From: an uncultured Chitinophagaceae bacterium
GTDB taxonomy: Bacteria; Bacteroidota; Bacteroidia; Chitinophagales; Chitinophagaceae
Direction of reading: 5' to 3'
Length of the DNA stretch: 64,000 nt
Assembly: GCA_937862815.1 (NCBI GenBank)
Contig: CALMED010000024.1
Coordinates: forward strand, 1 to 64,000
The position numbers and the translations under genes were made by a program. Position 1 is the first letter of the stretch, and each line of letters starts with the position of its first letter. The notes under the pieces are model-generated. The model saw nothing but the letters and a program-made list of their open reading frames with translations. It did not search any database and had not been told where the DNA came from. Positions 1 through 64,000 of this stretch are shown here, piece after piece.

Positions 1-129
1 GGGAGCGTCCCGATCCGGTGGGAGGGTTCAGGCCGCTGGGAGCGTCCCGATCCGGGGGGAGGGTTCAGGCCGCTGGGAGCGTCCCGATCCGGTGGGAGGG
101 TTCAGGCCGCTGGGAGCGTCCCGATCCGG
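1..129. repeat. 37-bp tandem direct repeats, 3.5 copies
   Basis: Three consecutive 37-bp units (1-37, 38-74, 75-111) and an 18-bp partial fourth (112-129) are nearly identical; one T-to-G change is visible in the second copy. Each unit begins with GGGAGCGTCCCGATCCGG. There is no variable spacer, so this is a minisatellite-like array and not CRISPR. It runs off the left edge of the window, so its full copy number is unknown, and it stops 5 bp before the dusB stop codon. It is G-rich on the plus strand. Confidence 0.9.
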
Positions 130-134
130 CTTTC

Positions 135-1175
135 TCAGTTCACCGGACATTTTTCGTGGTAGTTGATCAGCTCAATCGTTGACGGTGCAAACTCAAAGCC
201 GGCAAATTTCACGAGGATCTCATCCAGCACGGCGTCAATTTCTTCAAGGGTATTCATTACCACCAGGCGGCTGCGGTATTCCTTGATGTTGGGCATGCCC
301 TTGAGGTAATTGGCATAGTGGCGACGCATTTCGTAGATGCCGATCTTCGGGCCTTTCCATTCGTATGATTTGTGCAGGTGCTTCCGGCATACATCCACCC
401 GCTGCTCAATGGTAGGGGGCGGCAGGTGCTCGCCGGTTTGCACAAAATGCTTGATCTCGTTGAAGATCCAGGGGTAGCCGATGGCGGCCCGCCCGATCAT
501 GACGCCATCCACGCCGTAGCGGTTCTTGTATTCCACGGCTTTTTCCGGACTGTCAATATCACCGTTCCCGAAGATGGGGATGCGGATACGGGGATTGTTC
601 TTCACTTTGCCAATCAGCGTCCAGTCGGCCTGGCCTTTGTACATCTGCGTACGGGTGCGCCCGTGAATGCTCAGCGCCCGGATGCCCACGTCCTGCAGCC
701 GTTCGGCTACCTCCTCAATGTTTTTGGTGGCATCGTCCCAACCCAGCCGCGTCTTAACCGTTACCGGCAGGTTAGTAGACTTCACCACAGAAGCAGTCAG
801 CCGCACCATCAGGTCCACATCCCGCAGCACCCCGGCGCCCGCGCCTTTGAGGGCCACTTTTTTCACGGGGCAGCCGAAGTTGATGTCCACCAGGTCGGGG
901 TTCACGGTTTCACAAATGCGGGCACTCAGTCCCAGCGCTTCCTCGTCGCCCCCGAAGATCTGGATGCCAAAGGGGCGTTCCTCCTCGGAGAAGTCCAGTT
1001 TCTTCCGGCTCTTGATGGCATCGCGGATCAGTCCCTCGCTGGAGATGAACTCGCTGAACATCAGGTCGGCCCCGTTTTCCTTGCATACGGCCCGGAACGG
1101 CGGATCGCTCACATCTTCCATGGGAGCGAGCAGGAGGGGGAAGTCGGGAAGCGATATGTTGCCTATCTTTACCAT
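135..1175 (-). CDS. dusB: tRNA-dihydrouridine synthase (DusB-like)
   Basis: This FMN enzyme reduces uridines in the tRNA D-loop using NADPH. The 346-residue product has the Dus TIM-barrel start LLLAPMEDVSD, then FGCPVKKVALKGAGAGVLRD with the catalytic Cys and FMN-binding surroundings, the SIHGRTRTQMYKG motif, and FGNGDIDSPEKA plus GVDGVMIGRAAIG near the phosphate-binding site. A longer frame begins at a TTG at 1193, but that codon lies inside an exact TAnnTTTG promoter box, so the ATG at 1175 (MVKIGNISLP) is chosen. The gene is divergent from the CPBP protease gene, and its 3' end abuts the tandem repeat array. Confidence 0.93.
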   Translation of the reverse strand: MVKIGNISLPDFPLLLAPMEDVSDPPFRAVCKENGADLMFSEFISSEGLIRDAIKSRKKLDFSEEERPFGIQIFGGDEEALGLSARICETVNPDLVDINFGCPVKKVALKGAGAGVLRDVDLMVRLTASVVKSTNLPVTVKTRLGWDDATKNIEEVAERLQDVGIRALSIHGRTRTQMYKGQADWTLIGKVKNNPRIRIPIFGNGDIDSPEKAVEYKNRYGVDGVMIGRAAIGYPWIFNEIKHFVQTGEHLPPPTIEQRVDVCRKHLHKSYEWKGPKIGIYEMRRHYANYLKGMPNIKEYRSRLVVMNTLEEIDAVLDEILVKFAGFEFAPSTIELINYHEKCPVN

Positions 1176-1190
1176 CACGAAAATGAACGG

Positions 1191-1198
1191 CAAAACTA
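1191..1198 (-). promoter_or_regulatory. Bacteroidota -7 promoter box for dusB
   Basis: The minus strand reads TAGTTTTG, an exact match to the Bacteroidota -7 consensus TAnnTTTG. Transcription would start roughly 4 nt downstream, leaving a leader of about 12 nt before the dusB ATG at 1175. No clear TTTG -33 element was found. Confidence 0.45.
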
Positions 1199-1217
1199 AA
1201 CACTTTCAGCGAGTTAT

Positions 1218-2165
1218 ATGACAGATAACCCATACCAGCAAAAGACTTCCCCGGCTATGGAATTTGCCATCCTCATCGGCTTGTGGGGCGGTTGTTTCAT
1301 TGTAGGCAGCCTGGTCACCATTCCCATCTGGATGATCATGACGGGAAAATCCATTTTCAGCATGGCGGAAGACATGAAAAACCCGGCTTTTACCGGCGCC
1401 CTGAAAGTGATCCAGGTTGTTTCGACGGTGATTATCTTCTTTGTTCCAGCTGCCATCACAGCCCGTATTGTATCGCGTCACCCTTTCTCTCACCTGGGAT
1501 TCCGCTCGGGGGTTCAATGGAAACGGGCCATCGTGGCGGCCCTGCTGATGCTTTGCGCCCTGCCGCTGGTGGGTTATCTCGCGGATCTGAACAAGGCGAT
1601 TCCGCTTTCGGCCGGCTTGAAAAAATTCTTTGACTCTATGGAGTCGCAGTACATGGAACAGGTGCGCCTGATGGCTACCTTCCGCAACCCGCTGGATTAT
1701 GGCGTGGCCCTGGTGGTGATTGCTTTTTTTCCAGCCCTCGTGGAAGAAGTGTTTTTCCGAGGAAGCATGCAGCAGATTTTTCACCGCTGGTACAAGAACC
1801 CGGTGCTGGCCATTGTTGTTACCTCATGTATCTTCAGCGCCATCCATTTTTCGTGGTATGGTTTTATTCCGCGGCTTACACTGGGACTGGTGCTGGGATA
1901 TATTTTTTACTACAGCGGCAATCTCTGGTACAGCATCCTGGCCCATTTCTTCAACAATGCCCTCATGGTGACCATTCTCTACTGGCAGTATGTGCAGCAC
2001 AAAAAAATCGACATGGAAGTGGGAGAGGATGCGCCCTGGTGGGCCGGACTGCTGAGCGCAGCAGCGGTGCTGTTTCTATTTTCCGCTTTCCGGAAAATGC
2101 TCGCCACCAACGTGGCCCCCGATAGCATTGCAACCACAACACAGGACACCAATACGTTTACCTGA
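1218..2165 (+). CDS. CPBP-family intramembrane glutamic protease (CAAX protease/ABI)
   Basis: This 315-residue integral membrane protein has about eight hydrophobic segments. It carries the three CPBP/ABI motifs in order: VEEVFFRGSM (the EExxxR motif), a central HFSWYGFIPR, and HFFNNALM, which together form the intramembrane active site in this family. In eukaryotes relatives process CAAX prenyl proteins; the bacterial substrates are mostly unknown, so no substrate is assigned here. The stop codon overlaps the cdsA start by one base (TGATG), which indicates translational coupling and a shared operon with phospholipid synthesis. Confidence 0.88.
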   Translation: MTDNPYQQKTSPAMEFAILIGLWGGCFIVGSLVTIPIWMIMTGKSIFSMAEDMKNPAFTGALKVIQVVSTVIIFFVPAAITARIVSRHPFSHLGFRSGVQWKRAIVAALLMLCALPLVGYLADLNKAIPLSAGLKKFFDSMESQYMEQVRLMATFRNPLDYGVALVVIAFFPALVEEVFFRGSMQQIFHRWYKNPVLAIVVTSCIFSAIHFSWYGFIPRLTLGLVLGYIFYYSGNLWYSILAHFFNNALMVTILYWQYVQHKKIDMEVGEDAPWWAGLLSAAAVLFLFSAFRKMLATNVAPDSIATTTQDTNTFT

Positions 2166-3076
2166 TGGCATGGAACTGGTCAACCTTTAAAACCCGGGCG
2201 TTGTCTGCTCTCTTGTATGCAGCCATCATGTTGACGGGATTATTGTGGAGCCACTGGAGTTTTCTCCTGCTGTTTACAATCATACATATTGGTTGTTGGT
2301 GGGAATACCAGCAGCTGATGGGGCGCGTGGATGAAAGTTACCGGCAAATCAACCCGTTTCACCGCTACGGGATAATCGTTGCGGGATGGGGGCTGATGCT
2401 GGTTTTTGCCGGTTACTGGAAACTGGGAGCGGAATTGACGCTCGATGGTGTGGGCATGATCCTGTTGCTGGTGGGATTGGTAGCCGTGTTTCTGTGTGAA
2501 GTGTTGCTCAGCCGGCAGTTGCTGGTGCGGCATCTGGTCATTTCAGTGCTGGGATTGCTTTATATTTCGCTGAGCTGGGGACTGCTGCTCAACATCCGCA
2601 GCGGCGCCATGTGGATGCCGCACAACGGAACAGATACGTTTGCCAATCTATCTTCCCTGCTGGCCCGTATCAACGGTTATGTGGTACCGGTGATTCTCAT
2701 CGGGTCCATCTGGATCAACGATACCATGGCATACATTGTTGGATCCTTGTTGGGAAAAACACCGCTGAGTCCTGTATCTCCCAAAAAAACCTGGGAAGGC
2801 ACCATCGGAGGAGTGGTATTAGCCGTTGCCATCATGTGGGGACTGGGCGCACTGAGCCATTCTTCCGCATCCTGGATCTGGGCTTCCGTTGGGGCTATTG
2901 CAGCCGTGGCAGGTACGGTGGGCGACTTGCTGGAGAGTAAGCTGAAGCGCATGGCCGGCGTAAAGGACAGTGGCGCTGTCTTGCCCGGACACGGTGGGTT
3001 TCTCGACCGGTTTGATTCGATGTTGCTGGCCGTACCTTTTGTTTGGGTGTACCTGAAGCTGGTAACCTTGTTCTGA
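2165..3076 (+). CDS. cdsA: Phosphatidate cytidylyltransferase
   Basis: CdsA makes CDP-diacylglycerol from phosphatidate and CTP at the inner membrane, the branch point of phospholipid synthesis. The 303-residue product is polytopic. It has the SPVSPKKTWEGTIGG loop and the C-terminal CdsA signature, here LKRMAGVKDSG followed by LPGHGGFLDRFDS, with the metal-binding Asp residues. Its start overlaps the upstream protease stop by one base. The phosphatidylserine decarboxylase gene lies about 760 bp downstream on the same strand, so two steps toward phosphatidylethanolamine are clustered; the serine transferase pssA is not in the window. Confidence 0.95.
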   Translation: MAWNWSTFKTRALSALLYAAIMLTGLLWSHWSFLLLFTIIHIGCWWEYQQLMGRVDESYRQINPFHRYGIIVAGWGLMLVFAGYWKLGAELTLDGVGMILLLVGLVAVFLCEVLLSRQLLVRHLVISVLGLLYISLSWGLLLNIRSGAMWMPHNGTDTFANLSSLLARINGYVVPVILIGSIWINDTMAYIVGSLLGKTPLSPVSPKKTWEGTIGGVVLAVAIMWGLGALSHSSASWIWASVGAIAAVAGTVGDLLESKLKRMAGVKDSGAVLPGHGGFLDRFDSMLLAVPFVWVYLKLVTLF

Positions 3077-3134
3077 TACAGTCAACCCCCGTTGAGGTAC
3101 GCGCTATAAGTGCTGGTACCGGAAAAAATTTACA

Positions 3135-3785
3135 ATGGATCTGCGTTTGCAACATATAGCCCCCCTCCTTTTTTTCCTGCTGCTGGCGCTTGCCTGCCGG
3201 GAGCGGAAAGGCTCAAGGCCCAACGAGCCGGTGCAATCCGTTTTTACGGCAGCGGAAGATGTCACAGCAGCCGTGCAGGCCCTCCTGCCGGCTCCGCACA
3301 ACCAACAAGTGAAAGAAGCCGGAAAATGGTATGACGCCACCGGTGAAAACTGGCTCGTATTGTATCAAACCGGTCCCTACATGGCAGCGAATGGCACACA
3401 ATCGTCAGATATCACCGCCGTACTTTATGGAAAGACCGACAGTGGTTTCCGGGAAACCTGGCGCCTGCGGGAAACGGTCACCGGCTGCCGGCAAACGGCG
3501 TCGGCAGTATTTATGGACGGGCATTTGCAGATTGCCGACTCCGACTCCAACGCAGTGGCCGAGGTCTTCATCGTGTACACCTATGGCTGCGGTGAGCAGG
3601 GAATGCGGCATAAAAAAATGGTGTGTTACGAAGGCGGATCGGTAACCACCCTGCGCGGATCGGCCGATGCGATGTTTGCTGACCCGGGAAACGCACCGGA
3701 AACAGATGCGGCATTTCTGCAACGGGAACCGCGGGTGCAGACCGCCATACAGCAGCACTGGGACCGGTTAACGGTCCGGAAATAG
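3135..3785 (+). CDS. Putative lipoprotein, possibly M949_RS01915-family surface polysaccharide protein
   Basis: The 216-residue product starts with a lipoprotein signal ending in the lipobox LALAC, so it is probably exported and lipidated. The mature part has an ENWLVLYQTG strand-like segment, a DSDSNAVAEVFIVYTYGC stretch and a KKMVCYEGGSVTTLRGSAD segment. This layout (a line resembling FDG/VCBS-type acidic strands, then a conserved Cys and a final RG motif) resembles the Bacteroidota M949_RS01915 family, whose role is only loosely tied to surface polysaccharides. That assignment is from memory of the family and is tentative. It sits between cdsA and psd on the same strand and may be co-transcribed. 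Confidence 0.6.
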   Translation: MDLRLQHIAPLLFFLLLALACRERKGSRPNEPVQSVFTAAEDVTAAVQALLPAPHNQQVKEAGKWYDATGENWLVLYQTGPYMAANGTQSSDITAVLYGKTDSGFRETWRLRETVTGCRQTASAVFMDGHLQIADSDSNAVAEVFIVYTYGCGEQGMRHKKMVCYEGGSVTTLRGSADAMFADPGNAPETDAAFLQREPRVQTAIQQHWDRLTVRK

Positions 3786-3832
3786 CAGGAAACCTGAAGA
3801 ATCTTTGTACTTTCGCCGTTCAACAGTTATAC

Positions 3833-4489
3833 ATGACGATTCACAGAGAAGGGTTCAAAAGCATTTCCATCGCCGCTTTCGTTTTTATTCTCATCAACCT
3901 GGTGAGTTTTAACTGGCTGAGTGCCTCCCTGCCCTGGCTCACGGGTATCCTGTTTGCTGTTACACTTTTTCTTTTTGTCTTCATCATTTCCTTTTTCCGG
4001 GTGCCCCGGCGCAACTGGCGCATAGATCCCCATTGCATTACCAGTCCCTGCGACGGCAAAGTTGTAGTGATAGAAGAGGTGACGGATCCGGAGTATTTCA
4101 ACGACAAACGGATCCAGGTGAGTGTGTTCATGAGCCCGGCCAACGTACACCTGAATATTAATCCCATCACAGGCAACGTTCTCTATTCAAAATACCACAA
4201 AGGCAAGTACCTGGTAGCCTGGCATCCCAAATCCTCCACCGAAAACGAGCGCCACAGCGTGGTTTTGCAGAATGAACGTGTCACCATCCTGGTGAAACAG
4301 ATAGCCGGCGCATTGGCCAAACGGATTGTCAACTACCTGCAGCCCGGCGAACAGGTGGAGCAGGGCGGGGAGCTGGGCTTTATCAAGTTCGGATCACGGG
4401 TTGACCTGCTGTTGCCGCCCGGCACCAAAGTGGAAGTCAGCCTCCATCAAAAAGTACAGGCAGGGGTTACTGTAATTGCCACGTATTAA
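3833..4489 (+). CDS. psd: Phosphatidylserine decarboxylase (short, PSD-related type)
   Basis: Psd removes CO2 from phosphatidylserine to give phosphatidylethanolamine at the inner membrane. The 218-residue length matches the short proenzyme class. Two hydrophobic segments lie near the N terminus (about residues 12-50), followed by CDGKVVVIEEV, FMSPANVHLNINP with the conserved His, and KFGSRVDLLLPPG. The Gly-Ser pair in that last motif is the self-cleavage site that generates the pyruvoyl group in this family. It follows cdsA and a lipoprotein gene. A near-consensus -7 box TACTTTCG lies at about 3808-3815, so it may also have its own promoter. Confidence 0.93.
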   Translation: MTIHREGFKSISIAAFVFILINLVSFNWLSASLPWLTGILFAVTLFLFVFIISFFRVPRRNWRIDPHCITSPCDGKVVVIEEVTDPEYFNDKRIQVSVFMSPANVHLNINPITGNVLYSKYHKGKYLVAWHPKSSTENERHSVVLQNERVTILVKQIAGALAKRIVNYLQPGEQVEQGGELGFIKFGSRVDLLLPPGTKVEVSLHQKVQAGVTVIATY

Positions 4490-4513
4490 TCTGTTGAGCG
4501 GAAGATTTTCCTT

Positions 4514-4798
4514 TTATTTACCGGCCAGGAAACTTTCGGGATCGGCTGCAAAGGCCTCTTTGCATTCTAGGGCACAAAAACCATACACGCCTCCTTTGTA
4601 GTGCGCCGTATCACTCACGCCGGCCGAAACGGGCATGCCGCAAACCAGGTCTTTACCGGAAGTAAACTGCACATCCTTGAAGGCTTCTTTCTTGGAAGGC
4701 GCTTTTTCTGAATGATCGTGTGCGTTTGTGGTTGTTTCTGTATGGTTGCAGGAGAATAGCACTCCAATGGCAAGCACGACGGCAAAACGTTGAAACAT
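4514..4798 (-). CDS. YHS-domain lipoprotein
   Basis: The 94-residue product has a lipoprotein signal with lipobox VLFSC, a His-rich short linker (NAHDHSEK), and a YHS domain marked by DLVCGMPVS, AHYKGGVYGFCALECKEAF and DPESFL. YHS domains are small Cys-containing modules often linked to metal handling, for example beside copper ATPases; no transporter gene lies next to this one. The Cys residues in VCGM and FCALEC are candidate metal ligands. The gene stands alone between psd and the HAD phosphatase gene. Confidence 0.82.
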   Translation of the reverse strand: MFQRFAVVLAIGVLFSCNHTETTTNAHDHSEKAPSKKEAFKDVQFTSGKDLVCGMPVSAGVSDTAHYKGGVYGFCALECKEAFAADPESFLAGK

Positions 4799-4871
4799 AA
4801 TTCAGCAATTTTTAAATGGCAAAGTGGCAGCGCTTTTACCAGCTGCAAGGTACAACTTTCTGCCGGGTTAC

Positions 4872-5567
4872 TCAGAAGATGGTCTCCAGTTCCTGCAGGT
4901 GGTGCACCGTGTAGGTGGGTGAAACATCCGTGGTGATGCCGAGGTGGTTGACGAATACTGCGTCCATACCCGCTTGCAGCGCTCCTTTGATGTCGGCATC
5001 CAGGTTATCGCCAATCATGATGCTTTCCGGAAGTACGGCGCCGGTGACCCGCAGTGCGTATTCAAAAATCTCCCGGTTGGGTTTAACGCTGTTGCTGCCT
5101 TCGCTGGTGATCACTTCCTCAAAATAATGACCCAGGTTGCTGTTGGTGAGTTTGCGCCATTGGGTTTTTTCGAATCCATTGGTGATCAGGTGCAGCACAT
5201 AGCCCTTCTCTTTCAGGTGCTGCAGGATTTCATGCGTGTAGGGAAAGAGGTTGCGTTTGGTGGGTAATATTTCCAGGAAATGGTCGCTCATCTTCCGGGC
5301 CAGCGGTTCGCTGCCGATGCGGAACTCCAGCAGCGTGCGCCACATCCGCTTCCATTTCAACTCCTCCGATGTGATATAGCCGTGGTGATACCGGTCCCAC
5401 AGCACCGCGTTGTGGTGCAGGTAGTGTTTGCAGAACAAATCGAAATCATCCACCCCCTGCCCGGGTAGTTCCAGGTTGCGGTACACATCCGCCAGTGTTT
5501 CCACGGCGTTGGCGTCAAAGTCCCAGAGGGTGTGGTCCAGGTCAAAAAAAAGATGGCGATATTTCAT
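4872..5567 (-). CDS. HAD-superfamily nucleotidase, YjjG family
   Basis: This predicted cytosolic phosphatase of 231 residues has HAD motif I as FFDLDHTLWDFD (nucleophile and acid Asp), motif II around LITNGFEKTQW, the downstream Lys in SNSVKPNREIFE, and motif IV as MIGDNLDADIKGA. The length and motif set fit YjjG-type pyrimidine 5'-nucleotidases, which remove phosphate from dUMP, dTMP and non-canonical nucleotides. The frame is open further upstream, but the ATG at 5567 (MKYRHLFFDLDHT) puts motif I at the usual N-terminal distance. The exact substrate is not shown by sequence. Confidence 0.88.
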   Translation of the reverse strand: MKYRHLFFDLDHTLWDFDANAVETLADVYRNLELPGQGVDDFDLFCKHYLHHNAVLWDRYHHGYITSEELKWKRMWRTLLEFRIGSEPLARKMSDHFLEILPTKRNLFPYTHEILQHLKEKGYVLHLITNGFEKTQWRKLTNSNLGHYFEEVITSEGSNSVKPNREIFEYALRVTGAVLPESIMIGDNLDADIKGALQAGMDAVFVNHLGITTDVSPTYTVHHLQELETIF

Positions 5568-5682
5568 TTCGGTATTCAGGAATGCGGGTTTAGCTTTGTG
5601 TGCAGCACCATGTGTGCAAAGTACGGAAAGACCACTGAAACCACCCTCAGGCAATCAACCAGCAACACAAAATTGTCCGTAT

Positions 5683-6399
5683 ATGAATGTTATTATCACC
5701 GGCGCCTCGCGGGGAATCGGGAAAGCGGTGGCCGATATTTTTGCCGCCCACGGTCACAGCCTGTATATCTGCGCCCGCAACGAGGAAGTGCTGCACAAGA
5801 CGGTGCAGGAACTGCAGGGTAAATACCCGGGGGCAAAGATCAAGGCGAAGGTACGGGACCTCAGCAGACGGGAAGATGTGGAGAATTTCGGGCAGTGGTT
5901 GCTCGACAATGGCATGCCCATCGACATCCTGGTGAACAACGCCGGCAGTTTTTTACCCGGCAGTATTCACAACGAGCCGGAAGGGGCGCTGGAGAAAATG
6001 CTGGCGGTGAACCTGCTCAGCGCGTACCATCTTACCCGTAAGTTGCTGCCTGTGATGATGCGGCAAAGCGATCACCGGGGCTGGCGGGGGCATATCTTTT
6101 CCATTTGTTCCATCGCATCCCTGCAGGCTTATCCCAACGGCGGATCCTACAGCATCAGCAAGTATGCCTTGCGTGGATTCAGCGACAACCTGCGGGAGGA
6201 GCTGAAACAACATCTCATTAAAGTAACGTCCGTTTTTCCCGGGGCGGTGCATACAGACTCCTGGGGTGATTTCGACAACAGCAACCGCCGGATCATGGAA
6301 GCAACGGATATTGCCAAAATGATTTTTGCGGCCGCTTCCCTTACACCACAGGCCTGCGTGGAATCCATTACCATCCGGCCGCAATTGGGAGATCTGTGA
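5683..6399 (+). CDS. Short-chain dehydrogenase/reductase
   Basis: The 238-residue classical SDR has the cofactor motif TGASRGIGKAV near the N terminus, the NNAG motif in LVNNAGSF, the catalytic Ser region (ICSIAS), and the YSISKYA motif holding the catalytic Tyr and Lys. These enzymes oxidise or reduce alcohols and ketones with NAD(P)H. The start ATG at 5683 (MNVIITGASRG) is chosen over a longer open frame whose extra residues look non-coding. Neighbours do not reveal the substrate. Confidence 0.9.
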   Translation: MNVIITGASRGIGKAVADIFAAHGHSLYICARNEEVLHKTVQELQGKYPGAKIKAKVRDLSRREDVENFGQWLLDNGMPIDILVNNAGSFLPGSIHNEPEGALEKMLAVNLLSAYHLTRKLLPVMMRQSDHRGWRGHIFSICSIASLQAYPNGGSYSISKYALRGFSDNLREELKQHLIKVTSVFPGAVHTDSWGDFDNSNRRIMEATDIAKMIFAAASLTPQACVESITIRPQLGDL

Positions 6400-6439
6400 A
6401 TCTGCCTGCCTGTTCGTCGCAGCTGCATTCCTGTTACGC

Positions 6440-8338
6440 ATGCTGAAGTACAATTCGTCATATAAATTTCCGGGTTTTTCACGGTGTTTCCGTTTTATGC
6501 TGTTGCTGTTGCTGGCCGTTCCGGCTGCAACAAAAGCGCAGTTTCGTTTATTGGTACAACCCTCCAAAACCATCCTGCAGAAAAACGAAATCCTGTACCT
6601 GCAGTTTACAGCCGAAGGGAGCAGCCCGGCAGAGGATTTCCGGCCTCCGGCATTCCGTGATTTTGAGCAGCTGGGGGAAATGGTGCAGACCAGCGGTACG
6701 ATGATGCGCAATGGAGAGGCTGTTCCTTATGTAAATTTCAGTTACCAGCTACGCCCGCGCCGCACGGGAAAATTACAGGTTGCTTCCGCCACCGTGCGGT
6801 TGAAAGGCCGGCTGATCATTTCCAACCCGCTGATCATTCAGGTAAACGAGCCACCCGCTTCATCGTTGGGCAACGCACCGCAGGAGCGCCTCCGGGAACA
6901 GCCCGATTACCTGCTGGCGCCCGGCGAAGATCCCGCACAGAAAATACGGAAGAATCTGTTTGTGAAGGTAGTGGTGGACAAACAGCGCTGTTTTGCAGGG
7001 GAGCCCCTGGTGGCAACATTCAAGCTCTACACCCGCCTCGACAGCGAATCGAAAATCAGCAAGCGGCCCTCTTTTAACGGGTTCTCCGTTACCGACCTGG
7101 AGGAACCGGAGCGCCCGGTCTTTACACAGGAACAGCTTGAGGGGAAAACCTACCAGGTTTACCTGATCAGGAAAGTGCAACTCATTCCCCTGCAAAGCGG
7201 CGACATAACCATTGAGCCGGTGGAAGTGGAGAACAGGGTGCGCTTTATCCGTACGGGGGCATCCTATCAATCCGGCACCACCAACGAATGGCTGGAAGCG
7301 GTGCTCGAACAAATAAAAAATGCCGAGATACGGGCCGAGCACATTGTGGAACAGCAAATAGTGCTGGCAACGCCTCCACTTACCATTTCCGTGCAGGAAC
7401 TCCCGGACGCGGGTGGATTGTTTACCGGCACGGTAGGTTTGTTTACCCTGCAGGCGAAACTGCAGCAGGCTGTGTGGAAGGCCGGCGAAAACGGGCTGCT
7501 CCGCATCCGCGTGCAGGGCTCCGGCAACCTGGATCTGCTCCCGCTGCCCGATATCAGCTGGCCTGCGGGGGTGGAGGTGTTTGAACCCCGCATGCAACAG
7601 GAATGGAATACGGCTTCCTTGCCCGTTACGGGTGAAAAGCTGTTTGAAGTGACGTTTCAGTCGGCTCCCGGCCGGTTCACCATTCCGGCCATTACCTGTT
7701 TAACCTTTAATTACGCAACAAAGCGGTATGATACACTGGTGACAGGCCCGTTGGAGTGGGAAGTGCTGCCTTCCGCTGCTGCTGCTTCTGCCCCCAATCA
7801 ACAGCAAGAAACATCCGTTGTGAAGGATGCAGGCGATCCGCTGAAAAAGTTTTTTCTTCCTGCCGGCGCCTGCTTACTGGCAGCCGGGGTGGTATGGCTG
7901 TTATTTCGTTTCCGAAGAAAGCAACGGGCAACGGCAACACCTGTATTGGATGCTGCTCACGAAGCAGCTGATGATCCGGCAGCATGGCTGCAGGAGGCAC
8001 GTTTGCTGGCACGCAACCCGGCAGATAAACAATGGATTGCAAACCTGCTCCTCGGGTTCCGCCGGTATTTTTCCACCCGGCTGAAGTTGAGACCCGGCGA
8101 ACCTGTTCACTCCGAAATTACCGCTGCCCTGCACCGGCATCGCGCCCTGTTTCTTGCCGGGCGTTATGATCAGTGGGCGCAGGCGGGTGAACGGGCCTTG
8201 TATACACCGGGAAATAAAGGTGACAGTTACCTGTATTTGCTGGATGAGGCAGACGCCTTGTTCAGGGATGCTGAAGCCGTCTTTAATCCGGGTTCACAAA
8301 GCGGTAGCCCACGCCACGGGCAGAATGAAAATAGATAG
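6440..8338 (+). CDS. batD: BatD family protein
   Basis: The 632-residue product has a basic N terminus, a hydrophobic signal ending near AATKAQ, several predicted beta-rich extracytoplasmic domains typical of BatD, a single transmembrane segment at about residues 470-490 (LLAAGVVWLLF) followed by a basic stop-transfer FRFRRKQ, and a short cytosolic helical tail. BatD proteins usually sit in bat operons with MoxR and von Willebrand-type proteins BatA and BatB; none of those is adjacent here. The ATG at 6497 is an alternative start nearer the hydrophobic core. The 3' end overlaps the response regulator gene on the other strand by 56 bp. Confidence 0.85.
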   Translation: MLKYNSSYKFPGFSRCFRFMLLLLLAVPAATKAQFRLLVQPSKTILQKNEILYLQFTAEGSSPAEDFRPPAFRDFEQLGEMVQTSGTMMRNGEAVPYVNFSYQLRPRRTGKLQVASATVRLKGRLIISNPLIIQVNEPPASSLGNAPQERLREQPDYLLAPGEDPAQKIRKNLFVKVVVDKQRCFAGEPLVATFKLYTRLDSESKISKRPSFNGFSVTDLEEPERPVFTQEQLEGKTYQVYLIRKVQLIPLQSGDITIEPVEVENRVRFIRTGASYQSGTTNEWLEAVLEQIKNAEIRAEHIVEQQIVLATPPLTISVQELPDAGGLFTGTVGLFTLQAKLQQAVWKAGENGLLRIRVQGSGNLDLLPLPDISWPAGVEVFEPRMQQEWNTASLPVTGEKLFEVTFQSAPGRFTIPAITCLTFNYATKRYDTLVTGPLEWEVLPSAAAASAPNQQQETSVVKDAGDPLKKFFLPAGACLLAAGVVWLLFRFRRKQRATATPVLDAAHEAADDPAAWLQEARLLARNPADKQWIANLLLGFRRYFSTRLKLRPGEPVHSEITAALHRHRALFLAGRYDQWAQAGERALYTPGNKGDSYLYLLDEADALFRDAEAVFNPGSQSGSPRHGQNENR

Positions 8339-8996
8339 GGTTGCGGCTGTCTTTTTCGAAGTATTTCCGGAAATTCAGGATGAAATTATCGATGGTGCGT
8401 GTGGTGGGATATACATGATAACCCCACACCAGTTGCAGTATCTTTTCGCGGGTAACCACCTCGTTGTGGTGCTCAATGAGCAGCCGCAGCAGGAGCGTTT
8501 CTTTCTTGCTCAGTTCAATGGTTTCGCCCCGGAAGTTGGTGGCCAGCTGTGATTTGAAATGGATGCTGTTGTTTCCAAAAGCATAGGTCTCGCCAATGGC
8601 AGAATCTTTATCGAGAATCTTCTTGTTCTTTTCAATCAGTTTCTCCACCCGCAACAACAGTTCTTCCAGGTTAAAGGGTTTGGTGAGATAGTCATCGGCC
8701 CCTTTTTTTAACCCCAGTACCCGGTCGCTGGAGGTGTTCCGGGCACTTAAAATTAAAATGGGCACTTCCGGGTGGCGTATGCGGATGCTTTCGGTGGCGC
8801 TGATGCCATCAATCTCGGGCATCATCACGTCCATGATGATCAGGTCAAAATATTCTTTTTCCACGGCCTGGATGGCCGCGGCTCCGTCACCCGCCGTGGT
8901 TACTTCGTAGCCCTCCAGTTCCAGGTTCAGCCGGAGGGCATCCTGCAGGTGTTCTTCGTCTTCCACGAGGAGTATGGATGCTTTGGAGGCGCTCAT
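8283..8996 (-). CDS. Two-component response regulator, OmpR/PhoB family
   Basis: The 237-residue protein has a receiver domain with the acidic pocket in LLVEDEE, the phospho-acceptor Asp56 in LIIMDVMMPE, the conserved Ser/Thr region LILSARN and the Lys in LTKPFN. A winged-helix DNA-binding domain follows (about residues 140-235), ending TRTIDNFILNFRKYF and GVGYRFVN. It is the second gene of the pair: the kinase stop and this start overlap as ATGA, so the two are translationally coupled. The signal and target genes are not evident; gldH is directly upstream of the kinase gene. Confidence 0.94.
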   Translation of the reverse strand: MSASKASILLVEDEEHLQDALRLNLELEGYEVTTAGDGAAAIQAVEKEYFDLIIMDVMMPEIDGISATESIRIRHPEVPILILSARNTSSDRVLGLKKGADDYLTKPFNLEELLLRVEKLIEKNKKILDKDSAIGETYAFGNNSIHFKSQLATNFRGETIELSKKETLLLRLLIEHHNEVVTREKILQLVWGYHVYPTTRTIDNFILNFRKYFEKDSRNPIYFHSARGVGYRFVNPD

Positions 8997-9973
8997 GTTG
9001 AGGGAAATTGAACTACAAAAGTACTTCCGCCGGAAGAATTGTCGGTCACAAAAATATCACCTTTGTGGTGGGCGATGATTTTCTTTGTGAGATATAACCC
9101 AAGCCCGGTACCTTTTGTTTTGCGGGTGATTTCATTGCCGCCCCGGTAGAATTTGTCAAAGATCTTTTCTTTCTCACTATCAGGTATACCACTCCCGGCA
9201 TCCTGTACTTCCAGGCGGATGCCTGCGGCAACAGGGGCAAGTGATACCTGTACTGTACTTTCCCGCGGCGCATACTTCAGCGCATTGTCAAGGAGGTTGC
9301 TCAGGGCAATTTCCAGCAACAGGGGATCGCCTTCCACCAGCGGAACCTGCTCCAGTCCGGCTTGGATGGTGCGGCCCGGGTAACGGTTGCGGTAATCCTG
9401 TACCACGGTAGACGTGATGGTACCGAGGTCCACGTCGTCATGATTCCGCTGGAAAGTTTTTTCCTCCAGTTGAGAAGCCAGCAGGATGTTGTTGGTGAGG
9501 ATGTTGAGCCGGTTGGTTTCCGAAAGCGCGTTCTGCAGCAGTTTCTCCTGTTGCGGTGCATCCAGCTTACGCCGCAACAGGGTTTCGATACTCAGGCGGG
9601 TAGTGGCAATGGGTGTTTTCAGCTCGTGTGTGATGGCCATCATGAAATTCCGCTGCAGGGCGGCGTATTCCATTTGTTTACGGATGGCCCGGTACACGAA
9701 AACAGCACCCACCAGGATAAGGGCCAGAAAGGTAATTCCTTCGCTTACATGTTTTGTGGTATTCCGCTTTTTTTCTGTCAGTACCTGCCCCACCTGTTGT
9801 GCATAGGCCGGGTGTTGCGGATTCAGTTGCTGCAGACGCAGCGTGCTCATTTGCGTGTTTTGCCGTTCCAGTGAAATAAACCACCAGATCAATGCCGCAA
9901 TCACATAGGTGAGCAGGATCCAGAACCAGCGGGCAAACTGCACCGGGCGGGCGCGTGAGGAGGAAGTTGCCAT
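8993..9973 (-). CDS. Two-component sensor histidine kinase
   Basis: The 326-residue kinase has two transmembrane segments at about residues 15-36 and 78-95, enclosing a short periplasmic loop of about 40 residues that is probably too small for a large ligand domain. The HisKA box MMAITHELKTP holds the phospho-accepting His116. The ATPase domain shows the N box (NLLDNALKYAP), G1 (VQDAGSGIP), F box (KFYRGGNE) and G2 (KGTGLGLYLTKK). It is followed by its cognate regulator with a 4-nt ATGA overlap. gldH ends 2 bp before this start on the same strand, so all three may be co-transcribed. Confidence 0.94.
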   Translation of the reverse strand: MATSSSRARPVQFARWFWILLTYVIAALIWWFISLERQNTQMSTLRLQQLNPQHPAYAQQVGQVLTEKKRNTTKHVSEGITFLALILVGAVFVYRAIRKQMEYAALQRNFMMAITHELKTPIATTRLSIETLLRRKLDAPQQEKLLQNALSETNRLNILTNNILLASQLEEKTFQRNHDDVDLGTITSTVVQDYRNRYPGRTIQAGLEQVPLVEGDPLLLEIALSNLLDNALKYAPRESTVQVSLAPVAAGIRLEVQDAGSGIPDSEKEKIFDKFYRGGNEITRKTKGTGLGLYLTKKIIAHHKGDIFVTDNSSGGSTFVVQFPST

Positions 9974-9975
9974 GA

Positions 9976-10446
9976 TTACTGTGCTTTTTCAATCCGGATA
10001 CCTGCATCCATCACATGCTCCAGGGGATTGTCACGCATGTTCTGCTGCAGGCGGATGGTATAGGTCCCGGGCTTTGAGAGGCGGATGTTGCGGAAGAGCG
10101 GGTGGCGCAGTTCGTGTACATCACCCAGCCCGGTACCGATCCAGCGGCCGTCGGGATGCTGGAGAATTAATTCAAACCGTTCTTTGCGGTAACTGCTGTC
10201 GCCCGGTTGCAGTGTGCTTACAAATAACCAGATGTTTTTATATGCATAAGCATCGGTATGCCGCAGCACCACCGATACATCGTAGGTAGAAACCGTATCC
10301 TGGATCGTGAACCGGAATTCAGGCTGAAAGGCACTGTCCCAACGGTGGTCGTTGATCGGTACATGATCTTCAAACGCATCGAGCTGCATACACGACGTGA
10401 GCAGCAGTACGGGAACAAAGGCGGCGAAGAGTGCTTTCACATGCAT
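9976..10446 (-). CDS. gldH: Gliding motility lipoprotein GldH
   Basis: The 156-residue lipoprotein has a signal peptide ending in the lipobox LLTSC and the GldH pattern: a short acidic start, the PINDHRWDSAF segment, a central TYDVSVVLRHTDAYAYKNIWLFV strand pair, and a C-terminal segment PGTYTIRLQQNMRDNPLE. GldH is needed with other Gld proteins for type IX secretion and gliding in flavobacteria; many non-gliding Bacteroidota also keep it. In many relatives gldH lies beside the ricT-like gene, but here ricT is about 16 kb away and gldH precedes a two-component system. A near-consensus -7 box TACCTTTA lies on the minus strand at 10461-10468. Confidence 0.88.
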   Translation of the reverse strand: MHVKALFAAFVPVLLLTSCMQLDAFEDHVPINDHRWDSAFQPEFRFTIQDTVSTYDVSVVLRHTDAYAYKNIWLFVSTLQPGDSSYRKERFELILQHPDGRWIGTGLGDVHELRHPLFRNIRLSKPGTYTIRLQQNMRDNPLEHVMDAGIRIEKAQ

Positions 10447-10506
10447 CGGGTTTAGTGGCGTAAAGGTATGCGGCTTTCGGGGTTTATCCGGCTGGAGGAA
10501 GTCGGC

Positions 10507-11385
10507 TTACAGCACATTCAACACCTGCTCCTTGGCTTTCTCCAGTTCGTCTTTCATCAGCACCACCAGCTTCTGGATGCCGGCATCATAGGCTTTGGCG
10601 CCGGTAGTGTTGATCTCCCGCCCGATTTCCTGCAACACGAATCCCAGCTTCTTTCCTTTGGACGGGTCTTCATCCCGGAGAATGCTCATGAAATAATCGC
10701 AATGATTCCGCAGACGCACCTGTTCTTCACTGATGTCAATTTTTTCGATGTAGTAAATCATTTCCTGCTCCATCCGGTTAGCATCGAGATGCTCCATTCC
10801 CACCTGTTCTTCCAGTTTGCGCCGGATTTCTTCTTTCATGCGGTGCTGCCGCAGCGGTTCCAGTTCGCTGATTTTTTCCTGGTACGCGAGGATGTTTTCA
10901 ATGCGCTCCACCAGGTCTTTCTGCAGGGCGCTGCCCTCGGTAACCCGGTGCAGGTTAATGGCATCAATGGTTTTCTGCAAAACCTGTTCAAAGTGCTGGT
11001 AGTCGGAGGTACTCAATATGTCTGTGTTGGGAACCACTACATCCGGCAGACGCAAGAGAGCGGCCAGGATGTATTCGCTCACTTTCAGATCCAGTTCGCC
11101 GGCTATTTCCTGCAGCGGTTGAAAATAGGATTTCGCTACGTCCTTGTTGATGGTGATGGCGCCGCCCCCGCCGTTTTGTTTCAGGGAGATGGTACACTCC
11201 ACCGTGCCGCGCTGCAGTTGCTGCGACAATGCACTCCGGATCGCAAATTCGTAGGGCTTCAGCAGCGGCGTGAGCTTCAGGTTCAGTTCAAACTGCTTTC
11301 CGTTGAGGGATTTTATTTCTACCAGGAAAATCCGTTCGCCCACCGCCTCTTCCACGCGCCCGAAGCCAGTCATTGATTTCAGCAT
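10507..11385 (-). CDS. yicC: YicC/YloC family endoribonuclease
   Basis: The 292-residue product starts with the hallmark MLKSMTGFGRVE and has the central region with LPDVV and the conserved C-terminal stretch including EEQVRLRNHCDYF and GKKLGFVLQEIGREINT. YicC-family proteins have been described as endoribonucleases that help degrade RNAs such as small RNAs in E. coli; that function is by family membership. The length is normal. It runs on the same strand as gldH, and the upstream gap holds a candidate small RNA. Confidence 0.92.
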   Translation of the reverse strand: MLKSMTGFGRVEEAVGERIFLVEIKSLNGKQFELNLKLTPLLKPYEFAIRSALSQQLQRGTVECTISLKQNGGGGAITINKDVAKSYFQPLQEIAGELDLKVSEYILAALLRLPDVVVPNTDILSTSDYQHFEQVLQKTIDAINLHRVTEGSALQKDLVERIENILAYQEKISELEPLRQHRMKEEIRRKLEEQVGMEHLDANRMEQEMIYYIEKIDISEEQVRLRNHCDYFMSILRDEDPSKGKKLGFVLQEIGREINTTGAKAYDAGIQKLVVLMKDELEKAKEQVLNVL

Positions 11386-11481
11386 AAATGAATTTTAAGC
11401 AAAGTAAACACTTTCGGTTGACCTGTCACCAGGAGGAAATCAAAGAAGATAATTGCATCTGTGATACCGCTGTTCAGGTGA

Positions 11482-11553
11482 AAAAGAAAAAGCCCGGAAA
11501 AAACCGGGCTTTTATAATGGATGGGTTAGTAAGTACCGGGAAACGAATTTCCC
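11482..11553 (-). ncRNA. Candidate small RNA A with intrinsic terminator
   Basis: On the minus strand a -33-like TTTG (11585-11582), 16 nt, and a near-consensus -7 box TAATATTG (11565-11558) precede an RNA of about 65-70 nt. Its predicted parts are a 5' hairpin (GGGAAA, loop, TTTCCC at 11553-11538), a single-stranded stretch containing GTACTTACTAACCCAT (11536-11521), and a terminator hairpin AAAAGCCCGG/CCGGGCTTTT (11513-11488) followed by a T-rich tail. No protein is encoded. This is a structural inference from one sequence. Confidence 0.4.
11488..11513. terminator. Strong symmetrical intrinsic terminator
   Basis: The arms AAAAGCCCGG (11488-11497) and CCGGGCTTTT (11504-11513) pair perfectly around a 6-nt loop. 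T-tracts follow the stem on both strands, so it can end transcripts in either direction. No annotated gene ends here, which supports a short non-coding transcript on the minus strand. Confidence 0.75.
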
Positions 11554-11894
11554 TTCACAATATTAAAAATAATTTTTTCCACAAAGAAAAATTTTTCAAT
11601 AAATTTTATTCACATTTTAAACTGACTTGTGGAAAAGGGAAGCGTTGGCTTTTCATTCACGCAACAAACGGTACAAGCCGCGCGTACAAAGAATGGTTGT
11701 CTGCAGCGTTCCTGCTGTTGTTTTGGTGCAGGTTGTTTTGCGGCTTCGTTTACTGCGTTGCATCAGCCAAAGGATCCTACCTTTGCTTCCACGCTGTACG
11801 AAGGCATGGCAGGCATACTCGCCGGAATGAATGTAAACCGGGTGTATATTACATGACAACAACAGCAGCGTCCTTACTTTAAAACTGTTCTTGC

Positions 11895-12860
11895 ATGAAA
11901 TTTCCCGCACCTGTCTCCGTAGAGTGGATCGCCGGCCTTATCGGAGCGGAGCTGAAAGGCAATACCGGCGGCCTCGCAACAGGTATCAATGAAATTCACA
12001 AAGTGGAACCGGGAGACCTGGTATTTGTAGATCACCCGAAGTACTACGATACCTGCATCCGGTCTGCTGCCACCTACATCATCATCAACCAGGAAACGGA
12101 TGTGCCGGAAGGCAAAGCACTGCTCATTTGCGAACAACCTTTCGAGGCCTACCTGAAGATTGTTACGCATTTCCGTCCCTTTACACCCTCCCGTCAACTC
12201 ATCAGTGATTCCGCCGTGATCGGCGAAGGAACCGTGGTGATGCCCGGTGCGTTCATCGGCAACGAAGTGACCATCGGTACCAACTGCATCATCCATCCCA
12301 ATGTCACCATCTACGATCATGCCTCCATTGGCAACAACGTGGTGATTCATGCCGGCTCCGTGATTGGCAGCGACGCGTTTTATTACAATTCCAAAAAGAA
12401 CCGGGAGGTTTGGTACAAAAAAATGACCAGTTGCGGACGTGTGGTGATTGAAGACGACGTGGAAATCGGCGCCGGCTGTACCATTGACCGGGGCGTAACA
12501 CACGATACCATCATCGGCCGCGGCACCAAATTCGACAACCAGGTGCACATCGGTCACGACAGTGTGATCGGTCCCAACTGCCTGTTTGCCGCACAGGTGG
12601 GTGTGGCGGGTGCTGTAGACATCAAGGCGGGTGTGATCCTTTGGGGACAGGTAGGTGTAAGCAAAACGCTCACCATCGGCGAAAACACGGTGGTGCTGGC
12701 ACAATCCGGCGTTCCTTCTTCTCTTGAGGCCAACAAAGTATATTTTGGTTACCCCGCCGAAGATGCTTCCTACAAACGCCGGGAGCTGGTATGGGTGAAG
12801 CGCATTCCCGATATGTGGAACCAGTTACAGCAACTGTTGCGAAAGGAAAAAGGGGAGTAG
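11895..12860 (+). CDS. lpxD: LpxD-like UDP-3-O-acyl-glucosamine N-acyltransferase
   Basis: LpxD adds an N-linked hydroxyacyl chain to UDP-3-O-acyl-glucosamine in lipid A synthesis. The 321-residue product has the LpxD N-terminal uridine-binding domain (about residues 1-100, with VEPGDLVFVDHPKYYD) and then a left-handed beta-helix of hexapeptide repeats from about residue 105 to 290. The catalytic His of the family is present as H221 in VHIGHDSVIG. Bacteroidota often carry two LpxD paralogues; the stretch SDAFYYNSKKNREVWYKK suggests this one may be the less typical copy. It is followed by a convergent gene. Confidence 0.82.
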   Translation: MKFPAPVSVEWIAGLIGAELKGNTGGLATGINEIHKVEPGDLVFVDHPKYYDTCIRSAATYIIINQETDVPEGKALLICEQPFEAYLKIVTHFRPFTPSRQLISDSAVIGEGTVVMPGAFIGNEVTIGTNCIIHPNVTIYDHASIGNNVVIHAGSVIGSDAFYYNSKKNREVWYKKMTSCGRVVIEDDVEIGAGCTIDRGVTHDTIIGRGTKFDNQVHIGHDSVIGPNCLFAAQVGVAGAVDIKAGVILWGQVGVSKTLTIGENTVVLAQSGVPSSLEANKVYFGYPAEDASYKRRELVWVKRIPDMWNQLQQLLRKEKGE

Positions 12861-12968
12861 CCTGCAGCCCGGGTGATGTGCTTCCCGTATATGCGTGCCT
12901 GTGGCATTCCTGCGGCCAGCCAAAGCAGATCCGCACGTTCTTACTGTTGCCGCAAGTAATACTTGTAT

Positions 12969-14105
12969 TCAGCGCTGGTCGTTGTTGTACAGGTCTTTTT
13001 CCTCCGCTACGGTAACCGGCGGATCCGGCCAGTAATCGTACGGCAGCTGATCGGCCAGGTTTTTCCAGGCCCAGTAGCCGCTGTTGATCACTTCGGTCTG
13101 CTCGTAAAAGAATCCGTTTTCTGTCACTGCAAAACCATTGAGGAATTCCAGGGTGGATACCTGTTCTTTGGCCGTTAACGGATATTTGTTCTGCCGCAGG
13201 TATTCCGGTTCCATCGGTTGCAACTGGTACACCACCCGGTAAAAACCAAAGAGATTGATCTCCTTGTCGGTTCCTTCCGCCTGCATATAAATCGTACTGT
13301 CATAGGGATTGGCAACCGGTACCGTCGTGGTTTTTTTCCGAGCGGAATCCTGCCGCACTTCTTCCAGCACAAAACCGTTTTCTGCCAGCGTGCTGTCGTA
13401 ATAACAGCGCATGAAATGGAGGCGGGAGCCTGCATAGGCCAGCTCCCGGTTCTTTTTCCAGGCGATCTCCTGCTCCTGCGTGGAATCGAGTTCGGTATAA
13501 AATGCAACCCCTACATAACCGCTGAAGTTGGTGCCATAGTCAAAGATGAAGGAGTCGAGCTGGTACTGGATTTTATAGCCCAGCGCGTAGTTCATCACCA
13601 CCAACGGTTCCTCTGCCTTCACCCGCAGACGGTTACGTTTTTTTAAAAAGTAAAATTTCAGCACCTCCGGATTTTCGATCGTACACTGCCGGGCAAAGGG
13701 CGTGGTGCCAATGAAATAGTCGCGGAACTGCCCGCCGTATTTGTTCCACCCGTCCTTCACTTCCAGGCTGGCCTGCACCACCACTTCCTGCAGGTTTTTT
13801 TCTTTTTTTTTCAGGCGGATCTGCAGCGTGGAGAGACCGTCCTGCCCCGGGCTGATGCGCATGCTTTCACTTTCGTAGCCTGCGTAGCTGATCACGAGGT
13901 TGTGTCCGCCCATGGGTACTTCCAGCTTGAAGACACCTTCTTTATTGGTAATGGTGCCACGGGTGGTGTTCTGGCAGAGTACGGTTGCGCCGTCGAGGAT
14001 CTGTCCGCTGCTGTCGTCGGTAACGGTTCCTTTCACAAAATAGGAAGTCTGTGCAGTTGCCAGGTAACCGCATAACAGGCAGATAAGGAGAAGGGTGTAA
14101 CGCAT
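12969..14105 (-). CDS. CarboxypepD_reg-like domain protein
   Basis: The 378-residue exported protein has a signal peptide ending at ATAQ, then a CarboxypepD_reg-like beta-sandwich at about residues 22-110 (VKGTVTDDSSGQILDGATV, NKEGVFKLEVP, LVISYAGYES). That domain also opens SusC proteins, but here no TonB plug or barrel follows. The rest, from about residue 120, contains many Tyr/Trp-rich strands and no family I can name with confidence; DUF5686-like proteins have a similar plan. A run of Lys residues (RLKKKEKNLQE) sits at a T-rich homopolymer. It is probably periplasmic or outer-membrane associated. Confidence 0.7.
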   Translation of the reverse strand: MRYTLLLICLLCGYLATAQTSYFVKGTVTDDSSGQILDGATVLCQNTTRGTITNKEGVFKLEVPMGGHNLVISYAGYESESMRISPGQDGLSTLQIRLKKKEKNLQEVVVQASLEVKDGWNKYGGQFRDYFIGTTPFARQCTIENPEVLKFYFLKKRNRLRVKAEEPLVVMNYALGYKIQYQLDSFIFDYGTNFSGYVGVAFYTELDSTQEQEIAWKKNRELAYAGSRLHFMRCYYDSTLAENGFVLEEVRQDSARKKTTTVPVANPYDSTIYMQAEGTDKEINLFGFYRVVYQLQPMEPEYLRQNKYPLTAKEQVSTLEFLNGFAVTENGFFYEQTEVINSGYWAWKNLADQLPYDYWPDPPVTVAEEKDLYNNDQR

Positions 14106-14116
14106 GGATGTTGATT

Positions 14117-14174
14117 GCTGCTAAAATTAATACAATTAACGTGCAGGTTATCGCGCTCGTTTTATTTTAGCAGC
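14117..14174. repeat. 11-bp inverted repeat upstream of the CarboxypepD_reg gene
   Basis: GCTGCTAAAAT (14117-14127) and ATTTTAGCAGC (14164-14174) are exact reverse complements with a 36-bp spacer. The pair lies between the epimerase stop and the start of the next gene on the same strand. It could form a hairpin after the epimerase gene or serve as paired protein-binding sites; there is no T-tract for a standard terminator. Confidence 0.5.
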
Positions 14175-14197
14175 AGTTTAAGAGGAACTTGTTAGTA

Positions 14198-15259
14198 CTA
14201 TCTGAGTTGGTAGTGATTCCGCAGCCATTGGCAGGTGCGTTCGATGGTAACCGGCAGGGGTGTGTAGGCAAATCCGGGTAATGCCCGCAGCAGTTTGGTG
14301 TTGTCGAAGTGGGTTACTGTTTGTGCGGTTTTAACGGTTTCGCGGGTGACCAGCGGTTCCGAATGGCTCACCATCGCTTTCAGCGCTTCCCATCGCCAGG
14401 CCAGTTCCATCACCCAGGCGGGTCCTTTGCGGTGGGGCGGCCGTTTGCCAAACGAAACGGCGATTTGGGTAAAAAGACGCTGGTAAGTATGGTGTTCGTT
14501 GCTCAGAATAAACCGCTCTCCGGTTAGTTCACTTTCCATCAACAGCGTCATGGCCCTTGCCACATCGGCTGCGTCCACGTAGCCGGTTGAACCCAGCGTG
14601 TACCAGGGGAATTCTTCCCATATTTTTTTAAACAGGGCCGTGGAGCCGGTATGCCAGGGCGCTTCGCCCAGCACGATGGTGGGATTAACGATCACGGCCG
14701 GCAATCCTTCGCTGATACCCCGCCATACTTCCAGCTCCGACAGGTATTTCGTTTTGCCGTAGTGCGAGTTGTTGGTTTCTTCCGACCATTCGCTGGTCTC
14801 CGTTACTGTTTCTCCTTTGCGGATCCGGCCCAGTGCCGCCACCGAACTCACGTGTACCAGCTTCTGCACATTATGCGCCAACGCCGCATTCACCAGGTTG
14901 GCGGTTCCTTCAATGTTGATCCTGTACATCTGTTGCCGGCGGGCGGGATGAAACGATACAACTGCCGCACAATGGTACACCTGCCGGCATCCCTGCAGGG
15001 CATCGTGCAGCAACGACGTGTCAAGTACATCCCCCCGGATCCATTCAATGCGGGCCTGTTCTTCCGGTGTGAGCAGCACCGGCAGGGAGGAGCGGTAGAG
15101 GGCTTTCACCGGCAGTGGTTGCTGCAGGAGACGCCGTAGCAAAGCTGATCCTATAAGGCCTGCACCTCCGGTGACGAAAATTCCGCCGGCTCCGGCAGGT
15201 GCGCCGGATGGTTCGGGTGGTGCAGCGGAATGAAACGGATCGGCCATGGGTGCAAACAT
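14198..15259 (-). CDS. NAD-dependent epimerase/dehydratase (extended SDR)
   Basis: The 353-residue protein has the extended-SDR cofactor motif TGGAGLIGSALL at about residues 31-42, the DVLDTSLLHDAL segment, the VHVSSVAALG catalytic Ser/Thr region, and the catalytic pair in HYGKTKYLSE. It resembles the dihydroflavonol-reductase/3-beta-HSD-like branch often found with lipid or terpenoid genes; the substrate is not clear. About 25 Pro/Ala/Gly-rich residues precede the Rossmann fold. The ATG at 15247 is an equally good start. It is followed by the CarboxypepD_reg gene on the same strand. Confidence 0.85.
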   Translation of the reverse strand: MFAPMADPFHSAAPPEPSGAPAGAGGIFVTGGAGLIGSALLRRLLQQPLPVKALYRSSLPVLLTPEEQARIEWIRGDVLDTSLLHDALQGCRQVYHCAAVVSFHPARRQQMYRINIEGTANLVNAALAHNVQKLVHVSSVAALGRIRKGETVTETSEWSEETNNSHYGKTKYLSELEVWRGISEGLPAVIVNPTIVLGEAPWHTGSTALFKKIWEEFPWYTLGSTGYVDAADVARAMTLLMESELTGERFILSNEHHTYQRLFTQIAVSFGKRPPHRKGPAWVMELAWRWEALKAMVSHSEPLVTRETVKTAQTVTHFDNTKLLRALPGFAYTPLPVTIERTCQWLRNHYQLR

Positions 15260-15290
15260 AAGATGCAGGAATCAATCTCCTGCCGGTATT

Positions 15291-16139
15291 TTATGATTCG
15301 TAGCGATAGTACCCTTCGCCCGTTTTGCGGCCCAGCTTTCCGGCTTCCACCATTTCGCGTTGAATGTACGACGGACGCAGGCGTTCGGGTTTTCCCAGCT
15401 GTTCGTACACGCTGCAACTCACGGCATAGTTCACGTCGTTGCCTATCAGGTCCATCAGCCGGAAAGGGCCCATGCGGAATCCTGTCGCTTCCATAAGCTT
15501 GTCAATGGTACTGTAATCGGCCAGCCCTTCTTCCACGAGGCGGAGGGATTCTATGTAGTAGGGACGTGCCACGCGGTTCACGATGAAGCCGGGGGCGTCT
15601 TTGCAGATCACGGGCTCTTTCTGCAGCAGGCGGCAGAGTTCGCACAGCTTTGCAAGGGTGGCTTCGCTGGTATGTTCGCCCCGCACCACTTCCACCAGTT
15701 TCATCACCTGTGCCGGGTTGAAGAAATGCAGACCGGCAAAGCGCTCCGGGTGCGGTACCTGTTCCTGCAGCCGGGTGATGGAGAGGGAAGACGTGTTGCT
15801 GGAGAGAAGGGTGTGTGGTGGGTTGATCTCCGCCAGCTGGCGGAACAACGCGTTTTTAACCGCCGCGTCTTCCACGATGGCTTCAATGATGATATCGGCC
15901 CGGCAATCGGTTACCTGGTGGATGAAAACAAGACGGCTGAGGGTCTCTTCCTTCGCAGCAGCCGTGATCTTACCTTTTTCCACCAGCTGCTGCAGGTTGG
16001 AACGGATGCTGCGTTCGGCCTGTTGCAGGCCTTCTGCCCGCAGATCATACAGCAGGGTGGAGAGGCCGTTCTGCGCAGCGGTCTGTGCAATGCCGCTGCC
16101 CATGGTGCCTCCTCCGCAAACACAAATGGTTGGATGCAT
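15291..16139 (-). CDS. 3-hydroxyacyl-CoA dehydrogenase (3-hydroxybutyryl-CoA type)
   Basis: This 282-residue single-function enzyme oxidises L-3-hydroxyacyl-CoA to 3-ketoacyl-CoA with NAD+. It has the Rossmann motif CGGGTMGSGIAQ at the N terminus, SSNTSSLSIT, the catalytic His in FAGLHFFNPAQVMKLVEVV, and the C-terminal helical domain with GFIVNRVARPYY and LMDLIGNDV. There is no enoyl-CoA hydratase domain, so it resembles Hbd/PaaH proteins and not FadB. It lies between pheS and the epimerase gene on the same strand. Confidence 0.93.
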   Translation of the reverse strand: MHPTICVCGGGTMGSGIAQTAAQNGLSTLLYDLRAEGLQQAERSIRSNLQQLVEKGKITAAAKEETLSRLVFIHQVTDCRADIIIEAIVEDAAVKNALFRQLAEINPPHTLLSSNTSSLSITRLQEQVPHPERFAGLHFFNPAQVMKLVEVVRGEHTSEATLAKLCELCRLLQKEPVICKDAPGFIVNRVARPYYIESLRLVEEGLADYSTIDKLMEATGFRMGPFRLMDLIGNDVNYAVSCSVYEQLGKPERLRPSYIQREMVEAGKLGRKTGEGYYRYES

Positions 16140-16192
16140 AGTATATCAGGTCTGCCGGAAGCAACGGATTCTCCCGGCATATGAGCAATCGT

Positions 16193-17224
16193 TTATACGG
16201 CCCCGGTAAACTGCCGCAGGAACCGCACATCGTTTTCACTGAATAGCCGGATGTCGCGGATGCCGTATTTGAGCATCGTGGGTCGTTCAATCCCCATACC
16301 AAAGGCGAAGCCGGAATATTTGTTGCTGTCGATGCCGCAGTTTTCCAGCACGCGGGGGTGCACCATGCCGCAGCCGAGGATTTCGAGCCAGCCCGTTTTT
16401 TTACACACGCTGCAGCCGTCGCCGTTGCACAGCATGCAGCTGATGTCCATTTCGGCGCTGGGTTCGGTAAAGGGAAAGTAAGACGGGCGGAACCGCACTT
16501 TCACGTCCTTGCCAAACAGTTCCTGCACAAAAAAGTAGAGCGTTTGCTTGAGGTCGGCAAAGCTAACTTTCTCATCTACATACAAGCCTTCCACCTGGTG
16601 AAAGAAACAGTGGCTGCGGGCGCTGATGGTTTCGTTGCGGTACACCCGCCCCGGCGTAATGATGCGGATGGGCAGCTTGCCCTTCTGCATTTCATGTATC
16701 TGCACGTTGCTGGTATGCGTACGCAGCAACCAGGCCGGGTTGGTGTTGATGTAAAACGTGTCCTGCATGTCGCGGGCCGGGTGATCTTCGGGCAGGTTGA
16801 GGGCTGTGAAATTATGCCAGTCGTCGTCAATCTCCGGTCCCTCGGCAACGGCAAAACCCAGGCGGTGAAAAATTTCCACAATCCGGTTGCGCATGATGCT
16901 GATGGGATGACGGCTTCCGGCTGGTAAGGCATCGCCCGGCAGGGTGTGGTCCAGGCTGCCAGCAGTGGCAGGTCCGGCGGTCTCTACCGCAGCTTGCCAG
17001 GCTTCGTACTTCGACTCGGCAAACTGCTTGAATTCATTCAGCACCTGGCCGAACGCTTTTCTGTCTTCCGGCGCCACGTTTTTCATTTCTCCCATCAGGC
17101 CTTTCACCAGGCCTTTGGTTCCGAGGAAGCGGATGCGGAACGCTTCCAGCTCCTTGCCGTCCTGCACCTGCAGGGCTTCGATTTCATGTTTGTAGGCAGC
17201 AATCTGCTGCAATACCTGTTCCAT
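16193..17224 (-). CDS. pheS: Phenylalanine--tRNA ligase alpha subunit
   Basis: PheS carries the catalytic core of the alpha2-beta2 enzyme that charges tRNA-Phe. The 343-residue length is standard. An N-terminal coiled coil (about residues 1-85) is followed by the class II core with SIMRNRIVEIFHRLGF, FHQVEGLYVDEKVSF, the four-Cys cluster in CMLCNGDGCSVCKKTGW, and motif 3 in FAFGMGIERPTMLKYG. The frame stays open far upstream, but ATG 17224 is the family start and has an exact promoter box 5 nt before it, suggesting a nearly leaderless transcript. pheT is not adjacent. Confidence 0.96.
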   Translation of the reverse strand: MEQVLQQIAAYKHEIEALQVQDGKELEAFRIRFLGTKGLVKGLMGEMKNVAPEDRKAFGQVLNEFKQFAESKYEAWQAAVETAGPATAGSLDHTLPGDALPAGSRHPISIMRNRIVEIFHRLGFAVAEGPEIDDDWHNFTALNLPEDHPARDMQDTFYINTNPAWLLRTHTSNVQIHEMQKGKLPIRIITPGRVYRNETISARSHCFFHQVEGLYVDEKVSFADLKQTLYFFVQELFGKDVKVRFRPSYFPFTEPSAEMDISCMLCNGDGCSVCKKTGWLEILGCGMVHPRVLENCGIDSNKYSGFAFGMGIERPTMLKYGIRDIRLFSENDVRFLRQFTGAV

Positions 17225-17228
17225 GCGG

Positions 17229-17236
17229 CAAAGATA
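17229..17236 (-). promoter_or_regulatory. -7 promoter box for pheS
   Basis: The minus strand reads TATCTTTG, an exact TAnnTTTG match ending 4 nt before the pheS ATG. With the usual spacing the transcript would begin at or next to the start codon, so pheS may be translated from a leaderless mRNA. Confidence 0.5.
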
Positions 17237-17274
17237 ACGGATTCGGCCTGTGTCCTGCCTGCACGTCATCGGGT

Positions 17275-17282
17275 TAGTTTTG
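17275..17282 (+). promoter_or_regulatory. -7 promoter box for the formiminoglutamase-like gene
   Basis: TAGTTTTG is an exact TAnnTTTG match. It ends 2 nt before an ATG at 17285 and 26 nt before the preferred ATG at 17309. With the pheS box it forms a divergent promoter pair within about 85 bp. Confidence 0.45.
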
Positions 17283-17308
17283 TTATGTTTGCCGCAGAAA
17301 CTGTTTCC

Positions 17309-18448
17309 ATGTCTGACCTGCTGCTGATCAAAGATTTCCTGCATCCCTTGTCCGTATCGGTCATCCTCAACGATGAAGAGCTGAACGAAGCCCAACTTGG
17401 CAACCACATTGATGCCTTTGTTTCCGAATTCCCGGATCTTGACAGGGCCGATGTGGTACTGGTGGGCATCACCGAAGAACGCGGCACGGGTAACGGCGTA
17501 TCCCTTTCGCTGGCCCCCGACATCATCCGCAAGAGTTTTTACCGCCTGTTCAACTGGCACCCCGACGTACGGTTGGCCGATGTGGGCAATATCCGCGCCG
17601 GCGCCACCCTCAACGATACCTATGCGGCGGCCCGCACCGTACTGGCCGAACTGCAGGCACACGGCAAAACGGTGGTGGTGCTGGGCGGCAGTCACGACCT
17701 CACCCTGGCCCAGTACGGCGCCTATGTGCAACGGAAGCAGATCATTGAAGCTTCCTGCGTAGATGCTTTCATCAACCTCGGCACGGGCACCTCTCTGCGC
17801 AGTGAAAATTTCCTGATGGAGATGCTCACCGGCGAACCTAACTTCATCCGCCAGTACAACCACATCGGCTTCCAGAGCTACTTTGTACATCCGCAGATGC
17901 TGCAGACCATGGACCGGCTGCGGTTCGATTGCTTCCGTGTGGGCATGGTGAAAGAGCACCTCGAGGAGATGGAGCCCGTGATCCGCAACTCCCAGCTGCT
18001 GAGCATTGACATGACAGCCGTGGCCCATGCCTATGCCCCGGCCAACCGCACATCGCCCAACGGGTTTACCGGCGAAGAGATGTGTACTCTCACCCGTTAT
18101 GCCGGTCTCAGCGAGGCCCTCACCAGCCTCGGTATCTACGGTTACAACCCGCAGAATGATGTGGATGAGCTCTCCGCCATCCAGATAGCACACATGCTCT
18201 GGTATTTCATCGATGGCAAATACAAGGCACGCTCCGAAGCGGCACTCACCGAACGGCATGCCTTCAACGAGTTTCATACCCTGTTCAACGAAGTGGACGC
18301 TCTCTTCCTGCAAAGCAAGAAGACCGGACGCTGGTGGATGCAGTTGCCCAACCAGAAATTCATTCCCTGCAGTGCCGAGGACTACCGCCTCGCCAGTCAC
18401 AATGAAATACCCGAGCGTTGGCTGCGGGCCCAGGAGCGGGATGTGTAA
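17309..18448 (+). CDS. Arginase/formimidoylglutamase-like protein with altered metal ligands
   Basis: The 379-residue product has the ureohydrolase fold signature LGGSHDLTLAQY, with H129, and the Bacteroidota formiminoglutamase-like stretch around D234, SIDMTAVAHAYAP followed by SPNGFTGEEMCTL. Classical ureohydrolases bind two Mn2+ ions through GGxH, DAHxD and DxDxxD motifs. Here the second reads DAFIN and the third DMTAVA, so several ligands are missing. The fold is clear but activity on formiminoglutamate (histidine breakdown) is doubtful; no other hut gene is nearby. ATG 17285 is an alternative start. Confidence 0.75.
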   Translation: MSDLLLIKDFLHPLSVSVILNDEELNEAQLGNHIDAFVSEFPDLDRADVVLVGITEERGTGNGVSLSLAPDIIRKSFYRLFNWHPDVRLADVGNIRAGATLNDTYAAARTVLAELQAHGKTVVVLGGSHDLTLAQYGAYVQRKQIIEASCVDAFINLGTGTSLRSENFLMEMLTGEPNFIRQYNHIGFQSYFVHPQMLQTMDRLRFDCFRVGMVKEHLEEMEPVIRNSQLLSIDMTAVAHAYAPANRTSPNGFTGEEMCTLTRYAGLSEALTSLGIYGYNPQNDVDELSAIQIAHMLWYFIDGKYKARSEAALTERHAFNEFHTLFNEVDALFLQSKKTGRWWMQLPNQKFIPCSAEDYRLASHNEIPERWLRAQERDV

Positions 18449-18460
18449 GCGGATGCGGCA

Positions 18461-20059
18461 TCACACCGCCAGGCTGTGAACCGTTTGCTCGGCAAAGTCG
18501 GCGCCGATGTTGGACTTGTAATCGTAGATGTAATCCACCCCCTGTTTGCGGAAGTATTCGATTTCATCGGGGTAGTGGGTGATAACGGCGATCTTGAATT
18601 TTTTCCGCTTCAGTTTCATAATTTCTAGGAGCGTATTCTTATTGGAGTTGAAATCGCTCATCGCCAGTAAGATCAGTTTGATTTTCGCGGTTTTGGCGTA
18701 GTGCCAGAACACAGAGTTGGTGGCATCGCCCCACACCACGTTGCAGCCGGTTGCTTTCATGGCTTCCACGGCTTCGTGCTTGTAGTCAATCCCGATCACT
18801 TTCCCCGGGTAGAGGTTGTTGAAATGGGCATAGGCCGGGCGGCCGATGCTGCCCATCCCGATGACGAGGTAGTTGGCATCGCCCAGGTCGGTGGGTTCGG
18901 TATCAATGTATTTTTTGCCGGTGTTCAACCGCATGATGAGGCGCTTGTTGCGGTCGAAGATGCGGTGTACACGGGCGTTGAGCGGTGAGGAGACAAAGAA
19001 AGTGATACTCATCAACAGGGCAATGATGAGGATCCAGTCGGCCGGAAGGATCCCCATTTTCATTCCGATCATGGAGGTAATCAATCCAAATTCACTGAAG
19101 TTACTCAGGCTGAGCGAGGTTAAGAAGGCGGTGCGGGCCCGGAGGTTGAACCGCGAAAACAATAGCATGAACAGGCTTCCTTTCACAAACATGAACGGTA
19201 GCAAAATGAGCGCAACGCCTACGGTGCCCCAGGTGGGAACACCGGTTAGACCAATGCTCACAAAGAAAGCGATCAGGAAAAAATCCTTGTAGCTCATCAT
19301 GCGGTCGTACAGTTCATCGGCTTTGGGATGGTTTACCAGCAGCATGCCCATCACCAGGGCCCCCAGGTCGGCTTTCACACCCGTAATATAAAAAGCCATG
19401 GCGCCGGTTACAAAGGCGGCCACAAAGCCAAAAGCGGTGAGCAACTCCCCGTGTCCCGATGCATCCAGCACCCGGTACAGCACAAAGCGGATGAGGTAGA
19501 GGTAGAGCGGCAGGGTAAGGGCCAGCAGGCTGGGCGTCTTGCTGCTGGAAAGGGCAAGGAAGATCACGGCAAAGATGTCCTGGATCACCAGGATGCCGAT
19601 GGCTATTTTACCATGAAAGGAGCTGAGCTCGCCCCGCTCTTCCAGGATCTTGGCCACGAACACGGTACTGGAAAAACTCAGTGAGAAACCGATCAGCAGG
19701 CTGGATGTGAACGTAAGATCCGTGAAATAGCTGAGCCCGGCCACACTCAACAGCAGTACAAATCCGCCCAGCGCCAGCACCGACAGCAGCATGTGGGCAC
19801 TGGCAGTGAACCAGACTTCCCGTTTGAGCAGCGACTGAAATTTGATTTTCAGTCCGATGGTGAATAACAGCAGCATGATGCCCAGGTCGGACAAGGTATG
19901 CAGCACTTCGTTGATGTTGCCCGCCTGCACGCCCAGCGCATTGAGCACAAGACCGGTCAGCAGGAAGCCGATCAGCGCAGGCAGACCGGCCCTCTTCGCC
20001 AGCAGGCCGCTGAGGAAGGCGATGGTGAGCCAGATGCCGTCTATGATGTAAGGTTCCAT
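18461..20059 (-). CDS. Kef-type cation:proton antiporter with RCK/TrkA-N domain
   Basis: The 532-residue membrane protein belongs to the CPA2 family. About twelve hydrophobic segments fill residues 5-375, beginning GLLAKRAGLPALIGFLLTGL. A cytosolic TrkA-N nucleotide-binding domain follows at about residues 395-520 (NYLVIGMGSIGRPAYAHF, then GDATNSVFW). In KefB/KefC this domain gates K+ efflux in response to nucleotides or glutathione adducts. The conserved charged pair of the transport core was not checked residue by residue. It is convergent with the formiminoglutamase-like gene, 12 bp away. Confidence 0.88.
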   Translation of the reverse strand: MEPYIIDGIWLTIAFLSGLLAKRAGLPALIGFLLTGLVLNALGVQAGNINEVLHTLSDLGIMLLLFTIGLKIKFQSLLKREVWFTASAHMLLSVLALGGFVLLLSVAGLSYFTDLTFTSSLLIGFSLSFSSTVFVAKILEERGELSSFHGKIAIGILVIQDIFAVIFLALSSSKTPSLLALTLPLYLYLIRFVLYRVLDASGHGELLTAFGFVAAFVTGAMAFYITGVKADLGALVMGMLLVNHPKADELYDRMMSYKDFFLIAFFVSIGLTGVPTWGTVGVALILLPFMFVKGSLFMLLFSRFNLRARTAFLTSLSLSNFSEFGLITSMIGMKMGILPADWILIIALLMSITFFVSSPLNARVHRIFDRNKRLIMRLNTGKKYIDTEPTDLGDANYLVIGMGSIGRPAYAHFNNLYPGKVIGIDYKHEAVEAMKATGCNVVWGDATNSVFWHYAKTAKIKLILLAMSDFNSNKNTLLEIMKLKRKKFKIAVITHYPDEIEYFRKQGVDYIYDYKSNIGADFAEQTVHSLAV

Positions 20060-20092
20060 GCTGCCGCCGGTTGATGGGTGATGCGCTTAAAG

Positions 20093-20262
20093 TTAACGTG
20101 TTGTGCTATTGAAAGGTAAATCTCCTCTGCATTTTCCTCTGTGGAAACCTTTGTGCACCCTGTGGTTAAAAAGCAAAACCAAAGAGTACCCGGAGTTGTG
20201 CACAGAGCTCTGCAGTGTACTGCAATTGAAAATCAGGTTCATTCAATAGCACAAGACGTTAA
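20093..20262. repeat. 170-bp long palindromic element with 21-bp terminal inverted repeats
   Basis: The ends TTAACGTGTTGTGCTATTGAA (20093-20113) and its reverse complement at 20242-20262 match at 20 of 21 positions. The interior continues as an imperfect palindrome made of CTCTGTG- and CTTTGTGCAC-like stretches, the style of a dispersed intergenic repeat common in Bacteroidota. It fills most of the gap between the divergent Kef and dacB-like genes and encodes no protein. It may be a miniature mobile element or a repeat forming a long hairpin. Confidence 0.7.
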
Positions 20263-20361
20263 AATTAAGCAGGCTGAAAGGTTTTGCAAAGGATCGCGGA
20301 CGAAACTTGTATTTTTATCATCCTGCACCCGATGTTTTTTTGTTATGAAATTTTTTAAGCT

Positions 20362-21741
20362 ATGTTTTTTCTCCTGAAACCGGTCTCCTTTTACCCCTTT
20401 CGTGCATCGCAGCTTTGGTTGTTGCTGCTGGCAACGGGCTTTTTCTTCACCTCCTGTTCGGCACAGAAGCAACTCCCTGCAGCCCCCGCCTTTTTTACAC
20501 AGTTCCTGGCCGATACGGTGTTGCAGCACGCCTTCACCGGCGTGGCGGTGTACGATGCCACGGCCAGAAAATACCTGTTACAGCACAACAGCGATAAGTA
20601 TTTTGTTCCCGCCAGTAATACCAAGATTCCAACCCTGTATGCCGGGCTGAAATACCTCGGTACGCAGTTGCCCGGACTCCTCTACGCCCGATCTGCAGAT
20701 ACGCTGTACCTCGCACCCACCGGCGATCCCAGCTTCCTGCACCCCGATTACAGCCAACAGCCCGTGTTCGACTTCCTGCGTACCGCCGGGCTTCCCCTTG
20801 CCATCAGCAACGTAAACTGGAAATCCAACGCTCTGGGCTTTGGGTGGGCATGGGATGATTTCCAAAGTGCCTATATGGCCGAACGGAGTCCCTTCCCGGT
20901 CTATGGCAACGTGGTCACCTGGACGCAGGAACGTATCGTGGAAACCCGCGAAGGACAAACCGACACCTCCACGCTCATCTACACCCAACCCGAGATCAAC
21001 TGGCCGGTGTTGTTTGCCGAAGAACGCTCCCGCAGTTTTGACGTCAACCGCCCCCGCACCGAAAACCGCTACACCATCCGCAACAGCGCGGAGACCAGGC
21101 GTTCCGTGCAGGTACCCTTTGTGACCAACGGCTTGCAGGGGGCGCTGGAATTGTTGCCCGACACGCTGCAAAAAAATCTGCAGGTGGTTGCGGACATACC
21201 GGCCGGATTAAAAATGGAAATCCTGTTTTCACAGCCCAGCGATTCGTTGTTTCGCCCCCTGATGCACCGCAGCGATAATTTCTTTGCCGAGCAAACCCTG
21301 CTGATGGTGAGCCGGCAACTGCTGGGTTTTATGGACGAACAACGCCTGATTGATACCTTGCTCAAAAGCGATCTCAAAGGATTTCCCCAGCCACCCAAAT
21401 GGGTCGACGGCAGCGGACTCAGCCGCTACAACCTCTTTACACCGGAGGATTTTGTATGGCTGCTCGAAAAGATGAAGGATGAATTCGGGTTGGAGCGGAT
21501 GCAGCTTTTATTTCCAACCGGCAATACCGGCACCCTGCGCAACTACTACATCCCGGAAAAGGGCCTTCTGTTTGCCAAGACCGGCACGCTCAGCAGTCAT
21601 GTGGCGCTCAGCGGTTACCTGGTCACCAGCAAAAACCGCTTGTTGATTTTTTCGGTGCTGGTGAATAATCACTACACGTCTGCCACCGCCATCCGCCGGT
21701 CGGTTGAGCGTTTCCTGCAGCAGGTACGCAAAGCCTATTAG
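20362..21741 (+). CDS. D-alanyl-D-alanine carboxypeptidase/endopeptidase, PBP4 (DacB)-like lipoprotein
   Basis: This S13-family penicillin-binding protein trims or cuts peptidoglycan peptides in the periplasm. The 459-residue product has a lipoprotein-like signal ending FFTSCSA, the SxxK motif as S85-N-T-K88 in PASNTKIPT, the SxN-equivalent region DGSGLSRYN, and the KTG motif as K406 in FAKTGTLSSH. The long insertion between the first two motifs is typical of PBP4. The stop codon overlaps the convergent mutL stop by 3 bp. A weak -7 box TATTTTTA lies at about 20310. Confidence 0.88.
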   Translation: MFFLLKPVSFYPFRASQLWLLLLATGFFFTSCSAQKQLPAAPAFFTQFLADTVLQHAFTGVAVYDATARKYLLQHNSDKYFVPASNTKIPTLYAGLKYLGTQLPGLLYARSADTLYLAPTGDPSFLHPDYSQQPVFDFLRTAGLPLAISNVNWKSNALGFGWAWDDFQSAYMAERSPFPVYGNVVTWTQERIVETREGQTDTSTLIYTQPEINWPVLFAEERSRSFDVNRPRTENRYTIRNSAETRRSVQVPFVTNGLQGALELLPDTLQKNLQVVADIPAGLKMEILFSQPSDSLFRPLMHRSDNFFAEQTLLMVSRQLLGFMDEQRLIDTLLKSDLKGFPQPPKWVDGSGLSRYNLFTPEDFVWLLEKMKDEFGLERMQLLFPTGNTGTLRNYYIPEKGLLFAKTGTLSSHVALSGYLVTSKNRLLIFSVLVNNHYTSATAIRRSVERFLQQVRKAY

Positions 21742-23561
21742 CGGCCGAAGAGCCGCTCGAGGTCTTCCTGTTTCAGTTCGGTGTAGGTAGGCAGCCCGTT
21801 GGAGGTGGCGTTCGGCTGTTGGCAGGCAAACAGGTCATCCACCAATTGCTGCATTTCCCGTTTGCTGAGAGGCTTCCCGGCCTTGATGGAGTGTTGCCGG
21901 GCGAGCGAACGCACCAGTTTTTCGCGGCGCGAATATTTCAGTTCACTTGTATAATGCTTGAATTGTTCCAGCAGCAGTTCAATGGCCCGGCTCTCGTTGC
22001 CCTGTTCCACATCGGCCGGCGTTCCCTGGATCACGAAACTGTCTTTCCCGAAAGGCTCAATGAGGTAACCCAGTTGCTGCAGGTCGTCCAGCAGTTCAGT
22101 CAGCAGCAGGCTGTCCTGCGGCGAGAGGTGCAGGCTGGCCGGGAACAGGCTGCGCTGGGTGGTCATGGCCCGTCCTTCCATGGCCGTGTTGTAACGTTCG
22201 TACAACACCCGCTCATGGGCATTCTGCTGGTGGATGAGCAGCAGCCCGTTGGCGGTGGCGGCGAGGATGTAGGTATAATGCAGCTGGGTCAGCTCCTGGT
22301 CGGGCAGGGGCTGCCGTTGGTGGCTGGGGGTGGGACCGGGGATGGGCGCGGCTGAAGGTTCGTTGCCAGTGCCGGCCGAGTAAAACTCCCGCCAGTGCTT
22401 GAGTGCGCCTTTATCTTCCGGGTCAATCTTGTGGGCCACATTACTTTGCGTAAACGTCTGGTACAATCCGGAGGCGGCCGCTTCCGCTTTTTTGGCGTCG
22501 GTAAAAGGCTGGCGCACCGCATCCAGCTGCTGGATGCCGGGGTCGAGGTCGAAATCGAGGGTGGGTGTGATGCTGAACTGGGCCAGGGCATGTTTTACCG
22601 CGGCCTGTACAAATGCATAGACGATTTTTTCGTCTTCAAACTTAATCTCCTGCTTGGTGGGGTGTACATTGATGTCAACCTGCGCCGGATCCAGGTCAAT
22701 AAACAGCACATAGGCCGGAAAGCTGTCGGCCGGTATCAGTTCCTGGAAGGCGCTGGTGACGGCGTGGTTGAGGTAGGGACTTTTAATAAACCGTTTGTTC
22801 ACGAAGAAATACTGGTCGCCCCGTGTTTTCTTCGCCGTTTCGGGTTTGCCGATGAAGCCGTAGATGTTCAGGTAATCGGTGTGTTCGTTCACGGCCACCA
22901 GCCGGGCGTTGTAGGGATTGCCCAGCACCTGTACGATGCGTTGCTTGAGCGTGCCTTTGTCGAGGTGAAAGAGTTGCTGCCCGTTGGCGCTGAGCGAAAA
23001 ATACAGCTCGGGGTAGGCCATGCTCACGCGGATGAATTCATCCACGATGTGGCGCATCTCCGCGGCGTTGCTCTTGAGAAAGTTGCGGCGGGCCGGCACG
23101 TTGAAAAACAGGTTTTTCATGGCGATGCTGGTGCCGTTGGGCGTGGCAACCGGTTCCTGCCGGCGCACGGTGCTGTTCTCGATTTCGATGAGGCAGCCGG
23201 CCGTGTCTTCCGCCCGCTTGGTTTTGATTTCTACCTGGGCCACGGCCGCAATGGAGGCCAGCGCCTCACCCCGGAAGCCCATGGTGCGGATGCGGAACAG
23301 GTCCTCAATCTGCCGGATCTTGGAAGTGGCATGCCGTTCAAACGCCATGCGGGCGTCGGTCTCACTCATGCCACAGCCGTTGTCAATCACCTGGATCAGC
23401 TGCTTGCCGGCATCGTTCACCAGCAGCCGGATCTCGGTGGCCCCGGCGTCCACGGCATTTTCCAGCAACTCCTTCACCGCACTGGCGGGGCGCTGAATGA
23501 CCTCCCCAGCGGCAATCTGGTTGGCAATGTGATCGGGTAAAAGCTGAATGATGTCGGGCAC
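21738..23561 (-). CDS. mutL: DNA mismatch repair protein MutL
   Basis: MutL links mismatch recognition by MutS to strand excision. The 607-residue product has the GHKL ATPase core: ELLENAVDAGA, VIDNGCGM and TMGFRGEALASI. The C-terminal dimerisation domain follows a variable Pro/Gln-rich linker (about residues 335-400). The start is taken as GTG at 23561, because the next residues (PDIIQLLPDHIANQIAAGEV) are the family N terminus. In endonuclease MutLs the C-terminal motif is DQHA..E....E; here it reads HQQNAHERVLYE, so the first metal ligand is lost. Confidence 0.95.
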   Translation of the reverse strand: MPDIIQLLPDHIANQIAAGEVIQRPASAVKELLENAVDAGATEIRLLVNDAGKQLIQVIDNGCGMSETDARMAFERHATSKIRQIEDLFRIRTMGFRGEALASIAAVAQVEIKTKRAEDTAGCLIEIENSTVRRQEPVATPNGTSIAMKNLFFNVPARRNFLKSNAAEMRHIVDEFIRVSMAYPELYFSLSANGQQLFHLDKGTLKQRIVQVLGNPYNARLVAVNEHTDYLNIYGFIGKPETAKKTRGDQYFFVNKRFIKSPYLNHAVTSAFQELIPADSFPAYVLFIDLDPAQVDINVHPTKQEIKFEDEKIVYAFVQAAVKHALAQFSITPTLDFDLDPGIQQLDAVRQPFTDAKKAEAAASGLYQTFTQSNVAHKIDPEDKGALKHWREFYSAGTGNEPSAAPIPGPTPSHQRQPLPDQELTQLHYTYILAATANGLLLIHQQNAHERVLYERYNTAMEGRAMTTQRSLFPASLHLSPQDSLLLTELLDDLQQLGYLIEPFGKDSFVIQGTPADVEQGNESRAIELLLEQFKHYTSELKYSRREKLVRSLARQHSIKAGKPLSKREMQQLVDDLFACQQPNATSNGLPTYTELKQEDLERLFGR

Positions 23562-23655
23562 CGGCCTGCTGTTTTGAACCGGCAAATTTACGATTCTCCG
23601 GTCAACCCGGGGTGCAGAATTCCTATCTTTAATCATGAATACTCGCCAGGTTGTC

Positions 23656-26598
23656 ATGAAACGTTTCACCGGCTTTTTGCTTGCCTTTTTTCTATTGACT
23701 GCTGCCTTCGGCCAATCGCGGGAGGAACAGGCGTACCGCTGGGCCGACAGCGTGCTGGCCACTCTGTCGCGGGACCAGCGGATGGCCCAGCTGCTCATCA
23801 TCCGGGCGCACAGCAACCTCGGCCCCGCGCATGTGCAGCAGGTGGCGGAACTTGTCCGCCGGTACAACGTGGGCGGACTCTGTTTCTTCCAGGGAGGCCC
23901 GGTGCGGCAGGCCCAACTGACCAATTATTACCAGCGGCTGGCACAAACGCCCCTGCTCATCACCATTGACGGCGAATGGGGACTGGGCATGCGGCTCGAC
24001 AGTGTGCGCAGCCTGCCCCGCCAGCTCATGCTGGGCGCCGTTAACGATGCCGCCTTGGCGTACGAATACGGCAAAATCCTCGGTGAGCAATGCCGGCGCA
24101 TGGGCATACATGTCAACTTCAGTCCCGTTGCGGATGTCAACAACAACCCCAACAACCCGGTGATCAACGACCGGTCTTTCGGTGAAGACAAATTCAAAGT
24201 GTCGCTCTTTGGTGTACAGCTCACACGGGGCATGCAGGAGCAGGGCGTGATGGCCTGCGCCAAGCATTTCCCCGGGCATGGCGATACCGAGGTGGACAGC
24301 CATTACGATCTGCCCGTCATTACAAAAACCCGGCCCGAGCTGGATTCGCTGGAACTGCATCCCTTCCGCGAACTCTTTACCGCCGGCGTGGGCAGTGTGA
24401 TGGTGGGACATCTTTACATCCCCGCCATTGACAACACCCGCAACCGCGCCACGTCGCTATCATACAACAACGTAACCCGCCTGCTGCGGGAAGAGTTGCA
24501 GTTCAAAGGACTCGTGTTTACCGATGCCCTCGAGATGCAGGGGGTGAAGAAATTTTTCCCCGACGGCGCCGCGGGGGTGGAAGCACTGCTGGCGGGCAAC
24601 GACCTGCTCTGCCTGCCTGCGGACGTGCCCGCAACCCTGGCCCGCATCCGGAAGGCCGTCCGCAAAAAACAACTCAGCATGGATGACATCAACGAACGGG
24701 TACGACGTGTGCTGGTGGCCAAGTTTCTGTACGGAGCTGCCGGGCAGCAGCCGGTCGACACCAATAACCTGGTGGCCGATCTCAATGCGAATACATCGGC
24801 CTTTGAGCGCAAACTGGCAACTGAAGCCATCACGCTCGTGCGTAACCGCGACCTGGTATTCCCGATTAACGCGTCCGCCTTGTCGTTCCTGGCCAAAAAC
24901 CGTAAAGAACCGCTCCGGGTCGCCTACGTCGCCATCGGCGCCTCCGCCGGCAATGCCATCACGCAGCGCATGCGCAAAGAGCTGGGAGCCGATGTGTTTT
25001 TCTTCCCCTACACCCGCGATGCCGGCACGGTGCCTACGCTCATCGAATTACTGGAAAACAATTATCATCATGTGCTCGTGGGCCTGCACGGCTACAGCCG
25101 CCGTCCTGCCAACCAGTATGGCATCCGCCAGCCTGCTCTGCAACTGGCGCAGGCCCTGGCAGCGCTGCCGCGTTCCGCACTGCTGCTCTTTGGCAATCCC
25201 TATGCGGCCCGGTATTTCTGTTCGGCAAACAACCTGCTGGTCTGCTACGAAGACAGCGAACCGGTTCAGCAGGCCGCCTTCGACATTCTCACCGGCGTGC
25301 TGCCGCCCCAGGGTACCCTGCCGGTAACCGTATGCGACAACCTGCCCTTCGGCACTTCGCTTACCTATCCCCGTTCGGCCACCAGCCTGCTGCCCCGTAC
25401 CTTCCTGGAGGCGGATCGCTTTGCGGAAGTGGATTCCTTGGTGGAAGATGCCATCCGGCAGCGGGCCTTCCCGGGCTGCGTGGTGCTGGCCGCCAAAGAC
25501 GGGCAGGTGGTGTTTGAAAAAGCGTACGGGCATTTCACGTACGAGCGTACCGAGCCCGTGCAGACGGATGCGGTGTACGACCTCGCGTCGGTGACCAAGA
25601 TCTGCGCCACCACAGTGGCGGTGATGAAGCTGTACGACGAGGGAAAGCTGGACCTGAAAGAGCGGTTAGGTACTTACCTGCCCTGGGTACGGGGTACCAA
25701 CAAAGAAAACCTGATGCTGGAAGACATCCTGCTGCACCAGGCCGGGCTCAAATCCTGGATCCCTTTTTTCCGCGAAGTGACCGATGAAAAAACCGGGGTG
25801 CCCGACCGGCGCCTGTTCCGCGAAACGCCGGCCGATGCTTTTTCGGTGGCCGTGGCGGAGCGGCTGTTCATGCGCACCGACTGGCTGGATACCCTGAAGC
25901 GCCGCATCCTGCAGAGCGAACTCACGGAGCGGGGGAAGTATGTATACAGCGACAATGATTTTATTTTCCTGGGCAACATTGTTGAGCAGCTCACGGGTTT
26001 GAGCCTGGATGCTTATGTGCGCCGCACTTTTTACGAGCCCCTCCACCTGCACGGTACCGGCTTTCTGCCGCGGAATCACCTGCCCTGGAACCGCCTTGTG
26101 CCTACCGAACGGGAGCCGGCCTTCCGCCGCCAGTTATTGCGGGGTTTTGTGCACGATCCCGGTGCAGCAATGATGGGGGGAGTGGCCGGTCATGCCGGTT
26201 TGTTTGGTACGGCCTACGACCTGGCGGTGCTCATGCAGCTATTGGCCAATGGCGGCAGCATCGGCGGGCAACAGTTCTTCCGGCCGGAGACGGTGCGTCT
26301 TTTCACCTCTTATGGCAGTGAAAATTCCCGCCGCGGGCTGGGCTTCGACAAGCCGGAAAAGGATAATCCCACCCGAAAAGAACCCTACCCGGCCGTGCTG
26401 GTGTCGCCGGCCACCTTTGGTCATACCGGGTTCACGGGTACCTGTACCTGGGCCGATCCGGATAACGGGATTGTCTTTGTGTTTTTGAGCAACCGGGTAC
26501 ATCCCGATTTCGGGAACAACAAACTGCTTACACTCAATGTGCGGGGAAAAGTGCAGGATGCGTTGTACCGGGCGTTGCTTCCGCAAAAAGACCTGTAA
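23656..26598 (+). CDS. NagZ-like beta-N-acetylhexosaminidase (GH3) fused to a class C beta-lactamase-like domain
   Basis: The product is about 980 residues with a signal peptide ending near AAFGQ. The N-terminal half is a GH3 enzyme with the NagZ signature KHFPGHGDTEVDSHYDLP at about residue 202, including the Asp-His acid/base dyad, and the nucleophile D290 in VFTDALEMQG. The C-terminal part (about residues 590-975) is a serine-hydrolase/beta-lactamase fold with SxxK as S645-V-T-K648, YSDNDF as the Tyr motif and HTGFTGT in place of KTG. It probably cleaves GlcNAc from muropeptides and also acts on a peptide or ester bond in the periplasm. ATG 23635 is an alternative start. Confidence 0.92.
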   Translation: MKRFTGFLLAFFLLTAAFGQSREEQAYRWADSVLATLSRDQRMAQLLIIRAHSNLGPAHVQQVAELVRRYNVGGLCFFQGGPVRQAQLTNYYQRLAQTPLLITIDGEWGLGMRLDSVRSLPRQLMLGAVNDAALAYEYGKILGEQCRRMGIHVNFSPVADVNNNPNNPVINDRSFGEDKFKVSLFGVQLTRGMQEQGVMACAKHFPGHGDTEVDSHYDLPVITKTRPELDSLELHPFRELFTAGVGSVMVGHLYIPAIDNTRNRATSLSYNNVTRLLREELQFKGLVFTDALEMQGVKKFFPDGAAGVEALLAGNDLLCLPADVPATLARIRKAVRKKQLSMDDINERVRRVLVAKFLYGAAGQQPVDTNNLVADLNANTSAFERKLATEAITLVRNRDLVFPINASALSFLAKNRKEPLRVAYVAIGASAGNAITQRMRKELGADVFFFPYTRDAGTVPTLIELLENNYHHVLVGLHGYSRRPANQYGIRQPALQLAQALAALPRSALLLFGNPYAARYFCSANNLLVCYEDSEPVQQAAFDILTGVLPPQGTLPVTVCDNLPFGTSLTYPRSATSLLPRTFLEADRFAEVDSLVEDAIRQRAFPGCVVLAAKDGQVVFEKAYGHFTYERTEPVQTDAVYDLASVTKICATTVAVMKLYDEGKLDLKERLGTYLPWVRGTNKENLMLEDILLHQAGLKSWIPFFREVTDEKTGVPDRRLFRETPADAFSVAVAERLFMRTDWLDTLKRRILQSELTERGKYVYSDNDFIFLGNIVEQLTGLSLDAYVRRTFYEPLHLHGTGFLPRNHLPWNRLVPTEREPAFRRQLLRGFVHDPGAAMMGGVAGHAGLFGTAYDLAVLMQLLANGGSIGGQQFFRPETVRLFTSYGSENSRRGLGFDKPEKDNPTRKEPYPAVLVSPATFGHTGFTGTCTWADPDNGIVFVFLSNRVHPDFGNNKLLTLNVRGKVQDALYRALLPQKDL

Positions 26599-26640
26599 GG
26601 CTTGCAGCGCCGGGCACTTGCCCGGCAAACTTCACAGGTC
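26590..26640. repeat. Palindromic repeat at the 3' end of the GH3 gene, possible bidirectional terminator
   Basis: GACCTGT at 26590-26596 pairs with ACAGGTC at 26634-26640, and GCCGGGC pairs with GCCCGGC around an ACTT loop in the middle. The last codons and stop (Lys-Asp-Leu-stop) of the GH3 gene lie inside the left arm. A related palindrome built from GACCTATGAGGTTTGC occurs at 60673-60724. Both sit between convergent genes. Confidence 0.7.
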
Positions 26641-26651
26641 AATCGAATTTT

Positions 26652-28070
26652 TTATTCCCCTTCTTTCTTAGGCGGACGTGGCTGGTTACGGTTGCGGGGA
26701 GGCCGGTTTGGCTGTTGCGGGCGCTGGCCGCCACCACCGCCGGGGCGTTCCTGTTTGGGGCGTTGTGACTGACCTCCGCGGTTGGGTTGTTGTCCACCGC
26801 CCCTGTCATCCTGCCGGGGTGAGTCGCCTTTCTTTCCCTGTGGGGGCCGGCTGCGCTGGTCGCGGCGGGGTTGTTGTCCGCCTCCTGTTTGTTGTCCGCC
26901 TCCTGGTTGTTGCGGACCCTGCTGTGGCCGCTGGCGTTGTGGTTGTTGCTGGCTGCGTTCTTTGTCGCGGCGCCGCCGGCTGTTGCGCTCCAGCGCCCGC
27001 AGGCTGATCTGTCCCACCAGCTCCACATTGGCCATCTCCTTCTCTTCGGCCTTGGCCGGCGAGAGTTCCACGGCACCCAGTTCATCGGGTTTCACCCCTT
27101 TGGCGTTGAGGGCGCGGATTTCTTTTACCCGCTCAATGGGCACCGGGTATTGCTTGTTGCTGTCGGGCAGCACGTACCACATCAGGTTTTTGAAGATGTC
27201 TTTTTTAATGAGAGTGGCCGGGCCCCGCTCCAGGTGCAGGGTATCGGCATTGGTGGGGAAGCCCTGCAGGGCGTCGAGGTAGGTATCCAGTTCGTAGTTG
27301 AGGCAGCATTTCAGGCGACCGCACTGGCCGCTCAGTTTGGCCTGGTTGATGGACAGGTTCTGATAACGGGCCGCCGTGGTGGTCACGCTCTTGAAATCGC
27401 TGAGCCAGGTGCTGCAGCAGAGTTCGCGGCCGCAGCTGCCGATGCCCCCTATTTTGGCGGCTTCCTGGCGGATGCCGATCTGTTTCATCTCCACCTTCAC
27501 CTTGAATTCCCCGGCGTAGATCTTGATGAGTTCGCGGAAGTCAACCCGGTCTTCGGCCGTGTAATAGAAGGTGGCTTTGCGGCCGTCGGCCTGGAATTCC
27601 ACCTCAATCAGTTTCATGTTCAGCCGCAGCTGGATGATGATGGCACGGCCCCGCACGAGGGCGGGTTTCTCCCGCTCCTTGCTTTCCCGCCATTTCTGCA
27701 GGTCCAGTTCGTTGGCCCGGCGCATGATCTTCTTCATGTCGGCGTGGTCTTCCTTCACCCCTTTTTTCTTGAGTTGCAGGCGTACCAGTTCGCCGGTGAG
27801 GTTCACCATGCCCACGTCAAAGCCACTCACGCCTTCTACCGTTACCATGTCTCCTTTATCAAAAGCCTGCAGGGTGTTATTGCGGTAAAAATCCTTGCGG
27901 CTGCCGTTGTTGAAGGTTATTTCCACCACCCGGCAATCGCTGTTGGGATCGCTGAAGGGGAGGTTGGCGAGCCAATCGTGCACGTTGAGGCGGTTGCATC
28001 CGCCCGTACTGCATCCGCCGTTGCTTTTACATCCATTCGGTTTCCCGGTTCCACAACTGGTACAACTCAT
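26652..28070 (-). CDS. ricT: PSP1/RicT-like protein (YaaT family)
   Basis: The 472-residue product starts Cys-rich (MSCTSCGTGKPNGCKSNGGC) and has the PSP1 domain at about residues 35-330 with the conserved Cys sets in SCGRELCCSTW and CGRLKCCLNYE. In Bacillus the RicA-RicF-RicT complex binds Fe-S clusters and guides mRNA maturation; the role in Bacteroidota is not settled. The last 120 or so residues are a low-complexity tail rich in Gln, Gly, Pro and Arg, likely disordered and possibly RNA-binding. holB lies upstream on the same strand, a common pairing. Confidence 0.9.
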   Translation of the reverse strand: MSCTSCGTGKPNGCKSNGGCSTGGCNRLNVHDWLANLPFSDPNSDCRVVEITFNNGSRKDFYRNNTLQAFDKGDMVTVEGVSGFDVGMVNLTGELVRLQLKKKGVKEDHADMKKIMRRANELDLQKWRESKEREKPALVRGRAIIIQLRLNMKLIEVEFQADGRKATFYYTAEDRVDFRELIKIYAGEFKVKVEMKQIGIRQEAAKIGGIGSCGRELCCSTWLSDFKSVTTTAARYQNLSINQAKLSGQCGRLKCCLNYELDTYLDALQGFPTNADTLHLERGPATLIKKDIFKNLMWYVLPDSNKQYPVPIERVKEIRALNAKGVKPDELGAVELSPAKAEEKEMANVELVGQISLRALERNSRRRRDKERSQQQPQRQRPQQGPQQPGGGQQTGGGQQPRRDQRSRPPQGKKGDSPRQDDRGGGQQPNRGGQSQRPKQERPGGGGGQRPQQPNRPPRNRNQPRPPKKEGE

Positions 28071-28426
28071 ATGTCGGTAGCATGTAACGTTAACAATAAA
28101 ATTCCGGGAAAAGGATCATCCGGCTGCCGGAACAGGGGCGTGTTGTGGTACATTCCGCGTACGGGAAGGGGCAGGCAACCGTACCGTTTTATGCAGAGAG
28201 CAGCCGATACGGGTAAGGTACCGGCGTACGAGGGAGTGACACAACAGGGCCGCGCTTGGGTTTCCGGGCGCGCTCATCATGGACCATTTTCACCGCTAAC
28301 CCCTTCACGTTCACGGACTCTGCGCACAGTCGGGGGTTAAGGTACCAAAAGTAGGATTTTTTGGGGAGATGCGCCAGCGGGATTCTTTGCCGGGTTCCGG
28401 ATACCAAAACCGGGGGAGAGATTTTC
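28071..28426. other. 356-bp gap between holB and ricT with a possible long leader
   Basis: No protein gene is convincing here. On the minus strand a TACTTTTG box (28353-28346) is followed by a segment able to fold: TAACCCC pairs with GGGGTTA around an inner stem built from GACTGTGC and GCAGAGTC. If this promoter is used, ricT would have a leader of about 270 nt, or a small RNA is made. The left part (28071-28230) has no recognised signal. Confidence 0.4.
28346..28353 (-). promoter_or_regulatory. -7 promoter box upstream of ricT
   Basis: The minus strand reads TACTTTTG, an exact TAnnTTTG match in the gap between holB and ricT. No clear -33 TTTG was seen at the expected distance. Confidence 0.35.
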
Positions 28427-29605
28427 TCAGGCTACCCGTACTTCCGTCTGGAATTTGAGCAGGTACAGCAACTGCAGGGTAAGCCCCATGAACAGGAGTT
28501 TGGCGTTGGCATTGCGCTCTACGTAGTAGGCGGCCCGGTCGAGTGCCGCGGCCATGGCCTCCTGCTGGCTGATGTCGCACAGCTTGTTGAGGCGGGTGGA
28601 GAAATCGTATTCGCTCTGCGTGAGAGGCAGGTCTTTTTCGTGCATGGTGCGCAGCCGGATGCTTTGTTCCAGCAAGTGGATGAAATAGAGCAGGAACTGT
28701 TTTTGTTTTTCCCGTCCCAGCCCGCTGATGCCGTCCACCCATTTTACCTGGGCCACGGTGTTGTTCCGCAAAATGGCATTGAGCCATTCGCGGATCAGGC
28801 TCTGCCAGTCTTCTTCCGCATGCTGGATCAGCTGCAGGGCTTCGCGGTAGTTGCCTTCGCTCACTGCTGCCACCTGTTGGGCCTGCTCTTCGCCCAGCCG
28901 GCAGCGTTGCACCAGCGCCGTGGCAACTTCTTTCAGGTCAATGGGCGGCACCCGGATGGTCTGGCACCGGCTCACAATGGTGGGCAGCACCTGGTCTTCG
29001 TTTTCGGCCACCAGCAGAAAGAGGGTGTTGGACGGGGGTTCTTCAATCAGCTTCAGTAGTTTATTGCCTTCTTTTCCGAGGAATTCGGGCATCCACATCA
29101 GCAGGATCTTATAGCCGCTTTCAAAGCTTTTGAGGTTGAGTTTGCGGAGGATGTCGGCGCATTCGGCAGCCGTGATGTTCCCCTGCTTGTTCTCGGCTCC
29201 GATGAACTGCAGCCAGTCGAACACATTCCCGTATGGGTATTGTTGGATGAATTCCCGCCATTCCTTCACCCAGTCCGTGGCGACGGGCTTTTCATCGGAA
29301 CGGGTAGTTCTTTTAATCACCGGGTAGCTGTAGTGGATGTCGGGGTGGATGTACTGTGTGGCAAGATCGGCCCCGTGCGAAGCGGGTGCGGCCGGTTCTT
29401 CCCCAAACAGGGAGGCGGCTGCCGGGCGGGGGTTGGCAGCATCGGCATGGGCCATGATGTAAGTGCTGAAAGCCAGCGCCAGGGGCAGTGTGCCGCTTCC
29501 TTCCTTTCCCAGGAACAGCAGGGCATGGCTGAGGCGGTTGTTGTCCACCATTTCCTTCAGCCGCTTAATGGTTTGCTCCTGCCCGATGATGTCTTCAAAA
29601 CGCAT
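28427..29605 (-). CDS. holB: DNA polymerase III delta' subunit
   Basis: This 392-residue AAA+ subunit of the clamp loader starts MRFEDIIGQEQTIKRLKEMV. The P-loop position reads GKEGSGTLPLAL and lacks the Walker Lys, as expected for the non-hydrolysing delta' subunit. The LLKLIEEPPSNTLFLLVAE segment and SRCQTIRVP match the sensor region of the family. The C-terminal half is helical. The start is ATG 29605, and the open frame continues upstream without homology. A -7-like TATCTTCG lies 6 nt before the ATG. ricT follows on the same strand after a 356-bp gap. Confidence 0.9.
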   Translation of the reverse strand: MRFEDIIGQEQTIKRLKEMVDNNRLSHALLFLGKEGSGTLPLALAFSTYIMAHADAANPRPAAASLFGEEPAAPASHGADLATQYIHPDIHYSYPVIKRTTRSDEKPVATDWVKEWREFIQQYPYGNVFDWLQFIGAENKQGNITAAECADILRKLNLKSFESGYKILLMWMPEFLGKEGNKLLKLIEEPPSNTLFLLVAENEDQVLPTIVSRCQTIRVPPIDLKEVATALVQRCRLGEEQAQQVAAVSEGNYREALQLIQHAEEDWQSLIREWLNAILRNNTVAQVKWVDGISGLGREKQKQFLLYFIHLLEQSIRLRTMHEKDLPLTQSEYDFSTRLNKLCDISQQEAMAAALDRAAYYVERNANAKLLFMGLTLQLLYLLKFQTEVRVA

Positions 29606-29641
29606 GCGGGGCGAAGATAAGCGGAAGCGGGAAATGTTGAA

Positions 29642-29717
29642 GGTTGCAGGTTGCCAGGACAGTTTCTGGTTTGGGGGTTCGTGATAATCCGGACCCTGCA
29701 ACCAGTAACCAGAAACT
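29642..29717. repeat. Interleaved inverted repeats between holB and the GPx gene
   Basis: Two exact complementary pairs are interleaved: GGTTGCAGG (29642-29650) with CCTGCAACC (29695-29703), and AGTTTCTGGTT (29661-29671) with AACCAGAAACT (29707-29717). The order A-B-A'-B' allows a pseudoknot or two alternative hairpins. The wording resembles a dispersed Bacteroidota intergenic repeat. Confidence 0.6.
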
Positions 29718-29721
29718 ACCC

Positions 29722-30267
29722 TCACAGCTTCCCCGTAATTTCCTCGCTCAGGGGCTTTACGCCGCTGGGGAAATAGCCTACCAGGGTGCCTTTGTCGTTG
29801 ATGAGAAACTTGCCGAAGTTCCAGCGGATTTCGGCGTCCAGCACGCCGTTCTTTTCCTTGCTGGTGAGCCACTGAAAGAGCGGGTGCATGTCGCTGCCCT
29901 TCACGCTTACCTTGGCGGCCATGGGGAAGGTAACGCCGTAGTTCTGGGTGCAGAACTCCTTGATTTCGGCATTGCTGCCGGGTTCCTGTCCGCCGAAGTT
30001 GTTGGCAGGAAAGCCCACCACCACCAGCTTGTTGCTGTATTTGCGGTACAGGGCTTCCAGTTCTTTGTATTGGGGGGTGTAACCGCATTTGGAGGCGGTG
30101 TTGACAACCAGGATGAATTTTCCTTTGTATGCGGCGAAATCAATGGTGCCGCCTTCCAGGCTTTCCACCTTGAAATCGTAAATGCTTTGTTGTTTCATGG
30201 GGGCATGTGTGTTAACGGTAAAGGCGAAAGAGGCGGTGAGTGCCAGCAGGAGGAGGAAGCGTATCAT
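29722..30267 (-). CDS. Glutathione peroxidase family protein
   Basis: The 181-residue thiol peroxidase has a hydrophobic N terminus (MIRFLLLLALTASFAF) that looks like a signal peptide, so it is likely periplasmic or anchored. The core begins IYDFKVESLEGGTIDFAAYKGK. The peroxidatic Cys61 lies in NTASKCGYTPQY, and the conserved Gln/Trp positions appear in FPANNFGGQEPG and IRWNFGKFLI. Family members reduce hydroperoxides, often using thioredoxin. The start MIRFLL at 30267 is chosen over an in-frame ATG upstream whose extra residues look non-coding. Confidence 0.93.
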   Translation of the reverse strand: MIRFLLLLALTASFAFTVNTHAPMKQQSIYDFKVESLEGGTIDFAAYKGKFILVVNTASKCGYTPQYKELEALYRKYSNKLVVVGFPANNFGGQEPGSNAEIKEFCTQNYGVTFPMAAKVSVKGSDMHPLFQWLTSKEKNGVLDAEIRWNFGKFLINDKGTLVGYFPSGVKPLSEEITGKL

Positions 30268-30359
30268 GATAATTTTATTTACGTGACAATTATAACACCG
30301 CACCGGGTTCCGGGGTTCGGAGCGGCGCCGGTTTCTTTTACAAAGATAGCTGGTGGCGT

Positions 30360-31748
30360 CTACTGGCGTTCGAAACAGCCCAGGTCGGGCGCTCCCACCC
30401 GGGGCAACCCGTTGAGGTCAGTGAGCAGGGAAGTGGGTGTACCTGCATTGAGGGCGGGGGAGCCGGCCTGCAGGCGGAAATCGTAGAACCGCCGCACCAC
30501 ATCCACGCTGTCGAAGGCGGGGTTGATATTGCGGATGACGGATACAAAGCTGGTATGCTGGGGGTCGGTGCGGGCCCGGAACAGCACGTGCCGGAGCTGT
30601 ACGTCCGCCGGGTCGGTCCCTTCGCGCCGGACGAGAATTTCGTTTTCCACAAATCCTTCCGATCCCCAGATGATGCAGTTGGTGAAGTTGGCCAGCAGCG
30701 GGGCACTCACCAGCTGGTTGTTGATGCGGGTGAAGTTGGTGGCCACCACAACGGGGTTTTTGTGTGTGACGTATGAATTGGAAATGGACACCACCGTGCA
30801 GTGGTTGAACTGGTAGTTGCCGCCCAGCACCAGCGCGATGTTGTTGCCGCAGTTGCTGATGAGGCAGTTGTTGGCGGTAATGCTGCTGTTAAAGCCCAGC
30901 AGGCCCACGTCGAAGATATTATCCAGAATGCAATTATTGAGAATCACTTTCGGTTGTGCGTTACCGGAAGGCTGTTCGGCCACAATGCCCTGGTAGGCAT
31001 TGAGGATGCGGGCATGGGTGAGCTCGTTGTTGCGGCTGCTGCCCCGGAAGTAGATGCCGGGCCAGCTGCCCGGGAAACCGCGGTAGGGTTCGTCGAGCCG
31101 GTTGCTTTGAAACACCACGCTGTCGGTTTTTGTTCCCTGTACCCGCAAGGTACCATCCACGAGCAGGGGTGCATCCGCGTTGAGGTGGATGCGGGTACCC
31201 GGCTGGATGGTAAGTGTGGCATTGGTGTCCACCACCAGTCCGCCCAGGATCACATACGGCAGCTGGTTGTTCCATACCTGGTTGCCCTGCAGGCGCACAT
31301 TGCGCAGGTACACGGCATTCTGTCCCCATGCTTCCAGCTGCAGGTAGCTGCGGTTGTTGTTCCACTCCACGGCGATGCTGTCACGCAGCACGAAAGGTTG
31401 TTGCTGGGCGTTGGGGGTTACGTTCACCTTCACAAATACGTAGAGGCTGTCGTTGCCTTCAATCTCCACATCATTGAACTGCGTGCCCGGGGTGCCGTCT
31501 ACGTTCATGCGGAACGGTGAGGCACTGCCGCCTATGAGCTGCACCTGGGTAAGGCGGATGGCTTGCCGGTTTTCGTTTTTGATGAGGAAGAAGCGGGTGG
31601 TGGAGCCGGCGGAGGTGAAAACGGTATCAAACTGCAGGCTGTCGGCAGAAAGGGAGATGCGGGCTTCTTTGCTGGTGAGGGTATCTTTTCTGCAGGAGAA
31701 AACGCAGAGGGTACCCAGGAGCAGCAGTATGAAGAGGCTTTGTTTCAC
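30360..31748 (-). CDS. Choice-of-anchor Q / right-handed beta-helix lipoprotein
   Basis: The 462-residue product has a lipoprotein signal with lipobox CVFSC. A beta-sandwich-like region is followed from about residue 130 by a parallel beta-helix (repeats such as NCILDNIFDVGLLG and NCLISNCGNNIAL), and it ends with the choice-of-anchor Q motif: AGSPALNAGTPTS, then GLPRVGAPDLGCFE. Such proteins are surface exposed and often bind or process polysaccharides, but no catalytic residues were identified. The start is taken as GTG 31748 just before the signal peptide, which also avoids overlap with comF; ATG 31790 is an alternative. Confidence 0.82.
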   Translation of the reverse strand: MKQSLFILLLLGTLCVFSCRKDTLTSKEARISLSADSLQFDTVFTSAGSTTRFFLIKNENRQAIRLTQVQLIGGSASPFRMNVDGTPGTQFNDVEIEGNDSLYVFVKVNVTPNAQQQPFVLRDSIAVEWNNNRSYLQLEAWGQNAVYLRNVRLQGNQVWNNQLPYVILGGLVVDTNATLTIQPGTRIHLNADAPLLVDGTLRVQGTKTDSVVFQSNRLDEPYRGFPGSWPGIYFRGSSRNNELTHARILNAYQGIVAEQPSGNAQPKVILNNCILDNIFDVGLLGFNSSITANNCLISNCGNNIALVLGGNYQFNHCTVVSISNSYVTHKNPVVVATNFTRINNQLVSAPLLANFTNCIIWGSEGFVENEILVRREGTDPADVQLRHVLFRARTDPQHTSFVSVIRNINPAFDSVDVVRRFYDFRLQAGSPALNAGTPTSLLTDLNGLPRVGAPDLGCFERQ

Positions 31749-31806
31749 CGGTTGTAAAAATAAGGCAGGCGGCTCTAATTCGGGCAGCATCCCTGTTAAA
31801 GCTGCT

Positions 31807-32514
31807 TTAATCGTCGCTGGCCCAGGCAAGGGTGAAGACGCTGAGGCGACAACCCGGCACGGTAAGTACGGCGCTGCCGCAGGCTTCCAGCGTGGCGCCG
31901 GTGGTCACCACGTCATCTACCAGTAACACGTGGCGGTTGGCCAGAGTGGCAGCGTCATCGCATCCGAAACTGTCGCGTACGTTTTCCCAGCGTTCGCTGC
32001 GTGATTTGCGGGTCTGTGTTTCGGTGGGGTGCCGGCGCACCACGGCGTTTTCAACCACCGGCAGTTGATCCTGTTCCGCCATGCCCCTGCACAGCAAGGC
32101 GGCCTGGTTGTATCCCCTGCGTTGTAACCGCTCGGGGAACAGGGGCATGGGTACGATGCAGTCAATGTCGCGGAAGCGCCCGCTGGTGCGAAGGGCCTGT
32201 CCCATCCAGCGGCCCAGTTGCAGGCCCGCTTCCTGGTTGCCCTTGTACTTGAGGGCGTGAATGAGATGCCGCAGCACAGCATGTTTGCTGAAATAATAGA
32301 GGGCGGCGGCTTCCTGTACCGGTATACGGCCATAAAACAGTTGTTCCACCGGATTCCGCGGCCAGGCAGGAAAGCCCGTCTCGGGCAGCCGGGTGTAGCA
32401 ACTGATGCAGATGGATTCGTTGAGGGGTAACAGGTCGCTGCCGCAGCCGGCACAGGTGTGCGGATAGAAAAGGTGCAGCAGATCGCTGCCAAAACGTTGC
32501 AGCAGGGGGAGCAT
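31807..32514 (-). CDS. comF: ComF family protein (phosphoribosyltransferase-like)
   Basis: The 235-residue product starts with a zinc ribbon using C21, C24, C36 and C39, then a phosphoribosyltransferase fold with the PRPP loop HVLLVDDVVTTGATLEAC. ComF proteins are needed for DNA uptake in competent bacteria and are also found widely in species not known to be competent; the exact reaction is unclear. Conserved KYKG and RGYNQA motifs of the family are present. radA, a recombination gene that also acts in natural transformation, is directly upstream on the same strand. Confidence 0.92.
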   Translation of the reverse strand: MLPLLQRFGSDLLHLFYPHTCAGCGSDLLPLNESICISCYTRLPETGFPAWPRNPVEQLFYGRIPVQEAAALYYFSKHAVLRHLIHALKYKGNQEAGLQLGRWMGQALRTSGRFRDIDCIVPMPLFPERLQRRGYNQAALLCRGMAEQDQLPVVENAVVRRHPTETQTRKSRSERWENVRDSFGCDDAATLANRHVLLVDDVVTTGATLEACGSAVLTVPGCRLSVFTLAWASDD

Positions 32515-32585
32515 GGTGTTTTCCGATTAGACAATAAAAGTAAAAAAATCTGCTGATAACAAAACCGGTATGCAGGTGGCTCTGT

Positions 32586-33977
32586 TTACTGAAACAGGTA
32601 TTGATACAATTCTTCCACTTTGCCCATGGGGATGACTTCAATCTGGTAGGATTTACCGGGCTTTTTTGCGCCCGCCTTCTGCCCGAAGTTGTATTTACTG
32701 ATGATGATTTTTTCGAAGCCGAGTTTTTCTGCTTCGGCAATGCGTTGTTCAATGCGGTTGACAGCCCGTATCTCGCCGCTCAGTCCCACTTCGCCGGTAA
32801 AGCAGATCTGTGAATTGAGCGGTACGTCTTCGTAGCTGGAGAGCAGGGCCGATAAAACAGCCAGGTCAATGGACGGGTCTTCCACTTTGATGCCGCCGGC
32901 GATGTTTAAAAACACATCTTTCATCCCGAAATGAAAGCCGCCTCTTTTTTCCAGCACCGCCAGCAGCAGCTGCAGGCGCCGAAGATCAAAGCCGGTTACT
33001 GTGCGCTGGGGGGTGCCGTACACGCTCTGCGTGACCAGCGCCTGCACTTCGATGAGCAGGGGACGTAAACCCTCCATCGTTGCGGCGATGGCAATGCCGC
33101 TCAGCAGGTCTTCTTTCTGGGTGATGAGGAGTTCGCTGGGGTTGTTCACCGGCCGCATGCCGCTTTCGGTCATTTCATAAATGCCCAGTTCGGAGGTGGA
33201 GCCAAACCGGTTTTTCATGGTGCGCAGGATGCGGTAGGTATAATGCCGGTCGCCTTCAAACTGCAACACAGTGTCCACCATGTGTTCGAGGATCTTGGGA
33301 CCGGCAATGCTGCCGTCTTTGGTGATATGGCCAATGAGAAAGACAGGTGTTTCTGTTTCTTTGGCAAAGCGCTGCAGTTCAGCCGCGGTTTCGCGGATCT
33401 GCGAAATGCTGCCTGCCCCGCTTTCGATGTAAGGCGTATGCAGGGTCTGGATGGAATCAATGATCACCAGTTCCGGCTTCAGTTTTTTTATCTCCTGGAA
33501 GATGGTGTGCGTGCTGGTTTCGGTGAGCAGGTAAAAGTCATCGTTGCGCAGTTGCAACCGGTCGGCCCGCATCTTGATCTGCTGTTCGCTTTCTTCTCCG
33601 CTTACATATAAGGTACGAACCTGTTGCAGGTGGAGACCCAGTTGCAGGAAGAGGGTGGATTTTCCGATGCCGGGTTCGCCGGCAATCAAAACGATGCTGC
33701 CGGGTACGATGCCGCCGCCCAGTACGCGGTTGAGTTCAGCATCGCCGGTGGTAATGCGTTTTTCTTCGCTGCTGCGTACATCCTGCAACGCGATGGTCTT
33801 CATGGTTCCCGGCGCCGGCGCTTCTTTCCAGCTGGGGCGGTTGTTGTCTTTTCCGGCGCTTTCAAAACGTTCTTCCACAAAGGTGTTCCACTTGCCGCAG
33901 GCGGGACATTTACCCAGCCATTTGGCGGATTCCTGTCCGCAGTTCTGGCAAAAAAAGGCGGTCTTCGTTTTTCCCAT
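32586..33977 (-). CDS. radA: DNA repair protein RadA
   Basis: RadA is a RecA-like ATPase and helicase that extends recombination branches. The 463-residue product has an N-terminal zinc finger (C10, C13, C24, C27), the Walker A motif GEPGIGKST, Walker B in LVIIDSIQT, the RadA-specific KNRFG motif in MKNRFGSTSELG, and a C-terminal Lon-protease-like domain with GGIKVEDPSIDLAVL and FTGEVGLSGEIR. ATG 33977 is chosen as the family start. A TATCTTTA box ends 4 nt before it, so the mRNA may be leaderless. comF follows on the same strand. Confidence 0.96.
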   Translation of the reverse strand: MGKTKTAFFCQNCGQESAKWLGKCPACGKWNTFVEERFESAGKDNNRPSWKEAPAPGTMKTIALQDVRSSEEKRITTGDAELNRVLGGGIVPGSIVLIAGEPGIGKSTLFLQLGLHLQQVRTLYVSGEESEQQIKMRADRLQLRNDDFYLLTETSTHTIFQEIKKLKPELVIIDSIQTLHTPYIESGAGSISQIRETAAELQRFAKETETPVFLIGHITKDGSIAGPKILEHMVDTVLQFEGDRHYTYRILRTMKNRFGSTSELGIYEMTESGMRPVNNPSELLITQKEDLLSGIAIAATMEGLRPLLIEVQALVTQSVYGTPQRTVTGFDLRRLQLLLAVLEKRGGFHFGMKDVFLNIAGGIKVEDPSIDLAVLSALLSSYEDVPLNSQICFTGEVGLSGEIRAVNRIEQRIAEAEKLGFEKIIISKYNFGQKAGAKKPGKSYQIEVIPMGKVEELYQYLFQ

Positions 33978-34127
33978 GCGATAAAGATAAGTGGAGAAAC
34001 GACTGCAGGTTCTGTTCAATGTTTGATGAAGACTAGTTGCAGGTGTAGCTGCAATCAAAGCACCAAAAACGTGCGAAAGGAAAGCGATGCAATTGCAGGG
34101 GGATGGGAGGTGAATGGGGAAGTCCGG

Positions 34128-34188
34128 AAAAAGTAAAAGGGCTGGAATTTCTTCCAACCCTTTGTACTTACTAACCCATTAAATTCTA
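34128..34188 (-). ncRNA. Candidate small RNA B with intrinsic terminator
   Basis: On the minus strand a TTTTG (34222-34218), an 18-nt spacer and a TAATTTAG box (34199-34192) precede an RNA of about 60 nt. It carries ATGGGTTAGTAAGTAC (34179-34164) in a likely single-stranded 5' part and then a hairpin AAAGGGTTGGAA/TTCCAGCCCTTT (34163-34136) followed by a T-rich tail. The 16-nt segment is perfectly complementary to one in candidate RNA A. Opposite orientation cannot be excluded. Confidence 0.4.
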
Positions 34189-34469
34189 TTGCTAAATTAC
34201 AAATTGCCCCCAGATTTCAAAATTATTTTTGCCCGGTGTGAATAAAAATCGGGATGGACGGTGTTCCGGGAACCCGGATGGTTGCAACGAGACGAATAAA
34301 CTATAAGTAATTGATAATCAATCAATAAATTAACCATCTTGCTCTGCGTCGTTGTTACCACTTCCACAAAATGGTTATTGTAAATCAGCAGGATATGACA
34401 AATAGTCGGTTGTTCGGCAGGAATTGCAGAAAAAAAGATTTTAACAGGTTTGGTAACGAATTTGCTGTT

Positions 34470-34477
34470 TATTTTGG
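34470..34477 (+). promoter_or_regulatory. Probable promoter of the YugP-like gene
   Basis: TTTG at 34449-34452, a 17-nt spacer and TATTTTGG at 34470-34477 approximate the Bacteroidota -33/-7 pair. It supports the ATG at 34495 as the start. Confidence 0.35.
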
Positions 34478-34494
34478 CTAAAAACAGATCGTAC

Positions 34495-35187
34495 ATGACA
34501 CCCGGTATTATTTTCATTTCCCTCGTTTTCATGGGCATCGGCTTCCTGGTGCAGATGCAGCTGAAGCGTAAATTCAAAAAGTACAGCCAGGAGCCCCTGC
34601 TGAGCGGTCTCACCGGCAAACAAGTGGCCGAAAAAATGCTGATCGAAAGCGGCATTCATGATGTAAAAGTGGTTTCGGTGGAGGGCTTTTTGAGCGACCA
34701 CTACAACCCGATGAACAAGACGGTGAACCTGAGTCCGGACGTTTATAACAGCAATTCCATTGCCGCTGCCGCGGTGGCGGCGCATGAGTGCGGGCATGCG
34801 GTGCAGCATGCCACGGCCTACCAGTGGCTGATGCTGCGTTCCCGGCTGGTTCCCATCGTGCAGGTGAGTACCACCCTCTCACAGTGGGTGTTGGCAATTG
34901 GGGTGGGTATTCTCGGCTTTGGCGGCGGAAGTCCCACGGTATTACTTATTGGAATAATGTTGTTTGCCACCTCAACCCTGTTCTCTGTCATCACCCTGCC
35001 GGTGGAGTTTGATGCCAGCAACCGCGCCCTGGCCTGGCTCAACCATACGAATGTCACCAATGGGCAGGAATACCCAGGCGCCAAAGATGCCCTCAAGTGG
35101 GCGGCAGCTACATATGTGGTGGCAGCACTGGCCTCCATAGCCATGCTGGTGCAGTATATTTTGATTTATTTAAGCCGGCGTGATTAA
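34495..35187 (+). CDS. YugP-type neutral zinc metallopeptidase, membrane anchored
   Basis: The 230-residue membrane protein has an N-terminal hydrophobic segment (about residues 4-22), then KVVSVEGFLSDHYNPMNKTVNLS, the zinc motif HECGH with H97 and H101, and three further hydrophobic segments at about residues 118-150 and 205-225. This is the plan of YugP (zinc_peptidase-like) proteins, whose substrates are unknown. The longer open frame upstream is not used because the start would precede the promoter. A terminator follows at 35239. Confidence 0.88.
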   Translation: MTPGIIFISLVFMGIGFLVQMQLKRKFKKYSQEPLLSGLTGKQVAEKMLIESGIHDVKVVSVEGFLSDHYNPMNKTVNLSPDVYNSNSIAAAAVAAHECGHAVQHATAYQWLMLRSRLVPIVQVSTTLSQWVLAIGVGILGFGGGSPTVLLIGIMLFATSTLFSVITLPVEFDASNRALAWLNHTNVTNGQEYPGAKDALKWAAATYVVAALASIAMLVQYILIYLSRRD

Positions 35188-35238
35188 ATACAGGCAGCGC
35201 AACGCAAGGAATAGATATATTAAAAAAAATTATATCTG

Positions 35239-35280
35239 AAAAGGTTAAGGTGTTTGCAGCATCTTGACCTTTTTTTTTGT
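35239..35280 (+). terminator. Intrinsic terminator after the YugP-like gene
   Basis: AAAAGGTTAAG (35239-35249) pairs with CTTGACCTTTT (35263-35273) with one G-T type mismatch and a 13-nt loop. The run of T continues to 35278. It ends 80 bp before the susC start. Confidence 0.8.
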
Positions 35281-35358
35281 CATTTTACCGCGGGTTGAAG
35301 TTGGTTTATAACATTTCCTTAACTTCATCCGCTTTTTATCACCAAAACAACATGATTT

Positions 35359-38355
35359 ATGAGGAAATCTGCACTTCTCTTTCTGGGCATGCTGCTGGCC
35401 TTTGTACAGGTGGCAGTGGCCCAAACCGTGGTTACGGGAAAAATCACTTCCCGCCAGACGGGTACACCGCTTTCCGGTGCCACCATCCAGGTGAAAGGCA
35501 CCAACACCACTGCGGTGGCCAACGACAATGGTGACTTCTCCATTGCGGTACCTGCCGGCCGTAACACGCTGGTTATCTCGTATGCCGGTTATACGGCTAA
35601 AGAGGTATCCCTCTCCAATGCATCCAGCATCCAGCTGGACGAACTGAATGCCGATATGGCCGAAGTAGTGGTTACCGGTTACCGCGCTGCCCAAAAGAAG
35701 AGCTTTGCCGGATCTGCCGGAACGGTGAAAGGCGCTGAAATTGCCGCCGTTCCCATCGCTTCCTTCGACCAGGCTCTGCAGGGACGGACCCCGGGTCTGA
35801 TTCTGAAAGCGAGCTCCGGTCAGCCCGGCGCCAGCGGCAGTGCCATCATCCGCGGCCGTGGTTCGATCAATGGTTCTACCGAGCCCATCTATATTGTGGA
35901 TGGTGTGCAGATTGCCGCTGCTGATTTTAGCCAGCTCAACCCCAACGATATTGAGAACGTTTCGGTATTGAAAGATGCCGTAGCCACCTCCCTCTATGGC
36001 TCCCGCGGTGGTAACGGTGTAATTGTGGTAACCACCAAGCGTGGTGCCTCCGGCAAACCCCGCCTCGAAGTGGATGTGTACACCGGCTGGTCGCGGCTGC
36101 CCGATTTCAACGGCATCAACCTCATGACCACCGATGAAAAAATTGACTATGAACTCCGTCGTGGCGGTACGTCCCTCGAATTTTATTCACAAAGTGAAAT
36201 AGACTCCCTCCGTCGTATCAAGACCAACTGGTTTGATGAAATCACCCGCACCGGCCGCACATACAGTGTAAATGCCAGTGCCGCAGGTGGCAGTGAAAAA
36301 ACAAAGTACTTCGCTTCCGTGAACTATTTCACCCAGGAAGGTACGGTGCGCAACACCGGCTTTGACCGTATCACCGGCCGTTTCAACCTCACCCAGGAAG
36401 CCGGTAATTTCACCTTTGGCCTCAACACCACCGGTACGGTTTCTAACTTCCAGAATACATCGGAAGCCAACACCGGTATCGGAACGCCCCTCAATGCCGG
36501 CTTGTGGACCAACCCCTACGAACAGCCCTTTGTTCCCGGCCGTTACAATGCAGCCGGTAACTTTGTTCGCGGTGGAACTACACTCACACGTCCCCGCATC
36601 GCGGAGTCATTCCAGCCCATCCCCACTACGGATCTTTTCTGGAACACCAACAACAGCGTGGATCTGCGTACGGTAGTGAGCGGCAACGCCGAATACAAAA
36701 TTCCCTTCGTAAAAGGACTCAGCGTACGCACCGTATACGGTATTGATTACCGCCAATACGATGCCGAGCGGTTTGTAGACCGCCGCACCTATGCGGGTGG
36801 CTTCAACCCGCGCCCCACATCCGGTCAGTTTGCCAGCTTCCGCACCAGTTCCTTCAACCGGAATTTCTTTAAAAGCCAGCGGGTTACCAGCACCAGTTCC
36901 ATCAACTACGTAAAGAATGTAGGTGATCACAGTTTTGATGCCGGTGCTTACTACGAAACCGTAGATCTGAAAAACAGCGATTACGGCCGTACCGTTTTCC
37001 TCCTGGAAACGCCCTTACAGAATGAAGCCGGCGCCACCATCAATGCCGACCTGATTCCCCGCATCACCGCTGGTGGTGTGGAGGCTGCGCTGCAGTCCTA
37101 TTTTGGTTTGTTTAACTACGGGTATAAAAACCGGTACTTCTTTACGGCCAACATCCGTCGTGATGGTTCTTCCCGCTTCGGTGCCGACAAGCGCTTTGCC
37201 ACTTTTGGTGGTGTGGGTGCTGCCTGGATAATCAGCGATGAAAGCTTCTTGAGCAGTACTTCCGGCTGGCTGAGCCTGTTGAAATTTAAAGCGAGCTACG
37301 GTACCGTAGGTAACCAGGAAGGCATCGGAGCCTACGAAGCACAGGGTACGGTAGGTGGCCGCCTCTACAATGCCGGCCAGGGTTCCATTGTAACCGTTCT
37401 GGAGAACCGCGATCTGCAGTGGGAAGAGCGGAAGAAATTCAACACCGGTTTTGACTACGGTTTCTTCAATAACCGCCTCACCGGTACGCTCGAATATTAC
37501 AACGAAAACACCGACAATCTGTTCCTTCCCACCGAACTGTCGCGTACCACCGGTTTCAATACGCTTACCACCAACATTGGTGCGGTGCGTAACAGTGGTG
37601 TGGAATTCAGTGCGAACTACGACATCATCCGCAAGCGCGACCTGCGGGTAGGTGTGAACGCTAACATTACTTACAATAAAAACCAGGTAACCAAGCTGAC
37701 CGATCGGGATACCATCGTATCGGGTATTGTAGCCCGCATTGTGGGCAAGCCCATCCAGTCGCTCTTCCTGGTGGAGTATGCCGGCGTAAACCCTGCCAAT
37801 GGCAACGCTCTGTACCGCAAACTCGATGGTACTACTACCGAGACTTACAACATCAACGACCGCACCATTGTGGGGAACTCTGATCCGGTGTTCTTCGGTG
37901 GCTTCGGGATGGATGTTGCCTACAAAGGCCTCGCGTTCAATGCCCAATTCAGCTACTTCGGTGGACAAAGTGCTTATAATAATGAGCGGAACAACATTGA
38001 GAATCCCGATTATTATTTCGACAACATGAACGCGGCACTGCTTAACGAGTGGCAGAAACCCGGTGATATCACCAACATTCCCCGCCCAGGTAATGCCTTC
38101 GTGGCCAACACTACACGTTTTGTGGAAGACAACTCCTTCATCCGCCTGCGGGCCGTAACGTTGTCGTACACCATGCCGGCTGCTGTAATGCAGAAAGCGA
38201 AAATGCGCAGTATGACGTTCTACCTCTCGGGTACCAACCTGCTCACATTCACCAAGTTTGTGGGTCGAGATCCTGAGTTTGCGTCTGCATCACTTACTGG
38301 TGCCCAATATCCGGCCCTTCGCACGGTGCAGGCGGGTCTGCGTCTCGGTTTCTGA
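35359..38355 (+). CDS. SusC/RagA family TonB-linked outer-membrane protein
   Basis: This 998-residue receptor imports a ligand, usually a glycan or peptide, together with its SusD partner. A signal peptide ending VAVAQ is followed by a CarboxypepD_reg-like domain (about residues 23-100), the TonB-box region AEVVVTGYRAAQKK, a plug domain (FDQALQGRTPG, GSINGSTEPIYIVDGVQ, SLYGSRGGNGVIVVTT), and a long 22-strand barrel ending in the terminal Phe of RTVQAGLRLGF. The susD gene follows after about 65 bp. No glycoside hydrolase, sulfatase or sensor lies next to them, so the substrate cannot be inferred. Confidence 0.96.
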   Translation: MRKSALLFLGMLLAFVQVAVAQTVVTGKITSRQTGTPLSGATIQVKGTNTTAVANDNGDFSIAVPAGRNTLVISYAGYTAKEVSLSNASSIQLDELNADMAEVVVTGYRAAQKKSFAGSAGTVKGAEIAAVPIASFDQALQGRTPGLILKASSGQPGASGSAIIRGRGSINGSTEPIYIVDGVQIAAADFSQLNPNDIENVSVLKDAVATSLYGSRGGNGVIVVTTKRGASGKPRLEVDVYTGWSRLPDFNGINLMTTDEKIDYELRRGGTSLEFYSQSEIDSLRRIKTNWFDEITRTGRTYSVNASAAGGSEKTKYFASVNYFTQEGTVRNTGFDRITGRFNLTQEAGNFTFGLNTTGTVSNFQNTSEANTGIGTPLNAGLWTNPYEQPFVPGRYNAAGNFVRGGTTLTRPRIAESFQPIPTTDLFWNTNNSVDLRTVVSGNAEYKIPFVKGLSVRTVYGIDYRQYDAERFVDRRTYAGGFNPRPTSGQFASFRTSSFNRNFFKSQRVTSTSSINYVKNVGDHSFDAGAYYETVDLKNSDYGRTVFLLETPLQNEAGATINADLIPRITAGGVEAALQSYFGLFNYGYKNRYFFTANIRRDGSSRFGADKRFATFGGVGAAWIISDESFLSSTSGWLSLLKFKASYGTVGNQEGIGAYEAQGTVGGRLYNAGQGSIVTVLENRDLQWEERKKFNTGFDYGFFNNRLTGTLEYYNENTDNLFLPTELSRTTGFNTLTTNIGAVRNSGVEFSANYDIIRKRDLRVGVNANITYNKNQVTKLTDRDTIVSGIVARIVGKPIQSLFLVEYAGVNPANGNALYRKLDGTTTETYNINDRTIVGNSDPVFFGGFGMDVAYKGLAFNAQFSYFGGQSAYNNERNNIENPDYYFDNMNAALLNEWQKPGDITNIPRPGNAFVANTTRFVEDNSFIRLRAVTLSYTMPAAVMQKAKMRSMTFYLSGTNLLTFTKFVGRDPEFASASLTGAQYPALRTVQAGLRLGF

Positions 38356-38420
38356 TGCATCAACAAGAAATTATCTATCCCGGGGCCAGCTGAACAGCCG
38401 GTCCTGAAACAGAAAAAAGA

Positions 38421-39911
38421 ATGAATATGACACTGAAAATAAAGCAATACGGACTACTTGCAGTGCTGGGCCTTTCCCTGGCGCTGACGTCCTGCAAAAA
38501 GAACCTGGAACTCCAGAATGAGTTCGGACTTACGCCCACCAATGCGTTTACCGATCTTGCTTCCTACTCCCGTCAGCTTTCCGGTGTATACGGAACATTT
38601 GCCGGTTTTGAATATTACAATGGTTATACAATGGTTACCGACGTGCTGGCGGATGACTGTTATGAGACCATCGAATCGCTGGTGAATTTCAACCAGGTAC
38701 ACAACTGGCTGTACGATGCCTCCGACCGCCAGCGTACTTTCTTCACCAGTATGTGGCGCGTGCCCTACAACGTGGTGCTGCAATCCAACTACATCATCAA
38801 TGGCATTGATGCCGTGAAAAGTGAAAACGAACGTTTTTACAACCGCATCCTGGGCCAGGCTCTTGCCGCCCGTGCCATTGCCCACTTTGATGTGCTGAAG
38901 GCTTACTCGGATAACCTTGACCGGACCAGCACCAGCCCCGGCATTCCGTATAAAACCGACACCCGCATCACCTATCCCGCCCGCTTGCCGGTACGCGAAG
39001 TGTACGACAGCATTTATTCCGACCTGAACAGGGCCATCACCCTGCTGGGCAATGTGGATGTGGCCATCAATTCCGGTTCCAACCGCGGTTTCCTGGACAT
39101 CTGGGGTGCCCGTGCGGCCCTGGCCAAAGTGGCCCTGTATGCCAAGGATTACGCCACAGCCATCCAGCAGTCCTCCCTGGTCATTGCGCAGTTCCCCCTG
39201 GCTACCCGCTCCAATTTCCCCGGCATCTGGAACGATTCACGCTCCGATGAAGTGATCTGGGCGATCCAGAACAACAGTGGTGATCCCGGTAGTCCCTTCC
39301 CCAGTGCTGAACTCATGAGTTTCCGCGCCAACCGCAACACATTTGGCGTATTACCTGCGTTTATCAGTACTTACGATACCTCCGGTTTTGCCGGCACCGG
39401 CATCGGACGCGATATCCGCTTCACCAGCTACTACTTCCTCCGCAACGCCGTGGGAGGTGCCAACAACTGGGGCATCAGCAAGTTCCGTGGAAAGGGTACT
39501 TCTTCCGACAACCTGGTTAACTTCAAAGTGTTCCGCGTGTCTGAAATGTATCTCATCCGGGCAGAGGCATATGCATTGTCCAGCCCGGCCAACCCCACGG
39601 CTGCCAACGCCGACCTGAGTGCGCTGAAAACCGCCCGTATTGACGGTTATACGCATACGGCACTGACTGGTGCGGCTCTTGTGAGTGAAATCGCCGCCGA
39701 GCGTCGGCGCGAATTGTCGTTCGAAGGTCACCGCTGGTTTGATCTCAAGCGCACCACCCGCGTGGTAAACCGCCCGCTTACCGGTACTGGTAATCCCAAT
39801 CCCGGTGTACAGAGCAATCTTCCCTCCAGCAGCCACCGCTGGGTATGGCCCATTCCCGAAGTGGAAATGCGTGCCAATCCGCAGATGCAACAGAACAGCG
39901 GTTATCTGTAA
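38421..39911 (+). CDS. SusD/RagB family nutrient-binding lipoprotein
   Basis: This 496-residue surface lipoprotein caps the SusC barrel. The lipobox is SLALTSC. The TPR-like SusD fold is recognised from the start NAFTDLASYSRQLSGVYGTF, the AARAIAHFDVLKAYSDN helix pair, the YLIRAEAYAL motif and the C-terminal IAAERRRELSFEGHRWFDLKR signature, followed by HRWVWPIPEVEMRANPQM. It is shorter than many SusD proteins (about 500-600). It is followed by a strong terminator, so susC-susD forms a two-gene unit. Confidence 0.96.
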   Translation: MNMTLKIKQYGLLAVLGLSLALTSCKKNLELQNEFGLTPTNAFTDLASYSRQLSGVYGTFAGFEYYNGYTMVTDVLADDCYETIESLVNFNQVHNWLYDASDRQRTFFTSMWRVPYNVVLQSNYIINGIDAVKSENERFYNRILGQALAARAIAHFDVLKAYSDNLDRTSTSPGIPYKTDTRITYPARLPVREVYDSIYSDLNRAITLLGNVDVAINSGSNRGFLDIWGARAALAKVALYAKDYATAIQQSSLVIAQFPLATRSNFPGIWNDSRSDEVIWAIQNNSGDPGSPFPSAELMSFRANRNTFGVLPAFISTYDTSGFAGTGIGRDIRFTSYYFLRNAVGGANNWGISKFRGKGTSSDNLVNFKVFRVSEMYLIRAEAYALSSPANPTAANADLSALKTARIDGYTHTALTGAALVSEIAAERRRELSFEGHRWFDLKRTTRVVNRPLTGTGNPNPGVQSNLPSSSHRWVWPIPEVEMRANPQMQQNSGYL

Positions 39912-39937
39912 CCCGTTTCATCTCCTGCAATACAATG

Positions 39938-39966
39938 CCCCCGGCCAACGCCGGGGGTATTTTTTT
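39938..39966 (+). terminator. Intrinsic terminator after susD
   Basis: CCCCCGGC (39938-39945) pairs perfectly with GCCGGGGG (39950-39957) around a CAAC loop, followed by TATTTTTTT. It closes the SusCD unit before icmF. Confidence 0.9.
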
Positions 39967-40073
39967 ACCGGTGTTTTTACGGGCTGTAAAGTGCCTGTCA
40001 TTCTTACATGAATGTCATTGGACGAGGTTTTCTCTCAATATACTAACATGTATTAGCTTAAGGCACGAAGTGT

Positions 40074-40081
40074 TACTTTTG
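40074..40081 (+). promoter_or_regulatory. -7 promoter box of icmF
   Basis: TACTTTTG is an exact TAnnTTTG match ending 19 bp before the icmF ATG. The region after the susD terminator is too short for a cobalamin riboswitch. Confidence 0.45.
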
Positions 40082-40100
40082 TGATCCGGAGATATAAAGT

Positions 40101-43100
40101 ATGAAGGATCAGATGAACCAGGTACGCATCGTCACCGCCGCCAGCCTCTTCGATGGGCATGATGCCGCCATCAATATCATGCGCCGCATCCTGCAGAGCA
40201 AGGGCGCCGAGATCATTCACCTGGGTCACAACCGCAGTGTAAAGGAAATCGTGGAAGCCGCCATCGAGGAAGATGCCCATGGTATTGCCATTACCAGCTA
40301 CCAGGGCGGCCATGTGGAGTTTTTTAAATACATGAAAGACCTGCTGGAAGAAAACGGCTGCGGCCATATCCGCATCTTCGGCGGCGGCGGCGGCACCATC
40401 CTGCCCGAAGAGATTGCGGAACTGCACGCCTACGGCATCACCCGCATTTACAGTCCCGACGATGGCCGCCAGATGGGCCTCGAAGGCATGATTGAAAATG
40501 TGATTGAGAAAAGTCGCCCCCCCGGAGGGGGAGGAGATTGGAGTCAGTCTGATTACTGGCAGGCTCATGAAAAATGGAATGGAAAGCTGCCCCTCGATGA
40601 AAAGAAGGATATCCGGAGAATTGCCCGGGCCATCACGCTGGCAGAAAACCGAATGGAAGGGAATGTGCCGGGATTTGAACAGGCTACCCCCTCCGGGGGA
40701 GGTTTGGAAGGGGCCCCTATACTCGGCATCACCGGCACCGGCGGGGCCGGTAAGTCATCGGTCACCGACGAAATTGTACGTCGCTTCCTGCACAACTTCA
40801 CCGACAAGACCCTTGCGGTGATCTCCGTGGACCCCAGCAAGAAGAAAACAGGCGGCGCCCTGCTGGGCGACCGCATCCGCATGAACGCCATCGCCCATCC
40901 GCGTGCCTTCATGCGCAGCCTGGCCACCCGCGACGACAATACCGCCCTCAGCGGCGCTGTACAGGATGCACTGGATGTATGCCGGGCTGCAGGGTTCGAC
41001 CTCATCATCCTGGAAAGTGCCGGCGTGGGACAAAGCGATGCGTCCATTCTTTCCTACTGCGATGTAAGCATGTATGTAATGACGCCCGAATACGGCGCTG
41101 CCTCCCAGCTGGAAAAAATAAATATGCTGGACTATGCCGATGTCGTATGCCTGAATAAATTCGACAAGGCTGGTGCGTTGGATGCGCTTAATGACGTACG
41201 GAAGCAATACAAGCGCAACCACAGCCTCTGGACCGCCAAAGACAATGAACTGCCCATCGTGGGTACCATGGCCAGCAAGTTCAACGACGAAGGAGTGAAT
41301 CATCTCTTTGAATTACTTCTCAAAACCATCGAAAAGAAAAAGGGGATACGCTTCGGCACTTACCAATTCGCTGAAACGGCCAAGGTAACCCAGGCCATCA
41401 TCCCCTCCAGCCGCACCCGCTACCTCAGCGAGATTGCAGAGAACAACCGCAGTTATGACCAGCTGGTGAAAGAACAAAGCGGTTTCGCTTCCAAACTCTA
41501 CCAGTTACACGGCGTGAAGGAAACGCTCATGGCTGCCGGTGCACCACCCGCGGCACTGGCGGCCATTGAACAGCAGATTCAGTTTTATACCGATCAGTTA
41601 ACGCCTGTTGCCCGCAAGCTCATCAGCAACTGGCCCAACAAAGTGGAAGCCTATCAGAAAGATTATTACGAATACACGGTGCGTGACAAGGTGATCCGGC
41701 AGCCCATGTTCACCGAAAGCCTTTCGGGCACCCGCATTCCCAAAGTGGTGCTGCCCAAATACAAAGACTGGGGCGATCTGCTCCGCTGGCAGGGCCAGGA
41801 AAACGTACCCGGGCATTTCCCCTTCACCGCCGGTGTATTTCCGCTGAAGCGGGAAGGCGAAGATCCCACCCGCATGTTTGCCGGGGAAGGTGGTCCCGAA
41901 CGTACCAATAAGCGTTTTCATTACGTGTCGATGGGACAACCGGCCCAGCGCCTGTCCACCGCGTTTGACAGTGTAACACTGTATGGCGAGGATCCCGATT
42001 ACCGCCCGGATATCTACGGTAAAATTGGTAACAGCGGCGTAAGCATCGCCACCGTGGATGATGCCAAGAAACTGTACAGCGGCTTTGATCTCTGCAGTCC
42101 AAGTACGTCTGTATCCATGACCATCAACGGTCCGGCGCCCATCATCCTGGCCTTCTTCATGAATGCCGCCATTGACCAGCAGTGCGAAAAATGGATTGCC
42201 GCCAACGGCCGGCAGGACCTGGTGGAAGCAGCGCTGCAACGCAAATATCCCGATGGCAAGTGTCCGGCATACAACAATACCTCCTTCCCCGGAACCCTTC
42301 CGGAAGGAAACAACGGTTTAGGCTTGCAGCTGCTTGGACTCAGCGGTGATGAAGTGCTTCCCGCCGATGCGTATGAGCAGTGCAGACAAACTGCTTTGCA
42401 GCAGGTGCGGGGTACCGTGCAGGCCGATATTCTCAAAGAGGATCAGGCGCAGAATACCTGCATTTTCAGCACCGAGTTTGCGCTGAAGCTGATGGGCGAT
42501 GTACAGCAATATTTTATCCAGGAGAAGGTGCGGAATTTCTACAGTGTGAGCATCAGCGGGTATCATATTGCCGAAGCCGGCGCCAACCCCATCACGCAAC
42601 TGGCTTTTACCCTGGCTAACGGGTTCACCTTTGTGGAGTATTATCTCAGCCGGGGCATGCACATTGATGATTTTGCGCCCAACCTGTCGTTCTTCTTCAG
42701 CAATGGGATGGATCCGGAGTATAGCGTCATCGGTCGCGTGGCCCGCCGTATCTGGGCGAAAGCGATGAAGTACAAATACAAGGCCAACAAGCGCAGCCAG
42801 ATGCTGAAATATCATATTCAGACGTCGGGCCGTTCGCTGCATGCACAGGAAATTGATTTCAACGATATCCGCACTACGCTGCAGGCACTGTATGCGATTT
42901 ATGATAACTGTAATTCGCTGCACACCAATGCCTACGACGAAGCTATTACCACGCCCACCGAAGAGAGCGTGCGGCGGGCCATGGCCATCCAGCTCATCAT
43001 TAACCGGGAGTTGGGATCCGCCAAAACGGAGAACTTCATCCAGGGAAGTTTCATCATTGAGGAACTGACCGACCTGGTGGAGGAAGCCGTGCTCACCGAG

Positions 43101-43508
43101 TTTGACCGTATTACCGAAAGAGGCGGTGTGCTGGGTGCTATGGAGCGCATGTACCAGCGCAACAAGATCCAGGAAGAGAGTCTGCATTACGAACACCTAA
43201 AACATACCGGAGAACTGCCCATTGTAGGTGTGAATACCTTTCTGAACAAACAAGGTAGCCCCACCAACATTCCCGGCGAAGTAATCCGCAGCACTACGGA
43301 AGAAAAGGAACAGCAGATCATCAATCTGCAGGCCTTTTGGCAGCGCAATAGCGGGAACGGTGCAGTTGCGCTCCAGCGGTTGAAGGGAGCAGCGGTCAAC
43401 AACGGCAACCTGTTTGCGGAGTTGATGGAAACGGTGAAATATTGTTCACTGGGACAAATAACGCATGCCCTCTATGAAGTGGGCGGACAATACAGGAGGA
43501 ATATGTGA
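40101..43508 (+). CDS. icmF: Fused acyl-CoA mutase IcmF (isobutyryl-CoA mutase type)
   Basis: IcmF rearranges isobutyryl-CoA to butyryl-CoA (and some relatives) using coenzyme B12, and carries its own G-protein chaperone. The 1135-residue product has the B12-binding domain first (about residues 8-140; [11 protein letters not shown] with the cobalt-ligand His), then a linker, the MeaI-type GTPase ([12 protein letters not shown] at about residue 211, [18 protein letters not shown]), and the mutase barrel from about residue 530 to the end. The linker contains two copies of a G/C palindrome encoding PPGGGGD and PSGGGLEG, which look inserted. The stop overlaps the next start by one base. Confidence 0.93.
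40519..40531 (+). repeat. GC palindrome core inside icmF, copy 1
   Basis: The core CCCCCGGAGGGGG lies in frame within the icmF linker and encodes part of RPPGGGGD. The same core in reverse orientation is at 40687-40699. It resembles a dispersed intergenic palindrome seen in Bacteroidota genomes. Confidence 0.6.
40687..40699 (-). repeat. GC palindrome core inside icmF, copy 2 (inverted)
   Basis: The plus strand reads CCCCCTCCGGGGG, the exact reverse complement of copy 1, and is followed by AGGTTTGGAAGGGGCC. It encodes [10 protein letters not shown] just before the GTPase P-loop. The reading frame is intact. Confidence 0.6.
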
Positions 43509-43954
43509 TGTTGCCGCATCGGAAAAAGCCCGGAGTGGATGTGGTACTTGCCCTTTTGCAGAAGATGTGGGAACTCAGGCCGGAATCTGCCTTTGTCAGC
43601 AGTTTGTTGCAACAATACCAGGAGCGGGGAAGTCTCAGCCGCCGCCAGTTGCAAGGCCTGTTAAATAAAGCAGAGCGGGTACCCTCCATTGCCCCGGCCT
43701 GGCTTGCCACTTTGCAGGCGATCATTCAACGGATGCCGGTACGCGATAAAACACCCGTTGCTGTAAAGGATGCCCCTGTGGTAACCGACGCCGAAACGGA
43801 GCGACAAATACAGGAAGTGCTGGCTGTGTTGCCGGAGCACAAGCGGGTGTTGTTCTTCAAGGCAAAACATGAAAACAAAGAACCCTTATCGCCGCAGGAG
43901 CGCCAGGAATTACAGCGGTTCTACAAGCATGCCTGTGATAAAAAATCGGGTTGA
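43508..43954 (+). CDS. Uncharacterised small protein coupled to icmF
   Basis: The 148-residue product is not recognised. Its ATG overlaps the icmF stop codon (TGATG), and an in-frame GTG lies one codon earlier, so it is probably translated by coupling. The sequence is rich in Leu, Gln and Arg, predicted mostly helical, with no signal peptide or membrane segment. The C-terminal half has acidic-basic helices (ERQIQEVLAVLPEHKRVLFF, LSPQERQELQRFYKHAC). It ends 3 bp before the convergent acyl-CoA ligase gene. A role tied to the mutase is possible but only from position. Confidence 0.7.
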   Translation: MLPHRKKPGVDVVLALLQKMWELRPESAFVSSLLQQYQERGSLSRRQLQGLLNKAERVPSIAPAWLATLQAIIQRMPVRDKTPVAVKDAPVVTDAETERQIQEVLAVLPEHKRVLFFKAKHENKEPLSPQERQELQRFYKHACDKKSG

Positions 43955-43957
43955 AGG

Positions 43958-45601
43958 CTATTCCCAGATAACGGTTTCAGCCTGGTGAAACCAGGCCGGG
44001 TAATAAGGTTGGTGAATTTTTTCTACCTCGTTGCGTTTTACTTTCAGGGTGGGAGTGAGCAAGCCGTTTTCTACTGTCCAGTTTTCTTTCATCACCACGG
44101 CTTTTTCCAGTTGTTCATGATGTTCCAATCCCGGATTTATTTGCTGCAGCAGCACCGATAAGGCATGGTTGATAGCTTCTCTGGATTGCTTACGACCCAC
44201 TTCGTTCAGTGTAACAAGCGCCAGGGGTTGCGGGATGCCCATACCCACCACACATACCTGTTCCACCAGTTCGCAGGCCATCAGCTGCAGTTCGATGGGG
44301 GCGGGTGAAATGTATTTCCCTTTATCGGTTTTAAACTGGTCTTTCACCCGTCCGGTAATAAACAGAAATCCTTCATGGTCGTACTCCACTTTATCGCCGG
44401 TTCGCAGATACCCATCTGCATCAAACATCGCGGCCGTCAGTTCCGGTTCTTTATAATACCCCTTCATCAGGCTGGCACTTTTTACCAGCAGTTCCCCTTC
44501 GGGTGATATTTTGGTTTGCAGTCCGGGCAGGGGTTTACCTACTGACCCCATCCGGCGGGTACCGGGGCGTTCAAAATGGGCATACACACAATCTTCCGTC
44601 ATGCCATAGGCCTGGAATATCGTAATACCCAGCCGGTTGAACCATTTCAGGTTGTCGAGCGACAGTGGCGCCGCCCCGCTGAAAATATGTGTAGCCCGGC
44701 CGAGCCCCAGCTTCTGCCGGATTTTTTTGCGCAGTAGATTACCCAGCAGGGGTATGCCCAGCAGGGTACGCAGCTTTTTTTCCGGGAATTTTTTGAGGAT
44801 GCCTTCGCGGAACTTGCCCCAGATGCGGGGTACAGCAAAAAAGCAATGCGGTTGGGTGGCCTCCAGGTTGGCACCAAAACTTTCGAGCGTTTCTGCAAAC
44901 GAAAAAGTGCCCCCGTTGTAGAGCCCGTTCATCTGGATACCCACTTTTTCGGCAATATGGCTCAGCGGCAGGTAGGAGAACAGCGCCGGCCGGCGGGGGA
45001 GGGTCAGCTCCTGGCTGGCGGTTTGCAGCACCCGGTCAATATTGCCGCAGGTGTGCATCACACCTTTCGGTTGACCGGTGGTGCCGGAGGTGTACATGAT
45101 GGTAAACAACTCATCGGGTTGCCATTCGTGTAACTGTACGAGCGGGGTGTGTTGTTGGCACCAGTCTTCCCATGCGTGCTGCAGCCCGGTGCCGTACGCA
45201 GTAATACCGATCTGCAACAATTCCTCCGGAATACCGGGTTGTTGTGCCGTAAAATCATCCAGTTTGCCAATGAATATGGCCTTGCTGTTGCTGTGCTGCA
45301 GAATCGGTTCAATGGAAGCCGCTGTAAGGGTGGGATAGATGGGAATAGATACACAGCCAGCCATCATAATGGCCAGATCGGCCATGATCCAGTGGGCACA
45401 GTTTTTCGAGAGAATGGCCACGTGATCGCCGGGTTGCAACCCGCCTGAGCGGAGCCCCTGCGCTATGCGCCGGGCTTCTTCGCCGGCCTGCTGCCAGGTC
45501 CAGGTGGTCCAGTTACCGTTGAAGGGCTGACGCAGAAATAAATCCTGCGGGCATTGCGCTTCCCATTTGAGAAACGCGGCAAGGGGCGATGAAGTGGCCA
45601 T
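43958..45601 (-). CDS. Long-chain fatty-acid--CoA ligase (AMP-forming)
   Basis: The 547-residue enzyme activates fatty acids with ATP and CoA. It has the P-loop-like AMP-binding signature IMYTSGTTGQPKGVMH, the ATP-binding region FQAYGMTE, the hinge Asp in YLRTGDKVEYDHEG and the ITGRVKDQFKTDKGKYISP motif of the long-chain ligase group. The start ATG 45601 is chosen over a TTG two codons upstream. It is convergent with the icmF unit, which handles short-chain acyl-CoA. Confidence 0.93.
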   Translation of the reverse strand: MATSSPLAAFLKWEAQCPQDLFLRQPFNGNWTTWTWQQAGEEARRIAQGLRSGGLQPGDHVAILSKNCAHWIMADLAIMMAGCVSIPIYPTLTAASIEPILQHSNSKAIFIGKLDDFTAQQPGIPEELLQIGITAYGTGLQHAWEDWCQQHTPLVQLHEWQPDELFTIMYTSGTTGQPKGVMHTCGNIDRVLQTASQELTLPRRPALFSYLPLSHIAEKVGIQMNGLYNGGTFSFAETLESFGANLEATQPHCFFAVPRIWGKFREGILKKFPEKKLRTLLGIPLLGNLLRKKIRQKLGLGRATHIFSGAAPLSLDNLKWFNRLGITIFQAYGMTEDCVYAHFERPGTRRMGSVGKPLPGLQTKISPEGELLVKSASLMKGYYKEPELTAAMFDADGYLRTGDKVEYDHEGFLFITGRVKDQFKTDKGKYISPAPIELQLMACELVEQVCVVGMGIPQPLALVTLNEVGRKQSREAINHALSVLLQQINPGLEHHEQLEKAVVMKENWTVENGLLTPTLKVKRNEVEKIHQPYYPAWFHQAETVIWE

Positions 45602-45653
45602 AAGCAATCCTTTATGGCCCCGAATCTATGATTTTTTCAGAAGAATTGATTCG

Positions 45654-46241
45654 TCAGTCTTCGTCTTTCTGCCGCACGCCTTTTTTGTCAATCATCATCA
45701 GTTTTCCATCTTTCATCACCCGTGCTTTTCCATCCGTAAAAAGATCGGCGAAATTGTAGGCATAACCCAAGACCACATCGCCTTTTTTGTTGATGTATCC
45801 CCACAGGCCGTGGCTGTTGGCAACCGGGGCCAGGCCTTCCGAGAAGCCGCGGGCCATCTCAAATTCATAGGGAATGATCAACTTCATGTCGGTATTGATG
45901 TACCCGAATTTTCCGTTTTTCTTGACGGACGCCATTCCTTCGTAAAATGAGCAGGCATCTTCAAACTGGGGTTCTGCCACCACCTTGCCCGTGCTGTCGA
46001 GGTATCCCCATTTAGCGCCTTTCCGTACGGCGGCATACCCTGCGTTGAACGTGAGAGCCTCATCGTACATGAGGGGTACAATCAGTTTGCCGTTTTTGTC
46101 CACATACCCGTATTTGCCGTCCTTGCTGGCTTTGGCAAGGCCGCACACACAGTCATCCACAAAGTCGTATTGTTTGGTCCATTCCTGGGCGGCCGCAAGC
46201 GTTCCTCCCAGTAAAAAGAAGAGGATAAAGAACGTTTTCAT
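45654..46241 (-). CDS. WG-repeat protein, exported
   Basis: The 195-residue product has a signal peptide ending LAAAQ and about five WG repeats of roughly 22-25 residues, each built around a Gly-aromatic-(Ile/Leu/Val) core followed by Asp/Asn-x-x-Gly-Lys and PxxY/F (KYGYVDKNGKLIVPLMYDEA, KWGYLDSTGKVVAEPQFEDA, KFGYINTDMKLIIPYEFEMA, LWGYINKKGDVVLGY). WG repeats form beta-structured scaffolds in surface or periplasmic proteins of unknown partner. No catalytic motif is visible. Confidence 0.85.
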   Translation of the reverse strand: MKTFFILFFLLGGTLAAAQEWTKQYDFVDDCVCGLAKASKDGKYGYVDKNGKLIVPLMYDEALTFNAGYAAVRKGAKWGYLDSTGKVVAEPQFEDACSFYEGMASVKKNGKFGYINTDMKLIIPYEFEMARGFSEGLAPVANSHGLWGYINKKGDVVLGYAYNFADLFTDGKARVMKDGKLMMIDKKGVRQKDED

Positions 46242-46351
46242 AAACTTGCAATTAAGACAGGTAAGTTAAGCGATCTGCCGGCGGAAAACGATGATGCCGG
46301 GCATCCTGAAAAATGATGTGGGGCAGCGATCCTATTCTAAAAAATCAACAC

Positions 46352-47158
46352 ATGCGAATACTGAAACTCGTGGTTCTGGCCGGACTCCTGGTACTTGCGG
46401 ATGGCTGCACCCGGTCGCCCTACCGGGCTACCAACAAAACTTATCGCCAGCAGGTAAAAAACTATGCCCGCCTGTTGCGGCAATACCCGTTGCAGGATAC
46501 GGCGGGCATCGCTCAATTTGTGGGCACCACCAATTTTGGCCTGCGCCGGCCCAACTTCGTAGTTCTCCATCATACAGCCCAAAACAGCTGCGATCAAACC
46601 CTGCGAACGTTTACCCTGCCGCGAACCCAGGTGAGCGCCCATTATGTTATTTGTAAGGACGGCACGGTGTTTCACCTGCTGCACGACCTGCTGCGGGCCC
46701 ATCATGCGGGTGCGGGGCGCTGGGGCAGCGTGACCGACATGAATTCCCAAAGCATAGGAATTGAGCTCGACAACAACGGCTACGAACCCTTTGATGAGCG
46801 GCAACTGGCCAGCCTGCTGTCGCTGCTGGAGCGGTTAAAGCGGGCCTATAACATACCTGCGGCCAATTTTATAGGGCATGGTGACTGGGTGCCCACCCGC
46901 AAAAACGATCCTAACTGGCGCTTTCCCTGGAAGCGGCTTAGTGAAAGCGGCTTCGGGCATTGGTGGGGCGATACCGCCCGTGTAACCGTGCCCATCGGCT
47001 TTCAGCCCCTGCAGGCCCTGCGTATCATCGGTTATGATGTGCGGGACAGTTCCGCGGCCATTGTGGCATTCAAACGCCATTTCATGATGGATACCACACG
47101 GGGGCTTACACCCGGGGCCACGAAGGTGCTCTACCGCCTGCACCAGAAATACCTGTAA
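46352..47158 (+). CDS. AmpD-like N-acetylmuramoyl-L-alanine amidase, lipoprotein
   Basis: This amidase splits the bond between MurNAc and the stem peptide. The 268-residue product has a lipoprotein signal with a Cys after LADG, and the Amidase_2 fold with zinc ligands: His in VVLHHTAQN, His in the late FIGHGDWVP, and the acid near DPNWRFPW; SQSIGIELDNNGY is the conserved central strand. E. coli AmpD is cytosolic, whereas this is predicted to be in the envelope. The start ATG 46352 places the signal peptide at the N terminus. With the NagZ fusion it may form an envelope muropeptide-turnover set. Confidence 0.9.
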   Translation: MRILKLVVLAGLLVLADGCTRSPYRATNKTYRQQVKNYARLLRQYPLQDTAGIAQFVGTTNFGLRRPNFVVLHHTAQNSCDQTLRTFTLPRTQVSAHYVICKDGTVFHLLHDLLRAHHAGAGRWGSVTDMNSQSIGIELDNNGYEPFDERQLASLLSLLERLKRAYNIPAANFIGHGDWVPTRKNDPNWRFPWKRLSESGFGHWWGDTARVTVPIGFQPLQALRIIGYDVRDSSAAIVAFKRHFMMDTTRGLTPGATKVLYRLHQKYL

Positions 47159-47265
47159 CTTCACCGTTTTTTACCGGTGTGAACACTTTCGCCATTTCGA
47201 TTGCTCCCATGTGTGCCATATAATCCTGTACCGGCTGCAGCCGGTTTGCAAACAATGATTTCCGC

Positions 47266-49872
47266 ATGACAGCAGAACAAAAACGACTTCTTGAAAACAA
47301 GTACAAAACCGTCCCCCTCGAGCGCTGGGGGCCCTACCTCAGCGAGCGGCAGTGGGGAACGGTACGGGAGGACTACGGACCCCACGGCGATGCCTGGGGC
47401 TACTTCCCCTTCGAACATGCCCATTTCCGGTCGTATCTCTGGGGCGAAGACGGCATTGCCGGTATCTCCGACTACTTCCAGAATCTCTGTTTTGCCCTCG
47501 CCTTCTGGAACGGGAAAGACGAAATCCTGAAAGAGCGTCTTTTCGGGCTGGGCAATTACACCGGTAACCACGGCGAGGATGTGAAGGAGTTGTATTACTA
47601 CCTGGATAATGTACCCACGCATTATTACATGGAGTATCTCTACAAGTACCCGCAGCTTGCTTTTCCCTATAAAAAGCTGTACGACGAGAACCGGAAACGC
47701 AACCGCGAAGAACCGGAATACGAAATCCTGGATACGAATGCCTTTAAAAACAATCACTACTTTGATATCCAGGTCACATATGCCAAACAGACGGCCACCG
47801 ATCTCTTCATCCGGGTGGTTATTACCAACCGGTACCACCGGCCGGCCGATCTTACCTTGTTGCCCACGCTTTGGTTTGCCAACAAGTGGAGCCAGGAGGA
47901 TGCAGGCAACAAGCCCTTCATCGAGGGAGTGGATGATGGCTGCGTGCACGCCTGGCACAGCCGGCTGGGGGATTATTATTTTTATTTCCGCGACGCGGAT
48001 GATCTCTGGTTTACCGAAAATGAAACCAACACGGAAAAGTTCAATGGCACTCCTAACGCATCAGTATTTGTAAAGGATGCTTTTCACGATGCGGTCATCC
48101 ATAACAAGCATGTAAGAAAACTGCGTCAGTGCAGGCGGGGAACTAAAGTGGCTCCGGTGTACCGGATGCACCTGCGGGGCCGGGAGACCCGCACCCTGTA
48201 CCTGCGGCTGGCACAGGGTCAGCAGGCAGAGGCTTTCCCGTACGGGTTTGAGCAGCTGTTTGTACAACGTAAGCAGGAGGCCGATGCTTTTTATGCCGAT
48301 GTTATACCGCAGCATCTCAGCCGGGATGAGCAGCGCATTGCCCGGCAGGCTTATGCGGGCTTACTATGGAGTAAGCAGTTCTATTCCTTTGATGTGGAGA
48401 AATGGATTGGCAGCAGCGACGGTATTACACCGGTGAACGATGGCAAGAAGTACGGTCGTAACAGTGACTGGAAGCACCTCAAAAACGCCGATGTGATCCT
48501 GATGCCCGACAAATGGGAATATCCCTGGTATGCTGCCTGGGACCTGGCCTTTCACTGCGTGGCCATGGCCGCCATTGACCCGGTATTTGCCAAGCACCAG
48601 CTCATCCTTATTATGCGGGAATGGTACATGAAGCCCGACGGACAGTTACCGGCGTACGAATGGAACTTCAGTGATGTGAATCCGCCGGTGCATGCCATGG
48701 CTGCCTGGTGGGTGTACCAGGTGGAAAAGAAGCGCACCGGAACGGGTGACGTACAGTTTCTCAAACGCATCTTCCAGAAACTCATTGTCAACTTTACCTG
48801 GTGGATCAACCGTAAAGATGAAAACGGTAACAACCTGTTCCAGGGTGGGTTCCTGGGGCTCGATAACATCGGGGTCTTCAACCGTAGTCACCACATCCCC
48901 GGTAATCACCAACTGGAGCAGGCCGACGGCACGTCGTGGATGGGGATGTACGCCCTCAACATGATGGACATCGCGTTGGAAATCGCCCGCCACGACGAGT
49001 CCTTTGAAGATACCGCCACCCGTTTCTTTGAGCATTTCGTGCTCATTGCTGAAGCGCTCAACGAACAACACACCTGGAACGAGGAGGATAAGTTTTACTA
49101 CGATGTACTCTGTTTGCACGATGGTTCCGTCATCCCGCTCCGCATCCAGTCGGCCGTGGGACTGACCAGCCTCTTTGCAGTGTCCACCATCCACCGCGAC
49201 GTGCTGCAGCAACTCCCCGATTTCCGCAAGCGCATCAACTGGTTTGAACAGTACCGCAAGGCCAATGGCCGTTTCTGGCCCAATGAAGAAAAGAGCGACC
49301 GCGATGAAATTCTTTTATCGCTGGTGCCGCGGGAGCGCCTGCTGCCCATCATCCGCCGGTTGATTGATGAGGCCGCTTTTCTTTCCGGCGGTGGCATCCG
49401 GGCTTTATCGAAGTATCACGAGTCGCACCCTTACTCGGTGGAAATAGAAGGGAACACCTATTCCATTCAATACGATCCCGGCGACAGTACCAGCGATATG
49501 TTTGGCGGTAACAGCAACTGGCGGGGACCCGTGTGGATGCCGCTGAATTTTCTCATTATTCAGTCCATAAAGAAGTTCGGGCAGTTTTACGGCGACAGCC
49601 TGCAGGTGGAGTTTCCCGCCGGCAGCGGGCGGCAGTGCAACCTCGAAGAAGTGGCGGCCGAACTCACGCGGCGGATCCTGTCGCTTTTCACCCGCAACGT
49701 AGCAGGCGAGCGCAAGTGCTACGAACAGTATAACTGGTTTTACCAGCAGCCTGGCAATGAACACCTGGTGTTGTTCTACGAATATTTCCATGGTGATAGC
49801 GGCAAGGGACTGGGGGCCAGTCACCAAACGGGGTGGACGGCCCTGGTGGCCCATCTGCTCAGTGATTTATAA
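47266..49872 (+). CDS. GH63-type glucosidase / mannosylglycerate hydrolase-like
   Basis: The 868-residue cytosolic protein (no signal peptide) is related to GH63 glycosidases annotated as glucosidases in many bacteria. Recognised parts are the N-terminal beta-sandwich (about residues 1-330, with DAWGYFPFEHAHFRSYLWGEDG) and the (alpha/alpha)6 barrel from about residue 380, with YPWYAAWDLAFHCVAMA (catalytic Asp region), FSDVNPPVHAMAAWWV and GNSNWRGPVWMPLNFL. It may cleave glucose from an intracellular oligosaccharide or glucosylglycerate. The 3' end overlaps the SRAP gene by 6 bp. Confidence 0.85.
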   Translation: MTAEQKRLLENKYKTVPLERWGPYLSERQWGTVREDYGPHGDAWGYFPFEHAHFRSYLWGEDGIAGISDYFQNLCFALAFWNGKDEILKERLFGLGNYTGNHGEDVKELYYYLDNVPTHYYMEYLYKYPQLAFPYKKLYDENRKRNREEPEYEILDTNAFKNNHYFDIQVTYAKQTATDLFIRVVITNRYHRPADLTLLPTLWFANKWSQEDAGNKPFIEGVDDGCVHAWHSRLGDYYFYFRDADDLWFTENETNTEKFNGTPNASVFVKDAFHDAVIHNKHVRKLRQCRRGTKVAPVYRMHLRGRETRTLYLRLAQGQQAEAFPYGFEQLFVQRKQEADAFYADVIPQHLSRDEQRIARQAYAGLLWSKQFYSFDVEKWIGSSDGITPVNDGKKYGRNSDWKHLKNADVILMPDKWEYPWYAAWDLAFHCVAMAAIDPVFAKHQLILIMREWYMKPDGQLPAYEWNFSDVNPPVHAMAAWWVYQVEKKRTGTGDVQFLKRIFQKLIVNFTWWINRKDENGNNLFQGGFLGLDNIGVFNRSHHIPGNHQLEQADGTSWMGMYALNMMDIALEIARHDESFEDTATRFFEHFVLIAEALNEQHTWNEEDKFYYDVLCLHDGSVIPLRIQSAVGLTSLFAVSTIHRDVLQQLPDFRKRINWFEQYRKANGRFWPNEEKSDRDEILLSLVPRERLLPIIRRLIDEAAFLSGGGIRALSKYHESHPYSVEIEGNTYSIQYDPGDSTSDMFGGNSNWRGPVWMPLNFLIIQSIKKFGQFYGDSLQVEFPAGSGRQCNLEEVAAELTRRILSLFTRNVAGERKCYEQYNWFYQQPGNEHLVLFYEYFHGDSGKGLGASHQTGWTALVAHLLSDL

Positions 49873-50607
49873 CGGTGGGATTGCTGCTGCGGGTAACGGA
49901 TCGAGAATGTGTGCTGTATCGGCTTTTCGGGTGCGGATGGTGTTAACCGCCCATACTTCCATTGCTGCTGACGGGATTTCATATTCCAGCAATTCTTCCA
50001 GTTCTGCGTCGCTCAGCCGGGGGTTGAGCCATTTTCCGGCGCGTCTGCTGTCGAGTAGCAGGGGCATGCGTCCGCTGTTGGGCCCGCTGTTGTGGATTTT
50101 TTTCAGCAGGTCGTTGCCTTCACGGGTCACTACGGCAAACGTGCCAATCAGTTCGCCTGTAGCTGCATCGGGCAGCGGGGCGTAGTTGTACAGCCCGGCC
50201 ATGAAAAACAGTTCCTGGTTTTTTATGCGGATGAAGTAGGGGAGTTTTTTCCGGGCGCCCACATCGCGGTGCTCAAAGAAGCCCGTCGTGCATACGAGGC
50301 AGCGCTGGTGGCGGATGCGGTGCCATACACTTCGCTGATCGTGCAGGATTTTTTCGCTGCGGGCATTGGCCATGGAGCTGCGGTACTCTGCAATTTTTTC
50401 GGGCGTGTTCATGTAGGGCGCAATCAGTCCCCACTCGAAGTAGTGGAGTTTCCGTTTGCCCTCTTCCTGCAGTACCACCGGGAAGGGGTGCCAGCTTTGC
50501 GCCACCTGGTGCCAGGTGGGTTCAAAGGGAAAGGCCGGCGCTTCATCCAGCGGCAGCAGGGCGCTGATTTGTTGAACGGAGGAGAAAAAGCTCATATCGT
50601 AGCACAT
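49867..50607 (-). CDS. SRAP (HMCES/YedK) family protein, abasic-site crosslinker
   Basis: SRAP proteins bind abasic sites in single-stranded DNA through a covalent link with the Cys exposed after Met removal. The 246-residue product starts MCYDM, so Cys2 is present. The WGLIAPY loop, the ANARSEK motif, the catalytic Glu in TTGFFEHRD and the KIHN...RMPLLLD motif are all visible, although the His-to-RMP spacing is stretched by a Gly/Ser/Pro insertion. It is the last gene of an apparent operon with umuD and umuC, which supports a role in damage tolerance. Confidence 0.92.
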   Translation of the reverse strand: MCYDMSFFSSVQQISALLPLDEAPAFPFEPTWHQVAQSWHPFPVVLQEEGKRKLHYFEWGLIAPYMNTPEKIAEYRSSMANARSEKILHDQRSVWHRIRHQRCLVCTTGFFEHRDVGARKKLPYFIRIKNQELFFMAGLYNYAPLPDAATGELIGTFAVVTREGNDLLKKIHNSGPNSGRMPLLLDSRRAGKWLNPRLSDAELEELLEYEIPSAAMEVWAVNTIRTRKADTAHILDPLPAAAIPPL

Positions 50608-51140
50608 GGGCGGACGGTTTCAACGGCTTCTAAAGGTACTTCGGTCTGGTGGCCTTTCCAACGCAGGTGCAGGAACAATTTACCGTACCGGTCCAGCAAC
50701 CGTACCTGCAGGGGTTGTTGCGGGGTGTACTGCCAGGCGGGCAGTTCCTGCTGCAGGTATTGATGGAGTTGTTGGCGAAGTGTTGCCGGAGGCAGCCAGG
50801 GACCGTTCAGCAGGTTGATGTAGACTTTGTAGCCCGGCAGTTGTTGTGCGGCCAGCAGTAACCGGTCGCGGTGTAATTGGTTACTGCCATCATAACGGAA
50901 GCCATAACGATCATGGTGCAGTTGTTCGTAATGAAAGCGCGATCGGTGGATGTCGAGGTGATTGGTGCCGTCGTAATATGTGAGCAGGAGTGAATGGGTT
51001 CCGGGCGCATCACCTGTTACCAGCCCGCGGGGGTAGTGCTGCCGCACCAGCCAAACCGGCTGTCGCAGCAATGCCTGCATTACCGGTACAGTCACCAATG
51101 TATAGGGGTTGTGCAGTACAATGTTTTTTGTTCTGTTCAT
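50592..51140 (-). CDS. Uncharacterised protein of the umuDC cassette
   Basis: The 182-residue product is not recognised. It is rich in His, Tyr, Leu, Gln and Arg, basic in character and free of signal or membrane segments. Features include HPYTLVTV-like strands at the N terminus, HRDRLLLAAQQLPGYKVYINL in the middle and LLDRYGKLFLHLRWKGHQTE near the C terminus. Its start is 1 bp after the umuC stop and its 3' end overlaps the SRAP start by 16 bp, so it is very likely part of the damage-tolerance operon. Confidence 0.75.
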   Translation of the reverse strand: MNRTKNIVLHNPYTLVTVPVMQALLRQPVWLVRQHYPRGLVTGDAPGTHSLLLTYYDGTNHLDIHRSRFHYEQLHHDRYGFRYDGSNQLHRDRLLLAAQQLPGYKVYINLLNGPWLPPATLRQQLHQYLQQELPAWQYTPQQPLQVRLLDRYGKLFLHLRWKGHQTEVPLEAVETVRPCATI

Positions 51141-51141
51141 C

Positions 51142-52425
51142 TTATCGCACTTCATACAATTCATTCCACCGGGTGGTGTAGCGTTTGCTGCGCAGTTCCT
51201 GGCGCATTTTCCAGTTGCGGCGCAGGCCGGAGGCGGCGTATTTCACCACATCGTCCCGCATGCTGAAGTTGATGTTGTCCATAGCCTCCATCAGCCGCCG
51301 TTCCTGCTGCGGACCTGCCGGGGCGAAGAGGTTGCCCTGGATGGAGGCGTCGGGTACGAGTTCGCCCAGCAGCACACCGGCCTTTAAATAACGGGGTCCC
51401 TTTACGTAGAGCTGTTCCACCAGCGGCAGGGCGTGGCGGATGAGTTCGGCTGTGGCGGAGCTGGGCACCGCCAGGCGGGTGTGACTGTGCCGGGAGTAGG
51501 GGTGGTATTCGTAGTTACGGCCTTCGGTATCGTTGCACACCACAAACACATCCAGCAGTCCGGCGGCGCTGCGTTGCCGCCTTAGTTTTTCGGCAGCCCG
51601 GGCCGTGTAGGTGGCCACGGCTTCTTTCAGTTCGGCGAGTTCGTACACCGGCTTGCCGAACATGCGGGTGGTGGCGATCATTTTTTTGGTTTCCAGCGGG
51701 TCTTTCAGTTCCACGCAGGGCTGGCCCCGCAGTTCGCGGATGAGGCGTACCCCCACCACGCCGCCCAGTTGTTTGCGGGCCCATTCTTCGCTCATGCGGC
51801 TCAGTTCCCAGGCATTTTGAATGTTGTACAGTTCCTGCAGTTTGTACGCATAGCGCCGCCCCACCCCCCACACATCGGCAACCGGGGTACGTTGTAATGC
51901 ATTGCGGACTTCCTCCTCCGACTCCAGCACCAGGATGCAGCCCGTGGCCTGTTTGTTTTTTTTGGCCAGCCGGTTGGCCACTTTGCTCAGCACTTTGGTG
52001 GGGCCTACGCCCACCGATACGGCAATGCCCGTCCACTGCTCGGTGCGTTCTTTCAGCTCCCGCACCAGCGCCGGCAGCTGCAGCCGCGGTACCTGGGCGA
52101 GGTTGATAAAGGCTTCGTCCACCGAGTACACTTCCACCTGTCCGGGTCCGGCAATGGAGCGGAGGGTATCCATCACCCGCATGCTCAGGTCGCCATACAG
52201 GTGATAATTGCTCGAAAAGACGGCCACGTTATTTTTCAGGATCACATCCTTGTTCTGGTAGTAGGGGCCGGCCATGCCGATGCCCAGCGCCTTGGCCTCA
52301 TCGGTGCGGGACACGATGCAGCCGTCGTTGTTGCTGAGCACCACCACCGGCCGGTTGTGCAGGGCCGGTGCGAAGAGGCGCTCGCAGGCGCAGTAAAAAC
52401 TGTTGCAGTCTACAATGGCGTACAT
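51142..52425 (-). CDS. umuC: Y-family DNA polymerase, UmuC (Pol V catalytic subunit)
   Basis: UmuC copies past lesions with UmuD'. The 427-residue product starts MYAIVDCNSFYCACERLF with the metal-binding Asp6, and has VEVYSVDEAFINL with the second catalytic Asp-Glu pair, a helix-hairpin-helix zone around VADVWGVGRRY, and the little-finger and UmuC C-terminal tail. The length (about 422 in E. coli) is normal. It is preceded by umuD with a 71-bp gap containing a hairpin and followed by an unknown gene and the SRAP gene. Confidence 0.95.
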   Translation of the reverse strand: MYAIVDCNSFYCACERLFAPALHNRPVVVLSNNDGCIVSRTDEAKALGIGMAGPYYQNKDVILKNNVAVFSSNYHLYGDLSMRVMDTLRSIAGPGQVEVYSVDEAFINLAQVPRLQLPALVRELKERTEQWTGIAVSVGVGPTKVLSKVANRLAKKNKQATGCILVLESEEEVRNALQRTPVADVWGVGRRYAYKLQELYNIQNAWELSRMSEEWARKQLGGVVGVRLIRELRGQPCVELKDPLETKKMIATTRMFGKPVYELAELKEAVATYTARAAEKLRRQRSAAGLLDVFVVCNDTEGRNYEYHPYSRHSHTRLAVPSSATAELIRHALPLVEQLYVKGPRYLKAGVLLGELVPDASIQGNLFAPAGPQQERRLMEAMDNINFSMRDDVVKYAASGLRRNWKMRQELRSKRYTTRWNELYEVR

Positions 52426-52443
52426 AACGATTTTTTCGTTCTG

Positions 52444-52474
52444 CCCGCCGCCGGGGTTGGGAACCGCCGGCGGG
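52444..52474. repeat. GC-rich hairpin between umuD and umuC
   Basis: CCCGCCG (52444-52450) pairs with CGGCGGG (52468-52474), and GGTT/AACC extend the inner stem. It lies in the 71-bp gap between the two genes. It has no T-tract, so it may stabilise the mRNA or adjust the umuD:umuC ratio. Confidence 0.55.
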
Positions 52475-52496
52475 GGTAAATAACAATTCCGTTCTC

Positions 52497-52931
52497 CTAC
52501 ACAAACGAATGAATGGCATGCGCCACCACACCCCAGATGCGGAAGTCGGTGAACTCGGCCAGGTTGATGGGCTTGTACCGCGGGTTCTCCGGCACCAGGA
52601 AGGCCGAGGTGAAATTTTTGTGAAAGCGCCGCACCAGCAACTCGCCGTTGAGCACTGCCACAATGATTTTGCCGTTGGCCAGTTTGAGCGAGCGGTCCAC
52701 CACCAGGATGTCGCCATCCAGAATGCCGGCATCCTGCATGGCATCGCCCTTCATCTTAAAGAAAAAAGTGGCCGGCTTGTTGCGGATCAGCTGTTCGTTG
52801 AGGTCAATGCCCCGCTCGGCATAATCATCGGCCGCCGCGCCAAAGCCCGTGGCATCGGCTGTGCGCACCTCCTGTTGTGTAAACTGTTTGCTGCCCCGGT
52901 AGGCGGCACCGAAAAAGGAATCCCCATCCAT
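52497..52931 (-). CDS. umuD: UmuD-like protein lacking the Ser/Lys catalytic dyad
   Basis: UmuD proteins are S24-type proteins that cut off their own N terminus to form UmuD', the Pol V accessory subunit. The 144-residue product aligns well to the family: ATGFGAAADDYAERGIDLNE, ATFFFKMKGDAMQDAGI, DGDILVVDRSL, NGELLVRRF. The catalytic Ser of GDSM is Ala64, and the catalytic Lys of GEFTVKR is Arg101. Self-cleavage is therefore not expected. The rest of the fold is intact and the gene leads an operon with umuC. The start is ATG 52931. Confidence 0.9.
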   Translation of the reverse strand: MDGDSFFGAAYRGSKQFTQQEVRTADATGFGAAADDYAERGIDLNEQLIRNKPATFFFKMKGDAMQDAGILDGDILVVDRSLKLANGKIIVAVLNGELLVRRFHKNFTSAFLVPENPRYKPINLAEFTDFRIWGVVAHAIHSFV

Positions 52932-53014
52932 GCTACAATCGTTTGGTCTCTCTGCGTACAAAGAGCGGTGAATAAATAGATGCGTCGGGTGGGTTTGTAA
53001 GAAGGAGCTGTAAA

Positions 53015-53029
53015 ACTAAAATTTTTAGT
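53015..53029. promoter_or_regulatory. 15-bp palindrome, candidate operator of the umuDC cassette
   Basis: ACTAAAATTTTTAGT is a palindrome with a single central base. It lies 83 bp upstream of the umuD start in the divergent region with rtcB. It does not match E. coli or Bacillus LexA boxes, but its place and symmetry suit a repressor site. No regulator gene is nearby. Confidence 0.45.
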
Positions 53030-53118
53030 AATACGAATCGTCCGCCACCGCCCTTTTTTTTCGGTTGTGGAGATATCCGTCCTGCTATGTGGGCAGAACC
53101 TGCTACATTAGTCCTCCT

Positions 53119-54552
53119 ATGGCATCCTGGCAACCCAGTGGAAAAGAATTGCGGGCCCTCGGCTACCCGGAGGGTCCGGTCATCAGCGTGGCCCTCGGCA
53201 TCGTGCGGCAGCATTGCAAACACCAACCGCGGGAGCAGGTGCTGGCGCTGCTGCAGGCGGTGCTGGATACGCCTGCCGCCTATGCCGCCGATCCCCTGCT
53301 GGCGCCGGTAGCCGCGAAGTTGCTCCCGGCGGAGCCTTCGGTGCTGTCGCTCAACCAGGGCGGTGCCCCCTTCCGCATTTTCGGGGCCGGCGACATTGAG
53401 CAGGAAGCCCTGCACCAGATGTACACGGCGGCCAAGCTGCCCATCGCGGTGGCCGGCGCCCTGCTGCCCGATGCCCACAGCGGCTACGGCCTCCCCATCG
53501 GCGGCGTGCTGGCCACGGAAGGAACGGTGATTCCCTACGGGGTGGGGGTGGACATCGGCTGCCGCATGTGCCTCAGCATCTACGAACTTCCGCCGGAGGA
53601 GCTGGACCGGCGCACTTCTTTTTTTGTGCAGGAACTCGACGCGGCCACCCTCTTCGGCAGCGGTGCGCAGTTTGAACGGCCCTCCGATCATCCGGTGATG
53701 GAAGACGACCTGTTTTACCGCATACCCCTCCTGAAACAACTGCATGGCAAAGCCTGGAAACAACTCGGCAGTTCCGGTTCGGGCAATCACTTCGCAGAGT
53801 TCGGTATCGTGCACCTGCCGCACCGCGACCCCGTACTGGACATGTCCCCTGGTAACTACCTTGGCTTGCTGTCGCACTCCGGCTCCCGGGCCCTGGGCGC
53901 GGCCGTAGCGCAGCATTACACAAAGCTGGCCATGAGCAAGCGACGCCTCCCGCAGGAGGCCCGGCACCTCGCCTGGCTGGAGCTGGCCGAAGAGGACGGC
54001 AGCGCTTACTGGGAAGCGATGAGCCTGGCCGGCGACTATGCCAGCGCCTGTCACCACGTGCTGCACGACAAGATCACCCGCCGCCTGGGACTGCAACCCC
54101 TGCGGCGGGTGCAAAACCACCACAACTTTGCCTGGAAGGAAACCCTGCACGGCCGCGAAGTGATTGTACACCGCAAAGGAGCCACGCCGGCCGGCCGCGA
54201 CGTGCTGGGCATCATCCCGGGCAGCATGACGGCCAGCGGTTTCCTGGTGCGGGGCAAGGGCGTGGCCGATGCGCTGTATTCCGCCTCGCACGGCGCCGGC
54301 CGCCGCATGAGCCGCTCGCAGGTGCTGCAGAACTACACGCGGCGGCAACTGCTCGACGTGCTGGAAGAGCACGGCGTTACCCTGCTGGGCGGCGGGCTGG
54401 ACGAAGCGCCTTTTGCTTACAAAGACATTCATACCGTTATGCAGCACCAGCAGGAACTGGTGGATGTGGTGGGAACCTTCACACCCCGCATCGTGAAGAT
54501 GGACGGCGCCGCTCCCAAACCCTGGCAGGAGAAAAAAAAGAAGAAGGGGTGA
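53119..54552 (+). CDS. rtcB: RtcB-family RNA ligase
   Basis: RtcB joins 2',3'-cyclic phosphate or 3'-phosphate RNA ends to 5'-OH ends using GTP and Mn2+. The 477-residue product has LPDAHSGYGLPIGGV, the Cys/Asp metal site in VDIGCRMCLS, GSGNHFAEFG, the His pair of QNHHNFAWKE, VHRKGATPAG, and the nucleophilic-His motif SHGAGRRMSR. The family core is complete. It is divergent from umuD. No RtcA, archease or RtcR gene is adjacent. The C terminus is Lys-rich. Confidence 0.94.
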   Translation: MASWQPSGKELRALGYPEGPVISVALGIVRQHCKHQPREQVLALLQAVLDTPAAYAADPLLAPVAAKLLPAEPSVLSLNQGGAPFRIFGAGDIEQEALHQMYTAAKLPIAVAGALLPDAHSGYGLPIGGVLATEGTVIPYGVGVDIGCRMCLSIYELPPEELDRRTSFFVQELDAATLFGSGAQFERPSDHPVMEDDLFYRIPLLKQLHGKAWKQLGSSGSGNHFAEFGIVHLPHRDPVLDMSPGNYLGLLSHSGSRALGAAVAQHYTKLAMSKRRLPQEARHLAWLELAEEDGSAYWEAMSLAGDYASACHHVLHDKITRRLGLQPLRRVQNHHNFAWKETLHGREVIVHRKGATPAGRDVLGIIPGSMTASGFLVRGKGVADALYSASHGAGRRMSRSQVLQNYTRRQLLDVLEEHGVTLLGGGLDEAPFAYKDIHTVMQHQQELVDVVGTFTPRIVKMDGAAPKPWQEKKKKKG

Positions 54553-54611
54553 GTAGCTGTCTGTTTGCCGCTTTGTTTTGTGATCTGCCGCCAATGAAGT
54601 TACTTTAAGCC

Positions 54612-56042
54612 ATGTCCCGCCTGCAGCGCACACTCTCCTTTTCTTCCGTTCTGGCCATTGTAGTCGGCGGCGTTATCGGCTCCGGTATTTTCATGAAGCC
54701 GGCTACGATGTTGTCCCAGCTGGGCTCACCGCTGCTGCTCCTGCTGGTATGGCTGGTGGCGGGTGTGGTGGTGCTGTTTGGCGCGCTCACCAATGCCGAG
54801 GCGGCGGCTCTCTTCCCCGAAACAGGGGGCCAGTATGTATTTTTTGAGCAGATGTACGGTCGTGGCTTTGCGTTCCTCTACGGCTGGTCGGCCTTCGCGG
54901 TGTTTAATACGGCGGGCAACGCCTCCATCGCGTATGTATGCAGCACCTATGCCGATTACTTTCTGCACCTGCCGCGGCTGGCTCCGGCTGTGGAGCAGGG
55001 CGTTCGCATTCCCCTGCCCGGCATTGGCGCCTTTTATCCCCTGCAGCACCTGGGACTTAAGCTGCTCACCGCCTTGCTGATTGTTGGTTTTACCTGGGTC
55101 AATGCCCGCAGTGTGCGGCTGGGAGCGGGCTTGCAGCGGCTGCTCACCGCACTGAAGCTGGTGGCCATCCTGCTGCTGGTAGCCGGTATTTTCTCGTCCG
55201 GACAGCTGCAACCGGCTTTTCTTTTTAACGAAGCAATGCCGGTACCTGCCGGATGGTCGTTGTTTACCGCTTTCATGGCAGCCACCGCCGGCGCTTTCTG
55301 GGCCTATGACGGATGGAACAATGTTACTTTCCTGGCCGGCGAAATCCGCCAGCCGCACCGCACCATCCCCCGCAGCCTGCTGGCGGGCCTGCTGATCTGC
55401 ATAGCTGTTTACATCCTCCTCAACAGCGCTTTTGTGCTCGTCTTGTCACCCGGCAGCCTCGCCGGTTCCGCTTTTGTGGCGGCCGATGCGGCGGCGGCTG
55501 TATGGGGGGCCACCGGTGCGGCGCTCATCGTGGTGCTGGTGGTGGCCTCCACGCTGGGCACCACCAATTCCAACGTGCTGGCTACAGCCCGGGTGACCTT
55601 TGCCATGGGGACTGCCAGCCGGTGGTTCCGGCCGGCCGCTGCGGTGCACCCGCGGTGGAAAACGCCGGCGGTGGCCCTGCGCTACAACGCGGTGTGGACC
55701 GTTCTCCTCATCTTCACCGGTTCTTTCGACGCACTGACCGACATGCTCATTTTCGTGAGCTGGTTTTTTTACGGCATGAGCGCGCTGGGCGTGATGGTGC
55801 TCCGCGTGCGGATGAAAGAGGCCGTACGCCCTTACCGGGTGTGGGGCTATCCCGTTGTGCCGGTTGTTTTTGTATTGTTCACCGGCTTCTTCCTGGCGGG
55901 AACGCTGTACCACGATATCCAGCAGTACCGTCAGGGGGTGATCCCGTTTGTGTATTCGTTGCTGGGCGTGCTGATTGCCGCGATGGGCATACCCGTGTAC
56001 CTGTTGTCCGGTAAGCGGTATGCCGATGCGCCAGGGAACTGA
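54612..56042 (+). CDS. APC-family amino acid permease
   Basis: This 476-residue membrane transporter has twelve predicted segments. The first helix carries the substrate-binding GGVIGSGIFMKPA motif typical of the LAT/APC group, followed by ALFPETGGQYVFFEQMYG and FWAYDGWNNVTFLAGEIRQP in helix 6. The RGV-like cytosolic motif RMKEAVRPYRVWGYP precedes the last helices. The substrate is an amino acid but cannot be named. It follows rtcB by 59 bp on the same strand. Confidence 0.92.
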   Translation: MSRLQRTLSFSSVLAIVVGGVIGSGIFMKPATMLSQLGSPLLLLLVWLVAGVVVLFGALTNAEAAALFPETGGQYVFFEQMYGRGFAFLYGWSAFAVFNTAGNASIAYVCSTYADYFLHLPRLAPAVEQGVRIPLPGIGAFYPLQHLGLKLLTALLIVGFTWVNARSVRLGAGLQRLLTALKLVAILLLVAGIFSSGQLQPAFLFNEAMPVPAGWSLFTAFMAATAGAFWAYDGWNNVTFLAGEIRQPHRTIPRSLLAGLLICIAVYILLNSAFVLVLSPGSLAGSAFVAADAAAAVWGATGAALIVVLVVASTLGTTNSNVLATARVTFAMGTASRWFRPAAAVHPRWKTPAVALRYNAVWTVLLIFTGSFDALTDMLIFVSWFFYGMSALGVMVLRVRMKEAVRPYRVWGYPVVPVVFVLFTGFFLAGTLYHDIQQYRQGVIPFVYSLLGVLIAAMGIPVYLLSGKRYADAPGN

Positions 56043-56125
56043 AGACGCTTTAACGCAGGTTTTGGAAAAACGGTTTCGCCAAACTGTGAAAGCTTCGTTT
56101 CTTTAAGCCTCATATTACCATCTGC

Positions 56126-58057
56126 ATGAAACAGTTCCTCTTTTCACTCACGTTACTGGCCTTGTCGTTTGTTGCCATTGCCCAAACAGGGTACGATCAC
56201 CGCGAAGCCTTCCACCCTTTCTTCTATCCTTATCCCGGTAATGAGGTCCGCAGTGCCAGCGGAGAGCCGGGGCCCCGTTACTGGCAAAACCGGGCCGATT
56301 ACCGCATAGCCTGCACCCTTAACCCCGACGAACATGCCGTGAGCGGAACGGTACAGCTTACGTACACCAATAACAGTCCCGACGTGCTGCGCTTTATCTG
56401 GCTGCAACTCGACCAGAACATCTACCGTTCCGATTCCCGTGCCAGCGCCACCACCACCACGCAGGGCGGACGCTGGGCCAACGCCAACTACACCGATGGT
56501 TATCGTCTTTCGGCGGTGGAGCTGTTGGTGCCCGGAAAAAATCCCGTCACGGTGGAAACCACCGTAACCGATACCCGTTTGCAGGTCTGGTTACCGGAAC
56601 CGTTACGTCCGGGTGGAAAACTGGAATTGAAAATCGGTTACAGCTTTACGATACCGGAATATGGTACCGACCGCATGGGGCGTCTGAAGCAAAAAGACGG
56701 ATGGGTGTACGAAGTAGCCCAGTGGTACCCACGGGTATGTGTATACGACGACCTGGTGGGATGGAACACACACCCCTACCTGGGAGCAGGTGAGTTTTAT
56801 CTCGAGTACGGCGATGTGGAATACAGCATTACGACCCCCGGCAACATGCTTGTCGTGGGCAGCGGTGAATTGCTTAACCCGGAACAATGTTATACGGCCG
56901 AACAGCAGAAGCGCTGGCAGACCGCTAAAAGCAGCGATCAGACGGTGATGATCCGCACGGCGGCTGAAGTGGGTCAGACCGGCTCCCGCCCGATGGCATC
57001 GCAGCTCACCTGGAAATTCAGATGCGCCAACACCCGCGATGTGGCCTGGGCGGCCAGTACGGCTTTTATCATGGATGCCGCCCGCATCAACCTGCCCAGC
57101 GGCAAGAAAGCGCTCGCGGTAAGTGTGTATCCCCGGGAGAGTGCGTCGGCCCGCGACGAAAACGACTGGCGCCGCTCCACCGAATACACCAAAGCCAGCA
57201 TCGAATTTTACAGCAACTACCTCTTCGAGTATCCCTACCCGGTAGCTACCAATGTGGCCGGCATTGTAGGGGGTATGGAATATCCCGGCATCGTTTTCTG
57301 CAGCGCAAAGGCGGGAGGTAGCGGCCTCTGGGGCGTGACGGATCACGAGTTCGGACATACCTGGTTTCCCATGATTGTGGGCAGCAACGAACGGCGTTAC
57401 GCGTGGATGGACGAAGGATTTAATACATACATTAACAGTCTCTCCACCGAGTCCTTTAACAAGGGAGAGTACAGCGAACCGATGGCCCCGGGGGTGATGA
57501 CGGGTTTTGTATTCAACGACCGGATGGATGGATTGCTCAACACACCCGATGTGATCCAGCAGAACAACCTGGGGGTTGCCGCCTATTACAAACCGGGCAT
57601 GATGCTGACGGTGTTACGGAACTCCGTGCTGGGTGCGGATCGGTTCGACCGGGCCTTCCGCGAGTACGTGAGGCGCTGGGCCTTTAAGCACCCAACGCCG
57701 TGGGATTTCTTTCACACCATGGAAAACGTGGCCGGCGAAGACCTCAGCTGGTTCTGGCGGGGCTGGGTGCTCAACAGCTGGAAGTTTGACGTGGCGGTGA
57801 AAAGTGTTGCCCCGGCCCGTGGTTCCGGCAGCCGCATCACCCTGCAGCTGCTCGAAAAAATGCCGATGCCGTTAACCGTAAAAGTGGTGGACGCCAACGG
57901 AAAGGAACAGGTACTGCAGTTACCCGTGGAAATATGGCAACGCGGCGATACCTGGACCTTCCCGGTGAACGCTTCGGCAGAGATTGTGCGGGTGGTGGTG
58001 GATCCCGACCAGCAGCTGCCCGACGTGAACCGCGGCAACAACAGCTGGCGGAAATAA
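56126..58057 (+). CDS. M1-family metallopeptidase, exported
   Basis: The 643-residue zinc peptidase has a signal peptide ending AIAQ, the N-terminal beta-sandwich, the GGMEYPG motif equivalent to GAMEN (exopeptidase site) and the zinc motif HEFGH with H407 and H411 plus the third ligand E430 in WMDEGFNTYI. The C-terminal helical domain is short, so it resembles the compact bacterial M1 proteins. It probably cuts N-terminal residues from periplasmic or extracellular peptides. The APC permease gene is directly upstream and could take up its products. Confidence 0.93.
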   Translation: MKQFLFSLTLLALSFVAIAQTGYDHREAFHPFFYPYPGNEVRSASGEPGPRYWQNRADYRIACTLNPDEHAVSGTVQLTYTNNSPDVLRFIWLQLDQNIYRSDSRASATTTTQGGRWANANYTDGYRLSAVELLVPGKNPVTVETTVTDTRLQVWLPEPLRPGGKLELKIGYSFTIPEYGTDRMGRLKQKDGWVYEVAQWYPRVCVYDDLVGWNTHPYLGAGEFYLEYGDVEYSITTPGNMLVVGSGELLNPEQCYTAEQQKRWQTAKSSDQTVMIRTAAEVGQTGSRPMASQLTWKFRCANTRDVAWAASTAFIMDAARINLPSGKKALAVSVYPRESASARDENDWRRSTEYTKASIEFYSNYLFEYPYPVATNVAGIVGGMEYPGIVFCSAKAGGSGLWGVTDHEFGHTWFPMIVGSNERRYAWMDEGFNTYINSLSTESFNKGEYSEPMAPGVMTGFVFNDRMDGLLNTPDVIQQNNLGVAAYYKPGMMLTVLRNSVLGADRFDRAFREYVRRWAFKHPTPWDFFHTMENVAGEDLSWFWRGWVLNSWKFDVAVKSVAPARGSGSRITLQLLEKMPMPLTVKVVDANGKEQVLQLPVEIWQRGDTWTFPVNASAEIVRVVVDPDQQLPDVNRGNNSWRK

Positions 58058-58256
58058 AACAGCGGATGCATGGATGCACACCCGTGATCATTGCATTCTT
58101 GGTAAAGGAAGCAGATGCAACTGCATGCATGCCGTGGGTTGGCGAGTTAAATGTAACGCTGCTTGCAAAAGAACATTTTTTCGTTCCTTTGGCGCATGAT
58201 CAGCGGCAGGCGCCCACACCAAGTGCAGCCGTTTCACACGACCAGGAACCTTTACC

Positions 58257-59714
58257 ATGCAGCACCAGGATACCGAACAGATCGCCCATCTCTATCTCGC
58301 CCATACCGGCCAGCCGCCGGCATCCATTGAAAAATTACCCCAGAGCGGCAGCGACCGGGTTTATTACCGGGTGCAGGGCCCGTTGGTTTGTATTGCCACC
58401 ACCAACAAAAACGTGCGGGAAAACCAGACCTTTTTACGATTCACCGGTCATTTTGCTGCCTGCGGCTGCCCGGTGCCCTCCATCCTGGCCGTGAGTAAGG
58501 ATGAACGTATTTATCTGCAGGAAGACCTGGGGGATGTGTCGCTGTTGCAGGAACTGGAACGGCAGGGTTACACCGATGCGGTGTACGCCTTGTTTCAGCA
58601 AAGTCTGCAGCAACTGGCGCATATGCAGATCAGGGGCCATGATCAGTTTAACTACGAGTGGTGCATCACCTCGCAGGAGTTTGGCAAGCAGGCCATCCTG
58701 GCCGATTTGCTGTACTTCAAATATTATTTTCTCGACACCCTTAAAATACCGTACGACAAAGAGCGGCTGGTGGATGATTTTGAAGTGCTGAGTATTTACC
58801 TCGCCCGGGTAGACCACAAGTATTTTATGTTCCGCGATTTCCAGAGCCGCAACATCATGGTGCGGAACGGGCACGTGCATTTTATCGATTACCAGGGCGG
58901 CATGAAGGGAGCCATTCAATACGATGTGGCCTCCCTGCTCTGGCAGGCCAAGGCCGAGTTGTCCGGCGAATGGAAAAACGGGTTGCTGGAATATTACATG
59001 GATTGCGTGGAGAACGTGCTGCAGGCAAAAATTGACCGGAACCGCTTTGTGAGCCAGTACAACGGGTATGTACTGATCCGCCTGTTACAGGTGCTGGGCG
59101 CTTACGGTTTCCGTGGCCTGTTTGAGCGAAAAGCCCATTTTCTCACCAGCATACCGCTGGCACTGCGCAACCTCAAATGGTTTTTGCAGAACAAACAGGT
59201 GGGTATCAGTATTCCCGAGTTTGAACGCCTGCTGGCGCTGGTGGTGGAAGATGCGGTCATCGCCCGCTTTGAACCACCCCGCGCCGCGCCCGACACACCG
59301 CTGAGCATACGCATCAACAGTTTTTCCTATAAAACCACCGGTATTCCGCCCGATGAGTCGGAAAACGGGGGGGGCTTTGTGTTTGACTGCAGGGGTATTC
59401 TGAATCCCGGCCGGATAGAAGAATACAAACAACTCACCGGCCGCGACAAGCCCGTGAAGGATTTCCTGGAGCAGCAGACCCAGATGCCGGTTTTTCTCAA
59501 CAGCGTATACAATCTCATTGATCTCACCGTGGAAGATTACATGCGGCGTGGTTTTTCGGATCTGCAGGTGAGTTTTGGCTGCACCGGCGGGCAGCACCGC
59601 AGCGTGTACGCTGCCGATGCGCTGGCCCGCTACCTCCGCAATAAGTACGGGGTGAAAACAGATGTGCGTCACCTGGTGCAGGATGCCAAAAACTGGAACA
59701 ACTCACAAGCCTGA
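58257..59714 (+). CDS. APH-family sugar kinase (AmgK-like) fused to a RapZ C-terminal domain
   Basis: The 485-residue protein has two domains. Residues 1 to about 335 are an aminoglycoside-phosphotransferase-like kinase with the catalytic loop FRDFQSRNIMV and the metal-binding FIDYQGG, as in the MurNAc/GlcNAc anomeric kinase AmgK. Residues about 350-480 match the RapZ C-terminal domain: FDCRGILNPGR, GRDKPVKDFL and FGCTGGQHRSVYAAD. The RapZ domain binds glucosamine-6-phosphate in E. coli. A MurU-like gene follows, so the pair likely makes UDP-MurNAc from recycled sugars. A TTG-N18-TTCCTTTG promoter-like pair lies 60 bp upstream. Confidence 0.88.
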   Translation: MQHQDTEQIAHLYLAHTGQPPASIEKLPQSGSDRVYYRVQGPLVCIATTNKNVRENQTFLRFTGHFAACGCPVPSILAVSKDERIYLQEDLGDVSLLQELERQGYTDAVYALFQQSLQQLAHMQIRGHDQFNYEWCITSQEFGKQAILADLLYFKYYFLDTLKIPYDKERLVDDFEVLSIYLARVDHKYFMFRDFQSRNIMVRNGHVHFIDYQGGMKGAIQYDVASLLWQAKAELSGEWKNGLLEYYMDCVENVLQAKIDRNRFVSQYNGYVLIRLLQVLGAYGFRGLFERKAHFLTSIPLALRNLKWFLQNKQVGISIPEFERLLALVVEDAVIARFEPPRAAPDTPLSIRINSFSYKTTGIPPDESENGGGFVFDCRGILNPGRIEEYKQLTGRDKPVKDFLEQQTQMPVFLNSVYNLIDLTVEDYMRRGFSDLQVSFGCTGGQHRSVYAADALARYLRNKYGVKTDVRHLVQDAKNWNNSQA

Positions 59715-59715
59715 G

Positions 59716-59906
59716 TATGGAATCCTCACGGGCGGGCGCACAAAAGATGAGCATATGAAATACCCGCGAGCGGAAGCAAACAGCTGGTACGAAAGATCAC
59801 GGGTCGTACTATATGGCCGCTGACAACTGTTAAAATGATAACATGAAATGCCCACGGGCGGATGCGTACGGCCGGAACGCAAGATCATTGGGCATTCCAT
59901 TTGGCC
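59716..59906. repeat. Cluster of imperfect palindromic repeats between the kinase fusion and the MurU-like gene
   Basis: Two direct copies of about 65 bp (59753-59817 and 59841-59906) share ATGAAAT, CCC-C, GCGGA, AAGATCA and TGGCC in the same order, and a partial third copy (59716-59750) begins two bases after the stop codon. In the last copy ATGAAATGCCCA (59843-59854) pairs with TGGGCATTCCAT (59889-59900) with one mismatch, so each copy can form a hairpin. There is no coding potential. Confidence 0.65.
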
Positions 59907-59917
59907 ATTAAAAACCA

Positions 59918-59932
59918 GCCGCCAAAGGCGGC
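59918..59932 (+). promoter_or_regulatory. Leader hairpin before the MurU-like gene
   Basis: GCCGCC-AAA-GGCGGC forms a perfect 6-bp stem 18 bp before the start codon. It has no T-tract. It could influence translation of the nucleotidyltransferase. Confidence 0.4.
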
Positions 59933-59950
59933 GCACTAAAGAATATTCAA

Positions 59951-60667
59951 ATGAAAGCCATGATTTTTGCCGCGGGGCTCGGCACCCGTTTCAAACCCTG
60001 GACCGATCAGCATCCCAAAGCGCTGGCCCTGGTGAACGGCACACCGCTGCTGCAGCGCAACATCGAATACCTGCAGCAATACGGCATAACCGATGTGGTG
60101 GTGAATGTGCATCATTTTGCCGACCAGGTGATCGAAGCCGTGGAGCGCAGCAAGGGCTGGGGCAGCCGCATCACCATCAGCGATGAACGGGGTGAACTGC
60201 TGGAGACCGGCGGCGGCTTGCTCAAAGCCCGTTCCCTGCTGGAATCAGAAGTGCCGTTTCTGACCCTCAACGTGGACATCCTCACCAACCTCAACATTCA
60301 TGCCCTGCTGCAGTTTCACCGGCATCACCAGCCGCTTATTTCATTTGGGGTTACCAACCGTCTCACTTCCCGCAATTTCCTGTTTGATTCCGAACATCGC
60401 CTTTGTGGCTGGCGCAACCGTACCACGGGTGAAGAACGTATTTCCATCTCCAAGCCGGGTTTGGTGGAACGGGCCTACAGTTGCGTGGTGGTGATGGAGC
60501 CCCGGGTGTTTGGATTGATCCGGCAACAGGGGAAATTTTCCATTACCGACACCTACCTGGATCTGGCAGCTGAGCACGTGATCCTGGGCTATGAACACAG
60601 TGGCGACCTGCTGGTGGATGTGGGAAAGCCGGAGAGTGTAGCGGTGGCGGAGGCGATGTTTTCTTAA
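59951..60667 (+). CDS. Nucleotidyltransferase, MurU-like (MurNAc-1-P uridylyltransferase type)
   Basis: The 238-residue product starts with the NTP-binding motif MIFAAGLGTRFKPWT and has the conserved PKALALVNG Lys, the ELLETGGGLLKA motif and the metal-binding Asp in FLTLNVDILTN. Length and motif spacing resemble Pseudomonas MurU, which uses UTP to turn MurNAc-1-phosphate into UDP-MurNAc. It lies after the AmgK-like kinase fusion, the same gene order as amgK-murU in other bacteria. Other sugar-1-phosphate nucleotidyltransferases cannot be ruled out from sequence. Confidence 0.86.
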   Translation: MKAMIFAAGLGTRFKPWTDQHPKALALVNGTPLLQRNIEYLQQYGITDVVVNVHHFADQVIEAVERSKGWGSRITISDERGELLETGGGLLKARSLLESEVPFLTLNVDILTNLNIHALLQFHRHHQPLISFGVTNRLTSRNFLFDSEHRLCGWRNRTTGEERISISKPGLVERAYSCVVVMEPRVFGLIRQQGKFSITDTYLDLAAEHVILGYEHSGDLLVDVGKPESVAVAEAMFS

Positions 60668-60672
60668 TAGAA

Positions 60673-60724
60673 GACCTATGAGGTTTGCAGCACAACAAAG
60701 GCAGCCCGGCAAACCTCATAGGTC
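60673..60724. repeat. 16-bp perfect inverted repeat, likely bidirectional terminator
   Basis: GACCTATGAGGTTTGC (60673-60688) and GCAAACCTCATAGGTC (60709-60724) are exact reverse complements with a 20-nt loop. It fills the gap between the convergent MurU-like and HGSNAT-like genes. Its wording is related to the palindrome at 26590-26640. Confidence 0.8.
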
Positions 60725-60731
60725 TCATCTT

Positions 60732-61883
60732 TTACACTTTAATATAAATCTTCCTCCGGTCCAACCAATAGCAAATAGCCCAATACATGACAATCATACT
60801 CACCGCATAGAAGAGCGAACCATTCTCCGGGATACCCGGAATCTGTTTGCAGATTGTATCGTAGTACCAGCCAAAGGGGCTGAGATAACGGGGCGAGCCA
60901 TCAGGGGTAAAGCCGTTGGGGATGCGGATCAGGCCCAGCAGCCGTGGTAAAAAGCCGCTCAGTACAAAAATGAACAACGGATTTTTCCCGAACACATCAA
61001 AAAAGCGGGTCCACCATCCGCGAACCTGCCGGAACTCAACCAGGTAGATGAGGGTGGCAATGGTATAGATGGCCAGGCCGGTGGTATACAGGGTATAGGA
61101 ACTGGTCCAGATTTTTTTGTTGATGGGGAAAACGGCCCCCCAGGCCAGCCCGGCAACCGACAGTACGGTGGCGGCCACAAAAAGGCCGGTTACCATTTCA
61201 TAGGTCTTGCCTTTCTGCTGGATGTAGTCGCCCACCAGGTAACCAAAGATGACCTGGGCGATGGCGGCGAAACTGCTCATCAGGCCCTCCGGGTCGAAGG
61301 GAACCCCCTCCCCCTTGTACAGGTGGGCGGCACCCAGGATGGCTTTGTCCAGTTCCGTTCCAAACCAGCCCTGCAGGCTGTAGGGGTCCCCCGGTGTTCC
61401 GGCCCACAGGCAGAGCACCCAGTAAAACAATAACAAAACACCGGCGGCCACAAAGGCGCCCCGGGGCTTCAGGTAATACACCAGAACGGATGCAAAAAAG
61501 TAACAGAGGGCGATGCGTTGCAGTACACCCATGATACGGATATTTTCCAGTGTCTTGAAAATCAATTTGTTATCGCTCCATTTGACAAACGGGCTCCAAT
61601 GGAGCAACAGTCCGATACTAAAGATGAGAACAGTGCGTTTTAGTACTTTCCGCCAGAATGGGCCGGGACCGCCTGCCTGCAGCCGGGGCATCACAAACGC
61701 CATGGCGTTTCCAACGGCAAACAGGAAAAAGGGGAATACCAGATCGGTGGGGGTGCAGTCGTGCCAGGGAGCGTGCTTGAGCGGAGCGTACATGTGCGAC
61801 CAGGAGCCGGGGTTGTTGACCAGGATCATCAGGGCCACGGTGGCGCCGCGGAAGACGTCGAGGGAGTAGAAACGTTGTTGCAA
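60732..61883 (-). CDS. HGSNAT-like membrane acyltransferase (DUF5009/NagX group)
   Basis: The 383-residue membrane protein has about eleven hydrophobic segments and the family start MQQRFYSLDVFRGATVALMI, with LVNNPGSW, HDCTPTDLVFPFFLFAVG (catalytic His/Asp region), GVLQRIALCYF and NPLFIFVLSG. Relatives include human heparan-alpha-glucosaminide N-acetyltransferase, which moves acetyl groups across a membrane to glucosamine, and bacterial NagX. The start codon is TTG at 61883; the family N terminus supports it and no ATG fits. It is convergent with the MurU-like gene. Confidence 0.88.
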   Translation of the reverse strand: MQQRFYSLDVFRGATVALMILVNNPGSWSHMYAPLKHAPWHDCTPTDLVFPFFLFAVGNAMAFVMPRLQAGGPGPFWRKVLKRTVLIFSIGLLLHWSPFVKWSDNKLIFKTLENIRIMGVLQRIALCYFFASVLVYYLKPRGAFVAAGVLLLFYWVLCLWAGTPGDPYSLQGWFGTELDKAILGAAHLYKGEGVPFDPEGLMSSFAAIAQVIFGYLVGDYIQQKGKTYEMVTGLFVAATVLSVAGLAWGAVFPINKKIWTSSYTLYTTGLAIYTIATLIYLVEFRQVRGWWTRFFDVFGKNPLFIFVLSGFLPRLLGLIRIPNGFTPDGSPRYLSPFGWYYDTICKQIPGIPENGSLFYAVSMIVMYWAICYWLDRRKIYIKV

Positions 61884-62044
61884 GCAGGTAGTTTGAAGAT
61901 TTTAAATTAAGAAAGTTCCGTGATTGTGGCTGTACAGCAGGCGATAAATTTTCGGAATACGGGTTTCTATGTTCCTTTTTTTACAAAAGGCAGCAGGCGG
62001 CAGGACGAGTGGCCGTCAACGCAGGGATAAAGCCGTTAAAACCA

Positions 62045-62052
62045 TATATTTG
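62045..62052 (+). promoter_or_regulatory. -7 promoter box of the exopolysaccharide operon
   Basis: TATATTTG is an exact TAnnTTTG match. The transcript would start near 62056 and run through the leader hairpins before the UpxY-like gene at 62267. Confidence 0.5.
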
Positions 62053-62063
62053 CAACCAAACTG

Positions 62064-62080
62064 AACAGGCGCCGCCTGTT
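62064..62080 (+). promoter_or_regulatory. First leader hairpin, possible antiterminator-protein recognition site
   Basis: AACAGGC (62064-62070) pairs perfectly with GCCTGTT (62074-62080) around GCC. It would lie about 10 nt from the RNA 5' end. NusG paralogues such as LoaP and RfaH recognise leader hairpins or pause sites, so this is a candidate contact. Confidence 0.4.
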
Positions 62081-62122
62081 GTATGCACGATGATCGTATT
62101 AACGGAGCAACCACAGCTAACA

Positions 62123-62169
62123 GGGTCCGTACGGACAATAAGGATTTACCAATAAAGGGTAACGGACCC
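62123..62169 (+). promoter_or_regulatory. Candidate antiterminator pairing
   Basis: GGGTCCGT (62123-62130) is exactly complementary to ACGGACCC (62162-62169), which is the left arm of the terminator stem. The two structures cannot form together. The segment GTCCGTACGGAC (62125-62136) is also self-complementary and could hold the left strand in a third form. Confidence 0.5.
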
Positions 62170-62193
62170 ACGGGTTCGTTTACCCTTTTTTTT
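62154..62193 (+). terminator. Leader intrinsic terminator (attenuator)
   Basis: AAAGGGTAACGGACCC (62154-62169) pairs with GGGTTCGTTTACCCTTT (62172-62188) with one bulged base and a mismatch, followed by eight T. It lies between the promoter and the first gene, 74 bp before the UpxY start, and so would stop transcription of the whole operon unless overridden. Confidence 0.75.
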
Positions 62194-62266
62194 ATATTAT
62201 GTATTAATCCAGTTGCTCAGTTCTATTGAATAAATGGGACTGAGAAAGCGAAGCTTTTGCCCCAAA

Positions 62267-62767
62267 ATGTCTGAAACAAAAAACTGGTACGTTGTTTATA
62301 CCAAACCCCGCTGGGAGAAAAAGGTCAGTGGCCTGATTGCCCGCAAAGGGTTGGAGGTGTATTGCCCGCTCAACAAAGTGCGGCGGAGATGGAGCGACCG
62401 CTACAAAGTGGTGGAAGAGCCCTTGTTTAAGTCGTACGTTTTTGTGCACATAGCGGAGGAAGATCAGATCCGCATCCGCCTTACCGACGGGGTTGTGAAC
62501 TTTGTATACTGGCAGGGTAAGCCGGCCGTGGTGCGCCCGGAAGAAATCCAGGTGATCCGCCGGTTTCTGAAAGAGTACGAAGATGTGGTGGCCCGGCCGC
62601 TGGGGGTTACGCCCGGTCAGCGTGTGCGCGTGAAAACGGGTGTGCTGATGGACAGTGAAGGCCTGGTGGTGAAAGTGTGGAACCAACGCGTGTATGTACA
62701 GTTGGAAGCACTGGGATATGAACTATCGGCCCAGTTTGAAAAAACCAACCTCGAACCAGTTTTATAA
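62267..62767 (+). CDS. UpxY/NusG-like transcription antiterminator
   Basis: The 166-residue NusG paralogue has the NGN domain at about residues 5-110 (NWYVVYTKPRWEKKV, VYCPLNKVRR, PLFKSYVFVHI) and a KOW-like C-terminal part (PGQRVRVKTGVLMDSEGLVV). UpxY proteins in Bacteroides prevent early termination in the leader of the capsule locus they belong to. Here an attenuator-like terminator lies just upstream, and export genes follow, so the protein probably reads through its own leader. The start ATG 62267 gives the family N terminus. Confidence 0.9.
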   Translation: MSETKNWYVVYTKPRWEKKVSGLIARKGLEVYCPLNKVRRRWSDRYKVVEEPLFKSYVFVHIAEEDQIRIRLTDGVVNFVYWQGKPAVVRPEEIQVIRRFLKEYEDVVARPLGVTPGQRVRVKTGVLMDSEGLVVKVWNQRVYVQLEALGYELSAQFEKTNLEPVL

Positions 62768-62810
62768 ACGAACGGGGCAGCGGGCAGGCTGCATCTTATA
62801 ATTTAAAATC

Positions 62811-63620
62811 ATGCGCTACATCGTCATTACCAGTCTGTTGATTTTTCTTCTGGCATCCTGTGTGACTTCGGAGAAGTTGCGGAAGGAAATCGTGTATTTC
62901 AACGAGGGATTGGATTCTTCCAAACTCGGCCAGTACCAGTTGGTGGAACCCGTGATCCAGAAGGGGGACCTGTTACAGATTTCCATTTCCTCCCGTAGTT
63001 CTTCTTCCAATCTGCTTTTTAGTCAGAACTACGCGCCTTCCAGTACGGGGACGCAGCAAACCGGTGCAGTATTGCAACAGAGCAGCCCGGCCGCATTGGG
63101 TTACCTCGTGGATATTACCACCGGCGATGTAAAGTTGCCCTTGCTGGGCACCATCCGGGCCGATGGCATGACCAAGCAACAGTTGGAGCAGGAAATCATA
63201 CAGCGTAGCGCCGAGTACCTGCGGGAACAGCCGATTGTGAACATCCGGTACCTGAACTTCCGGGTTACATTCCTGGGCAGTGTGGGACAGCCAGGCACCA
63301 GGATTTTTGATTCAGAACGTGTATCATTTTTGCAGGCCCTGGGGGAAGTAGGCGGCATCGTGCCGGGCGGGAACCTGAAAGAGATTCTGTTGTTCCGGGA
63401 GCAGAACGGTAAGCGGACCATGCATAAAATTGATCTGACCAATGGTGACTTTTTCAACTCAGGTAATTACTACCTCAAGCAAAACGATGTGGTGTATGTA
63501 AGTCCCACTGACCGGCAGCTATTTGCGTCTGACGTTTCGGCACAGCGCAGGCTCCAGTACCTCAACCTGGCTTTTGGAGTGGCAAATATCATTTTTATTT
63601 TAGTTAATATTTTACGTTAA
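62811..63620 (+). CDS. Polysaccharide export lipoprotein (Wza-like)
   Basis: The 269-residue outer-membrane protein has a lipobox FLLASC, the poly-export domain (YQLVEPVIQKGDLLQISIS, then VDITTGDVKLPLLGTIRADGMTKQQLEQ), one SLBB domain (FRVTFLGSVGQPGTRIFDSERVSFLQALGEVGGI) and a C-terminal hydrophobic helix (LAFGVANIIFILVNIL) that in Wza crosses the outer membrane. It is shorter than E. coli Wza (about 380), with only one SLBB copy. The next gene starts 10 bp downstream, so the two are in one operon. Confidence 0.92.
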   Translation: MRYIVITSLLIFLLASCVTSEKLRKEIVYFNEGLDSSKLGQYQLVEPVIQKGDLLQISISSRSSSSNLLFSQNYAPSSTGTQQTGAVLQQSSPAALGYLVDITTGDVKLPLLGTIRADGMTKQQLEQEIIQRSAEYLREQPIVNIRYLNFRVTFLGSVGQPGTRIFDSERVSFLQALGEVGGIVPGGNLKEILLFREQNGKRTMHKIDLTNGDFFNSGNYYLKQNDVVYVSPTDRQLFASDVSAQRRLQYLNLAFGVANIIFILVNILR

Positions 63621-63630
63621 TCGCATCAGG

Positions 63631-64000
63631 ATGAACCCAATGGACAACGAACAGCAACAGGCAAACCAGGAAGGCTCACGATTACTGACCTTCAAGGAAA
63701 TCCTGTTTAAATACATTTCACACCTGCCCCTGTTTTTCTTTTCACTGGGGATTGCACTGATTGTGGCCTGGGCCTATCTCCGTTGGGCTACCCCTGTTTA
63801 CAGTGTCTCATCCAGTATGATCGTAAAACAGGAGACGGCCGCTAACATCAAGGGAACGGATAAGTTCAGCAGCATTTTCGATGTGGGCGATAAGCTCAAT
63901 ATGCAGGATGAAATGGAACTGATCAAATCCAAAGAATTCAACATTCGTGTGGTGGAGGCATTACGACTGAACAATGTGTACATTGAGCATGGGAAAGTTA
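63631..64000 (+). CDS. Polysaccharide chain-length/co-polymerase protein (Wzz/Wzc-like), partial
   Basis: The window ends inside this gene; 123 codons are visible. A polar N terminus (MNPMDNEQQQANQEG) is followed by a membrane segment at about residues 32-52 (PLFFFSLGIALIVAWAYL) and the start of the Wzz domain, VYSVSSSMIVKQET and later DEMELIKSKEFNIRVVEAL. In Bacteroidota such proteins often continue into a tyrosine kinase domain; that part would lie beyond the window, so the type is undecided. Confidence 0.85.
   Translation, partial: MNPMDNEQQQANQEGSRLLTFKEILFKYISHLPLFFFSLGIALIVAWAYLRWATPVYSVSSSMIVKQETAANIKGTDKFSSIFDVGDKLNMQDEMELIKSKEFNIRVVEALRLNNVYIEHGKV

Follow-up and report, generated by a model that had tools for sequence, protein, structure and literature searches.

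The closest described systems are of two kinds. In Pseudomonas, muramic acid is salvaged by the AnmK-MupP-AmgK-MurU route, in which MupP is a HAD phosphatase. The other is RapZ of E. coli, whose C-terminal domain (CTD) binds GlcN6P with a KD of 10 nM by SPR (PMC7073468), together with its homologue in B. subtilis, YvcJ, which 'exhibits NTPase and phosphatase activities' (PMC7525490). Crystals of E. coli RapZ show an anion in the loop pocket (PMC5737377), the loop has been likened to the Cx5R phosphatase type, and the question of whether RapZ hydrolyses its own ligand has been posed in print (PMC7199280). The C247A and C247S substitutions abolish RapZ activity, the thiol having maybe 'a specialised catalytic function', and the density in a GlcN6P crystal was 'likely a chemically transformed product' (PMC9841335). 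Within Bacteroidota, the AmgK/MurU pair of T. forsythia, expressed in E. coli, has served as a positive control for labelling with a MurNAc probe (PMC13041923). The portions of the literature available to us name no phosphatase for muramic acid salvage in Bacteroidota.

The window, the whole stretch of 64,000 nucleotides that was analysed, carries a locus in which elements of both kinds are combined:

58257..59714, + strand: fused gene, AmgK-like APH kinase plus RapZ C-terminal domain, 485 aa (ORF, Pfam, NCBIfam, PDB sequence search, AlphaFold2)
58329..58997, + strand: APH kinase core, aa 25-247 (Pfam APH PF01636, E 2.2e-13)
59304..59672, + strand: RapZ C-terminal domain, aa 350-472 (Pfam PF22740, E 1.4e-32, 112.9 bits against a cut-off of 27)
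59580..59603, + strand: CTGGQHRS, aa 442-449, the Cx5R(S) loop (sequence and AlphaFold2 model)
59715..59950, + strand: gap of 236 bp between the fusion and the MurU-like gene, with a degenerate 75-bp direct repeat of 72% identity (sequence)
59951..60667, + strand: MurU-like sugar-1-phosphate nucleotidyltransferase, 238 aa (ORF, Pfam, NCBIfam, PDB)

The first-pass annotation had described an AmgK-like kinase fused to a RapZ domain and followed by a MurU-like gene, and both parts of that description are upheld. For the fusion, matches in Pfam, NCBIfam and the PDB agree with the AlphaFold2 model (pLDDT 95.1 and pTM 0.87 for the whole protein). Sequence searches of the PDB find the E. coli RapZ CTD (5o5s, E 1.8e-15) and the AmgK-like APH protein 3csv (E 2.3e-6), which is also the top PDB fold match of the kinase part. 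The kinase part contains RDFQSRN at aa 193 and FIDYQ at aa 209, which we take to be the APH catalytic loop and the Mg-binding Asp motif, and R193, D194, N199 and D211 are invariant in 74 sequences. Pfam finds no match in the fusion to the RapZ P-loop N-terminal domain (PF03668), and Pfam and NCBIfam find no HAD family in either protein. The fusion recurs in 21 other genomes, at 38-61% identity to the window protein by alignment, which rules out a frame artefact or a misassembly. It also occurs in a MAG annotated as Tannerella sp. and is full-length in all 80 relatives kept. The fusion of an AmgK-type kinase with a RapZ C-terminal domain is thus a wider family. The MurU-like gene has the same direction as the fusion. 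Its product matches NF045761 best of 23 families (E 1.1e-35) and the PDB MurU sequence 8hhd (E 2.1e-19), and residues 1-236 align with 8hhd and 4y7t, so that it is a minimal nucleotidyltransferase over its whole length.

The annotation had further proposed a kinase for the recycling of cell-wall amino sugars. That the N-terminal part of the fusion is such a salvage kinase is probable from its sequence, as the best curated matches are AmgK and, for the second gene, MurU, although both score well below the equivalog cut-offs: AmgK model NF045759 matches aa 55-307 with E 2.8e-14 and 53 bits (cut-off 550), and the MurU-like protein scores 123.6 bits (cut-off 250). Scores so far below these cut-offs could also be expected if the product of the kinase and the MurU-like protein were not UDP-MurNAc but a different nucleotide sugar, such as UDP-GlcNAc via GlcNAc-1-P or a surface-polysaccharide sugar, with the RapZ domain acting on or sensing another sugar phosphate. 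The evidence bearing on this alternative, which we consider unlikely, comes also from the gene neighbourhoods and from the AnmK/MurQ pattern. In the window a NusG-like gene starts 1.6 kb downstream and a polysaccharide export gene 2.1 kb downstream, and a NagX-like gene (NCBIfam) adjoins the locus; these neighbours would suit such a pathway. Against it, besides the identity of the best curated matches, MurU is the sole protein cluster found near many of the 80 relatives, at 48 loci compared with 8 for the next cluster, in a count by protein clusters and not by single searches for NagX or polysaccharide genes. At the 78 loci of the named collection, a MurU-family ORF is present at 48, on the same strand at 46, and starts between -135 and +535 bp from the end of the fusion.

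Two overlapping samples were surveyed, with counts uncorrected for phylogeny: one of 247 genomes from the phylum Bacteroidota and one of 187 genomes from the class. The RapZ C-terminal domain (PF22740, here RapZ_C) is present in 27 of the 247 genomes, whilst the N-terminal domain PF03668 exceeds its cut-off in none of them (there are two weak matches below it). An AmgK-type kinase is present in all 27, and in the class sample the 59 genomes with RapZ_C all lie among the 63 with the kinase. In the genomes sampled RapZ_C is always accompanied by the kinase, and a MurU-like ORF is nearby in 21 of the 27 phylum genomes. Because the kinase search model derives from kinases in only 16 genomes, all among the 27 with RapZ_C, kinases without RapZ_C may be under-counted. 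In the phylum sample the two domains are fused in 22 genomes, adjacent in four (in the order kinase-RapZ_C-MurU) and apart in one. By coordinates, the class sample has 19 fused, 13 adjacent and 27 apart, the last representing two families; 25 of these 27 have the genes on different contigs, and in the others they are 1.18 Mb (G341) and 547 kb (G254) apart. An MFS gene lies beside lone RapZ_C genes in two families (f40, f48); considered as AmpG, it gave no NCBIfam match in three copies. The RapZ-domain tree has four changes between fused and separate states, and at least two by its well-supported branches (counted with earlier labels for L063 and L091). As many forks of the tree are unresolved, we claim only that it points to repeated fusion or fission.

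The presence of RapZ_C varies with the AnmK and MurQ content of the genomes. Among genomes with AnmK and without MurQ, RapZ_C is found in 8/8 of the phylum sample and 46/58 of the class sample (the 12 exceptions are all at most 95% complete), whereas with both enzymes present the figures are 11/164 and 4/99. The absence of MurQ alone also tracks RapZ_C, in the class sample (53/66 genomes without MurQ, 6/121 with it) and in the phylum sample (14/69 and 13/178). The combination of AnmK without MurQ is a telling marker for RapZ_C. AnmK alone was rejected as a predictor, being no more frequent in RapZ_C genomes than in the rest (19/27 against 153/220 in the phylum; 50/59 against 107/128 in the class). 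This pattern links the system to muramic acid and argues against another nucleotide sugar as its product, although six of the 27 and seven of the 59 RapZ_C genomes lack both AnmK and MurQ, as that alternative would allow. AnmK-derived MurNAc-6P cannot be the whole story, since AnmK is missing from 8/27 and 9/59 of the RapZ_C genomes, and nine of the ten class genomes with the kinase and without AnmK have RapZ_C. The source genome encodes AnmK and also MurQ, which gives MurNAc-6P an alternative outlet in that organism. A contrast confined to one genus is provided by clade f17, whose 21 genomes have a more distant kinase match (E 3.9e-45 to 7.9e-41) and in which profile searches find RapZ_C, AnmK and MurQ all absent. 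The four f17 loci examined contain an AmgK-type kinase, MurU, NamZ and a sodium symporter, and MurNAc arriving by this route should carry no phosphate.

The conserved core of the RapZ domain, CTGGxHRS, is a Cys-x5-Arg-Ser loop. In an alignment of 12 sequences spanning Pseudomonadota, Bacillota, Actinomycetota and Bacteroidota, D182, R184, N188, C247, H252, R253, S254 and H276 (E. coli numbers) are identical throughout. Of the GlcN6P pocket, C247, T248, G249, H252 and R253 are invariant in the 27 Bacteroidota domains, whereas H190 is glycine in all 27 (over 137 loci, glycine in 135 and valine in two). In E. coli RapZ, H190A abolishes GlmZ cleavage, in a test of sRNA control and not of GlcN6P binding (PMC9841335). 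The first-pass annotation had named missing pocket residues as evidence against its proposal and, given the E. coli effect, the glycine is in part such a loss. In addition, alignment with five canonical RapZ proteins reveals changes near the pocket in the AmgK-linked group, W191 to R/K, N236 to R and R238 to F, with an insert ending in GGG, and these hint at a different ligand.

The annotation had taken the domain to be a sensor of GlcN6P. Only part of this stands, in that a ligand-binding domain with five of six pocket residues is present, but the glycine and the altered neighbouring positions speak in part against that ligand. In a modified form, the domain might bind an amino-sugar phosphate without turnover (MurNAc-6P or GlcNAc-6P being likelier than GlcN6P) and tune the kinase, adjusting salvage to the supply of precursors. 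This is possible, if doubtful. Tight binding by the E. coli CTD is a precedent, and fusion and adjacency suit a regulatory domain. However, RapZ_C is a separate yet co-occurring gene in 27 of the 59 class genomes, an arrangement more in keeping with an enzyme of the pathway than with a sensor acting in cis, and two plasmid copies have lost T248 while retaining the loop Cys, Arg and Ser. It is far less probable that the domain binds sRNA and controls glmS as in E. coli, with the kinase secondary. The fold is shared with the E. coli CTD, which binds RNA by itself (PMC5737377), but the RNA-binding domain is described as confined to Enterobacteriaceae (PMC7073468). By alignment the window protein has lost the basic C-terminal tail of E. 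coli RapZ as well as H190, R238 (to Phe) and K251 (to Gln), and RNA regulation was set aside as the main reading.

A Cys-x5-Arg-Ser core is no less compatible with catalysis than with sensing. In the AlphaFold2 model, CTGGQHRS lies between a strand (435-442) and a helix (448-464). Among the 50 of 290 Foldseek matches listed for the C-terminal domain, RapZ alone is significant and there is no PTP, LMW-PTP or rhodanese fold, so the likeness of the loop to that of the phosphatases draws on its sequence, its predicted secondary structure and the remark in print, not on fold. We prefer, at a little under an even chance, to read the RapZ domain as a phosphatase of sugar 6-phosphates, with MurNAc-6P as the likeliest substrate, that supplies its own kinase and MurU. 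In this prediction, which extends to both catalytic activities, the substrate and the individual residues, C442 of C442-TGGQH-R448-S449 would attack the phosphate, which R448 and the loop amides would hold, and an invariant acid, for example D377, may assist. The cysteine-dependent domain would thus remove the 6-phosphate left by AnmK, releasing free MurNAc, which the APH domain would phosphorylate at C1 in the AmgK reaction and MurU would convert to UDP-MurNAc. The RapZ domain would take the role that the unrelated HAD enzyme MupP has in Pseudomonas. A separate HAD phosphatase could instead perform the MurNAc-6P step, as HAD matches of the Gph kind (TIGR01449) occur in 14/14 genomes, all of them under the cut-off.

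A wider, tentative proposal, to which we give somewhat less than an even chance, is that the basal function of the RapZ C-terminal domain is as a phosphatase of amino-sugar phosphates. In Bacteroidota, and in some further phyla, it would be the missing MurNAc-6P phosphatase, either fused with AmgK or inherited together with it, so that one polypeptide may provide two salvage steps, and in E. coli the RNA regulator RapZ would represent a secondary use of such an enzyme. If true, Bacteroidota would have an enzyme for the phosphatase step in their salvage of muramic acid, and a well-studied RNA regulator would seem to derive from a sugar-phosphate enzyme. The AmgK-linked domain gives the question of hydrolysis by RapZ a pathway and a guess at the substrate, MurNAc-6P, and the kinase on the same chain provides an internal control for the function of the domain. 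Even if the phosphatase reading is false, the constant pairing with an AmgK-type kinase shows a function of the domain beyond RapZ.

In comparison with known systems, the strand-Cx5R(S)-helix loop of the fusion model resembles that of cysteine-dependent protein-tyrosine phosphatases, without a fold match to them among the Foldseek matches listed. The locus is like the Pseudomonas route in having an AmgK-like kinase followed by a MurU-like gene, with AnmK encoded in the source genome, and in being frequent where MurQ is missing. It is unlike that route in the RapZ domain borne by the kinase, in the lack of a HAD domain in either protein and in the low scores against the curated AmgK and MurU models. 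The T. forsythia genes are likewise a Bacteroidota AmgK/MurU pair. In contrast to RapZ and YvcJ, the window protein has neither the P-loop N-terminal domain nor the basic tail, and differs from RapZ in H190 (Gly), W191 (Arg), N236 (Arg), R238 (Phe) and the GGG-ending insert. Its C-terminal domain nevertheless shares 36% identity with E. coli 5o5s, superimposes on it with an rmsd of 1.6 A, and keeps the Cx5R-S loop together with D182, R184, N188 and H276.

The fused gene described in the first-pass annotation, an AmgK-like kinase carrying the RapZ C-terminal domain (RapZ_C) with a MurU-like gene next to it, is confirmed by Pfam domains and curated-family matches.

58257-59714, + strand: fusion ORF, 485 aa, two domains by Pfam
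59951-60667: MurU-like gene, next gene after the fusion; closest curated family NF045761, 123.6 bits against a cut-off of 250

The APH-type kinase domain (PF01636) covers residues 25-247 (E = 2.2e-13) and the RapZ C-terminal domain (PF22740) residues 350-472 (E = 1.4e-32). The kinase part, whose closest curated family is AmgK (NF045759, 53 bits against a cut-off of 550), is likely to be a salvage kinase. The AlphaFold2 model of the full-length protein (pLDDT 95.1, pTM 0.87) has the APH-type structure 3csv as its top PDB match; modelled alone, the C-terminal domain gave significant matches to RapZ only (16 chains), with 1.6 Å rmsd and 36% identity to 5o5s. A direct repeat of 75 bp, degenerate at 72% identity, lies in the fusion-MurU gap (59715-59950), and a NagX-like transmembrane glucosamine N-acetyltransferase gene (60732-61883, - strand; NF046061, 156 bits against a cut-off of 480) is convergent with the MurU-like gene. 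The assembly of the window's own genome seems redundant, which may account for its 8.5% contamination value: two contigs of nearly equal length, C5 and C7 (206,689 and 206,768 bp), share 13,348 bp, 100% identical and inverted, within two 14-kb stretches around anmK (L119 and L120).

Searching genome contigs with the family alignment found relatives of at least part of the fusion protein at no fewer than 584 places, plain RapZ perhaps among them. Of these, the 80 best were kept; all are near-full-length matches, mainly from Bacteroidota but including MAG records labelled Ignavibacteria, Calditrichia, Delongbacteria, Elusimicrobia and Acidobacteria. MurU is their strongest recurring neighbour within 10 kb, at 48 of the best 80 loci, the next cluster reaching 8. 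A MurU-family ORF is present at 48 of the 78 loci where the fusion ORF clustered; it is on the same strand in 46, and 27 of these 46 begin at most 13 bases past the fusion's last codon; 26 lack one despite at least 700 bp downstream, and another 4 end too early.

PF22740 occurs in 27 of 247 Bacteroidota genomes (the phylum sample) and the RapZ N-domain, PF03668, above cut-off in none. All 27 have an AmgK-type kinase (E up to 1e-40). The RapZ_C ORF is fused to it in 22 and adjoins it in 4, in the order kinase, RapZ_C, MurU, whereas in 1 the two are apart. In 21 of the genomes a MurU-like ORF is found no more than 1.5 kb away. Beyond these genomes the kinase search gave one strong match without RapZ_C (genome G009) and 21 weaker matches in a single-genus clade, f17. 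Kinases that go without RapZ_C may be under-counted in both samples, because the search model was made from 16 family members out of the 27 RapZ_C genomes. A class sample, 187 genomes from the class of genome G124, shares genomes with the phylum sample (the union of RapZ_C genomes is 75). RapZ_C is present in 59 of them, all among the 63 with the kinase (E up to 1e-30); the kinase stands alone in G009 and in three others, each no more than 94% complete. By coordinates, 19 are fused, 13 adjoining and 27 apart. The last are confined to families f40 and f48, on different contigs in 25 of 27, yet the separation is not merely contig breakage, since the two ORFs share a contig at 1.18 Mb in G341 (a single-contig genome) and at 547 kb in G254. 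At three loci of families f40/f48 (L143, L144, L148) a lone RapZ_C gene is followed by a gene assigned by Pfam to the MFS transporters, with no NCBIfam match, and at two loci of family f44 (L145, L150) a DUF885 protein gene lies immediately upstream of the kinase-RapZ_C pair.

The domain had been proposed to sense GlcN6P, as in RapZ. Aligned to E. coli RapZ, the GlcN6P pocket is kept only in part: C247, T248, G249, H252 and R253 are invariant in all 27 domains, as are D182, R184, N188, P189, S254 and H276, but Gly replaces H190 in every one. H190 is kept in five of five canonical RapZ proteins (E. coli, Aeromonas, Azospirillum, Paracoccus, Enterococcus). Another comparison used 137 loci, most first retrieved with patterns containing the loop and some overlapping or from the same genome. 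They were chosen by a motif that presets TGG.HR but would have accepted S, A or T in place of the Cys. The residue there is Cys in all 137, the H190 position is Gly in 135 and Val in 2, and the following residue is Arg or Lys in 133. The conserved set would be expected of a Cys-x5-Arg-Ser phosphatase loop and the altered set of a new ligand; the positive residue beside the pocket would, at a guess, suit the lactyl acid of MurNAc. Two actinobacterial plasmids, from Nocardiopsis and Streptomyces (L156, L157), encode the C-terminal domain by itself, about 125 aa long and with no RapZ N-domain; both copies keep the Cys-x5-Arg-Ser loop, as Cys-x-Gly-Gly-x-His-Arg-Ser with T248 lost. On a Desulfosarcina plasmid (L158), rapZ is annotated as two pieces ahead of a PTS IIA gene.

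MurNAc-6P is the product of AnmK, and without MurQ it would need a phosphatase ahead of AmgK. The available text of PMC13041923 describes a salvage pathway of AnmK, MupP, AmgK and MurU. In the phylum sample RapZ_C occurs in 8/8 AnmK+/MurQ- genomes, 11/164 with both genes, 2/14 with MurQ only and 6/61 with neither; the class-sample values are 46/58, 4/99, 2/22 and 7/8. Fisher tests of this pattern, which ignore kinship of genomes, give 7e-9 (phylum) and 8e-21 (class). The AnmK+/MurQ- genomes with RapZ_C span nine family codes (f1, f4, f15, f33, f40, f44, f48, f50, f51), and the 12 in the class sample without it are each at most 95% complete. Clade f17 provides a natural contrast, a single clade in which muramic acid is expected unphosphorylated and RapZ_C is absent. 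All 21 of its genomes have an AmgK-type kinase, and RapZ_C, AnmK and MurQ are each absent from all 21. The four loci examined, of 21, have the order kinase, MurU, NamZ (exo-muramidase), sodium symporter, which should be a route importing unphosphorylated MurNAc; the kinase of one of the four, L115, was scanned, and AmgK is its closest family (110.9 bits).

Other results count against a phosphatase dedicated to AnmK's product. AnmK is absent from 8/27 (phylum) and 9/59 (class) RapZ_C genomes and by itself is not enriched with RapZ_C in either sample; 9 of the 10 kinase-bearing class-sample genomes without AnmK retain RapZ_C. HAD phosphatases are present in 14 of 14 genomes tested, and the window's own genome has both MurQ and AnmK. 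The domain may therefore have a substrate range wider than what AnmK makes, or it may be a sensor and not a cutting enzyme. A sensor role is unproven and has been weakened, and a phosphatase role for the RapZ domain, most likely on MurNAc-6P, is our tentative first choice.

In the literature searched, no paper was found on RapZ together with AmgK or on a RapZ fusion with a phosphotransferase in Bacteroidota. AmgK and RapZ_C are individually known, whilst nothing found there describes that they constantly pair, what this is likely to mean, or the tie to AmgK and MurNAc-6P. The phosphatase-loop idea for RapZ is itself already known, the likeness having been pointed out for E. coli RapZ in PMC7199280. 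The accessible text of PMC7525490, citing Luciano 2009, gives YvcJ both NTPase and phosphatase activities, the title of Cui 2018 names ATPase and phosphatase activity for Xanthomonas HpaP, and PMC7073468, in the portion available, cites Cui 2018 on the phenotypes that mutants of RapZ homologues show in distant species.
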